From Boletus sp. NGJ (taxonomy: Eukaryota > Basidiomycota > Agaricomycetes > Boletales > Boletaceae), in the NCBI GenBank assembly GCA_019096195.1, contig JAGTXK010000196.1, forward strand, positions 124,001-188,000: DNA of 64,000 nucleotides, given 5' to 3'. Under the pieces are notes generated by a model that was not told where the DNA came from, did not search any database, and saw nothing but the letters and a program-made list of their open reading frames with translations. Both the position numbers and the translations under genes were made by a program. Each line of letters begins with the position of its first letter. Positions within the stretch are counted from its first letter, which is position 1. Shown in pieces: positions 1 to 64,000 of the stretch.

Positions 1-714
1 CTTTTCCCTGGTGACGCATCGATGACGGATGGCGAACAAACGTTGAATCACGGAAACACGCACGTCTTCACTCCAATCGCGAACGAACTGCTTGAGCGTG
101 CTTCTCAACTTGTCCATGTCAAAGTCCGTGGCCTTGTACCTTCCCCGGCCTTGTCCATGTGACTTCCTCGGATCCAGCGTTTTCGCATCGTTAAGGCGGT
201 CGTGCGAATGACTGTTGGCGCAAGATTCATCACCTGAAAAACGCCGAAGGGGAGAGCCTGAAAATAATAGTCACTCTGAATCATCCTACCTTGTCCACGG
301 AATCCCAACGACCGTTGCGATGAACGCTTCAAATCCACGTCTTCTTCCATTCCTCCGTCCTCCCCCGCAATTACATCATGTCCGAATATTTCCGGATTTG
401 CGACGATTTTATGCAGGAAGTTAGCGTTGGCGAGGATGGCCGTGTCGATCTCTTGAAGTTTACTTCTGTAGCCTATCGAATCGAGCAATGCCTTGTCTGC
501 GTGAGGAAGGGTGTAGAGGTCCTTTCGGCGACGATTATTGGCGGTCAGCTGTGAGCGATCAAGACGAAGAAGCGAGTCCAGCGTGTCAGTAAATCGAACG
601 ATGCATTACGAGGTGTGTTACCGAGTACTGAGCGTACTGTTGGAATGTGGCGACGACGTTTGAAAAGTGAACTTGTTCTTGTTCAATGTCTTCTTCCGAG
701 AATTGAGGGGACAT
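1..714 (-). CDS. Carnosine N-methyltransferase-like protein (N2227 family), 3' end off the left edge
   Basis: The N2227/CARNMT family are SAM-dependent methyltransferases that methylate carnosine-like dipeptides; the yeast member is YNL092W. The ATG at 714-712 opens with MSPQFSEEDIEQEQVHFSNV and runs into ATFQQYAQYS. A short intron leads to LTANNRRRKDLYTLP and then LLDSIGYRSKLQEID and NPEIFGHD. Further small introns lead to TDFDMDKLRSTLKQFVRDWS near position 90. These blocks are the N-terminal hallmark of the family. A GT-AG intron of about 56 bases follows DWSED, and the reading resumes with GK, so the SAM-binding domain lies off the window. The start is well placed because the upstream codons in the same frame lack family similarity. 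The gene is divergent from ISY1. Family assignment is strong; substrate is inferred from the family only. Confidence 0.88.
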
Positions 715-859
715 TGTAACAAGGTTTCGAAAAGGGACTCGACTTGGATTTGATATGAGGGTCTCGGCTGCCGGTTCGAGCCACGTGGCTTTGTTTGTTT
801 CTAAAGCTCTTGCCAAATAAACCTTCCACACCTTCGTCACATACGTCCACTACACGACC
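715..859. promoter_or_regulatory. Shared divergent promoter between the N2227-family gene and ISY1
   Basis: Only 145 bases separate the two start codons, so both promoters must fit here or reach into the coding exons. A TATA-like stretch (ctatataagg) lies just inside the first ISY1 intron. No specific factor site is claimed. Confidence 0.5.
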
Positions 860-2041
860 ATGGTACGCTTATACCCTATATAAGGAGATCAAGGTCCACT
901 AACAATCTTCTACAGGCGCGTAATGAAGAGAAGGCGCAGTCAATGCTCTACCGTTTCCGCGAAGCCCAAGCGGCTGAGCTAGGCCTCGGTACCCGTGGAG
1001 ACAGACGGCCCAAGATGGCCAGCGCATGTAAAAGTCTGCGTGAATGTGAACGCTGGCGAGGCGAAATCCTACGCGAGATCAGTAGAAAGGTGTCCAAGAT
1101 CCAGGATGGTACGTACCCCCTCGCTTCGGTTCAACGCTCGTCTTCACGCCTCCCGCTCATCACCGTCCCCCGACGTCGGCGTTGTGTAGCTGGTCTGACC
1201 GACTACGAGGTGCGAGATTTGAACGACGAGATAAACAAGTTGTTGCGCGAAAAGCGACATTGGGAGAACCAAATCATCGGTCTCGGAGGTGCGAATTACA
1301 GACGGAACGTCTCCATGCTCGACGACGATGGCAAGGAAGTACCCGGTACTAAAGGATACAAGTCCGTCCTTGCTCTTCTCCTCCCCCATCCCAGTACACT
1401 TATGATCGACTAGGTACTTTGGTCGCGCCAAGGAACTCCCCGGCGTCCGGGAGCTTTTCCAAAGCCGAAAAAAAGAGGAAGAAGAAGAAAACCAAGCATT
1501 GGCATATTACAAAAAGTTTATGCAGCAAGGGCCAGCCTACTTTGGGGACTTGGACGAAACGCAGTCGGGGAATGAGCTGATCGAGTATGAGAGGGAGGCG
1601 GAGGAGGAAGAGTGGCGGGAGGCACAGTTACGGGTTCGCGAGGTGCTTGAGATTCCGGAGGACGATCCCATACCCGACCTTCCTCGTGGTCCCGGCCGGT
1701 CTACAGCTGTTACTCCGTCTGATTCATCGCCTGCTGATGCACCGTCATCGACCAATGGTGGAAAGCGGAAAGCCGATGGTGATGTCAGCATGGCAAACGA
1801 GGATGACCCTCCACCTGAAAACACCAAACGATCAAAGACGGACTTGGCCCAACAATCGGTCGTACCAACTCCTGCACCAAACTCGATGCAGGCCCACGCC
1901 CATCTGGCAGCGTCGTACATCTCGTTCCTCTCACCAGAGGACCTCCTACCGCCGAAAATACCGACAAGGGAAGAAATGGAAGGCGTACTACTCAAACTAC
2001 AAAAAGAGGCACTAGTGAACGAGTATTTCGGGGACTCGTAG
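860..2041 (+). CDS. ISY1: Pre-mRNA-splicing factor ISY1
   Basis: ISY1 is a component of the spliceosomal NineTeen (Prp19) complex and acts in the nucleus around the first splicing step. The gene begins with an exon of a single codon (ATG 860-862), then intron 863-915, exon 916-1108, intron 1109-1189, exon 1190-1361, intron 1362-1413 and a last exon 1414-2041. The exons add to 996 bases, exactly 332 codons with the stop, so the protein has 331 residues. Diagnostic blocks are MARNEEKAQSMLYRFREAQ at the N-terminus, LNDEINKLLREKRHWE, GGANYRR and FGRAKELPGVRELF. The C-terminal third is acidic, coiled-coil-like and then low in complexity, ending in VNEYFGDS. It is convergent with CSN1, 103 bases between stops. 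All splice sites are GT-AG. Confidence 0.95.
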
Positions 2042-2144
2042 CTGTAATTTATACATTTGTTGTATCTCACTCGCACACACAGGTCTTCGTTTGCATCTTC
2101 TGTATTGCGTTATATGACAGAGTGGGGAAGGTAGCGTTTCCATC

Positions 2145-4028
2145 TCAGCCCAGCTCTCCCATGACCATGGGAGACTCGGAAAGACTCTGGGTTTGGTCCC
2201 GTCTTGACTTGGGGGTCTTGACAACCAAGTCCGCTTGTTGTCTGCGCGAAACGGACCAGCTACAGTCAACGCCTACCCAAATGAAACCTTGAAACCATTC
2301 TTGAACTCACAGTCGCATTCGCAAAAGCAGTTTGCGATTCGTGCTCTGGATATCCGACGCCGTCTTCATGGCCTGCTCAAACAGTTCCGCACGATGGTCC
2401 GTCTTTTTTGCCTTCAGGATCTATGGAGTGGACGGATCATGCAAGCTCGCTTCGAGCTGTGATCAACGAATTATTACCTTGTTCTGGCTATCCACCCGTC
2501 CCTGAATTTGACCACTCTGGATGAGTGCGACAACTTCCCGTTCGACCTCATCGATACTCCAGCCAAACGCCGCTGCCATGCGGTCAAGGCGGATTGTCTC
2601 GAATGGCTGGAAGTAGAGTACGATAGCCGTGTGCTTCAAATGTTGAGTGACATCGTTCACGTGGACTCCTAGGTGTATGTCGATATGATGTCTTGTCTAT
2701 TCCGTGGCATATGTGAGTGGATCACCCAGATAAGAAAAAAAAGGAGACCCCACCGAATATCTGGAGATGATCTCGAGCGTTGTTTTGAAATCACTTGACA
2801 TATATGCTTGTATGAGATCACGGACGTATGGTTCCTGCTCTATGTATGCGGAGAAAACGGGGTTTTGGAGGAGCTGTGCCTTGATAGCAGAACGAGAGAG
2901 GCTTGCAAGAGCACAGAGCGTGCCATAGATGGCAATATCACCTGGAGCAACGAGCTGTATGGTCGAGGTTCTTCAGTCACTGTAACAAACCGTCAGGTTC
3001 CTGGTCCCCACCTTCCCAACCCAGTCGCCAAGTTGTTCTGGAGGGCCGAGTCGCAAGAATAATGAGGCTGCCTTCTCGTAGTTGCCCTGTCCAAGATGCG
3101 ATAGAGCCATGGCGAAATCGAGCTTTGATTGCACCTGCTCGCGTTCGGGACTCGGTTTCTTGGACGTGGGTTGGGCCGCAGCGCTCTCTGCATTTCCAGC
3201 AATGGCTGCAGCTGCACTTTCCAAGGCCCCGTCTGCTTTGTAAATATAAGATGATATATGTGTGTAGTTGCGTTGCTCGACCACGAACTGTAAACGTGGC
3301 CAATTATCTCCAGGGCTCGGAGAATCTCAAGTGGTCCCGACGTACCTCCAGAACGGAAAGACACATGTCTAATACATGCTGACTCGTCGAACAGAATTCG
3401 CGCGATTTCGTGAAATGTTTCAATGCCGAGGCGAAATCACCAGTGGCACGATAATGCTCTCCGAGATCTCTATGTGCCATCTGTTCCCGCATGAACAACC
3501 GTCCCGGACGAACGCGTCCCACGCACCCGTATGCTTTCCTTGATCATATTGTTCGTATACGTCTTGAGCTCGACCTCCAACTTGGTCCGTTCCGCCACAT
3601 TCTTCTTGGTCACCTCGTCGATCCAGGCGGTGTCCACGACCACGACATCCCCAGCAAGCGGTAAGCACTGACCCTCGGGCAACGCTGTGGCACTCGCGTA
3701 CGCTGACAAGGCAGCCTGCACGAGCGACGGATCGCGAAGACGGTGGAGGTGGTTGAACGCGAGTTTCAGTGCTTGTGGGGCGATCGAGGGGCAGGAGGCG
3801 GTGATGGTGATGAGTCTGTCTACGGCGGTGCGACCTGCGCAGGATCGGTGAGTGTTCGTGGTGAGCATTGACTCGGAGCATTGTGGATGTCTTACCGGTG
3901 TAGCTGGCGATGTAGGCGTCGAGATCAAAGGGATGAGCATCGTCAATGGGCCGTGCGAGACGTCGTCGGGGCTGTTGCGTCGTGTATTGGTTCGCAATTT
4001 CAGAATCGATGGGGTCGATGTCCATCAT
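2145..4028 (-). CDS. CSN1: COP9 signalosome complex subunit 1 (RPN7 + PCI domains)
   Basis: CSN1 is a scaffold subunit of the COP9 signalosome, which removes Nedd8 from cullins. The protein starts [14 protein letters not shown] (tandem ATGs at 4028 and 4025). The middle holds the RPN7 helical repeat region, with [20 protein letters not shown] and [18 protein letters not shown]. The C-terminal PCI winged helix reads [17 protein letters not shown] and [12 protein letters not shown]. The tail continues across a last small intron into [15 protein letters not shown] and ends at a TGA at 2145-2147, which resembles the basic tail of known CSN1 proteins. Many short introns interrupt it. Neighbour on the right is NOP53 on the same strand, with a tRNA gene between them on the other strand. 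Confidence 0.93.
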
Positions 4029-4123
4029 GCTGCTGTCGGTACAAAGACGCTTTCTCAATGTCTCTTAGGAGTGCCGCAGTGTCTCGCATCTCTGATGCTT
4101 TGCCAATTACGTCATTCTCCTAC

Positions 4124-4204
4124 GGGCACTTGGCACAGTTGGTAGCGCGCACGCTTCGCATTGAAGACTGCGTGAGGTCGTGGGTTCAACTCCCACAGTG
4201 TCCA
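4124..4204 (+). tRNA. tRNA-Ala (anticodon CGC) with an 8-base intron
   Basis: The acceptor stem pairs GGGCACT with AGTGTCC and contains the G3-U70 wobble pair that marks alanine tRNAs. The anticodon stem CACGC/GCGTG encloses a 15-base loop. The anticodon CGC is at 4157-4159. The bases 4161-4168 after A37 are an intron in the usual place, leaving a 73-nucleotide mature tRNA. The T arm is GTGGG/CCCAC with loop TTCAACT. CCA is not encoded, as expected in eukaryotes. The D stem has one A-C mismatch. Confidence 0.95.
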
Positions 4205-4206
4205 TA

Positions 4207-4221
4207 TTTTTTTTTTTTTTT
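4207..4221 (+). terminator. RNA polymerase III terminator of tRNA-Ala
   Basis: A run of 15 T residues starts three bases after the tRNA, far more than the four or five needed for Pol III termination. Confidence 0.9.
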
Positions 4222-4290
4222 CACATTACGAATTCAAGTTGGTTGCCAATGAATTTTTTATGCAAAGGACGTGTAGGGTAGTCGGTGTAA

Positions 4291-5963
4291 CTACTCGAAA
4301 CGTTTCCATGCGTGCTTCTCGTACTCCTTTAGCTTCGCTTTGCGCTTTGTTGGCCTACAAATAGCATCTTAGAGTGAGCTCATAGGGCGAGGGAACAAGC
4401 ACGTACAATACAGGAACACGTGGTTCGATCAATGCGCGTTGCTGAAGGCTTATAAAACGATCGCGGAACAAGTTTCCTTCAGGCTGTAGAACGTACTGTC
4501 AACAAGGTCGTCTACAACCACCAGTCGCATACCTTGAGATTCCTAAGGTTCTCGCTAAGATCCTCCCCGATCTGCACCTCAATATCGTTTTTAGGAACTC
4601 GGTGCTTTCCGAGTCGTTGGCCAGCAAGGCCTTTTCGGAGCTTCAGCCGAAGCGTAAGCTGTCGAGCTAGGCGGGCTTGTTGGTGGGCATCCCGAAAGCT
4701 TTGAAAGGTCAGAACGAAGCCTCTTGACTTGATTAATCGAGTTAAGGAGGCGTTTCCGAAGGGCTTTCTCGGCCAATGCTTGTTTCTGTGATCATCTACC
4801 CCGTCAGTCACTGTCACAAAGGTCCTAGAGGCGTACCTCTGCTTTCTGCTTCGCCTTGCGAGCAATCTGTTGTTTAGTTTTCTTCGTGGGCAGTCTTTTG
4901 GGTATTACGGCGTGTGGATTAGTGATCGTTTCTCCGTCATCTTTGATCCCGTCAATGATCATCCCAGCAGGGATACCCTCCGTGACGTCGTTCGAGGCGA
5001 ATACGCGCGCTTGCTCGATTTTATTTTGAGCCTCCCGAAGACGATCAACCTCTTCTTGTCTCCCGTTGCTCGATTTTGTACGCTTCTATAAGGAGTGCTT
5101 CATGTGCTTGCACCGGCGGATTGTAAGACGCGCCTGGATGAGGAATAGACACCGCAGGTACGTCAATCACATCTCGCGGGTGGCCAAGGTCGGGTTTCTG
5201 TCATCACATAGGTGAGCCAAGTTCTCGACCTGATCGTCCGCGGAGATTCCATACCTTGATCACGGGCTTTTGGACTGTCTCTAGCCCATCTGGTACAATT
5301 TCTTCGACGGCCGGTACATCCCACAAATTGTGTCTCCCACTATGCTTGACAGCATACGAGACGTCGATGGCAGCACTTCCCGCGCCGAATTCGGTCGGAT
5401 CTCTGATGGTATTAAACGGCCCTTTTCGGGGACGCTTCGCTATCCGTAACAGTCTCTCCTTGTCTGCTCGAGAAATTTTCGGTCCAAATGGTTTCGTAGC
5501 GCGTGATACGACGGCAGGGACGGCGGACCGTTGCGAGAGGATTTTAGTGGACGTCAGTTGCAGCTTCGAGTATCGAGGCAACGATTTTCTAACTAGAATG
5601 GGCGTTGGGTTCGTACAATCGACTCTGCGAACGGTCGGAGAACGCACCTTGCTCGTCGCCCTTGGTATCAACTACGAACAGTTGATCGTCGGTTTGTTTT
5701 TGCAATATCGTGCTGCGTGACACGGTGCATCAGCATTTATGTAGAAGATGATAGCTTTTTACTCACCCAACGACCCGTTCCTCCGCTCGAAGGTTCTCCA
5801 ACCCTTCCTCGACATGCTGGATATCAATGTTCTTTCTCCATGCTCGCTTTCCTTTGCGACTCGACTGTGAAAGCTGGGAAGGCGCACCGAGCGTGGACCT
5901 CTTGACGGGTTTTGCAATTACCCATGAAGAATTGGAGGAACTTGCGGGCTCGATTAAACTCAT
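4291..5963 (-). CDS. NOP53: Ribosome biogenesis protein NOP53 (GLTSCR2 family)
   Basis: NOP53 is a nucleolar protein that recruits the exosome/Mtr4 to late 60S precursors. The ATG at 5963-5961 opens MSLIEPASSS, soon followed by the family signature SRKGKRAWRKNIDIQHVEEG and LENLRAEERVVG. A middle block reads KERLLRIAKRPRKGPFN and YDVW-like HNLWDVPAVEE. The basic C-terminal part has LTLRLKLRKGLAGQRLGKHR, PKNDIEVQIGEDLSENLR and ends KLKEYEKHAWKRFE before a TAG at 4291-4293. At least five short introns are present. A TTG further upstream at 6002 extends the frame but is not a likely start. The gene looks intact. Confidence 0.93.
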
Positions 5964-6625
5964 ATCAGCTTCAGACAAGCTTAGCTTTTGCCTGGCTTGC
6001 AATGTGTATTGCGTGAGTTACGTAACTATCACACGTGACGAGGTCCCATGATCAGTGAGAGGCAGTGTGGACTTTGCCTTGTGCTGCCAGTGGCAGTGGG
6101 AACGCTGATGGGCGCTTCCGCATGATATACCGCATCCTCCGACGTTAAAGGTACCTCTCATCCAAAGTGAGTTCATCACTTTCACTTTCGCCGACCGTGA
6201 TGCAGTTTCTGTACATATGTAGTACACTTTCATGGCGGCTACATTTTCAGTTTCCTATCTATACTAGTAATGTGAGTTTTCACTGATTCGGATTCAAAGA
6301 TTTTTGACCCAGCACAGTACCGCTTAAGATGGAGGGCCTTATTCTATTTGTAGGTCTTGATTATGCACCTAGCGCGGCCTGCCGAGTTGTACCATAAATA
6401 CTCGTGAACACTGGCCTAAGACGAACTTGAACTGCATCTGCATTGCCTGCCACTAGAAAGATCTTCCGAATCAATGGCACCATCATGATAGTGATAGTGA
6501 TGGTGCGAAGCATGCTATCCCGCACACACTAAGTGGAACACAGTGGACATGGCCGTTCAGTATTTAATCTCGAATCCCTGAGTGCTTTCCTGTAGAAAAC
6601 ACACAACCACTCTGAGAGTGTCAGG
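5964..6625. other. Intergenic region between NOP53 and the DUF6534 gene
   Basis: About 660 bases separate two divergently read genes and hold both promoters. I see no coding signal, RNA gene or repeat in it beyond a short tgatagtgatagtgatgg imperfect hexamer repeat near 6486-6505. Confidence 0.6.
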
Positions 6626-8977
6626 ATGTCCTCCACTAGTATCCCATTCACAATCAATTTTGGTCCTACGCTTGGTGCAGCCCTTATCGGTGTTGTATTC
6701 GCAGCCATGTAAGCACATGTCCATTGTGACTGAGCAGCACAGCTAAGGTCGAGTCGCCGTGGTCGTATAAATGCAGATTCCATGGCGTCACTATCCTGCA
6801 GGGCATCTTCTATGTGAGCTACCAGACCCTCTCCTCAGGCGAAGACTGACCTTGTCAACCATGTCGCGTGACTATCAGTACCGCAACTATCCAAAAGATC
6901 CCATCTTTCTGAAACTGCTGGTCAGTGCTGTCGTCCAATCAAAATGAACAGTGGAATCTGAGTTCCCGCTAACCTGGCTTTAAACTAGGTTGCCACACTA
7001 TTGTAAGCCCACCCGCACCTCTTGTACTGAAGTAAGCTGATCTTATCCTCCTTGGTTGTACGACAGGACCTTGGATACGCTCTCGCTCGCCCTTTGTACC
7101 CATGGTGTCTACACGTACCTCATCATTGATTTCAATAATCTCTTGGCCCTCGAGTCGCGAGTAGTGTGGTAAGCCAGTCTGAGTATGATCTACGCTGAAC
7201 GAAACTCACGACAAAATTTCCCGGATGTTGGTGAACCTCATACAGGAGTATTGCAGTGAGGAATTTCTACAATATCTTCACAAGGTTGAACATGCATCTT
7301 GATACTCGATCTGTCTTTGCTTCCCAGAATGAACCTGTCTTGACTGGTATTGTCGCCCTCATCGTTCACCTGTGAGTACAGCCGAACCTTGCACCATTAC
7401 CAACTACAACGTAACGTTATATCACACGAACACAGATTTTTGGCATATCGGATCCAAATCTGTAAGTTCACGCATCCACTTGACATATGACAGTATTCAA
7501 GTTATACATTCTGACTGGCTAATAACGTGAACCTTGCTAGTGGACCACAGATGGTGGCCTCTTTCAATTGCCAGCGTATGTTAAGTTTCATACTACCAGC
7601 GCAGTATTTCCTTACTTTTCGTGCCTTAGGTACTGGTGTCCATGTTCTCATTTTGTAAGCACCTCTGCCTTGCACGAGCTTCTAATCAGTTGCGGAGTTG
7701 ACCTCGTACTTTGATATTCCTCAACAGCTATCGCCATATGTAAGACAGAGTTTTTATTTCCTCAGAATTTATGCTGATAGGTGCTGAACTGATTATCTAT
7801 TTTCAGACGCTAGTGTAATGACGTACGTGTGCCGCTAAAACCCTGGTCGTGATATTTTAACGTACATTGGCAGCGACACCGCGATTGGGTCCTTATCTGC
7901 ACTTACAAAGTTGCGCGTACGTCTCATCTCGTTTTGCTCGTAGAACGCTCATAAAATCTAATCGCGGCGCTGACTGTTACTCTATCGCTGGATATATATG
8001 TACACCGCAATCATGCAGTGGCCAACATACGCAGGCGTAATCTCGACGAGTACAATCGATCTTACCATCGCTGCTGCAATCTCCTATCTCCTCCACCGCA
8101 ACCGTGGAGGTTTTGCACAGTATGCTGATGCCCCCGAAACTTTTACTTAACCTCGTGATGATTGACGGTTGGCTCTAGAACTGATCGCATGATCAACAAG
8201 ATCACGTTGTATGTCATTTCGACTGGGATGATCACAAGGTCAGTTTAACTTTTGTTTTGTCACGATCGACTTAAAAGTAACTGACACTACTTTACTCGTG
8301 CTCTTCAGCACCATCACAGTGTCGGGAATGATCGCTGTACGTCACGTTCCTTGCTATGTCAATGTACCTCTGAGTGCACGGCAATCAATCACAATGGCAG
8401 ATCAACTAACTCTGCCATATCCAGTACTTGCTTGCACCGACGGAATTCTACTTCCTGATGATCGATTTCTCGTCGTCCAAAGGTACGTTTCGTCATTTGC
8501 ATTCGTCAAACTATGATTGACCCAAATATTGAACCTACTATGCCTCATGAATCAGCATACACCAACACCCTCCTGGCAACGTAAGCATGTTCAACGCAGG
8601 TGTTTTTTTTTCGGTATATAGACCGCTGACCTCGGATACACAGACTAAACTCCCGACAGTACATCAGCGCATCCACACCCACTACTGTGGGGACAATCCT
8701 CCAGTTCAACGCCGCAACACCGAGCACGGTTGCGGATGGCGCCATGGGAGCAAAGGGCGGTTCAGGTTCGCAGAATGTGATCGCGTCGTTGGCACGTAAT
8801 GCCCCCGACATGAAAGAGAGTGCGGACAGCTTGACTGGGCAAAGTTCCGATCGGATGGCGTTCCCAACAAACAAGGTTTCTGATCCCACCTGGGTGCGTG
8901 TGGTTGCTTGGGCTATTATTCAGGGCAAAGGCTCACTGTTAGTTTCGTGGGTTAACTACAGGTTTGATACTGTCTAG
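6626..8977 (+). CDS. DUF6534-family multi-pass membrane protein
   Basis: This family of seven-helix-like membrane proteins of unknown function is common in Agaricomycetes. The ATG at 6626 opens MSSTSIPFTINFGPTLGAAL, the usual N-terminus, and continues across introns into FHGVTILQGIFY, YRNYPKDPIFLKLLVATL and LDTLSLALCTHGVYTYLI. A later block reads ALIVHLFLAYRI. The DUF6534 domain proper is seen in AISYLLHRNRGGFAQ, TDRMINKITLYVISTG, YLLAPTEFYFLMIDFSSSKA and YTNTLLATLNSRQYIS. The cytoplasmic tail after that is polar and ends FDTV at 8975-8977. The gene has at least twelve exons, some under 50 bases. No stop interrupts the spliced reading I could follow. Ligand and role are unknown. Confidence 0.82.
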
Positions 8978-9642
8978 TTCGTGGGCATCAGGGGAAGCCT
9001 GGAGTGACACGATCTCTATCTTCAATCTAAGTTATATATGCATCGTGCCTGATTATGTGCGAGAACCATAGTCAGCGGAACATATCCCGTGTTGTGCCAC
9101 GTGCAATTTTATATCACAGCAGCAGCAGCAGACAGAGCGTGAATATCAAGCAACGCAAATGGCGTCGTACCTTGTACTTGTGGTGTACCACTTAATTAGC
9201 CATTTTACTCTGTTCTCAGTTCCCCAGCAGGCCTACTGGATGCCAAGTATGATGTTGACCTCTACCTTGACTCGGTCCTTGCGGAAGTCTTGTCAATAGC
9301 AAAGGGACTGAAGAGTTGGAGAGACAAAATTCATCTGGTTTATTATCTCTCAGGGCGAGAAAAGTTGCAAACTGTACGGAAGATTGAGTTCAGAGGGTGT
9401 GAGAAGGAGGATGGGCAAAAGAGGCGGCGTCGTTAGAGGATACAAAGGGGAGGGAGAAGGAGAGCGAGGGAGGGAGAAATAGGAACGGGACGGAAGACTT
9501 TGACATTGAGAAAGTGGGATACGGGGAGAGGAGGCCGTGAGAACTTGCAGCGCAGGGAGGGGAGTCATTGACGGGGAAGGGTTTGGAGGAAAGGTTGGTG
9601 ATGACTCGAACGAGGACCAGGCCCATGCGTGGGGTGGGAAAC
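8978..9642. other. Gene-poor spacer with a (CAG)5 microsatellite
   Basis: No supported gene lies here. A (CAG)5 run sits at 9117-9131. From about 9400 the plus strand becomes strongly purine-rich (gggagagg-like), which creates long proline/serine-rich open frames on the minus strand that are not convincing as protein. Confidence 0.5.
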
Positions 9643-10724
9643 TTAAGAGGGGGGGGGCACAATGTCTCGCAGTTTGAATCTGAGGACTGGAGGAGCGAGA
9701 GATAGTTCGCCAATTGAAAAATGGCAAAATGTGATATCGAGGTCATGGGAGAAAAAGAGGATACCAGTGTAGATGTAACCCGGGGTGAAATGGGGGGACG
9801 TGGTGAATGGCGGGGAAGGAAGCGTAACTGTTAGCAGTTCAGCGGGTGCTGATAATCCTGCTAAAATCGTAGCTTCATGACCCGAATTGGGGAGCTGGGT
9901 CAGAAGTACGGGGAACAAGAGACGTGAATGAAACAGTGAGAAGAGAAAATCGCGGTTATGTGCTCGGGAGTCGGGACTTGATCCCGAAAATGCATCGGTA
10001 AGGAAGATGCGAACGTCAGAGCAAAGACAAGAACACCATACATAAACCGGATCTTTGTGGGGCTTGTTGATGCAACTCTCTGGGCCGACGATGTCGCGTG
10101 ATTCGGAGGTATCAAAGAGGTATTCAAAGTATCTCCCTGGTCCAGATATTCTAGCTCGTCGAAGATGAAGGAGGATGATATTTGTTGCAGAGGCGGAGAA
10201 CGCCAATTTGGTCCGTGGTGGGGAATGAGGAGCGACATGGGGAAGGTGAATATGGGTTGTGAGCATAATCGAGAGTCAGACTTGGCAATACTGAGGACAA
10301 TGCAGGAGCTGGAGATGGGGTGTCAGAGACGTGATGGGCGGCAGACAAAGGGGGAAATAGCGGGCCTGGAATGAAGGCGGGATCACTAGGAATGTGTCAG
10401 CTGGCGATGCCTGCGATGCCTGCGATGACCACACACACCATCGTGGCCCCAACCTTCCTGAGCGAAATTGTGATCGTCTGGATGCAGTTTCCATATGACA
10501 TCCGGGAAGAAATCCTTGGCACTGTGGAAGAGTTAGAGCAGGTCATTTTGCCAAGTCTGCGTTTTGGGTTGAAAAGATGACGAGGCCGTACCTTGGACAT
10601 GTCCCAAGAACGGCGAGAGGTGTTTCAGCGAAACAGGCAAATTCTGGTGGTATGCATTCCTAATGAAAGAAAGAAATAGCATTGGATCAGATGGGCTGGT
10701 TGAGAAATGGCGTGCGATGCTCAT
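9643..10724 (-). CDS. Possible spliced gene of unknown function
   Basis: I do not recognise this. Reading the minus strand from about 10,724, a frame downstream of a tttctttcattag acceptor gives ECIPPEFACFAETPLAVLG. Splicing over a 60-base intron (gtacgg to ttccacag) continues it as AKDFFPDVIWKLHPDD and HNFAQEGWGHDG, which looks like real protein. After that the minus strand gives long proline- and serine-rich frames without stops over several hundred bases, which base composition alone could explain. No domain, signal peptide or membrane segment is clear. Exon borders, start and end are approximate. It could be a disordered nuclear protein or the remnant of one. Confidence 0.28.
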
Positions 10725-11159
10725 TGCTCATAGAATTAACGAGCAGTGGGACAGGAAGCGACAGTGCATGTGGTTCAGTTTTGAGCATCCATATGGGCAG
10801 TGCTGAGGCGCATTCTGTGATCAGCATGGGTTATTCTGAGTCATAGTATTCTCGTGCGTCAAGTTGGAGTGCAGAAAAAATAATGTCCATTCCCCGGCCA
10901 TGATGACCTGACAGTAATCTTCGTGCGGTTCGTGTTGATTCGAGTTTCCCCTGGACTCAGATGATAGGCCGAGTCGCGGAATCACTGGCACAGCTGACTA
11001 TATATGCTCGTCACAATGGCACCACCTGCACATGCAGTCCGTTGAAGTCCAACTGTAAACGTGCCGGAAGATGCCCAGTGGATGCGATGGTATGCAACAT
11101 TCGTCTGTACGAATTCTCGACGGAAGTCTGCATATCGGTATGGCTGGTGCGTGGAACAG

Positions 11160-14100
11160 TGGAGGTGGAAAGCCTGCTTGGCGAGTTATTCGGCAAGTGA
11201 TTTGAAGAGAATCCTCGGGGTAGGAGACAATACCCCACATCCTTGTGCATGTCCCTATTAACTTATTCTTCCTTTCCCCTTTCCTTCTATCCCAGGTGTC
11301 AAACACGACAAGGTATCCACGACTCCCGATGATAGAATGTTTATATTCGATCTCGTCGCAGCACTGGGTGCTCAAAAAATCTTCTCATAGAAAGATGGCA
11401 GTTGCTATCTGTATTGATTGTCAAATATGTTCCAGTTCATCTATATGGAACATTTATGTCCAAGGAAGCCCGCAGAGGCGAGATCGACATTCGGTTCGTT
11501 TTATTATTGCTATCCAGGCGAGGTGCTGCTGCCAGGACTGCGATCGTGTTCGCAAACGTCGGGAAGGACAGGATTTGAAACCAATAGGAGGGAGGAGAGG
11601 CTGGAACACTGCTGGTGTAGCACGAGGTCGTGGCTACGAGTCCTCGCTCTAACACCCGCTACTTCACGATACCGCCGCGGGGATTCAGAAAACCTGAGAC
11701 ACGTTCAAGGTATATACTCATCCTTGCAATTCCGAATCTAATGAGTAGCTCAACCCTAGCAGCGACGATGTCAGCACATACCTGGCATATCAATTCGTGT
11801 ACGGAAATGATCGACCTGGGTGCTCGGCAGTGAGATCTTGAGAGCACAGCTAATGCCAAGCAGATCCGCGGTCACGGTGAACTCGAACAGTTAAGTAGTT
11901 ATCATTATCTTTATGATCACAGGCACAATCAAACGCCGCCTAGGACCATCATATACGGTGTTGAAGCTTCAAGCTTCAAGAACAGGCACCATCAAGTGCG
12001 TGAGGGCGAATAACTGGCCTAGTTTCTTCGTCTTCTCCCGATCACCTTCATTAGCAGAACCGGTCAGGAACAGTATCAGCGGTGTTGGACATGAAGAGCA
12101 GGAAACGAATGAGATATTAGTTGCTTGTCATAAATTGTCGTTATAACTGTCCGAGGGTGGAACAAACGGAAGTAGTGGTGATGTGAAAATTTGACTGTGG
12201 ATGCAGCGATAACAGAGGATATCGATGATTCTTAGAATACATTGAGTAAACGAATGACATGCTGGACATGGAAATTATAACGATCGGCAGGAAACGACGA
12301 TCACGCCTTCGTCTCGTTGGAAGAGCTGTGGGAACGAAAGGATGTATTGTGAAGTTCCACATCGCGTTCCGCACCTGTCCCGGACACCTCCGAAGCAATG
12401 GAGTTCTGATAGAGTCCGACTCTGACCACAATCAAGAGCGGTGTTAAGACCTGACGAAATCATTCAACTCAGCGTGAAACGAGAAGAGCATTAAGTGAGC
12501 TCGACGTACAGCCAATTGAGAGGCAACATCGAGTGATGGGATCGCATATGGAAAAGGGCTTCCATGCTCAGATATAAAGAGAGCCAGCATAATGATCGTC
12601 GCGCTGGAAAAAATGGCACCCGATTCGACGACAACGTATATAGAGTATAAATATGGGTTGCCCGAGGAGTGATCAGCACGGAAGGAAGCGACATTCTGGC
12701 CCATCCACCAGAGGCGTGCAGCGATCGCCAGTGTGACGGAAACGTTGACAATCAGGTCCAGCGCCCAAGAAGTTATAGTGAGGGGAATAAGTCCAGACAA
12801 GTTGGTGTTGGGGATCGCGAATAAGATAGTGTCTGCGTAAGCTGTACCTGGTGGGGAGTTTGTAAGCTGCTTAAATATAAAATTGTTCACCAACCGATGC
12901 AAGCCAAGTCTAGAAGTACCTGAGTGAGAGAAGCCTCAGTTAATGTTATAGGCGAAGCATTCTACCAAATGGTTACTTACGAAGAATATGGGGATTCTCC
13001 AATCACGGTTGAAAACAACGTAAAGACGCCAGATCTCACCAACTCACGTGAGCTTGAATTATGGGACTGCGGCTCTCTCATACTCACCAGGACAATATCT
13101 TGCACAAATGTCTTTCATCGTCCATTAGTGCAGACTCGTCGATCAGTGAAGGTGTGCTCGTACCAGACTGACATAAACCACATTCTTCAGCGTGCGCATT
13201 GGAAGCGTGTATTCGACGAAATAGAGCGTGGCGTAATCTGACACTCCTGGAGGCACATAGATGAATGCTTCCAGAAGTTGTCGCAGGGATGCCGCTACAT
13301 AGACGGTGCACAGAACGAAAAGTACGGTGGATGTTGACACAAGAACCCTGGTAGAATGAGAGTACGTCCCAAGCAAACGACACGGGACAATAAACTTACC
13401 ATTGACCGGAAATTCTCCGCCTTCTTGAAATGAGCAAGTACATACACAAACAATATAGCATGCAGCTGTAATGTTGATCACTTAATCGAAATTCTAGATT
13501 ACTCGAATCAAGGAGCGTACTTCAACCCTACGTCGCAGTGGTATTCAGCCACGATCGACACTCTGAGTCTGCAACACGTACCATAGAGCACACTCTCCAT
13601 CCAGATAGAGATTAACGATATTTCACCCATGGCGGGAGGGATACCCATGTTAGTCGCCATAATGTTGAAGGAAAAGTAAACTGCGGAAACGACGTGTACT
13701 TCGCATGTTTAATACCCTTCGAATGTGTATAAGCACAAACATGGAAATCCGGAAGCGACCGCGAGGCAATGGAGCTGACACTAGGCTCACCACGGAAATT
13801 ACATCCCCGCCACCAGGTACGACACAAGGGGGTGTGCACCATCATTATTTTGGTTACGTCATATCCCCACCTGACTTATCTTTTTGTATACCGGACCTGT
13901 GATCTCTGCCTGATTGCTGAGAGGGTGATTCAGTGGAGATGACTGACGCTCGAACTAATGGGGATAATGAGGTTAGGAAACTCATGCCAAGCAGTAAGGT
14001 CAGTATGCATCACTGGGGGACCCAGATCTCAGCATTGGTGTGTACACTAGGTTTCCGTCCTGTTCGCCCCTGCAGTGGAAGTGCAACCTAGAACACTCGA

Positions 14101-14300
14101 GGAAAATACTGCTCTTCAAGGAGGTCATATGCTTCTGGCCTGATTGACGTACGAAATGAAAACCACGTAAAGTGGCAAGGCCAAACTCGAAAGGCTGCTC
14201 ATGTGATCTCTCCTTCAAAAATTTCTTTTCCATGTTTGCATATCCTGGCGACAGTCTGATCAATAGTATGGAGGGAAACCTCAGACCTACTCCTTCAATT
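11160..14300. repeat. Tandem segmental duplication, copy 1 (about 3.1 kb)
   Basis: This segment matches 14301-17455 along its whole length, with scattered substitutions and indels. Shared landmarks are gcgatcgccagtgtgacgga in the gene, the gtttcttcgtct and ctcccgatcaccttcatt stretch downstream of it, and cctagaacactcgaggaaaa upstream. The unit contains one membrane-protein gene on the minus strand plus about 1.1 kb of its 3' flank, in which I see no gene. Copy 1 has about 80 bases near 11,365-11,455 that copy 2 lacks. Confidence 0.9.
12301..13660 (-). CDS. Agaricomycete multi-pass (7TM-like) membrane protein, copy 1
   Basis: The ATG at 13660-13658 gives MATNMGIPPAMGEISLIWME and SVLYG at a first donor. 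Later exons read INITAACYIVCVCTC, then VLFVLCTVYVAASLRQLLEA, the loop FIYVPPGVSDYATLYFVEYT, a short exon FVQDIVL, IWRLYVVFNRDWRIPIFF, and NLSGLIPLTITSWALDLIVN. The next block ends ESGAIFSSATIIMLAL, and the tail holds LLIVVRVGLYQNSIASE and stops at 12301-12303. This pattern of about seven hydrophobic segments, an RDWRIP loop and a VESGAIFS helix is a large basidiomycete family of unknown function. Introns are GT-AG. All exons followed join in frame, so it is taken as functional. Copy 2 lies 3.1 kb to the right. Confidence 0.75.
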
Positions 14301-15109
14301 AGTGGAGAGGGAGAGCCAGCTTGGCGGGTTATTCGACGAGTGATTTGAAGTGAATCCTGGAGGTAGGAGACACGACCACGTTTACTTCCTTGGGTGTGTC
14401 CCTATCCACTCCTTCGTGCTAAACACATCACGGTATCCGTGACTCCCGATGATAGAATGCTTATGTTCGACCTCGTCGCAGCACTTTATACTCGTAATGT
14501 CCAAGGAGGCCGCGGAGGCGGATCGATACTCGATTCAAACTTATTATTGCTATCCAGGTGAGATGCTGCTACCGGCACTACGTTCGGAAGAACAGGGAAT
14601 TAGAACGAATAGGAGGGAGGAGAGGTTGGAATGCTTGCTGGGATAGCGCGATGTCGTGCGCTACTCCCCGATCTGACACCCACTGGCTAGTTCGCGCCAC
14701 CGCTGCGGGATTCGGAGAAACTATTAGTAACTTGAGAAGCGTTCAAGGGATATACTTAGACTGATAACACTCTTCGCATATCAATTTGTGTACGGAAATG
14801 ATCAACCTGCGCGCTGAGCGCTGGAGAGCACAGCTAGTAATACCAAGTGGGATCCGTGGTCAGGATGAACTCGAACAGTTATCTTGGTCATGATCACAGG
14901 CACAATCGAACGGCGCCAGGGACTATCTTGTATGGTGTTCAAGATTGATCAAGACAGCTACCATCAAGTGTGTGAGGCTTAAAATGGTCATTTCGGCGGT
15001 CCATGTGAATGACTGGCCTGGTTTCTTCGTCTGCTCCCGATCACCTTCATTAGAATCACTCAGGGCGGTGATGGGGCTTGGTGAACACGAAACGATTGAG
15101 ATATTAGTA

Positions 15110-15310
15110 GTTACCGGTCGTAGATTTGTGGATGAACCTGCTCTACCTGGTGGAATCTGTCATAGCGCGTTGAACGCTGCGCAACAATCGTATGACAGCC
15201 AGGCTGGGGGACTGGCAACTGAGGGTTTTGTTTTTTCTTGTTTATTGTCTTACGCGCGAGTGTGTTACCTAAGTTATGAGGAAAAATTGCAGTATAGGGT
15301 TCTACATTCG
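15110..15310. other. About 200-base insertion in duplication copy 2
   Basis: Copy 1 reads directly from gagatattagttg to a gtggaacaaacgga block, whereas copy 2 has about 200 additional bases. The insert edges tagtagttac and gtaataacta form a weak inverted repeat (8 of 10), which could be a worn MITE. No coding signal is present. Confidence 0.4.
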
Positions 15311-15483
15311 TAATAACTATGTGAGGGGTGGAACGAACGGACTCCCTGAGGTCTATCGTACAGTAGTGGTAATGCGAAAGTCGACTGTTGATAATAACGT
15401 AGGCATATCGTAGATTCTTAGAATAAATAAAATAAGCGTATGACATCCTGCACATGGAGATCAGTTGCGGCAGGAAACAACCA

Positions 15484-16877
15484 TCACACCTTCGTCTCGT
15501 TGGAAAAGCTGCGCGAATGAAAGGACATGTCGTGAAGTTCCACATCGCGTTCCGTATCCAAATGTTGGGCCAGCCTGACCCGAGATGTTACACTGGCATT
15601 ATTCTGTCTTGTCTCGGGCGCCTCTGAAGCAATGGAGCACTGATAAAGTCCGACTCTGACCACAATCAAGAGTGACGTCAAGACCTAATGAATTCATTCA
15701 ACTCAGCGTGAAACGAGAAGAGGATCAAGTATGCGCGACGTACAGCCAGTTGAGAGGCAACGTCGAGTGATGGGAACGAATACGGAAAAGGGCTTCCATG
15801 TTCAGAGCCAGCATAATGATCGTCGCGCTGGAAAAAATGGCACCCGATTCGACGACAACGTATATAGAGTATAAGTAATGGTTGCCCGAGGAATAATCAG
15901 CGCGGAAGGAAGCGACATTCCGGCCCATCCACCAGAGGCGTGCAGCGATCGCCAGTGTGACGGAAACGTTGACAATCAGGTCCAGCGCCCAAGAAGTTAT
16001 AGTGAGGGGAATAAGTTGGTGTTTGGAGTCGCGGTTGAGATAGCGTCTACATAAGCTGTACCTGGCGGGGAGTTTGTAAGCTGCTTAAACATAAAATTGT
16101 CCACGAACCGATGCAAGCCAAGTCTAGAAGTACCTGAATGAGAGAAGCCTCAGTTAATGTTATAGGCGAAGCATTCTACCAAATGGTTGCTTACGAAGAA
16201 TATGGGGATTCTCCAATCACGGTTGAAAACAACGTAAAGACGCCAGATCTCACCAACACACGTGAGTTTGAATTATGAGACTGTGGCTCTCTCATACTCA
16301 CCACGCTCTATTTCGTCGATTACATGCTTCTAATGCGTACGCTGAAGAATGTGGTTTATGTCAGTTTGGTACGAGCATACCTTCACCCATCGACGAGTCT
16401 GCACTAATGGATGATGAGAGACGTTTTTGCAAGATTTTATCCTGGCGTAATCTGACACTCCTGGAGGCACATAGATGAATGCTTCCAGAAGTTGTCGCAG
16501 GGATGCCGCTACGTGGACAGTGCACAGAACGAAAAGTACGGTGGATGTTGACACAAGAACCCTGGTAGAATGAGAGTACGTCCCAAGCAAACGACACGGG
16601 ACAATAGACTTACCATTGACCGGAAATTCTCCGCCTTCTTGAAATGAGCAAGTACATACACAAGCAATATAGCACGCAGCTGTACTGTTGATCACTTGAT
16701 CGAAAACGTCTAGATTACTTGGATCAAGGAGCGTACTTCAACCCTACGTCGCAGTGATTTTCAGCTACACTGGCAATCGACACAGAGCCTGCAACACACA
16801 CCATAGAGCACAGTCTCCATCCAGATAGAGATCAACGATACTTCACCCGTAGTGGGAAGGGAACCTTCAGTCGCCAT
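15484..16877 (-). pseudogene. Membrane protein, copy 2, disrupted by an inversion and a frameshift
   Basis: This is the duplicate of the gene at 12301-13660. The first exon reads MATEGSLPTTGEVSLISIWM and the frame continues through VAASLRQLLEAFIYVPPGVS. Immediately after VSDYA the sequence switches to the reverse complement of what copy 1 has, for 145 bases, so the exon encoding LYFVEYTLPMRTLKNVVYV now lies on the plus strand and the minus-strand frame runs into unrelated residues. Further on, a 10-base deletion after IIMLAL (near 15,804) shifts the frame again. The tail LLIVVRVGLYQCSIASE is still recognisable and ends at 15484-15486. Two independent lesions make loss of function likely, unless the original family member can tolerate exon skipping. 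Confidence 0.8.
16301..16445. other. 145-base inversion relative to the tandem copy
   Basis: Bases 16301-16445 are the reverse complement of 13087-13231 (about 90 percent identical by eye), while the flanks on both sides match copy 1 in direct orientation up to the base. Both segments are 145 bases and both begin CCA and end TGG, a 3-base inverted repeat at the breakpoints. Confidence 0.92.
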
Positions 16878-17455
16878 GATGTTGGAAGAAAAGTGAATTC
16901 GGAAAAGCCGTACGCTTCACATGTTTAACATCCTTTCCAATACAAACATAAAAATCCGGGATTGACCGCAAGGCAATGATCAAAGTTGGTACTACTTACC
17001 ACGGAAATTACAGGAATGGTCCATCGCCAATGGTCCAGGACCTATGATCTCCGCCATAGATGGAGGGTGACTCAGTGAAGATAACCAACGCTCGAACTAA
17101 TGCGGATAATGCGGATAGTGAACTCAATGCCAAGCAGCGTCGGTATGCATCGGTGATAGATTCATATTCCAGCCTTGGTGTGCATACAAGACGGAATTGG
17201 TCGTCCCTGCAGTAGGAATGGAACCTAGAACACTCGAGGAAAATACTGCTCTTGAGAGATCAAATGCTTCTTGCCTGGTTGACGTACTGAGAGTGACACG
17301 TAAGGTCAGGCAAGGCCTAGCACAACGACCAGTTAAATTCTGAAAGAGGTTCTCATGTGACTACTCCAAAATTTGTTTTCCACGTTTGCAAATGGCGATC
17401 CCTGGCGACCGTCTGATCAATAGTATCAAAGAAAATCTCAGACCTACTTTGTCAA

Positions 17456-18037
17456 CTAATCCAGTGTTTTCATCTCTCGACCCGATGTTCATGTTAGTCG
17501 TGAGTGCAGCTCAAGCACCCTGCCGATTAGTTCAATGTTGTGAAAGGAAAAGGATGAAAGATAGAGATCAATCCCCGACTCCCATGGTAGTGGACGAGTG
17601 TTGTTCACAGAGCATTTCGGACGAGCGTAGGCACCCAGTAGGGACGCATCCTCTTTCTCCCGTGCCCCCACCTGCCCGCTCGCCGTCCCGCTTCACACTC
17701 CCTTCACTTGTTGCACTCCCAGTCCTCAACATCCCGTTTCAACTTCTCACGCACCCTATCTGCAGCAAATCAGTCCTGCGAAGCGCCCTCGCAGCTCGCA
17801 CCTTGCCCTGCGGGGTTCCGTTTCCGTTTTGGGCCCTTGCGCGCTTCCACCCAATCCCCTGCGTCTCTCGGTCTCTGTTCTAGCAATGTACATTCAACGT
17901 GCTCTGCGATACTCAGTACCCAATAGCAAAAGAACCCGTCAGCACTCCACGATGTCCGAGTCATAATGTACTATAAGCCCCTCGGAAGAGTGAGGGTTAG
18001 TACATAAATAGAATAAGTCTGCCAGTGCCTTGGATTA
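17456..18037. other. Gene-poor spacer
   Basis: An open frame of about 165 codons exists on the plus strand (17386-17883) but it starts inside the duplication edge, lacks any recognisable motif and has a proline/arginine/serine composition typical of chance frames. I see no supported gene here. Confidence 0.5.
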
Positions 18038-19849
18038 CTGGTAACTGAATGTCGTGTAGTGCTCACCATGGCCAAAAAATAAACTGGAGTGCCGTCTACC
18101 ACTTGTATGTACGACCGGGGCTCGTTGCGTTGGGACGTAGGTTCATGTCGATCATTGGGATTTCGTAGACGTAGTCGGCCGGGTATTGAGTAACTGGGAG
18201 ACGTCCACCAGGTGCGACCTTGCCACTAAGAATGTCAAACAATCCCTGTCCTCCACCCTGACCGGGGTATCCGGGCCATACAAGTGCATTGACCTGTTCA
18301 GGTGACGGTAGTCCACGAACTTGGTCCATCGGATGGAGTAGATACCCATAAATGTATTAGCCTTCAACATTGTGTCATCTAGCTGTCCGCCACCGGATTG
18401 GGCAACAACAAGAGGGTTTCCAACAGCCTGGAGCTCAGCGATCAATTCGAGTTGGTTACCAGGCCAAGTGATATCGAGGCGGTCATTGTATTCAGCCTCG
18501 ATAGTCAGGTCAATACCCCCAGCGTAGGAGACAGCATCCGCCTCTTGTTGCGGCTGCTACTGCAGCTGCGAAGCCGCTGGTGTCGGTTGTACTGATGCTC
18601 ATACCGAACATGTAGGTGACGTTGTATCCGTTGCGCATCGCTCCCATGAGAGGGCTGATGAGGTAGGGTACGATACCCGCTTAGTTGCCCTGCATTTGAA
18701 TGTAGCGTCCGCCCATGGACCAATGAAAGCAATGTTCTTGACACTGCTGGCAAGAGGCAATGTGCCGTCATTCTTCAGAAGGACAATACCCTTCACCGCA
18801 GCCTGGTAAGCAAGTTGCTGAGCCTCAGGGGTGTTGACTTTATTCCAGTTGTACGTGCGATACGGCTGCCATTCGATAGGGTCAAAGTAACCAAGACTGA
18901 TGGAGGATATATATTGATATTATCAGGATGAAGCCAAACGAGAGACGCGTATTGGTGGGTCAGGGCAGTCCTGAGCTGTGTTTCCGTGATCAAAGATTCA
19001 CTGTAGGCAGTTGGAAGCCATTCGCTGTAGAATGTACCACAGTCAATATCGGCACCAGTCATCAAGGCGTCAGCGACGGCTTGCTGGGGTGACGCAGTAT
19101 AGTCGTGGGGATCATAAATATTGGCTGGTAAGAAACGTCAAATAATCTCGTTTCGGTGAATCCAGAACAGAATGCACCAATTGCGTCACAATTAGAAGCG
19201 ATCTTGGTCGGGACATGTTCAGGCGTTTCCAGTAAACGTTATCAGAGTCAAGCTTACCCAACGATCTTGTGCGAACCCCCAGAAGTCCCGAAGGATGTCT
19301 TGAAGAAGGCAAGTGTCCGCGCACGAGGGAACTACATTAACAGCATTGTAGCTACATCTGTATCCCAAAAGTCTGTCGGCGAATTTTTGTTTGGAACATT
19401 CCTATGGTGACTTACATGGCAGCGCCAACTTTGGCATCACGGTAGCAGGATTGGAAAGAGGGCAAGTAATACTCGCTCAGGTCTTGTGTGGTAATCACTG
19501 CGTTGAGGCCGTAGCGATGGCTGCCAGTCTTCCAAGTCGTAGGCAGCATAATGCTTGCATGTCGCAACCACTTGGTAGTATGGATAAGGGTCAAGTCCTC
19601 CTTGAAGCCCGTTCACAAGATTGTACACGTAGTTGGCCAAATGGAAAGGATCTTCGCCCGGAGTTTCCTGTCCACGTCCCCAACGAGGATCCTTGAATGG
19701 GTTGATATTCGAGTCCAGAAATTGAAACCGGCGCGACCAGTTGTGTCACAAACAGAGAGCGGCGGAACAACACAGTTGGGGAAACTGTATGCTGCAGCAG
19801 AGCCGACAGTAAGTGCAGAAGTGAGAAAGATGCGGTCCATGTGTCTCAT
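18038..19849 (-). pseudogene. Secreted beta-xylosidase, glycoside hydrolase family 3, decayed
   Basis: The N-terminus MRHMDRIFLTSALTVGSAAA is a signal peptide, followed by YSFPNCVVPPLSVCDTT, the start of fungal GH3 beta-xylosidases. About 100 residues are missing there: CDTT joins straight to GRAGFNFWT. One base is then missing before NINPFKDPRWGRGQETPGED. The reading goes on with VNGLQGGLDPYPYYQVVATC and KHYAAYDLEDW, VPSCADTCLLQ and RDFWGFAQDRW. The loop carrying the nucleophile, normally SDCDAI, reads SNCDAI, replacing the catalytic Asp with Asn. Later parts are ADIDCGTFYSEWLP, GIVLLKNDGTLPLASSVKN, PGYPGQGGGQGLFD and VTQYPADYVYEIP, then TYKW, another frameshift and FGHGEHYTTFSYQ. The C-terminal fibronectin-like domain is absent. 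The enzyme would have released xylose from xylo-oligosaccharides. Confidence 0.88.
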
Positions 19850-20609
19850 GACGGCCTTGAACATACTTCGACGCACCGTACGTTTTGTCTCTTATAGCAC
19901 TCGTCGGACAATTGCGGCGGGGACCAGCCGGTTGACCTACTCTTGCTCAGATTCATCGTGAAAAAAAAAAAACAGTAACAAGAAAGAATAACATAACATT
20001 CAGCGTCACCCGACGTGTCAGGTGGTAGGGTGTTGCGGCCAGCGTCTGAGAATTCTGCAAAGCGAAGTGGATGATGTTGTGAACGAAGCGCATCATATGA
20101 ACGTGCAAACAACGCCGGTTACCGTCGAACGATCATGACATCAGCCTCCCGGATTTGACGCTGTTCCTCTGCTCCGCCTCCGTACGCGTGGCACGACTCG
20201 ACGGTAAATGTGATACAATAGAAGTGGTTTGATGATCTGTATGAGAGGATTGGCGCATGGCGCATGGCTGATCAAGGGAGTCCGAGGCAACGCATACGCT
20301 ATAGAAAACACTCTTATAGCAAAAATTGAATGTGGGCAAGGCATCACAAAAATTGTCGAACTAGAATACGCCTGTATATCGCCATGCACAGCCGTATAAA
20401 CCTTATAATCTGTGCTGTCCATAGTGATCCTTGCTCGAGTACATACGACCAAGTCTAGGAACTTAAATGGTCGGATGGAGGCTTGATTTATCGGTCGGAC
20501 ATATATTTGACCGTGCATACTCGACCGCGCCAGTACTGTCATGCACAAGAATACATTGCACCTGTTCGAATACAGCATAGTACACGGTAATGACTTCCGG
20601 AGCAATGAT
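19850..20609. other. Intergenic region upstream of the GH3 pseudogene
   Basis: No gene is supported. It holds a run of 12 A near 19,960 and otherwise ordinary sequence between the start of the GH3 remnant and the stop of the DUF6698 gene. Confidence 0.5.
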
Positions 20610-22864
20610 CTAGTTACGTCTGCGTCTTGACGCCCTCTTGGTGTGTCCACGATCTCCAGAGGCTAAAGTGCGGTTGTCCTCCACTTCCTCCACCGCACGT
20701 TTCTTACCCTTTGCCCTTGCACTCCGAGTCTCCGTACGGGCTGTGCCCCCTTTGTTAGGCAGTGGCGTTAGTGGCGAGCCGGGATTTGACTCGTCAGCGA
20801 TCATGGGACTGTCAGCGAAATGAACATTGGTGACGATAGACTTGTGCTGGGGTGGGCCTTCCCCTCTGGATTCGTCCTCGGAGACAGCAGGGGATGGATT
20901 TCGTTCAGCAAGACGAGAAAAACGACGAGAACTAACACGTGGTGGTGTTGGGGTCACAGTGTAGACAGCCCGACGTTGACTACGACGACTCGGAGAGGCG
21001 TTAGCCTGGGGCGGTGTTGGCGTCTGTTGGTAGTACTGATGGCGAGCCCGAGAGTGATGAGAACTATGAACAGGTGAAATTGTGGCCTGCCAAGGGGAAA
21101 ACTCCTCAGCCTGTTCGACATTGCTCCCATGGGTTGAAGTTGGGGAAGATGGAACGTGGCGATCAGAGTGTCCTCCTTCAGTGCGGCTCCACCAGACTCG
21201 TGAGCAGAAGCCTGAGCAATCATACGTGCCTCCATCTGTGCCCGCATCTTCTCCATCGTTGTCATTGCTCGAGGCTCGGAGTCGGAGGAGGCACTGGTAG
21301 CAGCTTCTTTCTTCATGTCTGCATTGTAGACACGGCCCTGCTCGTTTCCAAATAGCTGCCTACACCGCACCTTCAAGTTAGTAACAAACGTCAATAGAAC
21401 TTGAGCGTCATTTACACATTCCACCATGTGATGAGATTGTCCCTCCATGCTCTGTCGACAGCATTGCGGATGTAGGTGATGATGTAGTGGTAAAAATCTC
21501 GGTAGCTGAATTCCCCATCCTTCTCACTCCAGACAGACATCGAGGATATTCCGAAGCGGGTCTGATAAATAATAAGTAGACTTACATCTAGCATGAATAA
21601 AACAGCCCGAGGGTTATGATACTGACCTGCACACAGACATACGCGATGTGCTCTGGTTCCACAGTCGTCATGTCATGTAAATCACAGTTGCTTTGTTTCG
21701 AGCCCTTCTTGCCCTCATCCTTTAGAGCAGACGTCGGTCCCAAAAAGATGTGGTGCACGCAACCTAGGAGTTGTTGTAGTAAGAAATGCTCTGGTGGTGG
21801 TAGCGTACTGCCAGACTTACTCGGACGAGTACATAGCTACGGAAAAAACCCTTATCCATATCTGTCATATCCCAGTCATCACCCGGATAGTTGTTACCGC
21901 TCCAGAGAACAGCCGGAAAGTTCGCAGCGGTCATGGGTATCTTGCCACATTCAAGGAGTTTGCGAGTCCTGAAATATAAATGTGACTGGCGATCAATGTG
22001 GCGACAAAGAAATGAACTCACCCAGCTGGATCCCTATCATATTCCTCAAGCTTATCTGCAGGGCACAGGAAACGTGCCAGGATTGGGTGTTTCAGACCCA
22101 TTTCAGCTCGGCCACTTCCATTGACGATGGGTGGATCGAGCCCGGCCTTGTGGGGCTTTGGTGGCAGATACTGGGCAATGTGCTTCTTCAGGCTCGTGGC
22201 GTCGACAGACCGTGTACTATGAATTGTCTCATTCATCTAATGATTTTCAGCTGCCTATATGTGCGCATATAGCCATGGAAATCACCTTTTGCGTGATCCC
22301 TGCGAGTTCAGCAGCGCGTTTCGGGTTGTCGATGATGGACTTCAAACTAGGCACAACTTGAAGGATCCTTTGGTATGTGAACACGTAATGTTCACGAGTG
22401 TCCTTATCGCTACAATAGACCGTTCAGTGTGGTTGATGAGGAAATTGATGAAACTCACTATTTCGCTAATCGATCCTCTCGCAACTTCCTGCTGGCTTCG
22501 TCTTCTCCAAGCTCACCATTCTTGCCAGCCTCGTCTTGTTCTAGCATTTGTGCCACCCTAATGACTTTGTCAACATTGCACCAAAGATTGATGCAACGTG
22601 CAATTGCACGCGCTGCGGAAATGAACTCGTTAGCGACAGTGACAGTCTGCTTTGACCTGCCCTGCATCAGTACTAGAGGGTAGAGATAGCATGATTGTAG
22701 TCAACTTACTTTTTTCCCTTTGTTGATTCCTTGTCGTCTTTTCTGTCCTTCTTGCGACTTGTGTCATCCTTGTTCTTGTTGCGATTCACATTGTTCTTCC
22801 TAGACTTCGTTGTTCTATCCGCCAGGAGTTCTTCGTCACTGTCAGAGAGGACGACACAATGCAT
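20610..22864 (-). CDS. DUF6698-family protein (function unknown)
   Basis: The ATG at 22864-22862 gives MHCVVLSDSDEELLADRTTK and a lysine/asparagine-rich stretch that looks like a nuclear-localisation region. The DUF6698 core follows: FTYQRILQVVPSLKSIIDNP, MNETIHSTRSVDATSLKKHI, PPIVNGSGRAEMGLKHPILA, RFLCPADKLEEY, MTAANFPAVLW, MDKGFFRSYVLVRG and TTVEPEHIAYVCVQ. Then come RFGISSMSVWSEKDGEFSYR and DFYHYIITYIRNAVDRAWRD, LITWWN and LFGNEQGR. The C-terminal part is low in complexity and basic, ending KRASRRRRN at 20610. Introns are short and GT-AG. DUF6698 proteins are numerous in Agaricomycetes and often sit near transposons. No catalytic motif is known to me. The gene appears whole. Confidence 0.75.
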
Positions 22865-24309
22865 GGTGGCGGTTTGGAGCGAAGCCGTGGCAGCTTAGAA
22901 TAGATGCGATGAGGACTTATCAGCGTGGGAAAAGTCACGAGCAAATCATGATCGATATATCTCTGACCTTCCCTGTGTCGTGCACCACCACTATGCCCCA
23001 CCTAGGATAGCCAGACACCAGCTTTGGAGGGCTCATAGATGGAATTAGTGGTGAGTTCAGGTTTATTCATCAGCTATTCTCTCACTAACAGTCTTCTAGT
23101 AGATATATTACTGTTTTTACTACTTGTATCGCATTACAAACCCAGCGCATGTTGTTTAAATGATCTACAAGATTGAAAGGAACTTGCAATGGACAAAAGA
23201 AAGAAACCTAAACCTAATATCTGAAGCGTTGCTAATTAAAGCAATATGCGACAGAGAGAAAGGCAATTTCAAGGCTAGGCGAAACAGGGTACTCTACCGG
23301 CTACTTATATACTACCGATAGTGGCGCACGGACCGTGCTGTGCTATGACGTCGTAGGGTACTGGGTATGACATCACAGGAACAGGAATTGTCAGTGTCCA
23401 ATGGCAAAAGAGAGAAACGATGGAATGAGATGTGCGTGGTATACGCATGTAAGTGAAATGTAGTCCAGAATGCTCTAGGCGTGGCTACATGTGATATATC
23501 TAAAGGGGAACTAATAAATAGGAATGGGAGCGAGAATGAAATGAAAGACTGATGCGTGAGGCATCGCATGGGGTGATCGTTGGATCGGGTATCGAGACGG
23601 GATCATATTGGATGATAGATCGGGTCTTGTCTAGGTCTTGTGATCTGACGTTTGCCTGATCAGTACTTGGGTTAATCTAGCGTGGGCTTGATTAGTACTT
23701 GGTGGCGGTATCGTGGGATAGCGTTGGGAGTGATCTATGGCCTGGGCCAGGGATCGGGGCGAGCGGGGAGTCGGGGGTCTGGAGGCGAGCTTCTGATTAG
23801 TACTTGTGTAGTGTACCGAGCTCTGCGTCAGGTACTGTCTATGGGTGACGTGCGTGTAACGAGCGTATACGTGACAGAGGGGTTTCTGTCATCGTACGGC
23901 GTTGTATCACGTGATGTGGCTACCGAGTGCTGCATCAGGTAGGTCCACAGGGGGTGGCGTAGTTTATAGGTGTGCGGGCCTTGCTTGTGGCTGTGAGGCC
24001 GGGGGTTCAGCCATGAGGCTGCTTGATGTCGTAGTGTAAGGGATATGACGAGTGTACAACTAGTGAGAGTGTACGTGGGTGTGGTCGGTGGTATGGTGTG
24101 TCGTATGAGGGAGGATACGGTGAGTGACTACTCTAGGTGTATGCGTGATAAGGCTAGGGTGGAGGTTGGTTGATAGTAGGCGAGTGTATCGTCTATAGGT
24201 AGTGCGAAAGTGTAGGTAGGGGTGCTAAATAAATAGGTGATATTGTCTGTGATCATTTCAGAGATGTCGAACTCATGCCTAGACACCCAAGGACCTTTTC
24301 CTATCTGAC
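22865..24309. other. Long gene-free stretch with purine/G-biased repeats
   Basis: No gene is supported over about 1.4 kb. The part 23,640-24,240 is G/T-rich on the plus strand with recurring short words: (a)ttagtacttg or atcagtacttg at about 23,660, 23,690 and 23,797, and gtgtacg, gagtgt and cgtgtg many times. This composition is like the subterminal region of CACTA-type elements and it abuts the Plavaka gene, so part of it may belong to that element. Confidence 0.45.
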
Positions 24310-27300
24310 ATGGACAACAACCTCAGTTGTTATGGCTGTGGGAAGACTTTTACCACCCAAAAACACCTCCATGCTCACAAGGCAGTCTGTAAGACAAAGA
24401 AACGGCTTGTACTTGATGTTTTACAGGCCCACAAGTGTCTTTCGAAAGCAAAACGAAAGCATCGAAAGGCAAGGTCACTGAGCCGACATGGTTCACTGGT
24501 ACTCGGGGCACAGGAATCACGTGCATCCCACTCGCCTTCCCCACAGCTCATACAATGTTATAGCCAAGATTTCTTCAAAGATGACATGGACTTGGTACGT
24601 TCACTGTCACACCGTGATTTTCTTACCATTTGCTTACTTTTTACAGGACAATATTGAGGCAGGACCATCTAATCAAGCTGCCAATGAGCCAGTGTCACCC
24701 CGCCCTCTTTTCCAAGATGTTTTGCCGATGTCTGAAACCCCTCCCCCAGTTTTTTTGCGTTCGGGATGGCAAATTCATCTTCCTCAGCATTATACAGACT
24801 ACCTACCCTGTTCTTCAGTTCCTGATGCTTCTCCAGATCTCCCATCTCCATCAGTGCCAGCTTCCTGCCGGACTATCAAATTCAAAACCATTCCCGATGA
24901 GATGGGAGTATTTCGGGTATATCCAAGATATCCTGGTGTTCCCAAACGAGACACTCTTGAAGCTGTCTCTGATGCCTTGACTCTGGAAATGGAATGCGGC
25001 TCACAAACTTCCTTGAGTGTCTTACCCCACGCTGACACACTCTACTCTGCGTTTAGCCATCCCACCGCTGGCCTTTTGATGGCTTGGCAGTACTCTGGAG
25101 GAACGATCAAATCCACTGATGAACTTGATTGTTTATGGATGTATATTCAGGATCCTGCATTCAATCCGACAGTCAACAAGATCTTCAGCCACACTCGAGA
25201 GAAAAAACATATCAAGAAATATCTTGCTGACTCGTCAAATCCCTTCAACACTGCGCATGGATGGCAGCGCTCTTCTGTGAAAATTCCATTACCTCACAAA
25301 CGCAGTAAATACACATCTGAGCAGGATCCAGAGCTTCCTTGGCTAACAGTCGATGGGATCTATCACCATGACATCACCGACATCATCATCTCAGCATTCC
25401 AAAGCAAGACTTTGTCAACATATCATATCTTTCCCTATGAAGAGTATTGGAGACAGTCGAGCGATAGTGAACCACTCCATCTATTTGGCAAGGCCTATTC
25501 CTCCCCGGTATTTATCAAGGCCTATCAAGAAATCCATTCGCTTCCTGGTGATCCCGGAGACAACCTAGAATGTGTTGTTGTCTTGCTCATGCTTTGGTCC
25601 GATGCTACGCAACTCGCTAACTTTGGTGACGCATCTCTCTGGCCAATTTATCTTTATCTTGCCAATAAATCCAAGTATACACATGGAAAGCCAACAGCAA
25701 ATGCATGCTGACATGTTGCCTATATTCCCGGTGTATGTTATCTTAGTATTCTCTTGTCAAACTGTTCACAGTCATTCTATAGCTCCCTAACGACTTTCAA
25801 GATGAATATAGCAAGTACTATGGCAAGTCATCATCAGATGACATGTATACCCACTCCAAGTGTGAATTGATGCACGCGATCTGGAGGCTGCTCCTTAATG
25901 AGCAATTTGTTGATGCGTACAAGAACGGCATTGTGATTAAGTGTTTTGACAGAATCACACGATGGGTCTTTCCTCATTTCTTTACTTACTCAGCTGATTA
26001 TCCAGAAAAGTGAGTACATTTATTTTTATCTTCTATGTCATCTCACCATTCTAGGATTCTACTTGCATGCATCAAATTTCTTGGAAAATGTCCCTGTCCC
26101 CACTGCTTGGTCAGGAAGTCTGATGTCAGTGACATGGGATCTCACGTTGACATGGATACCTGACTCAACAAGACTCGCATCAGCAACAACAAACTAAAAA
26201 ACAAGGTAACAAGAGCCCAGAGATCCATTTTCAAGTATGGAGCGAGTATCAATGGTGTGCATGTGAAGGATACACTTGATGATGAGTCATTGGTACCTAC
26301 CCATGTAACTTGTTCTCTCTATACTCTTCTGAATCAGGTCTTGCTAATGACTATGATTAGAATGCCTTTACTGAGAAAATCTCAGATGAGGCATTTAATT
26401 TTTTTGTACTACTAGTTGTCGACCTCCTACATGAATTTGAATTGGGTGTTTGGAAGGCGATATTCACCCATTTGTTATGTATCCTTTTTGCTGAAGGAGG
26501 GCCTTCAATCAAAAGGCTGAATTACCAGTGGGTCATACTGAATTTCTTTCTTCCACCACTAACGAGTAGTACATTTTCAGATACTGAAGAGTGCCTACTT
26601 TCGGCAGAGGAACCATCTGAAAGTTTGCCAAGAACGCCTCTAGTATGAAGTGTTTGGCAGCACAGGATTTTGAAGACCTCCTTCAGGTTGGTTTTCAAAC
26701 TATTCATCGGTCATTTAGCGCTCATTTGAATGAGAATAGTGTGTGATGCCTTGTTTTGAAGCCCTTCTCCCAGCTCCCCACAACTCACTCGTGCTCAACC
26801 TACTCTTTGACTTGGCAACTTGGCATGGTTACGCCAAGCTTCGACTTCACATGGAGAAGACCCTTGTGTTTTTTGACAAGGCGATTGAATCACTTTGTCA
26901 TTCAGTGGCTAAGTTCCAAGAGATTACTTGCAGTACCTATCAAACAACTGAACTCCCTCAAGAAAGTGCTGCCCATGGTTGTCGCCAAGCTGCACTTGCC
27001 GCAAATCAAGGCATGATTCCAGCTCCAATCAACCTGAGGGCGAAGCTTAAGCATCTGAATCTTACAACTTACAAGTACCATGCTCTCGCTGACTATCCAG
27101 ATACGATCAGGCGATATGGAACAACCAATAGCTATACAACTCAGCTCGTAAGTGTATTTTCTCTTAATGGGACTTTTCTCATGATATTCTCACAGGGTGA
27201 GCTTGAACACCGCAAACTCAAATGGCAGTATCCATGGTCAGGCAAGAAGAGAGTTTCCATGGTTTCTAGTATTGCTAGACAAGAAGCCATCAAGCGGTTC

Positions 27301-28560
27301 ATATGGAAGCTGAATGATGCACGTCAAGAGCTTGCTAGTGCCTGCGACAAAACACCAAAGCGGCATATGTGCATTTCCCCCTCCGAGCACCATCATATTG
27401 CCGAGTCGTCCCGTACATCTGACAGTCTCATTGCTTGGCTCGCAGAACGTCGAGATGACCCAGCATTCGATGTAGATTATTTCAACTTCATTTCCAAGCT
27501 TCAATGAACTGACTAGACTTAGAATTTTCTCCCCCGTCTCCAGGACCATCTCTTTGCTCGTGTCTGCAACTTGGAGTATGATGGCGATGAACATGACTTT
27601 TCAGACAAAGACCGGCTTTGCATCAACATCAAGGACAGCCGTATCTATTTCCACAGTATTCTATCTATCAACTACACGACCTACGACCTACGACGTGAAC
27701 AAGACACTGTCAACCCACTTACACGTGCTGACATCATGGTTTTGTCACACGAAAATGAGAGAAATCATCCCTACTGGTATGCTTGTGTTGTTCATATCTT
27801 CCATGTACTCGTGCAAGTACACGAGAATGCGCATTCTGGCTTCTCGCCACCAGTGCGGATGGACGTTCTCTTTGTCCGTTGGTTTGGCTGCGACCTAAAT
27901 TACCCATCGGGATGGAGCCAAAAACGGCTCCATCGACTCCAGTATTTTAACTGCCATGATAGCTCCACAGACGCATTCGGCTTCGTTGACCCTAAGAATG
28001 TCATCCGAGGAGTCCATCTTATACCAGGATTCGCATTTGGTACAACAAATGAACTACTTGGGCCCTCGAAAGCTCGTCGGAAATTGGATGGTGCACCAGG
28101 TGGGTATCACGACTGGATGTATTATTTTGTTAATATGTAAGTTTCTCTATCTACGAAAACAACGTACGACTAATTGCGATGACTCAGGTTTGTCGACCGT
28201 GATATATTTATGCGGTTCCGAGGCGGCGGAGTGGGACACAAAGCCACTCGTGATTGGGACACATTTTTGGAAGATGACCATGATGAGAGAATGAGTGAGA
28301 GAGAGGGAGGAGATGTCGAGGAGGTTCCGAGAGAAGATGAGGGCACTGAGGGAGAACGGGATCAGCAAGAGGAAGACGAGGACGACGAGGACGAGGGCCT
28401 ACATTGGGCTGCCGTGATGTTAGGGGGGGATAGTGAAGATGATGCTGAGGGAGATGGAGCCGAGTCGGAGGAGGAGACTGTTGGCGAAGGTGCAAATGAC
28501 GACTGGGAGACAGAGGGGTGGGATGATCTCTATGGCGAGTATGGATATGGCGGATTTTGA
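24310..28560 (+). mobile_element. Plavaka (CACTA/EnSpm-like) DNA transposon, nearly full length but inactive
   Basis: Plavaka transposases are the CACTA-type family of Agaricomycetes. The first exon (24310-24594) starts MDNNLSCYGCGKTFTTQKHL, a C2H2-type zinc finger. After intron 24595-24646 come PDEMGVFRVYPRYPG, ELPWLTVDGIYHHDITD, YHIFPYEEYWRQSS, LHLFGKAYSSPVFIKAYQEI, and LENVV-like NLECVVVLLMLWSDATQLAN, followed by FGDASLWPIYLYLANKSKYT. Next are LPNDFQDEYSKYYG, HAIWRLLLNEQFVDAYKNGI, FFTYSADYPEK, the CPCPHCL zinc-like motif, DLLHEFELGVWK, EHRKLKWQYPWSGKK and VNYTTYD-like INYTTYDLRREQD. The C-terminus is very acidic and ends YGYGGF at 28560. In-frame TGA codons occur at 25709, 26161 and 26585, each at a place where the family usually has a coding residue, and one intron near 27,507 lacks a clear GT donor. 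No terminal inverted repeats could be fixed. Confidence 0.9.
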
Positions 28561-28886
28561 TCAGCATTGCATAGGGACATACTAGAATATGTTGCAGTCA
28601 CCACTGACATCGTTCCGATCGCAGCTCGCAGCAGACCGACTGAGGACGAGACGACGAAAAATATACTGCTGCGATTTCCTCTGATGACGTGTACCAGGTA
28701 ATGCTGTCCTGTTTAGGTCAGCCGGCGGCAGCACTCCTTGTTTGGCCATGTTATGTTTCTGCAATTTTTGTGATGAATATTACCTTGCTTGCACGACCAT
28801 CCCATCGCACACGTGATCGAAAACAACATGGACAAATAATGTTCACACGTGATCTTTAGGCTGGTCGATAGAACGCACTCAAGTGA
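28561..28886. other. Spacer with a paired CACACGTGATC motif
   Basis: No gene is supported. The 11-base word cacacgtgatc occurs twice in direct orientation (28808-28818 and 28844-28854). It contains the E-box core CACGTG. It lies just beyond the 3' end of the Helitron helicase fragment and could be part of that element's end or a regulatory pair. Confidence 0.45.
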
Positions 28887-29724
28887 TCAATATTCTCTGT
28901 TTCGTTCGACTGCACTTGTCATACATGTTTGCGAGTGTGAATTGATGCCTGCGTCTTTCAGCGTCTGCCACCATGAAAAACTCGCTTCGTTCATTCGCGA
29001 CAATCGGTCATCCTCGGCTGTCAATTCGGGAAGATGAGGTGATGTTAAAGCTTTTTCATCGAAATCGCGCAGAAGTCGTATTGTCTCTCGTCCGGAACTT
29101 CTGGAGAGAGCAACGTATAGGTTGAACAAACTTAATTTACCGGTGGGTGGAGGTGCGAGATCGAGAATGACAGCCGGGATCGTTTGACCTTGAGCGCGAT
29201 AGTCTGTGAGGGCGTACGCGGCGGTTATTGGCAATTGCGTTTGCGTGATTGTTCGTATGATCTTTTTTGAGTTTTCGTGCAGATTGAGACGGACGGTTTT
29301 CTTGATAGGGACGGATTGGAATGATTGTCTCAGGTTCCACACCGAAACGAGGTGCAAGCGAGTGTTGTTGTTTGACAAGGACGAAAGCGGGAGGATGAAG
29401 TAGGTCAACGACTCTGTGCGTCCGAGAAGGTGGCGGTTCCGCTTGATTTAAGACGATATCGACGACAGTACCGCGGGCTCCGTTCGTTATGTCTAGCTCC
29501 GTGTGGATGTTTTGAGTGATGAGGACTGGCATGCCTATGGCGAGTTCTAGTATTTCTGGAAGTTCAATATGATCTGGATTTGAGGAACAACTGCGAACAT
29601 GCATTGCATGCACTTCAGCAGCACTCAACGATCGTCGAGCGGTCCCATGTTCGGCTGGAATAACGAATATCTGGGAATTTGTTACTTTGCACATCACTAA
29701 TTTTTGGCTTCGCCCCTGTGTCAC
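28887..29724 (-). mobile_element. Helitron: C-terminal fragment of the Pif1-like helicase
   Basis: Helitrons are rolling-circle DNA transposons whose Rep-helicase protein ends with a Pif1-type helicase. The minus strand from 29,724 reads VHAMHVRSCSSNPDHIELPE, AIGMPVLITQNIHTELDITN and GARGTVVDIVLNQAEPPP, the segment before the last helicase motifs, then RFGVEPETIIPIRP. Near 29,310 the frame shifts, and the new frame gives LPITAAYALTDYRAQGQTIP and FNLYVALSRSSGRETIRLLR, which are helicase motifs V and VI, and ends shortly after MNEASFSWWQTL. The Rep nuclease and the Walker A region are absent, so this is a 5'-truncated remnant of about 280 codons with one frameshift. Confidence 0.85.
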
Positions 29725-30336
29725 GGGATCGAAGGTCGTGGCTTATAATCAAGCGTTGTACATGATTACAGTAAAATGTAACGGTGAATGCCTAGGTACA
29801 TCCTCTCAGTTACATCCTATACCAAGCAAGGTATCTGCCGACGCAGTCGGCACTCCCCAGTCGCGAATGGGTCTCATGCGGACCGTTCACGTGACTCTGA
29901 ACCGAGTTAGGAGGGACCTGTAGCAAAGATGGGTCTCCCACGAGCACTCACAAGTCCTTGGCAAGACTACCTCTGGAAACAAGGCGAAGTTGACTCTGAT
30001 GGTTGCAGCGAGGCACCTAGCTCGAGCCTGGTAAGCATGCCGAGGTGGTAAAAATTACAAAACCGGCAGTCCATCGACGTCCATCCCTCGCCGAGTCTCG
30101 GGTCGCCAATCTCCTGTTATGTCCGTCGGAATACGGGGACTCAGTTTCAAGCTTGTGGGATGTCCTCGGGGACTTCCGAATGTGCTATGCTGAAACACAT
30201 TACAGCGTGCTCAGTCGATCATGATGAAACTTCGTGCTGTGAAGCAGAGGACCACGACACGTAGGCCCTGTTTTCTCGTATCTCAATTTTACCTACTGTA
30301 CCTTCTCCGTCCAGATATCACCGCGCTTTGTAGGCC
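29725..30336. other. Spacer and promoter region of the first DUF6533 gene
   Basis: No gene is supported. The 3' part (about 30,120-30,336) resembles the regions upstream of 32,895 and 36,246 in containing the words gatgtcct, acttccgaatgt and cctgaaac, so it is a diverged copy of the same promoter block. Confidence 0.45.
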
Positions 30337-32133
30337 ATGTCTTTCGATCTGACGCACATCCTGAAACTGCTTCAACAAGATAATTACGTTTCAAGTAAGC
30401 CTAGTCACAGTTGTGGTCCATAGTTGCACTTATCTCGGAGTCGACACAGTCGTAATGATCACTGTTGTCGGCTATGATTATAGTTGAGTGACGCAAAATT
30501 TGTGGTGACACACAAGTTTAAGTTTTCACATATGAATAACTATTCCTGGCAGTCCTCACCCTTGGTGAAGAGGTATTTGTGTTGTTTGCTTAGCTATCTC
30601 TTCACTCGTAGCTAACAACCTGCAAAGATAGAGTATGTTTGGGTTAGTTGTCGAAGCCTTTCGAGTAATTCTATATTCAATCTGATTTTGATCGTGTTGC
30701 GACAGTGCAGGCGCTGGACCTGGGTCTCGACGCTGTTCATTGTCGTGCGTTGAAGGCCTTGCAGAGCCCAGTTTTACGTATTTTCTGACTGTTTCAACAG
30801 ATCCGCTATCTTGGTCTTTGTGCCGTTTTGTAGGTTTATGTCCACCACATTACACTGTATATAACATGATTAACGTTGAATTCATGAACAAGCCTCGGAT
30901 TTTTCGGTATGTTCAAGAATGGAAATTGACAATGGCTGCGCTGACAAACACACGCAGTCAACAGTACCTTTCTTCCCGGCTCTCTCGTGATTAGCCTTTC
31001 TCCTGTGCACTACCTGATCAATTGCTAACAAGAATCCCCGTTATGATAGATGTGCTCATTTGCGTTCTTCTGTAATCCTATGTTACTAACGGTTGTATAG
31101 GTGTAAGCGTATTCATCCATAGCCCTTCGTGATCCTTGAATGAGACCTGCATACCTTCAAGGCACTATAGTTTTTTTTCTGTGTAGCTGTATGATCACAG
31201 TATTCATTGCCGCTGCAGATTGTCAGTTCCCATGCTTTCTCATTCATCTCCATCCATCTTGACGTCAGTTGCAGTTTTGATGCTTCTGCGTGTTTATGCA
31301 ATGTGGCGTCAATCTAAGTTGATCATTGGCATCCTCCTCCTGGTTTACGTGCCTACATTCATCGCTCGGCTCGTTAATATAGGCATGTTCAATGCCTACG
31401 ACATAGGTATGTCGTGTAATCGAAATCACAAGTACTTTTCTGAGTAAATGACTACTCTTCCTCTCCTGCTTCCTTCAGTTACAGAGGCCCAAGTGGGTGA
31501 CCTCACGCTTTGCACTTATACATATAATACAGTCGCTATGAGGGTTTCTCTCATTCTCGCATGCACTCTGGGTTTTCTACTATTCGTTCTCGTCCTCATC
31601 CCTGTGTTAACGGATATGCGTGCGATGTACATGGTGACGAAGCAATTCCAACTCAACCGGTACATGAAGCTGCTCGTGAGAGAGGGGATCGTTTATTTTT
31701 CTGTGTAGGTCTCTCTATTATCATGGTTTGGTTTTGTGTATCCTCTCATTCATCTTCACCTTCCATCTCGTTATGTTCCCAAGCTGCCCCGCACGAAAAC
31801 GAGTCACTCACATTTTTGTTTCCTTGAATAAGGACTTTAATCTTCTTTCTTACCAACGCGGTAAACGCGGCGACTCCGACTTCGCCTGAGTGGCAACTCA
31901 TGCTCGTCATGGTTAATCTTATAACCATGGTTCCAGTCATGCCGCGTTTTATCTTGAACATTCGCGAAATGTATGGGCGAGAGATGCAAGGCATGGACAC
32001 TGCGTTTGGTCTGCCGTCACATCCCAATTCACGTCCGATGGTGTTCAGAGAAGGCGAGAGGAGTTGGTTGGTGCCGGGGGCGCAGAGTGACGGAGAGATA
32101 CAACTTGAGGTGTTCCACGTCAATAGGCGTTAG
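30337..32133 (+). CDS. DUF6533-family membrane protein, copy A
   Basis: DUF6533 proteins are seven-helix-like membrane proteins expanded in Agaricomycetes; their ligands are unknown. The ATG at 30337 gives MSFDLTHILKLLQQDNYVS, and exon joining gives YLGVDTVVMITVVGYDYILT, then LGEEIEYVW and CRRWTWVSTLFIV, the domain signature. RYLGLCAVL follows. Later come AVLMLLRVYAMWRQSKLIIG with ILLLVYVPTFIARLVNIG, ACTLGFLLFVLVLIPVLTDM, and YMVTKQFQLNRYMKLLVREG followed by IVYFSV. The last exons give MVPVMPRFILNIREMYGREM and QGMDTAFG, ending at 32131-32133. More than eight small exons are present; all joined pieces keep frame. I regard it as potentially functional. Confidence 0.72.
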
Positions 32134-32399
32134 CTGGATCACAAAGAAATGATATGGTACATCACGTCAGATACAAAGTGCTATCATGTTAAACGCATCT
32201 CTCTGGCGAGCGTCATGACCGTTAAGGAGCGTGCTAAGCCGTGCGGTGCCAATAAGTGGATTTTCGTCCGAGACATTTGTCATGACGGGGGATTCCCACC
32301 TGAGAAACCCACCCCGTGCCCCGTGGGCTGTCATGGGGCACGAGGCTTTTCGCGATGATTCGTTAGGCGAAAAAAGTTCTTACCCGACGCAGACCAAGA

Positions 32400-33680
32400 G
32401 GCGGTTGCTGAGCGATGTTCGGGCGTCCCCCCTCTCAGTCGCCAAGCCCCTTTTGAGATTTAACTTGCCCGAAATTTTTTTTGTATACTCAAATGATTCA
32501 GCTATATATGTACGGGTTGTAAAGGGTACGCATGCAAAATCCCTGCAAACCGTATCTGGAAATACAAAACCGATGGTTGTTAGGGAGTTTACAAGGTAAA
32601 AGTAGTCGACTGTACTTCAAGGTACCTCGATTTCACCTCCAAGTCGGTGCCTTCGGCAAAAATGTCCTCAGGGATGTCCGATTGTGATGTCCTGAAACAT
32701 TTACAGGTTGCCCAAGCGGTAGTCCCGACTCCCCAGCGCGATATACTGTAAAACGACAGCGTCAATTGAAGCTGGAACAGAGTTAAATGTCATGTGTCGT
32801 ATACGCCAGGCGACCATGACATAATCTCCTCGTCTTTTAACTTTTAAAGCCTACTCTACATTTTTCGTTCAGACAGTGTCCCACTTCGCACCCAATGTCT
32901 TCCGATCTGTTGCATCTCTTGATTCATAACATTCCGAGACTACCCCGCACGAAAACGAGTCAGATGATTTTTTCGGATTTTAATCTTCTATTTTTCCACC
33001 GCGGCAAACACGACAAATCCGACTTCGCCTGCCTGGCAAGTTGTGGCAACTCATGCTCCCCGCGGTTGATCTCGTAACCATGGTTCCGACGATGCCTCGG
33101 AATATTCGCGAGATGCATGGCCGCTTGCTAGACATCGACTCTGCGTTTGGTCTGTCGACACATCCAATCGCAAGTCGGAATGCAGGGGTGTCTGTGGTCG
33201 TGTTTGTAGGAGGTACGAGGGATATGGAGCTGCTGGATGTGCAAGACGAAGTCATACAACTTATTCCTGGCTGGTGAGCGTCCGTGGTGACGGCTAGGTA
33301 GTTGGGTATCTATGTGTAGCCCAGTCGGACTATCTTGTACGGGGACTCTCTGCAGCACGCGCGTATATCACAAAGACATGTGTACATTATCAGATACAAA
33401 GGACTCTTATGTCGTACAAACGTCTTTCACCGAAGGACGGTCAGGGAGGCCTCTTCTCACCCTTTCGACCAGAGCTCGTACGCGAGCGGTAAATGCTCAG
33501 GGGCAAATTTGTCAAGCGTCATTACATTTCTCAGAGTGGGGGTATCGGAGGGAGGAGGGGTCGCAAGACGGCTGGCTATGTCGCGTAAACGTTCACCATC
33601 TCGAGCCAACAGCCTGGGACGTCGGTCGAGTACCGTAACATTGGGCGGTCTGGAGCGCGAAGCGCGACCGTAGAGCCGAG
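32400..33680. repeat. DUF6533 duplication block, shortened copy
   Basis: This block matches 35640-38450 in its first 500 bases (promoter with gtgtcgtatacgccagg, gatgtcctgaaacattt) and its last 400 bases (cccagtcggactatcttgta, then ctcgagcc, gacgtcggtcgagt). The middle, most of the gene, is deleted. The same 3' flank appears a third time, inverted, at 45400-45660. Confidence 0.85.
32895..33277 (+). pseudogene. DUF6533 gene remnant with an internal deletion
   Basis: The first exon starts ATGTCTTCCGATCTGTTGCA as in copy B, but after about ten codons (near 32,925) the sequence jumps to the region just before the last exons (cttcgcctgcctggcaa). About 1.3 kb with all the membrane exons of copy B has been lost. 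The last exons still read MVPTMPRNIREMHGRLLDID, SAFGLSTHPIASRNAG and end at 33277. The promoter is retained, so a short transcript is possible, but no membrane protein can result. Confidence 0.8.
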
Positions 33681-35217
33681 TCAGTGTGGAAGGAGAGGAC
33701 GACCCAGGCTGTCAAACCCGTTTGCTGGGTCCACCGGACGCCCTTCTCGGAAGTTGAAGGGCCGCGTAGAGTATCCGCATGGACAGGCAAAGCGGTGGTA
33801 TACGGCGTGCAATTTCGAGCCTGCGGAGTTGGTTGGACAGGCACGGCACTCGCCACATCAAGATACTTGCAGACCGTCGTGGCAAGAGAGAGATGACGGT
33901 GTTCAATAGTCTTCAGAGCGTCTCCTAGAATTCCAGGCTCTACATGGAGATCGCTTGCATCCACGCACCACACTGTGGCTGTTCGGATGGATAACTTGTG
34001 AATCTCCAATTGCGGTCCAGGCTCGTCGCAAGACATATGCGTAGGTGGCTCGCCACACCTCTCTAGATGTTCGACTGAATCTGGGTGTCCAAACGTGACA
34101 TTCACACCAAATCGCTGTTCCAATATCGTGATCACGTGGTTGGTGTGACGAGGATCGAAACGTCCAGCCCCGTATAACTTCCAGGACGCTGTGCGCAACG
34201 ATTTCTGCGTTTGCCCGTCCGCGGTCTTGAGAGAAACTTACCTATCCGTCGTCGAGGACAAATTGAGTAAGTAAGCGGCGATAACAAGTTGAAGGGAAAG
34301 CGTCTTACAAGGATCACCTCCCAAAATGTGATCTAGCCTTGAAACATCCTCCAAATTTCCACAGACCCAGTCCACTCTGGTCCCATCCCGACTGAGTGTG
34401 CGGTTGAGAAGCTGTTCACCATCAACAACGACGCACAATTATCCGAGTCGATAGATGATTAGCAAGCTCGTGAGTCGTGAGGAAATCACCACACCTACAT
34501 TCTGATTGGGAGTGAAAAGTCGGCAATCTTGGAAGTCGTCGAGGCGAATACGGCTCAGACAGCATGATTTAAATTATCTGCATACGTGTAATCACTCACT
34601 GCTCATCAAAAATGTCTACTGGGCGATATCCATCTCGATTCTCGACTTTGAAAGGTTGGACTGACCGGGTGTGCTTCGGCGATTGCAATCACCAACTTTC
34701 TTGTAGGCAGCAGAAAGAACCACAGAAAAACGGGGAGAAACAAGGAGGGGGACTTTTCGTTCTGGTTGGGACCGCATTACTCAGCCATAAGTTCTCCGAC
34801 ATGAGCTGAAGATCTTTACCAGATAAGGAGGGTGTTCCAAGCTCCTCAGCGGTTTCATCAACCTTTGTCTCTGTGGCCTTCGAGTCGACTCATCCGTGAC
34901 TTGGACACAACTGTCAACGAGAGGATGGTGGCATATAATTGGGTGAAGGCGGTGGGGAGAAGGAGCCGTAGACCAACCGAGCTACTCAGTGGGACCTTTC
35001 CGGTACCCACCAGCAATTTTCTCGTTCCTGTACAGTCGCCACCATGAGACGAACACACGCGCTGAAATTGATTCCTACCGTGCCAATTGGAAACACTGTT
35101 GTATTTTGGTATTCCGACGAAGAAGCAAAGATTGACATGAGTGTCGTGTCGTCGAATCCTGCCTGGGGGTGGCGAGGAGACGAATCCGCGCTGGCGGTAC
35201 TGAGTCAGCGTGTCCAT
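33593..35217 (-). CDS. Possible gene of unknown function between the DUF6533 copies
   Basis: I do not recognise this. From 35,217 leftwards the minus strand has a frame MDTLTQYRQRGFVSSPPPG, then near 34,440-34,250 the frame GEQLLNRTLSRDGTRVDWVC with LGGDPCKTLSLQLVIAAYLL, and from about 34,198 a frame of 200 codons including FDPRHTNHVITILEQRFGVN, GPQLEIHKLSIRTATVWCVD and ILGDALKTIEHRHLSLATTV. The residue mix of these blocks looks like protein, and a GT-AG intron fits after LSSTTDR. Exon borders are uncertain. The last 90 codons (33,590-33,680) fall in the duplicated block and are less convincing. There is no signal peptide or membrane segment. It may be a gene fragment carried between duplicated blocks. 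Confidence 0.3.
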
Positions 35218-35639
35218 TGTTAGTCTAATGACCAGACTAGTCCATTGTCTCCGGAGGGGATCAGTGACAAATACAGGTTAGAATGAGGAAACCAAACTTT
35301 GTTGTATTTACACTCGTTTCATATGAGCTACATCTACAAACCGAAAACACGAAGACGCAGCGTTTTTGGGACACCCAGTTTGGAATAGGTCAGGGTTTGT
35401 GCTGTAAAACACTTTTTTGGATCGGTCAGATGCTCATCAGCCAATGAGAGAGCTCAAAGGGGGCTCGCTACTTACGAAAGAATTGCTCAACGGTCGTGAG
35501 GCGATAACGTTACTCGTCTGCTTTGCAGATATAGCTCGAGTGTTCCGCAAGGTCCACTGCCTCCTTGCTGGATCCAAGCTCCGTCAGGCTTTCAGGCCCT
35601 GAATCAGGTGTCATCGTTATAAGAGGCGATGCTGCAACT

Positions 35640-38450
35640 GAGCGATCTTCGGGCGTCCCTTCGCTAACTTCTAAGGCTCTTCTGAGATTCAACTTCAAGT
35701 ACCGATTGCATAATATACATTTTTACCATTTACGGATACCTTGGTCGACCGGTCAGGCCGGTCAGGCTTGTCAGGGTCCGCTGGTTCAACAAGAAAAAAG
35801 CCTTTGGTACTTTTAAGTAATGTATGCGTTTTATAGTAAATTTTCCCGGAAAACGTATAGGTAATGGGATGCAAAGAGGTACCGTATACACGGATGGCAA
35901 AATCTCTGCAAACCAAGTTTACAAGTCAGTCACGAGTCACGACCGTACTTTAAGTTTTATGCCTCGATGTTACCTCCAAGTCGGTGCCCTCGGCAAAAAT
36001 ACCCTCAGGGAATCAGGGATGTCCGAATGTGATGTCCTGAAACATTTGCAGGTTGCGTAAGCGGGAATCCCTAGTAGCTGCCCTAATACGACGAACTGTA
36101 ATATGACAGCGTTAATTGTACTGCTAGATCAGAGTTAAATATGTGTCGTATACGCCAGGTGACCATGACACGATCCCTGTCCCCCGTCTTTTGACCTTGC
36201 CTACTCTACTTTTTTTCGTTCAGACATTGTCCGACTTCAGACTTAATGTCTTCCGATCCGTCGAGTGTCTTGAAGGCGCTTCAACAAAATGATTACGTTG
36301 CCCGTAAGCCCAGTCGCAGTTATGGTCCATAGTTGCGCTTATCTCGGAGTCGACACAGTTGTAAAGGTCACTATTGCTCTTTATGACTATAGTTGAGTGA
36401 CGCATTGTAGTGGCATACAAGTTTTCACATTTGAATGACTTTCCTGGCAGCCCTCACCTTTGGTACAGAGGTATTTGTGTTATTTACTCCGCCTCTTGTC
36501 TCATAGCTAACAATCTGCAAAGATAGAGTATATTTGGGGCAGGTCCTGGTCATGGGTCTCGACGCTGTTCGTTGTTGTGCGTGGAAAACCTCGCAGAGCT
36601 CAGTTGATGTTTCGAATTGACTGTTCCAATAGGTCCGCTATGTTGGTCTTTGTGCCGCTTTGTGAGTTTATGTCCACCACGGTGCCTTGTATACAACATA
36701 ATTAACGCTGAATTCATTGGCAAGTTTCGACTCGCTCCGTACGTTTGAGAACGCAGAGTAACAATGGCTACACTGACAAATACCTGAAGTGACGAGCACG
36801 TTTGTTCCCCGCTCTGTGATGGTTAGCTTTCTGCTGTGTACTACCTGGTCAATTTCTAACAAGAATCCCCTTGCGATAGATGTACTCGTTTGTGTTTTTC
36901 TGTAAATCCTATATTTCTAACGGTTCCATAGGTGTAAGCGCATTCGTGTACAGCCTTTCGTGATCCTCAAATGAGACATGCATACCTTCAAGGCACTACA
37001 GTGTTACTTATATGTAGCTGTGCGCTCACAGTGTTCCTTGCTGCTGCAGACCGTTAGTTCCTATGCTTTCTCATTCATCTCCTACCTTCTTGACGTCAGT
37101 TGCAGTTTTGATGGTCCTGCGTGTTTATGCAATGTGGGGTCAATCTAAGTCGATCATCAGCGTCCTCCTCTTGGTATACATATCCGCATTCACCCTGCAG
37201 TTCATCAATGTGGGCATGTATATCAACCGTGGTACCCACTACATTGGTATGTCTTGTAACTGAAATCACAAATACTCGCCTGAATAGATGATTGCTCTTC
37301 CTGTCCTGCTTCCTTCAGTGACAGAGACCCAACTGGGTGACATCTCATCTTGCGCCTATACATATATTGCGGTCTTCACGAGGGTTACTGTCGCTCTCGA
37401 GTGCATTCTGGGTTTTCTACTGTTCGTTTTTGCCATTGTCCCCGTGTTAAAGGAATTGCGTATGATGTACGCGGTGACAAAGCGATTGCAACTCAACCGG
37501 TACATGAAGCTGCTTGCCAGAGAGGGTATCATTTATTTCTCCGTGTAGGTCTCTTTTATTTTTGTTTCCTTCCGTGTATTCCCTCATTCCGTAGAAACGT
37601 CCCAAAACTTCCCCGCACTGATGACTTTTTCCTTCAACAAGGATCTTACTCTACATTGTTACCAACGGGGCAAACGCGGTAAATCCGGATTCGCCTGCCT
37701 GGCAAATCATGCTTGTCAAGGCTGGTGGCATAATCATTATTCCCATGATGCCTCGGTTTGTCTTGAACATTCGCGAGATGCATGCCCGCTTGCGAGGCGT
37801 CGACAGTGCGTTCGGCCTGTCGTTACATCCAACGGCCAGTCGGAATGTGGGGGTGTCTTTGGTCGTGTTCGCAGATGATTCGAGGGATTCGGAGATGCTG
37901 GATGCGCAGGGCGAAGATATAGATATACAACTTGAGGTATTCCTGACCGGTGGGCATCCGCGATGACGGCTAGGTGGTTGGGCATCCATGTGTAGCCCAG
38001 TCGGACTATCTTGTACGGGGACTCTTTGCAGCACTCGCGTATATCACTATTATGCCACATGCTTTACGTTCTCTGGCTAGTGTCAATTTTGAGGAAAGGT
38101 GAGCTGCGCGGCAGTGCTAGTCGCCCGGTCATACAGACATCCTACGCCGAAAGGTGGTCAGGAATCTCTTGTCATATAGGTACCGTACGCGAGCGGTAAA
38201 CGCTTGGTGGCAAGTTCGTCAAGCGTCTCTACGTTTCTCGGAGTGGGTATCGGAGAGAGATCTCGCAAGCCGTGCTACTTACATGTCACGTAAATGTTCG
38301 TCATCTCGAGCCCGTAGACCTGGACGTCGGTCGAGTGAGTCATGTTGTCAATTGGGCGGTCTAGGGAGCGCAGAGTGCGATCCGTAGAGCTGAGTCAGGA
38401 AGGGACGGCCTGGGCTGTCCTCCGTCGGACGCCTCTCTGGGGATTGGGGC
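35640..38450. repeat. DUF6533 duplication block, long copy
   Basis: This block contains copy B of the DUF6533 gene with its promoter and 3' flank, and matches 32400-33680 apart from the deletion in the latter. Near 35,740-35,775 it contains an insertion with the palindromic ggtcgacc and two ccggtcagg words, absent from the other copy. Confidence 0.8.
36246..37966 (+). CDS. DUF6533-family membrane protein, copy B
   Basis: The ATG at 36246 gives MSSDPSSVLKALQQNDYVAR, close to the usual family N-terminus (LQQNDYV). The exon layout mirrors copy A. Recognisable parts are the LTFGTE-like exon near 36,460, AVLMVLRVYAMWGQSKSIIS with VLLLVYISAFTLQFINVG, VTETQLGDISSCAYTYIAV, LECILGFLLFVFAIVPVLKE, and YAVTKRLQLNRYMKLLAREG with IIYFSV. 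The C-terminal exons read SPAWQIMLVKAGG, MMPRFVLNIREMHARLRGVD and SAFGLSLHP, ending QLEVFLTGGHPR at 37966. The middle part near 36,550-36,900 is harder to follow than in copy A, so a defect there cannot be excluded. Its own promoter block is shared with the remnant at 32,895. Confidence 0.62.
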
Positions 38451-38479
38451 GGTGTAGGGCATCGAGCGCACCTCACCAC

Positions 38480-38720
38480 GACGAGTAGAGAATAGAATAA
38501 ATGGTGAATGTGTATCATCGCTTGAGGGGAATAATGTGAGGAGCTCATTGATGTGACGAGCACTCGCACTAAGGTCGTACTTGGACTTGTGAGCAAGGTA
38601 AAAATCTAAGCGGAAGGAACACGACACCATTGTCTGAGTAAGTTTAAATACAACAGCTCAACTCAATCAGACGCTGTCCCCAACTCCAACCCACGTGTGC
38701 GTATAGCAATAATCAGGGAC
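38480..38720. repeat. Dispersed repeat R1, first copy
   Basis: The words aataatgtgaggagctcattgatgtg and aaggtcgtacttgga (split here for length: aataatgtgaggagctcatt) recur at 52,910-53,110 in the same orientation, and inverted and more diverged at 49,330-49,640. Each copy lies just beyond the 3' end of a WD40 gene copy, so R1 is part of the WD40 block. A minus-strand frame reading FRLDFYLAHKSKYDLSA is weakly conserved as FHFDECLVHHRSKYDRV in the copy at 49.4 kb. Confidence 0.7.
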
Positions 38721-38766
38721 CGCAGATGAATATCCCAACGAACTCAAACAATCGCGTGGTCGATGT

Positions 38767-41029
38767 CTACTTACTCACGATTCCGCACGGCACCTGCATG
38801 TATTGCATCGAATTATCAATGCGTTCCATCTCCAGTACCTGAGCCAAAACACATCCACGCAGGTAACGCGATCGAAAGGATAGCCTTGTCTGACTCTCGC
38901 TGATGTCATCCAATATGAGTTCAATAGGCAACTGAAAGGAAGGACGCGCACTGTTACACGGACCGTCCCGGTGGTGGGTGGAGATGGATCGTTTACCTGT
39001 TGGGCCTAATAGAAAATAAGGTATATGCCATGGTCCATAATAATGGAAAAGACCCACTGCGCCTGCTTCCGTTGCACCTGCGGGTCGTTTTCCGCTATGA
39101 GATGCATTTTTATTCGCACGTCTGGGACGGGCAGCCTTGGTAGCCGATTTCGGCTGCAATAAAGATGTATGAGTCTCTGCATATAGAATCGAGGAACAAC
39201 AACAAACCTGTCGTTTTACAACGGGCTTCGCGACTGCTCGCTGAGATGATGTATTAGACACAGTGCATCGGATCGTCTGTCAAACACTCACTGGCTCACG
39301 TCGATTCGCAGCCATGTGCGAAGTTCCCTCATTCGTGACGTCCACTTTTGCTGGTGACTGGGAAGGAGATTGACGATCAGCAGGCCGACGCGACTTTCCA
39401 GGACGTCGATCGGGCTCATGCAAACCCGGGTCCTTGTTACTCCTCCTGATCTTTGTCTGTAGCCACTTTTTGAATGTTCGAATGCCCTGGAATGACTCGA
39501 CAGTATTACGATCCTCTTGATGTACCTCCGTGGGGGAGGTCACCGGTGGGGTATCTGACGATTGCGGTATGGTATTGGATGCGCCAACTTGCGGTACCTC
39601 ATCCTCACGAAGATTGACAGAGGATGCTAGTGACAGTGACTCCAACAGGGTCAACACGGGGAAAAGAGAAAAATGCAAAGATCACCAACATCGTCATAGT
39701 CGAACTGAGGAGCGGACACATTCGATGGCACTTCGATCTATACATTGTGAGAACTCGCTTCGAAGGAGGAAAGAACGAAGTGATACCTCGAGGAGACCAC
39801 CATCACCGTCGTTGCTGCAGGTCTCAGACTTGGCTGAACTGGGTTTTCCGGGTTCCTCCTGATATGCGTACACGATGAGGAAGTCAGCGCAACTCGTTTT
39901 GACATTGAAACGGGAAAATTCTACCGGGGTAGAGTCGAGTGGCTTGTTGTCTTGTCCACCCGAGGTCGAAGGTTGTTCCACAGATGCCTGACGCAGTGTG
40001 TCAAAGTGGGGACAGAATGTAGCTCATCCGATATGCCAATGGACAAATGCTTACATGGAAAGGACCATATACATCCGGGAGAACACTGCCGAGGTTACGA
40101 ACAATGACTTTTCCTTCCCGTCGTCCAATCGCCAGATAGCGACTATCTAGGGAGAGGGCAATGGAGCGTATGTCTTCGTCGTCCTCGATGACAGGGCCAA
40201 TGCGAGAGAGTGTTGTTGAATCTAGGAACGAGATTGAACGTGATCTGTAGGTGGCAATGAATGTTCCATTGGGGCTAGAGCGATAGACTGGACAGTGTTA
40301 TCACCGAGAATATGGGATTCGGCGAGCTGGGACCTTGTGGAGACATCGAATGATCTGATTCTCTCCGTTCTTAGACACAATGAAGATTTGCTTCCCATCA
40401 TTTGACCACGCCAGCGGAGTGCTTGGGTACCCAAAGGTTGGGGTAGTTGTGATGGTGATGAGCTTGTCGCCGTTGTGGCCGTCAAAGATACAGATGGAAC
40501 CTCCACTGCAGGAAGTGGCGACGTGCTCGCCATTCGGGGAGAACTTCATCCCCCCGATACTACTGTCATGTCGCAGTGGGCCAACAAGTCGTTCCCCCGG
40601 ACTGGTAATACTCCAGATGCTCGCTTCTTTGGCAGTCCCGGTGGCGAAGCTGGTCGAGTCTGGGGAGACGTCGACTGCATACACCGAGTTTTCGCCCTCC
40701 ACTTCAGTGACCTTTTCTTGGATCTCTGCGTCCCAGACGCTTGCACCCGCCTCAGTCCCACACACTATCCCATTTGTGATTCCTCGACACGGAAATGGCA
40801 TTCAAGTTCATTCCGTTTGCTTTCCCACCTCTTGACCATCTTCAAGTCGCCACCGTTGGATTCCAGAGCCATACCCGCCCAAAATATGTTTTCCGTCAGG
40901 GTGGAACGCGACTGCCCATACCCTATCAATGGACCAATGTCAAGTACTATGGTTGGGTCTTACTGCATTGTCAGCATTCAACGCAATCACTCCCCGAAGC
41001 TGCTACGCACCAGTCTTTGTCGACGACAT
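38767..41029 (-). pseudogene. WD40-repeat protein, copy 1 (frameshifted)
   Basis: The start is ATG 41029-41027 (MSSTKT), then a small intron ending in taag and the exon DPTIVLDIG. Here one base is missing relative to the 50.5 kb copy, which shifts the frame. The propeller is then readable as VCGTEAGASVWDAEIQEKVT, VYAVDVSPDSTSFATGTAKE, RHDSSIGGMKFSPNGEHVAT and YPSTPLAWSNDGKQIF, with a second frameshift near 40,375. The tail exons read QPSTSGGQDNKPLDSTPVEF, LREDEVPQVGASNT and SRRPADRQSPSQSPAKVDV. The last exon has LILDDISESQTRLSFRSRY and a stop at 38771 where copy 3 has Tyr. A seven-bladed propeller would normally act as a protein-binding platform. Confidence 0.78.
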
Positions 41030-41730
41030 CCTCACCGATGGTACTCAGTCCGAGTCAGTCGTTGGCTTCGAGGAGTGACTAGTGAAAAACAAGGAGTGGT
41101 TTTTCCTGAGAAATACATTTCCTTATTCTCATACCCGTGTCTTTGGCGCTTATTCTTGGTCGGATCCTAGCAACTTGGTGACCTTGTTGCGACGGGTAGT
41201 CGTCTTACACGGGGACTTGCGAGTGCTCGTTATATCTCGGCTACCTGACTCGGTCCACGACGAGCGCGCGCACAAAACACATGTGCATTCCAGGACGCTC
41301 CTGACCACGTAGCATTCATGGGAGATGAATGTCTGTAGTTCACCACCCAGGCTCGGACTACATCACATTCACATTCATAATTGGGCGTCTTGGAACAGCT
41401 CGCGCTTGCTGCTATGGACGTCGGACAGGTGGACATCGCAAACGTATGTACGTGTCTCCTCGGGGCTTGAATGGTTGCGCTCACGCACGTATCGTTGGCA
41501 TCAGCACTACCTTTGGACGTACAACGACAAGTTACTGGTTCACCGCACGTAGACTATCACAGGCATCCGCATAGAAGCCACAGAAACGCCAGAGAATCGT
41601 TCTCAACCGCTCTACTGAGCTTTTCGAAGCAGCTCCTACCACGTGGTATGCAGGCTAGTGATCAAGTAGACGTCGTGTTCTCATGCTTTTCCCTCCAAGG
41701 CAATTTAGACACGCAGCATTTCGATATTCC
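41030..41730 (-). repeat. WD40 upstream flank U, copy 1
   Basis: About 700 bases upstream of WD40 copy 1 recur, in matching orientation relative to the gene, at about 44,250-44,880 (copy 4), 46,200-46,796 (copy 2) and 49,950-50,517 (copy 3). Shared words include tttggacg(c/t)(a/t)caacgacaa, cacaggcatc(c/t)gca and gaaacgccag. At its far end (41,660-41,720) this copy and the one at 46,200-46,340 both run into the same scrap of DUF6533 sequence. Confidence 0.75.
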
Positions 41731-42880
41731 GATGTTTAGGCAAAGCTGGACAACCCGGTTTACGAACCCTCGTGGTACCTCGACACCTTCTATACAGACG
41801 CCGAAGGTTGGTCAGGGTTGGTGTGAATTTATGCATGTAATCAGTACGCTTTCATCCATTATTACGCTGGCTGGACTATCCACACTAATGAGCTGCTCAG
41901 ATACGAATACTCACAGTGGTCACTAGTGGACGTCGTCTTGCTCGCACCACAGAACCGTCCTCCGTTCTACGAGCCTACACAACTAGTGACCTCGCGCTTT
42001 CGACCAAGATAGTCCTCCCAGTTGCCTATACAACCTACGCCGATGATTCCGAGTCGCTCATCAAATCGACAGTTCTCGGGGATCACGGTGCGTGCCGGAA
42101 TAGTGTTCCCCTCACCTCGTACAGTGTGCGAGACGCTGGCTACGAGCTCTCCCTTTAACTCTTGAAGAACGTTCGAATCATCGACGACGTGGAAGCGGAT
42201 CCTACGAACGCGGTATGCACGTTAGTGTGATCGAGCGTACAACGTTGTCTAATGTACGCCAGCAGGATGGAACCGCCGTATTCGATAAACACGCAAGATT
42301 GAAAACCTCGTTCATGAACTGTCACAGTACTTTGACCGACGTCGAAGGCTATATTTTGTAACCGTACAAGTTCGACCGGCCGTATAGAGGGCGATGTTCT
42401 ACTCGTATCGCGTCATGAGTTAGAATGTCGAGATCGACCAAGTGCTTGGCACTCTATCTTCCATTGTCTCGGTTTCGATGACCAAGCGGGACGATGGAAC
42501 AGAGATACACCATGTTATCTCCAAGAAACGTGAATTTCGAGACATGGTGTGCGATTGTCAAAGAGAGAGCAGGATGGATTGCAGGAATGTGCATCCTTTT
42601 TATCGGTGTCGTCACCAGAGAGGGACAATTACTCGTGCATGGATGGTGAACCTCGAACGAGTAGCCACCATCAGCTGGAACGGGTCTGTGCTCACAAGTG
42701 GCAATCGAGTAAACACCTCAGATCTTGAACGCTCGTACTCCGTAGTACTTGAACAAGAAATTGAACGCGGAACGCGAGATCTCATCCTAACGCATATCCT
42801 CGTCCTCCACTTCCAACCTCCGCGAGCATATAGATTTCCTCAGTGACCATTGAGTGGATATCCCAGCGATATCAATCACG
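41731..42880 (+). other. Unassigned region with coding-like fragments
   Basis: I recognise no gene. Two stretches look protein-like on the plus strand: about 41,840-42,000, readable as AGWTIHTNELLRYEYSQWSL and VDVVLLAPQNRPPFYEP, and 42,425-42,600, readable as VLGTLSSIVSVSMTKRDDG and IHHVISKKREFRDMVCD. Neither has a clear start, splice sites or known motif. They may be pieces of one decayed gene. The words fall in no repeat that I can see elsewhere in the window. Confidence 0.3.
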
Positions 42881-44250
42881 GACGGGCTTAGCAAGACTCG
42901 CGCCAACGCTGTGAGGTGACACGAAGCCAAAGAACCGCATGGTTGGTGTCCACATACTCACTATTCAGCATAGTATCGTATGAGTAAAAATACATCCACA
43001 CGGGAAAACACGATCGAAAGGATAGCTCTGCCTGACTCTCGCTGTTGTGGTCCACTATGAGTCTGATAGGCAAGGCACGGGCACCGTCACACGGACCCTC
43101 ACGGCCGAAGCGCTGAGCATTGAGGTGCACCATTCACTTGTTGTGCCTGGCGGGACGTGAGCTGTCACGATGCGGTCTACCATCATCAGAAAAAGACACA
43201 CACACGGCATTTGTTTCCTTTGTGTCTGCAGCACCTTGTCTGCTGCGCGAGGTGTTCATGTTAGATTGGTTGGGAACGGTAGGCGAATGCGCTGTAAAGT
43301 GTGATGAGCGACTGCGAACAGACTCGAGGAACAACGAAGTGGTTGTTTGAAAACTGGTTTCGCGATTGCTCGCTAACATGATACGCCGGATGCGCCGCAA
43401 CCACTCATCTATCAAGGCGCAGCACTCACTTGAACACATTGACCTGTAATTATCCACAAAAGTTCCTCATTTATGACATTCGTTTTCTCTGGTGATTGGG
43501 AGCGAGATCGGCGATCGGCAGGCCAGCGGGATATTCTGGGAGGTTCCTCGTCAGTACTCATCTTGAATTTTGTATGTAACCAACCCCTTCAGCACTGTGG
43601 TGTCCTTGGGTACCTCATGGCATGCCTCTGGAGGGGAGGTCACTGGTGGGGTATCTGATGTACCAGTGACCATGGTGTGAATGATGGAGCCAATCGGCGG
43701 CACCTCGTCATCACTAGGATGACAGGATGCCGGGATGGTGGCTCCAGCACTGGGGTCAACACAGGGAAGAAGAGAAGAATGTAGTATAATCACAAACCTC
43801 ATCATAGTCGAATTGAGCGGGCGTGCTCGATGGCACCTCGACCTATGCCATCATTCGTGAGAACTCATGTCAAAGGGGAAAATGAATGAATGCGTGCCTC
43901 GAGCAGGTCTTGAGTTGTCCATTGGCCACGCAAGCGGAGTGACCGGGGTCCCTTGACGGCGATGAGTCCATCACCATTGCGACTGTCGAAGACCGGGCAG
44001 AGACACTGTCGCAGGTAGTGGCGATGTGCTCGCCGCTCGGGGAGAATTCGATTCCGCCTAACGTAGTGAGTCCGGAGAGATGTCGACTACCACAGCGAGC
44101 TTGCGCCTTCGACGTCGATATGACCTATGTGTCCCACTCGCGAACGCGACCAGTGCCCACGTTGTAAGCGTGGGGTCTTATGAGGTGTCAGCATAGCGCA
44201 GTCGCTCCTGCGAGCCGCTACGCACCGGTTTTTGTCGACGACATCCTCAC
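42880..44250 (-). pseudogene. WD40-repeat gene, copy 4, heavily decayed
   Basis: The start region survives at 44,237-44,262 (cgacgacatcctcac, as in the other copies). Propeller scraps are visible near 43,910-44,110 (ggggagaattcgattccgcc, aatgg-type blade ends), but most blades are missing. The tail regions survive better: VGEVTGGVSD-like sequence near 43,640, KP-rich sequence near 43,500, and the last exon at 42,890-43,100 with SESQAELSFRSCFPVWM and YDTMLNSEYVDTNHAVL. The gene is beyond function. Confidence 0.7.
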
Positions 44251-45399
44251 GGATGGCATACACAGTCGTCGGTTTCTGAGAGGGAAAGAACAAGGTACGT
44301 CGGTTTATAAAACGGAGTTATATTCATATTGTCTCACAGTTATTCTTGGTGACACTGCTCTGTTCACACAGACGCGATCTCGTTGCGAGGGCCAGGTAAG
44401 CAGTCCACTCAGATCGACCGTGAAACCCTCCTCCAGAATGATTTTGCCTGGCGCGGTCAACAATTGTTCGTCATATCTCGGCTGCAGGACACTCGAGTCG
44501 TTTCACCCATTCCACATTAGACTAAGTCGGGACATACCGTGCACAAAACGCGTGTGCATTCTCAGTGCATTTTGCGATTGGTTACTGCACGGGAACGAAG
44601 AATTCCCGGAGGGGGGAAAGCCCCCAGTTACGCGCGCGCGCACACGCTCTGATCCACGTTGGACAGGAGGTGTCGCAGATGTGACCACGTGTCTCCCTGC
44701 TCGAATGGTTGCGCTTATACATACACCTCGTTGACGGTAGCAAGGCCTTTGGACGCTCAACGACAAACTCCCGAGTTCACCACAGCTTGACTGTGGTGCA
44801 CGCATCCGCATGGAAGCCACAGCGAAACACCGAGGTTGTATTCTACTATATTGTTGCAGGAACAAGGCACCAAACTGACGATGCAGTTTGATCCGAAGGT
44901 CTATCTCCGCCAGTTTGGCATGTGTCAATCAGGTCGTCCGTAGCTCCAGCTGGAGTCTAACCAGAATGATACACGTCGATGAAGCATGGAGTATCATGTG
45001 GCCAAGGAGTCAGAGGCAGACCAAAAAGCTCTCAGAGTGTTGTCGGCTTCGGCGTTCTACCAGTAAGGGTGATCGATACCGCCGTATACGACAGGCCAAA
45101 GAGGTTGAACAGGTTTCAGCTTGCCAAGCACTCTGTCTGAGCCCGTTGTACCCATGTTCACGCTGCTGCCTACATGTCGCAAAAAAATGTCTGTCAGAAT
45201 TTGACCCAGAAGAGAGCTCTGTAATTATAAGCCTTGTGCTAATCCAGCTCCGAAGAGAACCGATGTTTCTCGGCCTTCTGTTCCGACCGGAACGACTCGC
45301 AGAGCTTTATAGTAGTACGTACCTTAGAGTTGTACCGAGGAACAATTGAACGTTCAACAGACAAGGTGTCCCCAGTCAATCATTCCATGTCGCAGTCAC
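44251..45399. other. Flank U of copy 4 and spacer
   Basis: The first 600 bases are flank U. The tract at 44,628-44,646 is an alternating purine-pyrimidine run (cgcgcgcgcacac). From 44,900 to 45,400 I see nothing supported; an open frame of 153 codons at 44,888-45,349 has no recognisable content. Confidence 0.45.
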
Positions 45400-46340
45400 G
45401 TCTTTGCTCAAGACATGGGCGCCGGAAGACCCTGATACGTATCCGGTGATACCACGTCAACACAACCTGGGCCTGAGGTACCTTGCTTTCCAGGTCAGGC
45501 TGCTCGCGACTCTTCCTCCCTCCGATACCCCCACTCCGAGAAACGGAGACGCTTGAGAACTTGCCACCCAGTGTTTAGCGCTCGCCTACGCCGGTATCTC
45601 TGGTCAAAAGGGTGAGAAGGGGTTCCACCGCCTCACAGAAATTGATGACGCTAGCAAGAGAAATGTGAAGCATGTAATGGTTCATTGTATCTAACAATGT
45701 GCAGAGTCCCCATACAAGATAGTCCGATTGGGCTACACATGGATGCCCAACTATCGAACCGTCTTCGCGGACGCCCGCCGGCCAAGAATACGTCAAGTTG
45801 TTTGTCTTCGTCCTGCGCATCCAGCATCGCCCAATCCATCGCACCTTCAGCGAACACGACCGCAGACCAAACGCAGTGCGACTCGATGCCTCGCAAGTGG
45901 CCATGCATCTCATCTCGCGAATGTTCGAGGCAAACCGAGGCATCATCGGAACTATGGTTACGAGATCAACCGCGGCGAGTATGAGTTGCCTGGCAGGCGA
46001 AGTCGGATTTGTCATGTTTGCCGCTGTGGAAAGATAAAAGATTAAAATCCATGTGTAAGGGAAAAATCATCAATAACTTGGTTTCCTGCGAGGCAGTTTG
46101 GGAGCGTTAGGAAGTGAAAGTGGAAACAAGTGAGGAAGATACACGGAAAGAGACCTACACGAAGAAATAAATGATACCCTCTCTCACAAGCAGCTTCATG
46201 TACAGTAGAAAATAAATTGCGTTGAACGAAAAAGCATGAGAACACGACGTACACTCAATTACACTGGCTTGCATACCGTGTTCGTACAGCCTCCATTCCA
46301 AAAGCTCAGCACGATGCTTGAGCGCAATCTCTGGCATTTC
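45400..46340 (-). pseudogene. DUF6533 gene, copy C, 3' half only, inverted
   Basis: Reading the minus strand, the block begins inside the late membrane exon (EAACERGYHLFLRV-like frame at about 46,190, corresponding to MKLLVREGIIYFFV in another frame) and continues with a last exon reading LAAVDLVTIVPMMPRFASNI and REM. It then has the same 3' flank as the other DUF6533 copies down to 45,400 (gagtgggggtatcggaggga). The 5' half is replaced by WD40 flank U at about 46,200. It is therefore a fragment fused to another duplicated block. Confidence 0.75.
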
Positions 46341-46796
46341 CGTCGGCTTCTGTGCGGATCACACTGATACAGTCTGCGTATGGTGAGCCGGGGACTAGTC
46401 AGTGACGTGGTTCGAGTTCGGGTAATGCATATACTGGTCTCCCATCACACGGAGGACATTTATGAACGCAGCCTGTTCAAGAGCGTCCTAGAACGCACAC
46501 ACGTTTTGTTGTACGCTCGTCGTGAACGGAGTCTCGCAGGAGTCGCAGCCGAGATATGACGAGCATGAGTCGCATGTAATTGCCCTTGGCAACGAGGGAA
46601 GGTTTTGCTAATGCAGACGGCTTGCCTGGTCGTCTGAATCGCAAGGTCCGAAGAAGAATAAGTGCCAAAGACACGAGACGCCTGGAACCCATATTGAGAA
46701 AAGGAAACGTGTTTCTGAGGTAACCTTGCGCAGCGCGAGTAATCCACGCCTCGTTTTCCACTCTTCGACTTCCAACACTGAGTGCCATCGGTGAGG

Positions 46797-48950
46797 ATGT
46801 CGTCGACAAAGACTGGTGCGTAGCAGCTTCGGGGAGTGATCGCGTTGAATGCTGACAATGCAGTAAGACCCAACCATGGTACTCGACACTGGTCGCCTTG
46901 ATAGGGTATGGGCAGTCGCGTTCCACCCTGACGGAAAACATATTTTGGGCGGGTATAGCTCTGGAATCCAACGGTGGCGACTTGAAGATGGTCAAGAGGT
47001 GGGTAAGCAAACCGGAATGGACTTGAATGCCATTTCCGTGTCGAGGAATCACAAGTGGGTGGTGTGTGGGACTGAGGCGGGTGCAAGCGTGTGGGACGCA
47101 GAGATCCAAGAAAAGGTCACTGAAGTGGAGGGCGAAAACTCGTGTGTATGCAGTTGATGTCTCCCCAGACTCCACCAGGTTTGCCACTGGAGCTCACAAA
47201 GAAGCGAACATCTGGAACATTAGAAGCGGGGAGAGACTCGTTGGCCCACTACGACATGACAATTGGATCAGGGGGATGAAGTTCTCCCCGAGTCACGGCG
47301 AGCAGATCGCCACTTCCTGCAGCAGAGGTTCTATCCGTATCTTTGACAGCCACAACGGTGACGAGCTCATCACCATCACGACTATCACAACTTCAGGGTA
47401 CCCAAGCACTCCCCTGGCGTGGTCAAACGATGGGAAGGAAATATTTGGGGTGTCCAACGACAACAAAATCAACTCCTTCAATGCCTCCACGGGATTGCAG
47501 CTCGCGAAATCACCTGTTATCGATGGCAGGAATGTCGAATCTATTGCTCTAGCTGCCAACGGAACGTTCATTGCTATCTACGCATCGACTTCAGTCTCGT
47601 TCCTAGACACAACAACTCTCTCTCGCATTGACCCTGTCATCGAGGACAGGGATCACATATACTCGATTGCCCTCTCTCTTGATAGCAGCTATCTCGCATC
47701 TGCACGAGGTGACGGGAAAATCACCGTGCGTGACCTCGGCTGTATTCTCCCGGACGTGTACGGTCCTTTCCACGTAAGCATTCGTCCATTCACGATGTTG
47801 GCATATCGAATCAGCTGCACTCCGTCTCCTACGCTGACACACTGCATTAGGTATCTACGGAGCAACCCTCGACCTCGGGTGGACATGAGAACAAACCACT
47901 CGAGTCTACCTCGGTAGAATGTTTTCCGTTCCATCGCAAAAACGAGTTGCGCTGACTTCTTTATCGTGTACGTAAATCAGGAAGAACCTGGAAAATCCAA
48001 TTCAGTCAAGTCCGAGACCCATAGCAACCACGGTGATGGTGATCTCCTCGAGGTATCACTGTGTTCATTTCCTCCTTAAAGCGAGTCCTCAGAACGGCAT
48101 AGGTTGAGGAGCCATCGAATGTGCCTGCTTCTCAGTTCGACTATGACGATGTTGGTGATCATTACGTTTTTCACTTTTCTCCGTGTTGACCCTGTTGGAG
48201 GCACCGTCACCGGTATCATCTGTCAATTCTCGTGAGGACGAGGTACCGCCAGTTGGCATATCCCCTGCTGTACCACAATTGTCAGATACCCCACCGGTGA
48301 CCTCCCCTACAGAGGGACATCCAGAGGGACATCATAACACTGTTGACTCATCTCAGGGCCTCCGAAGATTGAAAAGATGGCTTCAGACAAACATCAGGAG
48401 GAGTAACAAGGACCCGGGTTTGCATGAGCCCGATCGACGTCCTGGAAAGTCGCGTCGGCCTGCTGATCGTCAATCTCCTTCCCAGTCACCAGCAAAAGTG
48501 GACGTCACGAATGAGGGAACTTCGCACATGGCTGCGAATCGACGTGAGCCAGTGAGTGCTCCTTGATAGACGATCCGATACAGTGTTTGTTTCTAATACA
48601 TCATCTTAGCGAGCAGTCGCGAAGCCCGTTGTAAGACAACAGGTTTGTTGTTACTCGAGTCCATATACAGAGACTCATACATCTTTATTACAGCCGAAAT
48701 CGGCTACCAAGGCTGCCCGTCCCAGACGTGCGAATAAAAATGCATCTCATAGCGGAAAACGACCCGCAGGTGCAACGGAAGCAGGCGCAGTGGGTCCTTT
48801 TCCATTATTATGGACCATGGCATATACCTTATTTCCTATTAGGCGCAACAAGTGGACGATGCATCTCGTCCTTCTGCCGATGGGGTCCATATCACGGTGC
48901 GCGTACTTTCGTCAAACTTGTAGTGTTACACTGACATTAGATTAGCATAA
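46797..48950 (+). pseudogene. WD40-repeat protein, copy 2 (frameshifted, tail rearranged)
   Basis: ATG at 46797 (MSSTKT), small intron, then DPTMVLDTGRLDRVWAVAFH and HILGGYSSGIQRWRLEDGQE. After KVTEVEGENS one base is inserted near 47,143 and the frame breaks; it resumes as VYAVDVSPDSTRFATGAHKE. Further blades read RHDNWIRGMKFSPSHGEQIA, TSCSRGSIRIFDSHNGDELI, YPSTPLAWSNDGKEIFGVSN and IYSIALSLDSSYLASARGDG. The tail exons (48,180-48,900) read SSVNSREDEVPPVGISPAVP and KSRRPADRQSPSQSPAKVDV. The last exon is followed by extra copies of itself (48,950-49,315). Sequence differs from copy 3 more than copy 1 does. Confidence 0.75.
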
Positions 48951-49315
48951 CCGAGGGTCAGGCAGGGCTACCCTCAGGCTTTCGATCACGTTTCCCGCGT
49001 GGATGTGTTGTCTTCGGTCAGGTACAGAAGATGATTGATGTATGTGATTTGATGCAATACACGTAGATAGCGATCGAGCTCCATAATGGTTATGTGAATA
49101 TCGACCATCCACTTCTTTGAGTTTGTGTCACCTCACGGCACTCACATCAGCGAGAGTCAGAGGATGCTATCCTTTCTCGATCGCATTTCTCGCATGGATG
49201 TGTTCGAGCTGAGATACCGGAGATGGGACACATGGATCCAGGTGATTGGGTGTACACATATGTCATACTGAATCGCGAGTACGTGGACATCGACGATGCG
49301 GTACTTTGTGCTCGT
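48950..49315 (+). repeat. Two extra tandem copies of the WD40 gene's last exon
   Basis: The last exon, with the words cagcgagagtcag, tttcgatcg, tggatgtgtt, and the end tacgtrgacatcgac, is found in degenerate form at 48,955-49,125 and again at 49,140-49,312. The second copy still reads YVDIDDAVL near its end. Copy 3 and copy 1 each have this exon once. Confidence 0.75.
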
Positions 49316-49329
49316 GTCAGTATACTACG

Positions 49330-49950
49330 CACGGGGGAGGTTGGGGTTGGGGGAGTGTCTGATTGATTAGAGCTGTTGCAAACTTAATGAGACGAAGGTG
49401 TCGCGTTCCTTCCACTTTGATGAATGTCTTGTTCATCACAGGTCGAAGTACGACCGAGTGCGAGCACTGAAGCTTCGAAGACTGGAGGTAATCGAATCTA
49501 CTCGTTTTGGGGACACTTTCCACATCAATGAGCATACATTATTACTCTCAGGTGGTGATACCGATGAAAAAGGAAGGACATTCACAATCTATTCTACTCA
49601 TTGCTCACCGCATACGAGGTTTCGAGAATAGGTCGTTCAGACAACTTGGTCTGATCAACTACGCCACGATCGAGACGACACGCAGAATATATCGAATTAA
49701 AAGCGGCATCATGCCAACGTTCGCATCTCTGATGAGTGCCATTAATTTTGAGGGAAAACGGTGAGATGCGCGAGAGTGAACTCAACCGACAAATTGCCTG
49801 CTGTGTCAAGTGCGACGTGATATGTACCGGTTTGTCCTTGGTTGCGGGAGTGTCAGGGATTCTCCATACATCAATCAGAGTAGTGGAGCTTACCCAGCGT
49901 CGTGTATGCTCTGCGAGGTGAATCATAAGAACACAATGGACACAACATCT
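49330..49950. repeat. Dispersed repeat R1 (inverted) plus a scrap of GH3 intron
   Basis: R1 lies at 49,330-49,640 in opposite orientation to its copies at 38.5 and 52.9 kb. From 49,845 to 49,920 (gggagtgtcagggattctcc, gagcttacccagcg) the sequence resembles 53,150-53,220, where it leads into a GH3 exon fragment. Between the two I see nothing recognisable. Confidence 0.6.
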
Positions 49951-50517
49951 TGCACGCACCATTGGTAGGACCCGCCTCCAAAAGTTCAGTACAGTGCTTG
50001 AGAACAACTTCTGGCGTTTCTGTGGCTCTTGTGCAGATGCCTGTGATACAGTCTACGTGCGGTGAACTGGGACGTTGTCGTTGTGCGTCCAAAGGCATGC
50101 TGACGTCAACCAGACGTTTGTGAGCCTAACCATTCGAGCCCCGGAGCAATGCCCACATGCTCGACGTCCCTGGCAGCTCGCGCGAGTCGTTCCAGAAACA
50201 TCTATATATCGTGTTCTGTGCGCAAAATTTCGCGGGTGGGCCAGTGGGTTTAATGTAGGTTGTACGCTCGTTGTGAATCGTGTCCGGCAGCCAGGATCAT
50301 GATACAACGAGTACTCGCATGTCCCTGGGGCGCGGGCAAAACTATCCGTCGCAATGAGGTTACGACGTAGCTGACATCCGAGCAAGAATAAGCGCCAAAA
50401 ACACGACCCATATTGAGAAAAAGGAAACGTGTTTCTGAGGTAACCTTGCGCAGCGCGAGTAATCCACGCCTCGTTTTCCACTCTTCGACTTCCAACAACT
50501 GAGTGCCATCGGTGAGG

Positions 50518-52812
50518 ATGTCGTCGACAAAGACTGGTGCGTAGCAGCTTCGGGGAGTGATTGCGTTGAATGCTGACAATGCAGTAAGACCCAACCATAG
50601 TACTTGACATTGGTCACATTGATAGGGTATGGGCAGTCGCGTTCCACCCTGACGGAAAACATATTTTGGGCGGGTATGGCTCTGGAATCCAACGGTGGCG
50701 ACTTGAAGATGGTCAAGAGGTGGGAAAGCAAACCGGAATGAACTTGAATGCCATTTCCGTGTCGAGGAATCACAAATGGATAGTGTGTGGGACTGAGGAG
50801 GGTGCAAGCGTCTGGGACGCAGAGATCCAAGAAAAGGTCACTGAGGTGGAGGGCGAAAAGTGTGTGTATGCAGTCGACGTCTCCCCAGACTCGACCAGCT
50901 TCGCCACCGGGACTGCCAAAGAAGCGAGCATCTGGAGTATTACCAGTCCGGGGGAACGACTTGTTGGCCCACTGCGACATGACAGTAGTATCGGGGGGAT
51001 GAAATTCTCCCCGAATGGCGAGCACGTCGCCACTTCCTGCAGTGGAGGTTCCATCTGTATCTTTGACAGCCACAACGGTGACGAGCTCATCACCATCACA
51101 ACTACCCCAACCTTTGGGTACCCAAGCACTCCGCTGGCGTGGTCGAACGATGGGAAGCAAATCTTCGCCGTGTCTGAGGAGGAGAGAATCAGATCATTTG
51201 ATGTCTCCACAAGGTCCCAGCTCGCCGAATCGCAAATTCTCAGTGATGACAATGGGATCCAGTCTATCACTCTAGCCGGCAACGGCAAATTCATGGCCAC
51301 CTATGCATTGCGTTCCATCATGTTCCTGGACTCATCGAATCTCTCTCGCATTGGCCCTGTCATCGAGGACGACAAAGACATACGCTCCATTGCCCTCTCC
51401 CTAGATAGTCGCTATCTGGCGATTGGACGACGGGAAGGGAAAGTCATTGTTCGTAACCTCGGCAGTGTTCTCCCGGATGTATATGGTCCTTTCCATGTAA
51501 GCATTTGTCCGTTGGCATATCGGATGAGCTACATTCCGTCCCCACTTTGACACACTGCGTCAGGCATCTGCGGAGCAACCTTCGACCTCGGGTGGACAAG
51601 ACAACAAGCCACTCGACTCTACCCCGGTAGAATTTTCCCGTTTCAATGTCAAAATGAGTTGCGCTGACTTCCTCATCGTGTACGCATATCAGGAGGAACC
51701 CGGAAAACCCAGTTCAGTCAAGTCTGAGACCCGCAGCAACGACGGTGATGGTGGTCTCCTCGAGGTATCACTTCGTTCTTTCCTCCTTCGAGGCGAGTTC
51801 TCACAATGTATAGATCGAAGTGCCATCGAATGTGTCCGCTCCTCAGTTCGACTATGACGATGTTGGTGATCTTTGCATTTTTCTCTTTTCCCCGTGTTGA
51901 CCCTGTTGGAGTCACTGTCACTAGCATCCTCTGTCAATCTTCGTGAGGATGAGGTACCGCAAGTTGGCGCATCCAATATCGTACCGCAATCGTCAGATAC
52001 CCCAGCGGTGACCTCCCCCACGGAGGTACATCCAGAGGATCGTAATACTGTCGACTCATTCCAGGGCATTCGAACATTCAAAAAGTGGCTACAGACAAGC
52101 ATCAGGAGGAGTGACAAGGACCAGGGTTTGCATGAGCCCGGTCGACGTTCTGGAAAATCGCGTCGGCCTGCTGTTACTGATCGTCGATCTCCTTCCCAGT
52201 CACCAGAAAGAGTGGATGACACCAATGAGGGGATTTCGCACATGGCTGCAACTCGACGTGTGCCAGTGAGTCCTTTATAAACGATCCAATGCAGTGTGTC
52301 TAACACATTATCTTAGCGAGCGGTCGCGAAACCTGTTGTAAAACGACAGGTTGGTTGTTCCTCGACTTTATATGCCGGGACTCATCAGGCATTGCAGCCT
52401 AAATCGAATGCCAAAGCTACGGGTCCCAGACATCGGAATAAAAATGCTTCTCACAGTGGAATGCGTCCCGCAGGTGCAACGGAAGCAAGCGCAGTGGGTC
52501 CTTTTCCATTATTATGGACCATGGCATATACTTTATTTTCTATTAGGCCCAACAGGTGAACGATCCATCTCCACCCACCACCGGGGCGGTCCGTGTATCG
52601 GTGCGCGGCCTTCCTTCAAGTTACCTATTGTACTCATATTGGATGACATCAGCGAGAGTCAGGCAAGGCTATCCTTTCGATCGCGTTACCCGAGTGGATG
52701 TGTTTTGGCTCAAGTACCACCGGAGATGGAACGCATTGATCCAGGCAATTTTATACATGTAGATGCCATGCTGAATTGTGACTACGTAGACATCGACCAT
52801 GTGGTTCTTTGA
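50518..52812 (+). CDS. WD40-repeat (seven-bladed propeller) protein, copy 3, apparently intact
   Basis: Exon 1 is 50518-50536 (MSSTKT plus one base). An intron ending in taag leads to exon 2, 50589-51496; the two add to 309 codons in frame. Exon 2 begins DPTIVLDIGHIDRVWAVAFH and holds the blades: HILGGYGSGIQRWRLEDG, WIVCGTEEGASVWDAEIQEK, VYAVDVSPDSTSFATGTAKE, IGGMKFSPNGEHVATSCSGG, TPLAWSNDGKQIFAVSEEER, IQSITLAGNGKFMATYA and IRSIALSLDSRYLAIGRREG, about seven in all. Exon 3 from 51564 reads ASAEQPSTSGGQDNKPLDST. Later exons are disordered and basic (SRRPAVTDRRSPSQSPERVD), and the last one has LILDDISESQARLSFRSRYP and ends YVDIDHVVL at 52812. Such proteins are common in Agaricomycetes; the partner is unknown. 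Borders of the tail exons are approximate. Confidence 0.78.
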
Positions 52813-52859
52813 GTTCGCTGTGACAAACTTGCACCTATGCTTTCGCGCATAGTATTAAT

Positions 52860-53130
52860 CTCGTATGCGATGAGCAGAGAGTATGGTTGTCATCAGTGTT
52901 ATCGGTAGAGAGAAATAATGTGAGGAGCTCATTGATGTGGATAGTGTTCCCGGAGCGAGTAGGCTAGATCATCGATCATCACTAGGTCGTACTTGGACCC
53001 GTAAGGAACAAGACAAATCGAAGTGGGAGGAAAGCGACACCCTCGACTCAGTAAATTTGCAACAGCTCAAATCAATCCGACACTAGCCCGTAACCCCAAC
53101 CTCCCCGTGCGTATATACATCCTCAGTGAC
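52860..53130. repeat. Dispersed repeat R1, third copy
   Basis: This matches 38,480-38,720 in direct orientation and lies immediately after WD40 copy 3. It leads into the GH3 fragment at 53,180. Confidence 0.7.
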
Positions 53131-53179
53131 CGTGAATGAATATCCTTGGTAACGAGAGTGTCAGGGATTCCCTAAATCT

Positions 53180-53400
53180 CAATCGGAGGAGTGAAACTCA
53201 CCCAGCGATCTTGTGCGAACCCCCGGAAGTCTGAAGCGATTCCCTGAAAAAGGTATGTACCCGCGCAGGAGGGAACGCCATTCACAGGATTGCAACCACC
53301 AGCGTATCCTGGGCCTGATGGGAGGACCTCTGAGCCCAGCATTGCAACGCCAGCCGGAAACAGGTTTGGAATGTGGCGCTGTACGCGCATCGCTCCATTT
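53180..53400 (-). pseudogene. GH3 beta-xylosidase exon fragment
   Basis: The minus strand reads NGVPSCAGTYLFQ and DFRGFAQDRW followed by a GT donor, the same exon end as VPSCADTCLLQ and DFWGFAQDRW in the GH3 pseudogene at 19.2 kb. Only about 35 codons are clear; the upstream part (53,300-53,400) is weaker and the rest of the enzyme is absent. Confidence 0.75.
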
Positions 53401-53596
53401 CGATCGGAAACTAGCCATGAACGACTGACTATGGCCGCCGCACCGCGCCGGGATGTTGGGCGAAATGGAATTGGGCGTTAAAGGTTGAACCACCACCCCA
53501 TGACAGTTTTTTTGCGTAGTGGCAGTTCTCGAGGGACCGGACACCGAGTCGATACAAACTGACTCCCATTTCGGTTAGATTTCTCTAGTTACACAC

Positions 53597-54294
53597 CTAT
53601 AGGCACTCCCAAGAATCGTCCTCGGCAAGATTCAGATCGAGTCGAGAACAACCTGGCGTGTTCGGAGGATCTTTCCCGTCAACGAAACCCTGAGCAACCT
53701 CAGAATACGTCCTCTTGAAACCCAACTCATCGAATGTCTCCCATTCGCGCAACTCCAGACTATCCCCAAGATCTGCTTCTTCCTCCAAAACGGGTACTAC
53801 ATGAGGAATTCTCACAACCTCGAAATCGTCGAGGCTAGATCTCGCTGTAATTCGATGTGAGGTGTGAAGTGAAGTGCTACAATATTGTATAGGGTTATTG
53901 GTCATACCTTTTTTACGTCTCCTCATCGCCTGAGACCCGGCGATCTCAAAGAGGGACAGAGTTGCGTGTGTTCTTGCCAACAGTATTGAATAATGTGCGT
54001 CTTCCCGGGGCTGCGCCTGAAACTCGCAGGCACATTCCTCTTCATCCGAGTCGGGTGCGACCGACTTTTCATTAAATAAGATCCGTGTCCCGTCCCAATC
54101 CCATCCGGGATCGTTTGTCAATGGAGGTCTATCCGATCGCCTGCGCCTCGGCTTTCCAGACTACCATTGTCCATGTGGTGTAAGTGTTTGCCATTACATT
54201 CGTAGTGGACACCTACCCGTGACCTCTGCCACACCGTCTTTTCAACTTGAGCACCCCAAGGCATTGGTGTATGACTTCTCTTCAGTGTCGCCAT
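53597..54294 (-). CDS. Conserved-looking small acidic protein, function unknown
   Basis: The ATG at 54294-54292 gives MATLKRSHTPMPWGAQVEKT and VWQRSR. A GT-AG intron (about 54,130-54,215) joins in phase 0 to SGKPRRRRSDRPP and LTNDPGWDWDGTRILFNEKS. Then come SDEEECACEFQAQPREDAHY, LLARTHATLSLFEIAGSQAM and RRRKK, a second intron of about 70 bases, and SSLDDFEVVRIPHVVPVLEE, ELREWETFDELGFKRTY and a stop at 53597. The protein is about 200 residues, basic early and acidic later. It has no membrane segment or known domain that I recognise. Clean splicing and open frames argue that it is a real gene. Confidence 0.65.
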
Positions 54295-54970
54295 ACCTCT
54301 AGGTGTGAACGGAAACAGTGGATGAACTTTTGGCTGCTTGACATCCTTGCTCTTCGTTATGTTTTATAGGCAGGAGAGGCCTGGCGTAGGAGCCAACATC
54401 GGAGTCAACCCGCTTCGGAGAAAGCGATGCTGACAGAGCTTGACCTAGGATGAGTCGTTTATTAGCTTCGGAGCCGATGAGATGATGAGTGGGATCCCGG
54501 GTGCACTGGGAACCGACCTTGTGCACACCGAGTGGCATTATTAATAATAATAATTCATCTGGTTTACTTTTTATTCTCGTAGCCAACTTGAAGGCGGTCG
54601 AACCAAAAATGAGAAATCGAAGCAAGCTTGACTGCTATTGCATCCGTCGAAGCTACAGTACAGTGCCATGACTTGACGCTTGTCATCGTCTCGATGCTGA
54701 AGCGCCCTGACTCATCGACGACTCAGTGACTCGGTGCACTCGGTATTCAGGTACTCACCGGATAGCCCTGAATTGCTGCAAATACGGTTTTCAACCACGG
54801 TCCTCTTCAGTACGGTACTGTGAGTCATTCACACGATGCTGCCGGATGACCGATTCCAGACCTCCCCGCGCTAGCCAAGTCACGTCAGCGAGAAAGCTCT
54901 TCCTCGCCTACTCCAGGTCCGAAAAAAAAAATTCCGCGAAGAGAACTCACGGTATTCGCGTCCCAGCTGA
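54295..54970. other. Upstream region of the small acidic protein gene
   Basis: No gene is supported. A short attaataataataa run (TAA/TTA repeats) lies at 54,537-54,552. The rest is ordinary sequence. Confidence 0.5.
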
Positions 54971-55204
54971 TCACTCCCACCAGCAACGATGTTGTGTATG
55001 ATAAACGACGCATGATCCCAAACAAAAACTGTTGAATAGTAGGTGCTCAGTAGCGAGAATGAAATAGTTCACCCTTCCGAAGCATGTCTTAGGACGATCA
55101 CGAACAATGAAGACTGTTTTTTTCTTGGGTGCGGCCGAGGATCCAATCACTTTGCGAACTTGAAGGACAAGTTCTTCGGAGACTCGGACTCTGAGCGGTC
55201 TCAT
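54971..55204 (-). pseudogene. Acetyl-CoA synthetase 3' fragment (duplicate of the gene at 63 kb)
   Basis: The minus strand reads [35 protein letters not shown], then an intron-like stretch and a degraded IMRR segment, matching [20 protein letters not shown] and KTRSGK of the synthetase at 63033-64000. An extra Lys codon is inserted in the AAPKK run and SGK has become FGR, so the lysine that catalyses adenylation is lost. The match extends over the intron, so the copy is genomic and not from an mRNA. Confidence 0.85.
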
Positions 55205-55554
55205 TGTTTTTCAGGCCATCGAGAGCTGTGGTCGCGTCGGCTAGCAAAATTTTAAGGAACTTCAAAGGACGTTATCTCCGGTGCTGATACGCCATTCTAA
55301 ACCGGGTGGTTGCTCCATCTCCCGGTGACTTCTAATCCGATATCACTGAAATACGAAGGGGGCTATTTGGGTGACCGAACGATGTACGAACTTTAGATAG
55401 GCAGATCGTTCAAACGGTGCACACAAACTTACAATCTGGCTGGATTGCACACGGCACGATAAGAAATAATTGAGCCAACAACTCAGAGAGGTTCTACGGC
55501 GTTCAAAACGGCACTGCTAAGCCCACACGGTCGGTTCTATTTTTGTACAGGTCG
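55205..55554. other. Spacer
   Basis: I see no supported feature. The region lies between the ACS fragment and the ALDH remnant on the same strand. Confidence 0.4.
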
Positions 55555-56600
55555 GCGACACGTTACACATCGGGTATCTTCACCTTCAGGGTCTGCGAGA
55601 AGAAATTCAACGCACGTGGGTACCTTCCCATCATAAAGCCCTCCGTCCTGAGGGGACTGTCGACCGAGCAGGAAATTTTATATGGAGAAACACTTTTACT
55701 CTTGATCCTGAGGGACATAGATGGATCCCCTCTTGTGAATGAAGCTGTCAAAGGAAAAACTTCCCGCCGTAAGACCCGTCTGCAAGCTGACTGGAGGTAT
55801 CGTTCAGATCAGCTGCCCACTTTGGGGGCGCTGTCGATGGATGACTGGAACCGCTTAGTCGGCGTTGAGTCGGCATACCGTGGTTATGCAACTTAAAACT
55901 TATTCTTCGTCTCATCATTTCCGGTAAAGACATGGAGAACGAGTGGGGCTATCCTGCATAGGTGAGTGCACATTGATCCTCATGTGTTTTCATTGGGACT
56001 TACCAGAAGATCCGACCTGTCCGCAATTGTACCGTTTCCAATATCTTTCTAGCAGCGACTTTGTGGTCGAAATTTGAGAGGTTGGCTGCATCAACCAAGA
56101 CCGGCGATTGGCTACCAAGCTCGAACGTCAAAGGCGTGACATGCTTAGCTGCTGCTTCGGCAACGATCCGCTCAACATTCGTGTTTCCGGTGTGGAAACT
56201 TGAGATGAGCGCTGCCAAATGCAGCCTGCGGAAATCGTGCCAATGAGCGGTAACATTGTGATGACCCACGGGAAGTTCCAGGGGTTGCGAAGGGAATGAC
56301 AACATCAGTCAGGAGCAGTCAGATGGATATAACGAGTTGCCTGATGAAAGGAAGTGTACCTTTGGGTACTTTGAATATGGCTGTATCCCACCCCCTGCGC
56401 CATTGCGCCACTACTTGACCGCGGTTTTTCCGTTCTTCAAGGTTATCCGCCACAGTCACGCACCTGTGATGATCGGACCTAGCTCAGGGAGTCTGGCTTC
56501 GAGGCGATGTTTGCCAAAACCCCCCTCAAGTGTGTGCTCGATTCTCCTGGCCAAAGCGAGCAAGCTAGGGGAGCTACGTACAATGGTAACCTAATGGATG
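55555..56600 (-). pseudogene. Aldehyde dehydrogenase (fatty-aldehyde / class 3-like), decayed
   Basis: Such enzymes oxidise aldehydes to acids with NAD(P). The minus strand from 56,600 reads LALARRIEHTLEGGFGKHRL with ARLPELGPIITG, then TVADNLEE, RRGWDTAIFKVPKG, and [20 protein letters not shown], the conserved PWN motif. About 60 residues are then missing. Next are [36 protein letters not shown] and AARKILE. Where the catalytic Cys motif GQIC should stand the sequence reads GRIF. Further degraded parts are TKRFQSSIDSAPKVG and, to 55,560, DPSMS and RALNFFSQTLK, matching the LALYVFSQ region. Several frame breaks are present. The enzyme cannot be active. Confidence 0.82.
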
Positions 56601-57433
56601 AGTGCGCCCTTGTTCGAATGTCAATCGGCCAACTTGTGATGGATCTTTGGAGCTGATTAGTGTCTACCCAGACGTTCCCACTGGCACACTGCGATGTGGT
56701 CAAACCTGATGAATCTGATCCGTGGTGACGTAGGTAGACCCGGTCATGTCGTACGGAGTTGTATGCACTTTGAAAGGGCGGTGGGCGATGGAGGTGACCT
56801 GATCATCGGGGCTATTCATCTAGGCTTTCCGGGGGAAGCCACGATAGCCGGGCCGCATTTTGTCGATGGCATATACACGATTTCGAAGCACTTGCGAATC
56901 CGATGAGAACTCTTGTTATGGAACAGAAACTTGTCAGGTGGTGTCAAGCGTGAAACTGGCTGCCAGGCTTACCGTTCTAGTGGTCGCTCTTTTGCTGTAT
57001 CCCGCGTATTTTGTCCGCTGACATCGCTACTCACGGCGTTCAAACAAGTCAGTGTCACCAGAGTTCTCACACAACAAGCTCTAGTTCATCGTTTTAGATA
57101 GTCTTCGACCCTTGATTTCCTTCCTTGTTAGCCGTCCAAATCACAGCTCTCAACGGCCTGTGGCGTGAAGCGACAATGTTACACACTGCCTTGCAGACGT
57201 GGGTATAGTTTTCCCTGATCTGATATCGACCTGGCTGGTTATCGCGTGGTGTCCGCACCTACTCACCATCAGGAAACTCGTTCACACATTGTTCATAGAT
57301 ATAATGAGTGCAAGAGATCACCCTCCTCCGTCAGACGACAGTGTTATCATTCGTCACACTTGTGTTATTTAGTGAGTGCACATGGCCATCGAACATCTAG
57401 TAGGTCTCCCATGCTTCTGGGTTGGATCACTGA
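56601..57433. other. Intergenic region upstream of the halogenase
   Basis: No gene is supported over about 830 bases. This stretch holds the halogenase promoter. Short open frames at 56,694-56,906 and 56,913-57,101 have no recognisable content. Confidence 0.5.
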
Positions 57434-59574
<2,141 letters not shown>

Positions 59575-60344
59575 ATTGCCTCAATTAAGCACTTTGTGCA
59601 CCATGATCTCTTCTAACAATTGACCAAGGTCCCACCATCACATATATCGCATCTTTCCAGAACGACGTTCCCGCAGTGAATGGAAAGAAATCATGCGAGT
59701 GTGAGAGACATTCCGATGGATTGCACCAATGAATTGACAGGCCTGTCGCCATTGATGAGATCCGACAAACGATCACCAAGTTTATTCTCACTGCGATAGC
59801 CTGGGAGTAGTTCCCGACACCTCAATCACTATTATAATAGTGATTCTGATGAATGGCATTAAGGTTACGAAGCTTAATCGCTACTTCATTTGGAACTCGG
59901 GCCGACTCCTATCGCAGCTAAATACTGTATCAGGCAAGAATGAGAAGACGTTCCTTGTGGGCTTTCGTTCCGTGTTCGCAGCTGATGCGTGGACACACTT
60001 CCCAGCAGTGTGGCGGTGTAGAGAGGGGTCGCGGCAGATGCCGAGGCGGTGCCGGTATCGGAGTAGAGAGCGTCCTCCTCTGCTGGCGCGTGTCCGAAGC
60101 GTCGTCCGTCACTCTGACCTGTCTAGCAGGGCCATAGAGTTACAGCTCTCCTTTCACCGACGAAAAACTACTTACCCGATACCAAAAACCAACAGTGCTT
60201 GTCCGTCAGCTAGGCTGGGCTGCGTAGCTTCGCGCGGCCGACCCAGTTCGACTGGTGTCTTGCCGGACGTTCAGAAAATTTAGACACACTGGTGTCATTA
60301 AACCTTTGTTCATTTTGGGATCGTCCGGTTTCATACCATCATAG
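59575..60344. other. Halogenase 3' flank and spacer
   Basis: No gene is supported. A palindrome, tcactattataatagtga, lies at about 59,825-59,843. An open frame of about 147 codons (59,840-60,283) has no recognisable content. Confidence 0.45.
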
Positions 60345-60880
60345 CAGGTGGATGGCCTGATCCTTCATGGCCACCACGGATCGTTTGCACGGACTCGGAG
60401 TTGTAGAGCATTCGGAACATGTCTCTCAGCCGACCTTTTTTTTGCAGAAAGATGTGATGGAGTATGGAGCAGTTTTCCTTGCCGCTGGGCAGTGCGGCTT
60501 GGCTGTGGGTACTGGCTTGGAGACTATCGGAATTCCGACTGGTAGTGGAGAAGTCGACTACAGTGGGCAACACCTTGGCCGAGTCGATATGAATACTCGC
60601 AGGGCGGTCAGTAAGTATCATTCATTTCTGACTCTCAAAGTCATCTGACTAGTAACAGATAACCTTCCCTTTCTCCCGTTTCCTCCCACTGGCATGCACG
60701 AGCGTTGCAGGTCACCTCGATAAATATCACAAAGTTCTTGATCTTCAGCTCTTGACTTCAGCTGACTTTGCCACTTCGTATGGCATTTTGACGAAGAAAT
60801 GGACAATCTCGTCTCTCAACTAGATCAGCCATCCATCACCATGATATCTGACCACCTTGTTGTTGCCACACGGGTAGGCA
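60345..60880 (+). CDS. Possible spliced gene or gene remnant of unknown function
   Basis: I do not recognise this. After a tttttttttgcag acceptor at about 60,446 the plus strand reads KDVMEYGAVFLAAGQCGLAV, GTGLETIGIPTGSGEVDYSG and QHLGRVDMNTRRAVS, followed by a gtaagt donor. After a gcgttgcag acceptor near 60,712 it reads HLDKYHKVLDLQLLTSADFA, TSYGILTKKW. These two stretches have protein-like composition and correct splice signals. No start or end could be fixed, and the flanks on both sides are uninformative, so this may be the middle of a decayed gene. Confidence 0.35.
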
Positions 60881-63032
60881 TACTGAAGAGTGAAGTGGCT
60901 TTTGTCCCGTCTATTCCCGGAAATGTATTATGATCCTTTGAAGTACCCCACTGTCATTGACCAGACTGACAGGATGCTTCGCACCGGACACCTTTCCGCT
61001 GACTGTTTCCACATTTGTCTCCCATTCAAGTGAGATCACGTCAACAAATGCTGACATCGACAATTGCGTAGCTTCGACACGCGTACAGCGTGTTTTGATG
61101 AATCTTCAGTCACGTCCAACAGTAATCTTCGCGACAGATCGGCTCACTGCGGGCATCTTCTTCCTGGACCGAACGACAACTTCTTAGATCGTCAGCTTCT
61201 CATCCGACGAGGTTAGAAGGACCTAGTGTTTCACTGCCTCTTCTCTCGGTGGATATTACAACGATAGGGGTTGTGCATCACTCATCACATATAGTATGGT
61301 GCACAGTATTTTTTACCAGCTCTTATACCACTCTAAGATCTCCGTGGAATCAGGCATCGAGATATCACACATGATCCCTAGGATACGTGTAAACTGCGGA
61401 CCCGATCGTCTTCGCAACTGGGTTTGAGTGTCGAATCAATCTGATGTTCCTATGTTCACACGTCCCAATATCCAGATCCACTATAACCACAAGTCGCAAA
61501 ACCGCAGAAAACTTGTTTGGACCCCAAAATTTGCGGAGTCCGTGAATGACCTTGGCACATGGAATCAGGGTTAGGAGCCTGTGCACTCATGGAAGCCATC
61601 AGGCCGCAAGCGCCACTTGTTTGTTGGGTTCCTCGGAACACGCCAATTATTTTTACAAATCAGAGCTTCTGGTTTGCTGACGGAGACCTGTTCGCTGCGC
61701 GTTTCTGTTCTCAGCTCTTAGCTTTGCAGATATAGGCGAGGGAAATGGGCCTGTTTACTCCAACTAGGGATAGCTATCTCGTCTGTCGTCGTTCCGCGGA
61801 TCCCGAAGCCTGTCATGCTGATGACCTTGAGCGCGAACTGAGGATGGCAGAGTCAACTTCGAGTCATAGATTGTAATAATTATGGTTGTCCTCGCTGTGA
61901 GCGTAAATTCGAACGAGGTTATTACACTCGAGTTGATCTTTCCACTCTGAAAACATGTTGGACACGTCTCAGCCCAAACGAACGCATTGGTTTCTAACGA
62001 GACAGGACATAAGTCTTTTTATTGAAGGTGAAGTACAGACCTCAGAGTACGTTTGCAAAATCTTCTTGTGTGTTCCAGGTGTCGTCTTCCGTACAAAGAG
62101 TCGTCCCGAACATCCCACAGGCCTGATATTCGTTCATGTACTCCGGCAAGTTCCATTATTATCCGCGGAACGCTCGTGAGCGACGTTTGATGACGAGAAT
62201 ACAGGCTTAGCCAATTTACCCTTACCGCGACAAGGTCCGCTACAAAGAACGCGATCGCTGGTTGAAGAAAGAAAAACAGGTTGAAGCGATATCCTTATCC
62301 GAACCTCCGGAACGCTAGTTGTATGCATGACGTGATGGGGAGATTCTCTGATGTTGGATCAACTCAGACTGCACTTTCCCTTCCACGTTATATGGTCTTC
62401 TCGGGGCTCACACCAATCAAGGTCGGCCAGATGCCTGGGGTTTTCTTGGCAGTACTGCGGTTACCCTGCATGGTCGCTTCCGTTGCTTGGGCGTGCGGAA
62501 ATCTGAACAACTAAACATGACTCACTTGATCGACTGCAGCTTCCATTGGAAGATGGATGATTAGCTGTAAAGCAGAAACCAGCAGGTTAGAAGGATGCAT
62601 AAGTGGAAAAGACTCGGGATGAGGTGTATGTAACCTATACGGGAGCAACCACCAAAAGTCGGATACCTATGTGTTGGAGACTCAGATGGGATTCGGGACC
62701 CTAATCGAGCTGCTACTGATCGCGTGATGTGTGAAACAGGCAGACACAGTGACTCCAAGTGGGAGTTGCGAATGTGTCCGCGGCTCGCCTCGGATCCGGC
62801 AACTGGACCTTGTTAGACGATCAAGCTTTCATTCGCACCTCAATCCATCGGACAGACTAGTAGACATTGTCGCAGTCAACATCGTCCCGGAAACGTCGCG
62901 AACTCAAGGGACCTCATTAACGAAGCGTCCCACTGACAAAATTACAACTCTTGGTATGACAAGAATTTTGGTATGCTCACTGCACCAATGAATGCGGAAG
63001 AGGATCGCGACCTATATTACATACATTTTGCT
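60881..63032. other. About 2.1 kb without recognisable genes
   Basis: Several open frames of 60-90 codons exist on both strands, but none carries a motif, a convincing start or splice partners. I see no RNA gene or repeat shared with the rest of the window. Confidence 0.5.
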
Positions 63033-64000
63033 TCAGTTCTTTGTGTTACTCTCGGCGACTTTCGTCTTGATAGCATCGACGACGCCAGGCTCTGCGAGCG
63101 TGCTGAGATCACCAAGCTGATCACCCTCGCCAGCAACGATCTTGCGCATGATACGGCGCATGATCTAAATAAACTGTTGAATGGGTGCTCGATGGCGAGA
63201 ATGAAATAGCTCGCCTTTCCAGAGCGTGTCTTGGGAAGATCGCCAACAATGAAGACTTTTTTCGGTGCGGCGAAGGGTCCGATCACTTTGCGAACTTGAA
63301 GGACAAGCTCTTTGGAGAGAGCGGCTTCATCATTTGTATCATATGCGAATTCCCTAGATCAGCCCCAAATGAGTGCATGCGGCCGTGGGTGCCAGCAATA
63401 TACTCACGGTTTGAGAGTGACGAACGCGTACACCGCCTGACCAGTCAACTCATCGGCAGTGCCAATGACTGCGGTCTCGGCAACACCCTTGTGTAGGATG
63501 AGTGCGGATTCGATCTCAGCAGTCGAAAGACGATGCCCAGAAACGTTGATGACATCTATAATGACATCAACTCTTGCCAGCGACCTGGAAATACAATCAT
63601 CTCACCATCGATGCGACCCTTGATCCAGATATAACCATGTTCGTCACGTGCAGCGCCATCACCAGTGTAGAAAAACCCAGGGTAGGGCTGATTGAAAAGC
63701 TCGTCAGCACCTACATGGGTTTCTAGCTAGTAAACATACCTTCATGTAGGTCTCGAGGTATCTGTTATGGTCGTTCCACACTGAACGAGCAACAGAAGGC
63801 CAAGGGCGTTTAAGAACAAGGAGGCCTTCAACATTATTCCCCATCAACTCCTGTTGATTGGTGATTGAGAAATAAATCGGTAAATGCAATTAGTTTGACT
63901 CGCCTGTCCCGACACAGGATCAAGTATAACAGGTTCAATTCCAAAGAATGGAACAGTTGCTGACCCAGGTTTGGTCTCGATAGCTCCGGGGAAAGGCGTG
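63033..64000 (-). CDS. acs1: Acetyl-CoA synthetase (AMP-forming), C-terminal half; 5' part off the right edge
   Basis: The enzyme activates acetate with ATP and CoA to acetyl-CoA in cytosol and nucleus. From the right edge the minus strand reads [20 protein letters not shown] and [11 protein letters not shown], then [53 protein letters not shown] with the adenylate-forming YTGD motif, [27 protein letters not shown], and [19 protein letters not shown]. It continues [31 protein letters not shown] with the catalytic lysine, [20 protein letters not shown] and [20 protein letters not shown], and stops at 63033. Two of its introns (63851-63903 and 63165-63214) have GC-AG ends; the others are GT-AG. 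The frame is clean, so the gene looks functional. A broken copy of its 3' part is at 55 kb. Confidence 0.93.

Follow-up and report, generated by a model that had tools for sequence, protein, structure and literature searches.

A microinversion inside one copy of a tandem gene duplication in Boletus sp. NGJ

A tandem duplication with one open and one broken gene copy

The window analysed here is a stretch of 64,000 nucleotides from Boletus sp. NGJ (contig JAGTXK010000196.1, positions 124,001 to 188,000) with 49% G+C. Alignment bore out the tandem duplication that a first-pass annotation of this DNA had proposed. Its two copies lie head to tail and align with many gaps, and outside a better conserved core their identity is about 77% (404 of 1756 aligned bases differ). 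The features on which the analysis turns are the following, in window coordinates.

11158..14300, no strand assigned: copy 1 of the tandem duplication, from the alignment
14301..17455, no strand assigned: copy 2 of the tandem duplication, from the alignment
12301..13660, minus strand: gene of copy 1, 307 codons in 8 exons, with seven hydrophobic peaks
13660-13578, 13465-13400, 13347-13164, 13111-13088, minus strand: copy 1 exons 1-4, splice-signal model
13034-12981, 12919-12895, 12847-12510, 12450-12301, minus strand: copy 1 exons 5-8, splice-signal model
13087..13231, minus strand: copy 1 counterpart of the block, in direct orientation, inside a gene model with GT/AG introns and an open frame
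15484..16877, minus strand: copy 2, read as a pseudogene, carrying the inverted block and, in exon 7, two deletions of 10 bases
16301..16445, minus strand: inverted block of copy 2, 139-145 bases, a 131/145 reverse-complement match
12456..13539 (copy 1 coordinates), no strand assigned: low-divergence core of about 1.1 kb, from a two-state HMM

Copy 1 carries a putative gene for a seven-helix-like membrane protein. Its reading frame of 924 nt including the stop (TGA) encodes 307 codons with no internal stop and with GT/AG introns, and the hydropathy profile of the protein has seven hydrophobic peaks. The model was drawn by hand from splice signals alone, and the donor of intron 1 (GTGTTG at 13577) was picked because it keeps the frame, which is its sole support. 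The spliced protein matched no Pfam family up to E 10 and no PDB entry up to E 1; weak Pfam matches to PGG and Flu_PB2_6th among five local ORFs fell below the cut-offs and were dismissed as chance. A search for relatives returned 10 pattern stretches in viral contigs and 11 in genome contigs, none of them confirmed, and both collections are a poor place to look for a fungal gene. Presumably the protein resembles hypothetical multi-helix proteins of Agaricomycetes.

When copy 2 was read with the copy 1 exons, exons 1-3 entered the flipped block and ran into a stop after 125 codons. Exon 7 also lacks 10 bases at each of two points, opposite copy 1 12802-12793 and 12582-12573, and both deletions break the frame. 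With three frame breaks when set against the copy 1 model, two of them beyond what the first-pass annotation had described, copy 2 is, judged by its reading frame, a pseudogene. Two other length differences keep the frame: exon 1 of copy 2 is 3 bases shorter, and its exon 8 has 51 extra bases (15559-15609) opposite copy 1 12376. Since 51 is a multiple of three, copy 2 may retain an older C-terminal part that copy 1 may have lost.

The inverted block

Positions 16301-16445 of copy 2 match positions 13087-13231 of copy 1 as reverse complement, ungapped, with 131 of 145 identities (90.3%; BLAST E 3e-50). When the copy 1 block was slid along the window as reverse complement, ungapped, the placements averaged 36.3 identities (s.d. 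5.3) and the second best had 60/145, so that a chance match is excluded and the comparison with background that had been named as a possible refutation comes out in favour of the inversion. Direct matches adjoin the block on both sides, as had been claimed (12376-13089 with 15610-16303, and 13229-13719 with 16443-16935), and between them the copy 2 block matches its copy 1 counterpart only as reverse complement. Both junctions are flush: 145 bases take the place of 145, with zero bases gained or lost at either end, and the copies align without a gap from copy 1 13492 to 12803, block included. The segment 16301-16445 is confirmed as a real, clean microinversion in copy 2.

The 3-base inverted repeat CCA/TGG reported at the breakpoints is present exactly at the block ends, and the direct and inverted matches overlap at each end by the three bases of this repeat. 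The breakpoints can therefore be placed only to within three bases, giving an inverted length of 139-145 bases. The earlier description of an exact inversion of 145 bases was right about the boundaries; its letters are not exact, since 14 substitutions separate the copy 2 block from the copy 1 block, and its length is a range. The natural before/after pair that had been proposed is blurred by these substitutions.

The inverted segment had been taken for an exon. In copy 1 it covers the last 68 nt of exon 3 (13231-13164), intron 3 (13163-13112, 52 bases), exon 4 (13111-13088, 24 bases) and the first base of intron 4. The claim that it codes in frame with its neighbours survives as to the open frame, with the residues corrected to TLYFVEYTLPMRTLKNVVYVSL, followed past intron 3 by TFVQDIVL. 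The inversion removes coding pieces of two exons plus the splice sites between them. The direct orientation is probably ancestral, because the frame and splice sites of copy 1 run unbroken through the block and because copy 2, read with the copy 1 exons, stops inside it. The flipped block is open for 37 codons, which invite the prediction of a false exon and are a warning for gene predictors.

The block belongs to a described mutation class, the microinversion, and the word rare in the first-pass annotation was an overstatement. Between Drosophila melanogaster and D. pseudoobscura 143 microinversions of 40 to 4,408 bases are described; in the available part of that report none of the 143 overlaps an exon of its host gene, and in seven cases the exon touched belongs to a nested or overlapping gene (PMC1779558). 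The Boletus block resembles them in size and in being a conserved sequence inverted in place, but differs in that it destroys parts of two exons, in a copy that is broken elsewhere too (PMC1779558). Between human and chimpanzee, the accessible portion of a second study counts 59 microinversions of 17 to 33 bases, eight of them with inverted repeats of only 3 bases, which in six cases lie directly at the edges (PMC8755829). Inverted repeats at the edges, some as short as 3 bases, are shared with the Boletus block, which unlike that set measures 139-145 bases and lies between paralogues, not orthologues (PMC8755829). Spacer inversions in yeast, as far as the excerpt at hand describes them, likewise show that local copying of the opposite strand can yield a reversed segment, but their spacers are 2-5 bases long and were seen inverted only with arms longer than 9 bases, which counts against the copying mechanism preferred below for the Boletus block (PMC8604942).

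Uneven divergence between the copies

The history of the two copies is uneven, a point that goes beyond the first-pass annotation. A two-state HMM, given the mismatches and gap openings of the copy alignment, found one core (copy 1 13539-12456) with a rate of 0.062 against 0.25 in the surroundings, and the BIC preferred two states (2566.1) to three (2586.9) or one (2701.2). Divergence is 5-6% in the core and 23-25% around it, introns included. Counting substitutions only, with gap columns left out, the core without the block differs at 49 of 919 positions and the sequence outside at 404 of 1756 (p 1e-35). The block itself, with 14 differences in 145, departs clearly from the outside (p 1e-4) and less so from the rest of the core (p 0.056).

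The core is a low-divergence tract with sharp edges that ignores exon-intron limits, one of its edges lying in intron 1 near 13540, and it probably records past gene conversion between the copies. Further along, a 95-base identical run (copy 1 12792-12698) comes straight after a highly different patch, at whose end copy 2 has lost 10 bases. This succession of patch and run over 12852-12698 may be a sign of patchy conversion.

Origin of the inversion

Our best explanation, which as a whole we give about an even chance, is a historical microinversion in copy 2 that would have arisen after homogenisation of the core, by a template switch or by microhomology-mediated break-induced replication. Today, on this explanation and with the same evenly balanced confidence, the inversion would have no role beyond helping to keep copy 2 inactive. 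Plausibly copy 2 could tolerate an exon-destroying inversion since it was redundant or had already lost its function.

In this mechanism one arm of the CCA/TGG inverted repeat would be where the polymerase departs from its template and the other arm where it comes back; in between it would copy about 140 bases from the opposite strand within copy 2. The setting could be a replication fork or the repair of a break inside the block, the latter by microhomology-mediated break-induced replication. The equal length and flush ends favour opposite-strand copying with two precise switches, or break repair primed by the repeat. The polymerase switch is nevertheless the least certain part of the explanation. 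In the available part of the human-chimpanzee study, its authors propose break-induced replication for microinversions with 3-base repeats and judge replication template switching hard to apply at repeats of 3-4 bases (PMC8755829). The great-ape switches, in the portion of that work at hand, are akin in that local copying of the opposite strand can reverse a segment; their gold-standard fragments, 12 bases long at the median, reach at most 128 bases, which the Boletus block exceeds, and 5.5% of the events are length-neutral, so that 139-145 bases without net change would be unusual for a template switch (PMC7954356).

That the 3-base repeat sits exactly at the ends also counts in favour, an inverted repeat of at least 3 bases bounding 5.1% of 200,000 random intervals (100-199 bases, drawn from the duplicated region). 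So short a repeat is weak evidence for any microhomology mechanism, however, and nothing longer surrounds the block: the best imperfect inverted repeat scores 7.0 locally, a value that 58% of 1000 random placements attain. That a recent long-range switch freshly copied the block out of copy 1 is unlikely, and this origin was rejected, since the block is no closer to copy 1 than its neighbours are (14/145 against 8/300 in the adjoining 150 bases on each side, p 0.004).

The main competitor to a polymerase switch is a pair of nearby double-strand breaks whose freed fragment was religated in reverse by end joining, a possible though somewhat doubtful origin. About 145 bases suits an excised linear fragment, an overlap of 3 bases is usual in end joining, and a repeat so near the chance level (5.1%) speaks for it as well; end joining, however, often trims or adds bases, and neither junction here lost or added any. 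The first-pass annotation had named template switching and end joining side by side; with a repeat of at least 3 bases at 5.1% of random intervals the two are indistinguishable. The balance tips slightly towards precise template switching or microhomology-primed repair and away from the rejoining of two breaks.

As to the order of events, which is read from divergence alone, an old tandem duplication was likely followed by homogenisation of the core with the block still direct, and then by the inversion in copy 2. That the divergence of the block is near that of the core and far from that outside suggests that it was homogenised while still direct. The somewhat higher divergence of the block than of the rest of the core (p 0.056) counts against this order. 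On the reverse order the inversion would predate the last homogenisation, the flanks having been converted later while the flipped block, unable to pair, kept its older differences; we regard this as rather unlikely. It draws on the excess of differences in the block over its close flanks, at 150 bases on each side (the comparison just given, p 0.004) and at 200 (14/145 against 12/400, p 0.003), and on a three-state HMM in which most of the block is assigned to the middle-rate state (posterior 0.81). With flanks of 300 bases, however, the effect weakens (30/590, p 0.049), as it does against the rest of the core; introns alone are non-significant at all three widths (p 0.16 to 0.35), the widths themselves being the analyst's choice. 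The BIC likewise favours two states over three, and the first 19 bases of the block (13231-13213) lie inside a run of 86 identical bases spanning the breakpoint.

A corollary would be that the flipped block is an island that conversion could not cross, left to diverge while its flanks were refreshed later, and this we hold to be unlikely. If true, a microinversion of about 145 bases would act as a local barrier to the homogenisation of tandem duplicates and record its own age. Among the literature matches listed, no title concerned this locus or described duplicates protected from conversion by an inversion, which does not prove that no such report exists. As a single case of a known mutation class in an inactive copy, the inversion matters little. 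Its use lies in being flush and relatively dated, at a length slightly above the 128-base maximum in the available portion of the great-ape work (PMC7954356), and possibly in letting one ask whether so short an inversion can block gene conversion between duplicates.

Both orders take the core for a conversion tract, and it is improbable that the copies are alike there through selection on both of them or a lower local mutation rate, with no conversion at all. The exons beside the block do show fewer amino-acid changes than expected: there are 3 synonymous and 2 non-synonymous differences to its left (ratio 0.29) and 11 and 11 to its right (0.41), while the exonic part of the block has 3 and 6 (0.88), numbers too small for a test. 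A rate difference is also compatible with a comparison of two copies that has no outgroup. Against this, the core introns are about as conserved (22/340 differences, against 369/1526 in noncoding sequence outside, p 2e-15) while exon 1, which is coding but lies outside the core, lacks this conservation (13/80), so that selection on coding sequence alone fails to explain the core. Divergence moreover changes within intron 1, from 12/37 in its outer to 5/75 in its inner part, and copy 2 is frame-broken. An assembly or sequencing artefact is very improbable: although the inversion is known from a single assembled sequence, its 14 differences show that no piece of copy 1 has simply been misplaced there, and chimeric reads give one junction, a flush two-sided inversion not being their usual product.

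Other features of the window

Six paralogue pairs of the window, the present one included, were scanned for nested inversions over 11,517 aligned bases in partly overlapping pairs, keeping only hits of at least 18 bases near the diagonal. None convincing was found in the five other pairs; their single candidate, 22 bases at 48625-48646 (77%, E 3.4), was rejected as chance.

ARAGORN found no tRNA genes in the window. The Pfam matches that follow, taken with the short GT/AG introns of copy 1, suit a fungus. The Pfam scan covered 20 of the 106 stop-to-stop ORFs of at least 110 codons, plus the five local ORFs, and among those 20 an Isy1-like splicing factor was matched by two ORFs at 805-2038. 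A paralogue family has three copies at 38739-41049, 46777-49033 and 50498-52817, which are 83-93% alike, two in the same orientation and one reversed. The ORF tested in one of them (40406-41167) had no match to WD40 models, and such models matched ORFs in the other two (47027-47914 and 50588-51547). The ORF at 29140-29742 matches a Pif1 2B domain below the cut-off (19.4 against 23.9 bits) and is possibly a remnant of a Helitron or a helicase. At 24482-25708 an ORF of 409 codons matches the Plavaka transposase (PF18759) at 28.7 bits, just above the curated cut-off of 26.3 bits; Plavaka elements point to basidiomycetes.
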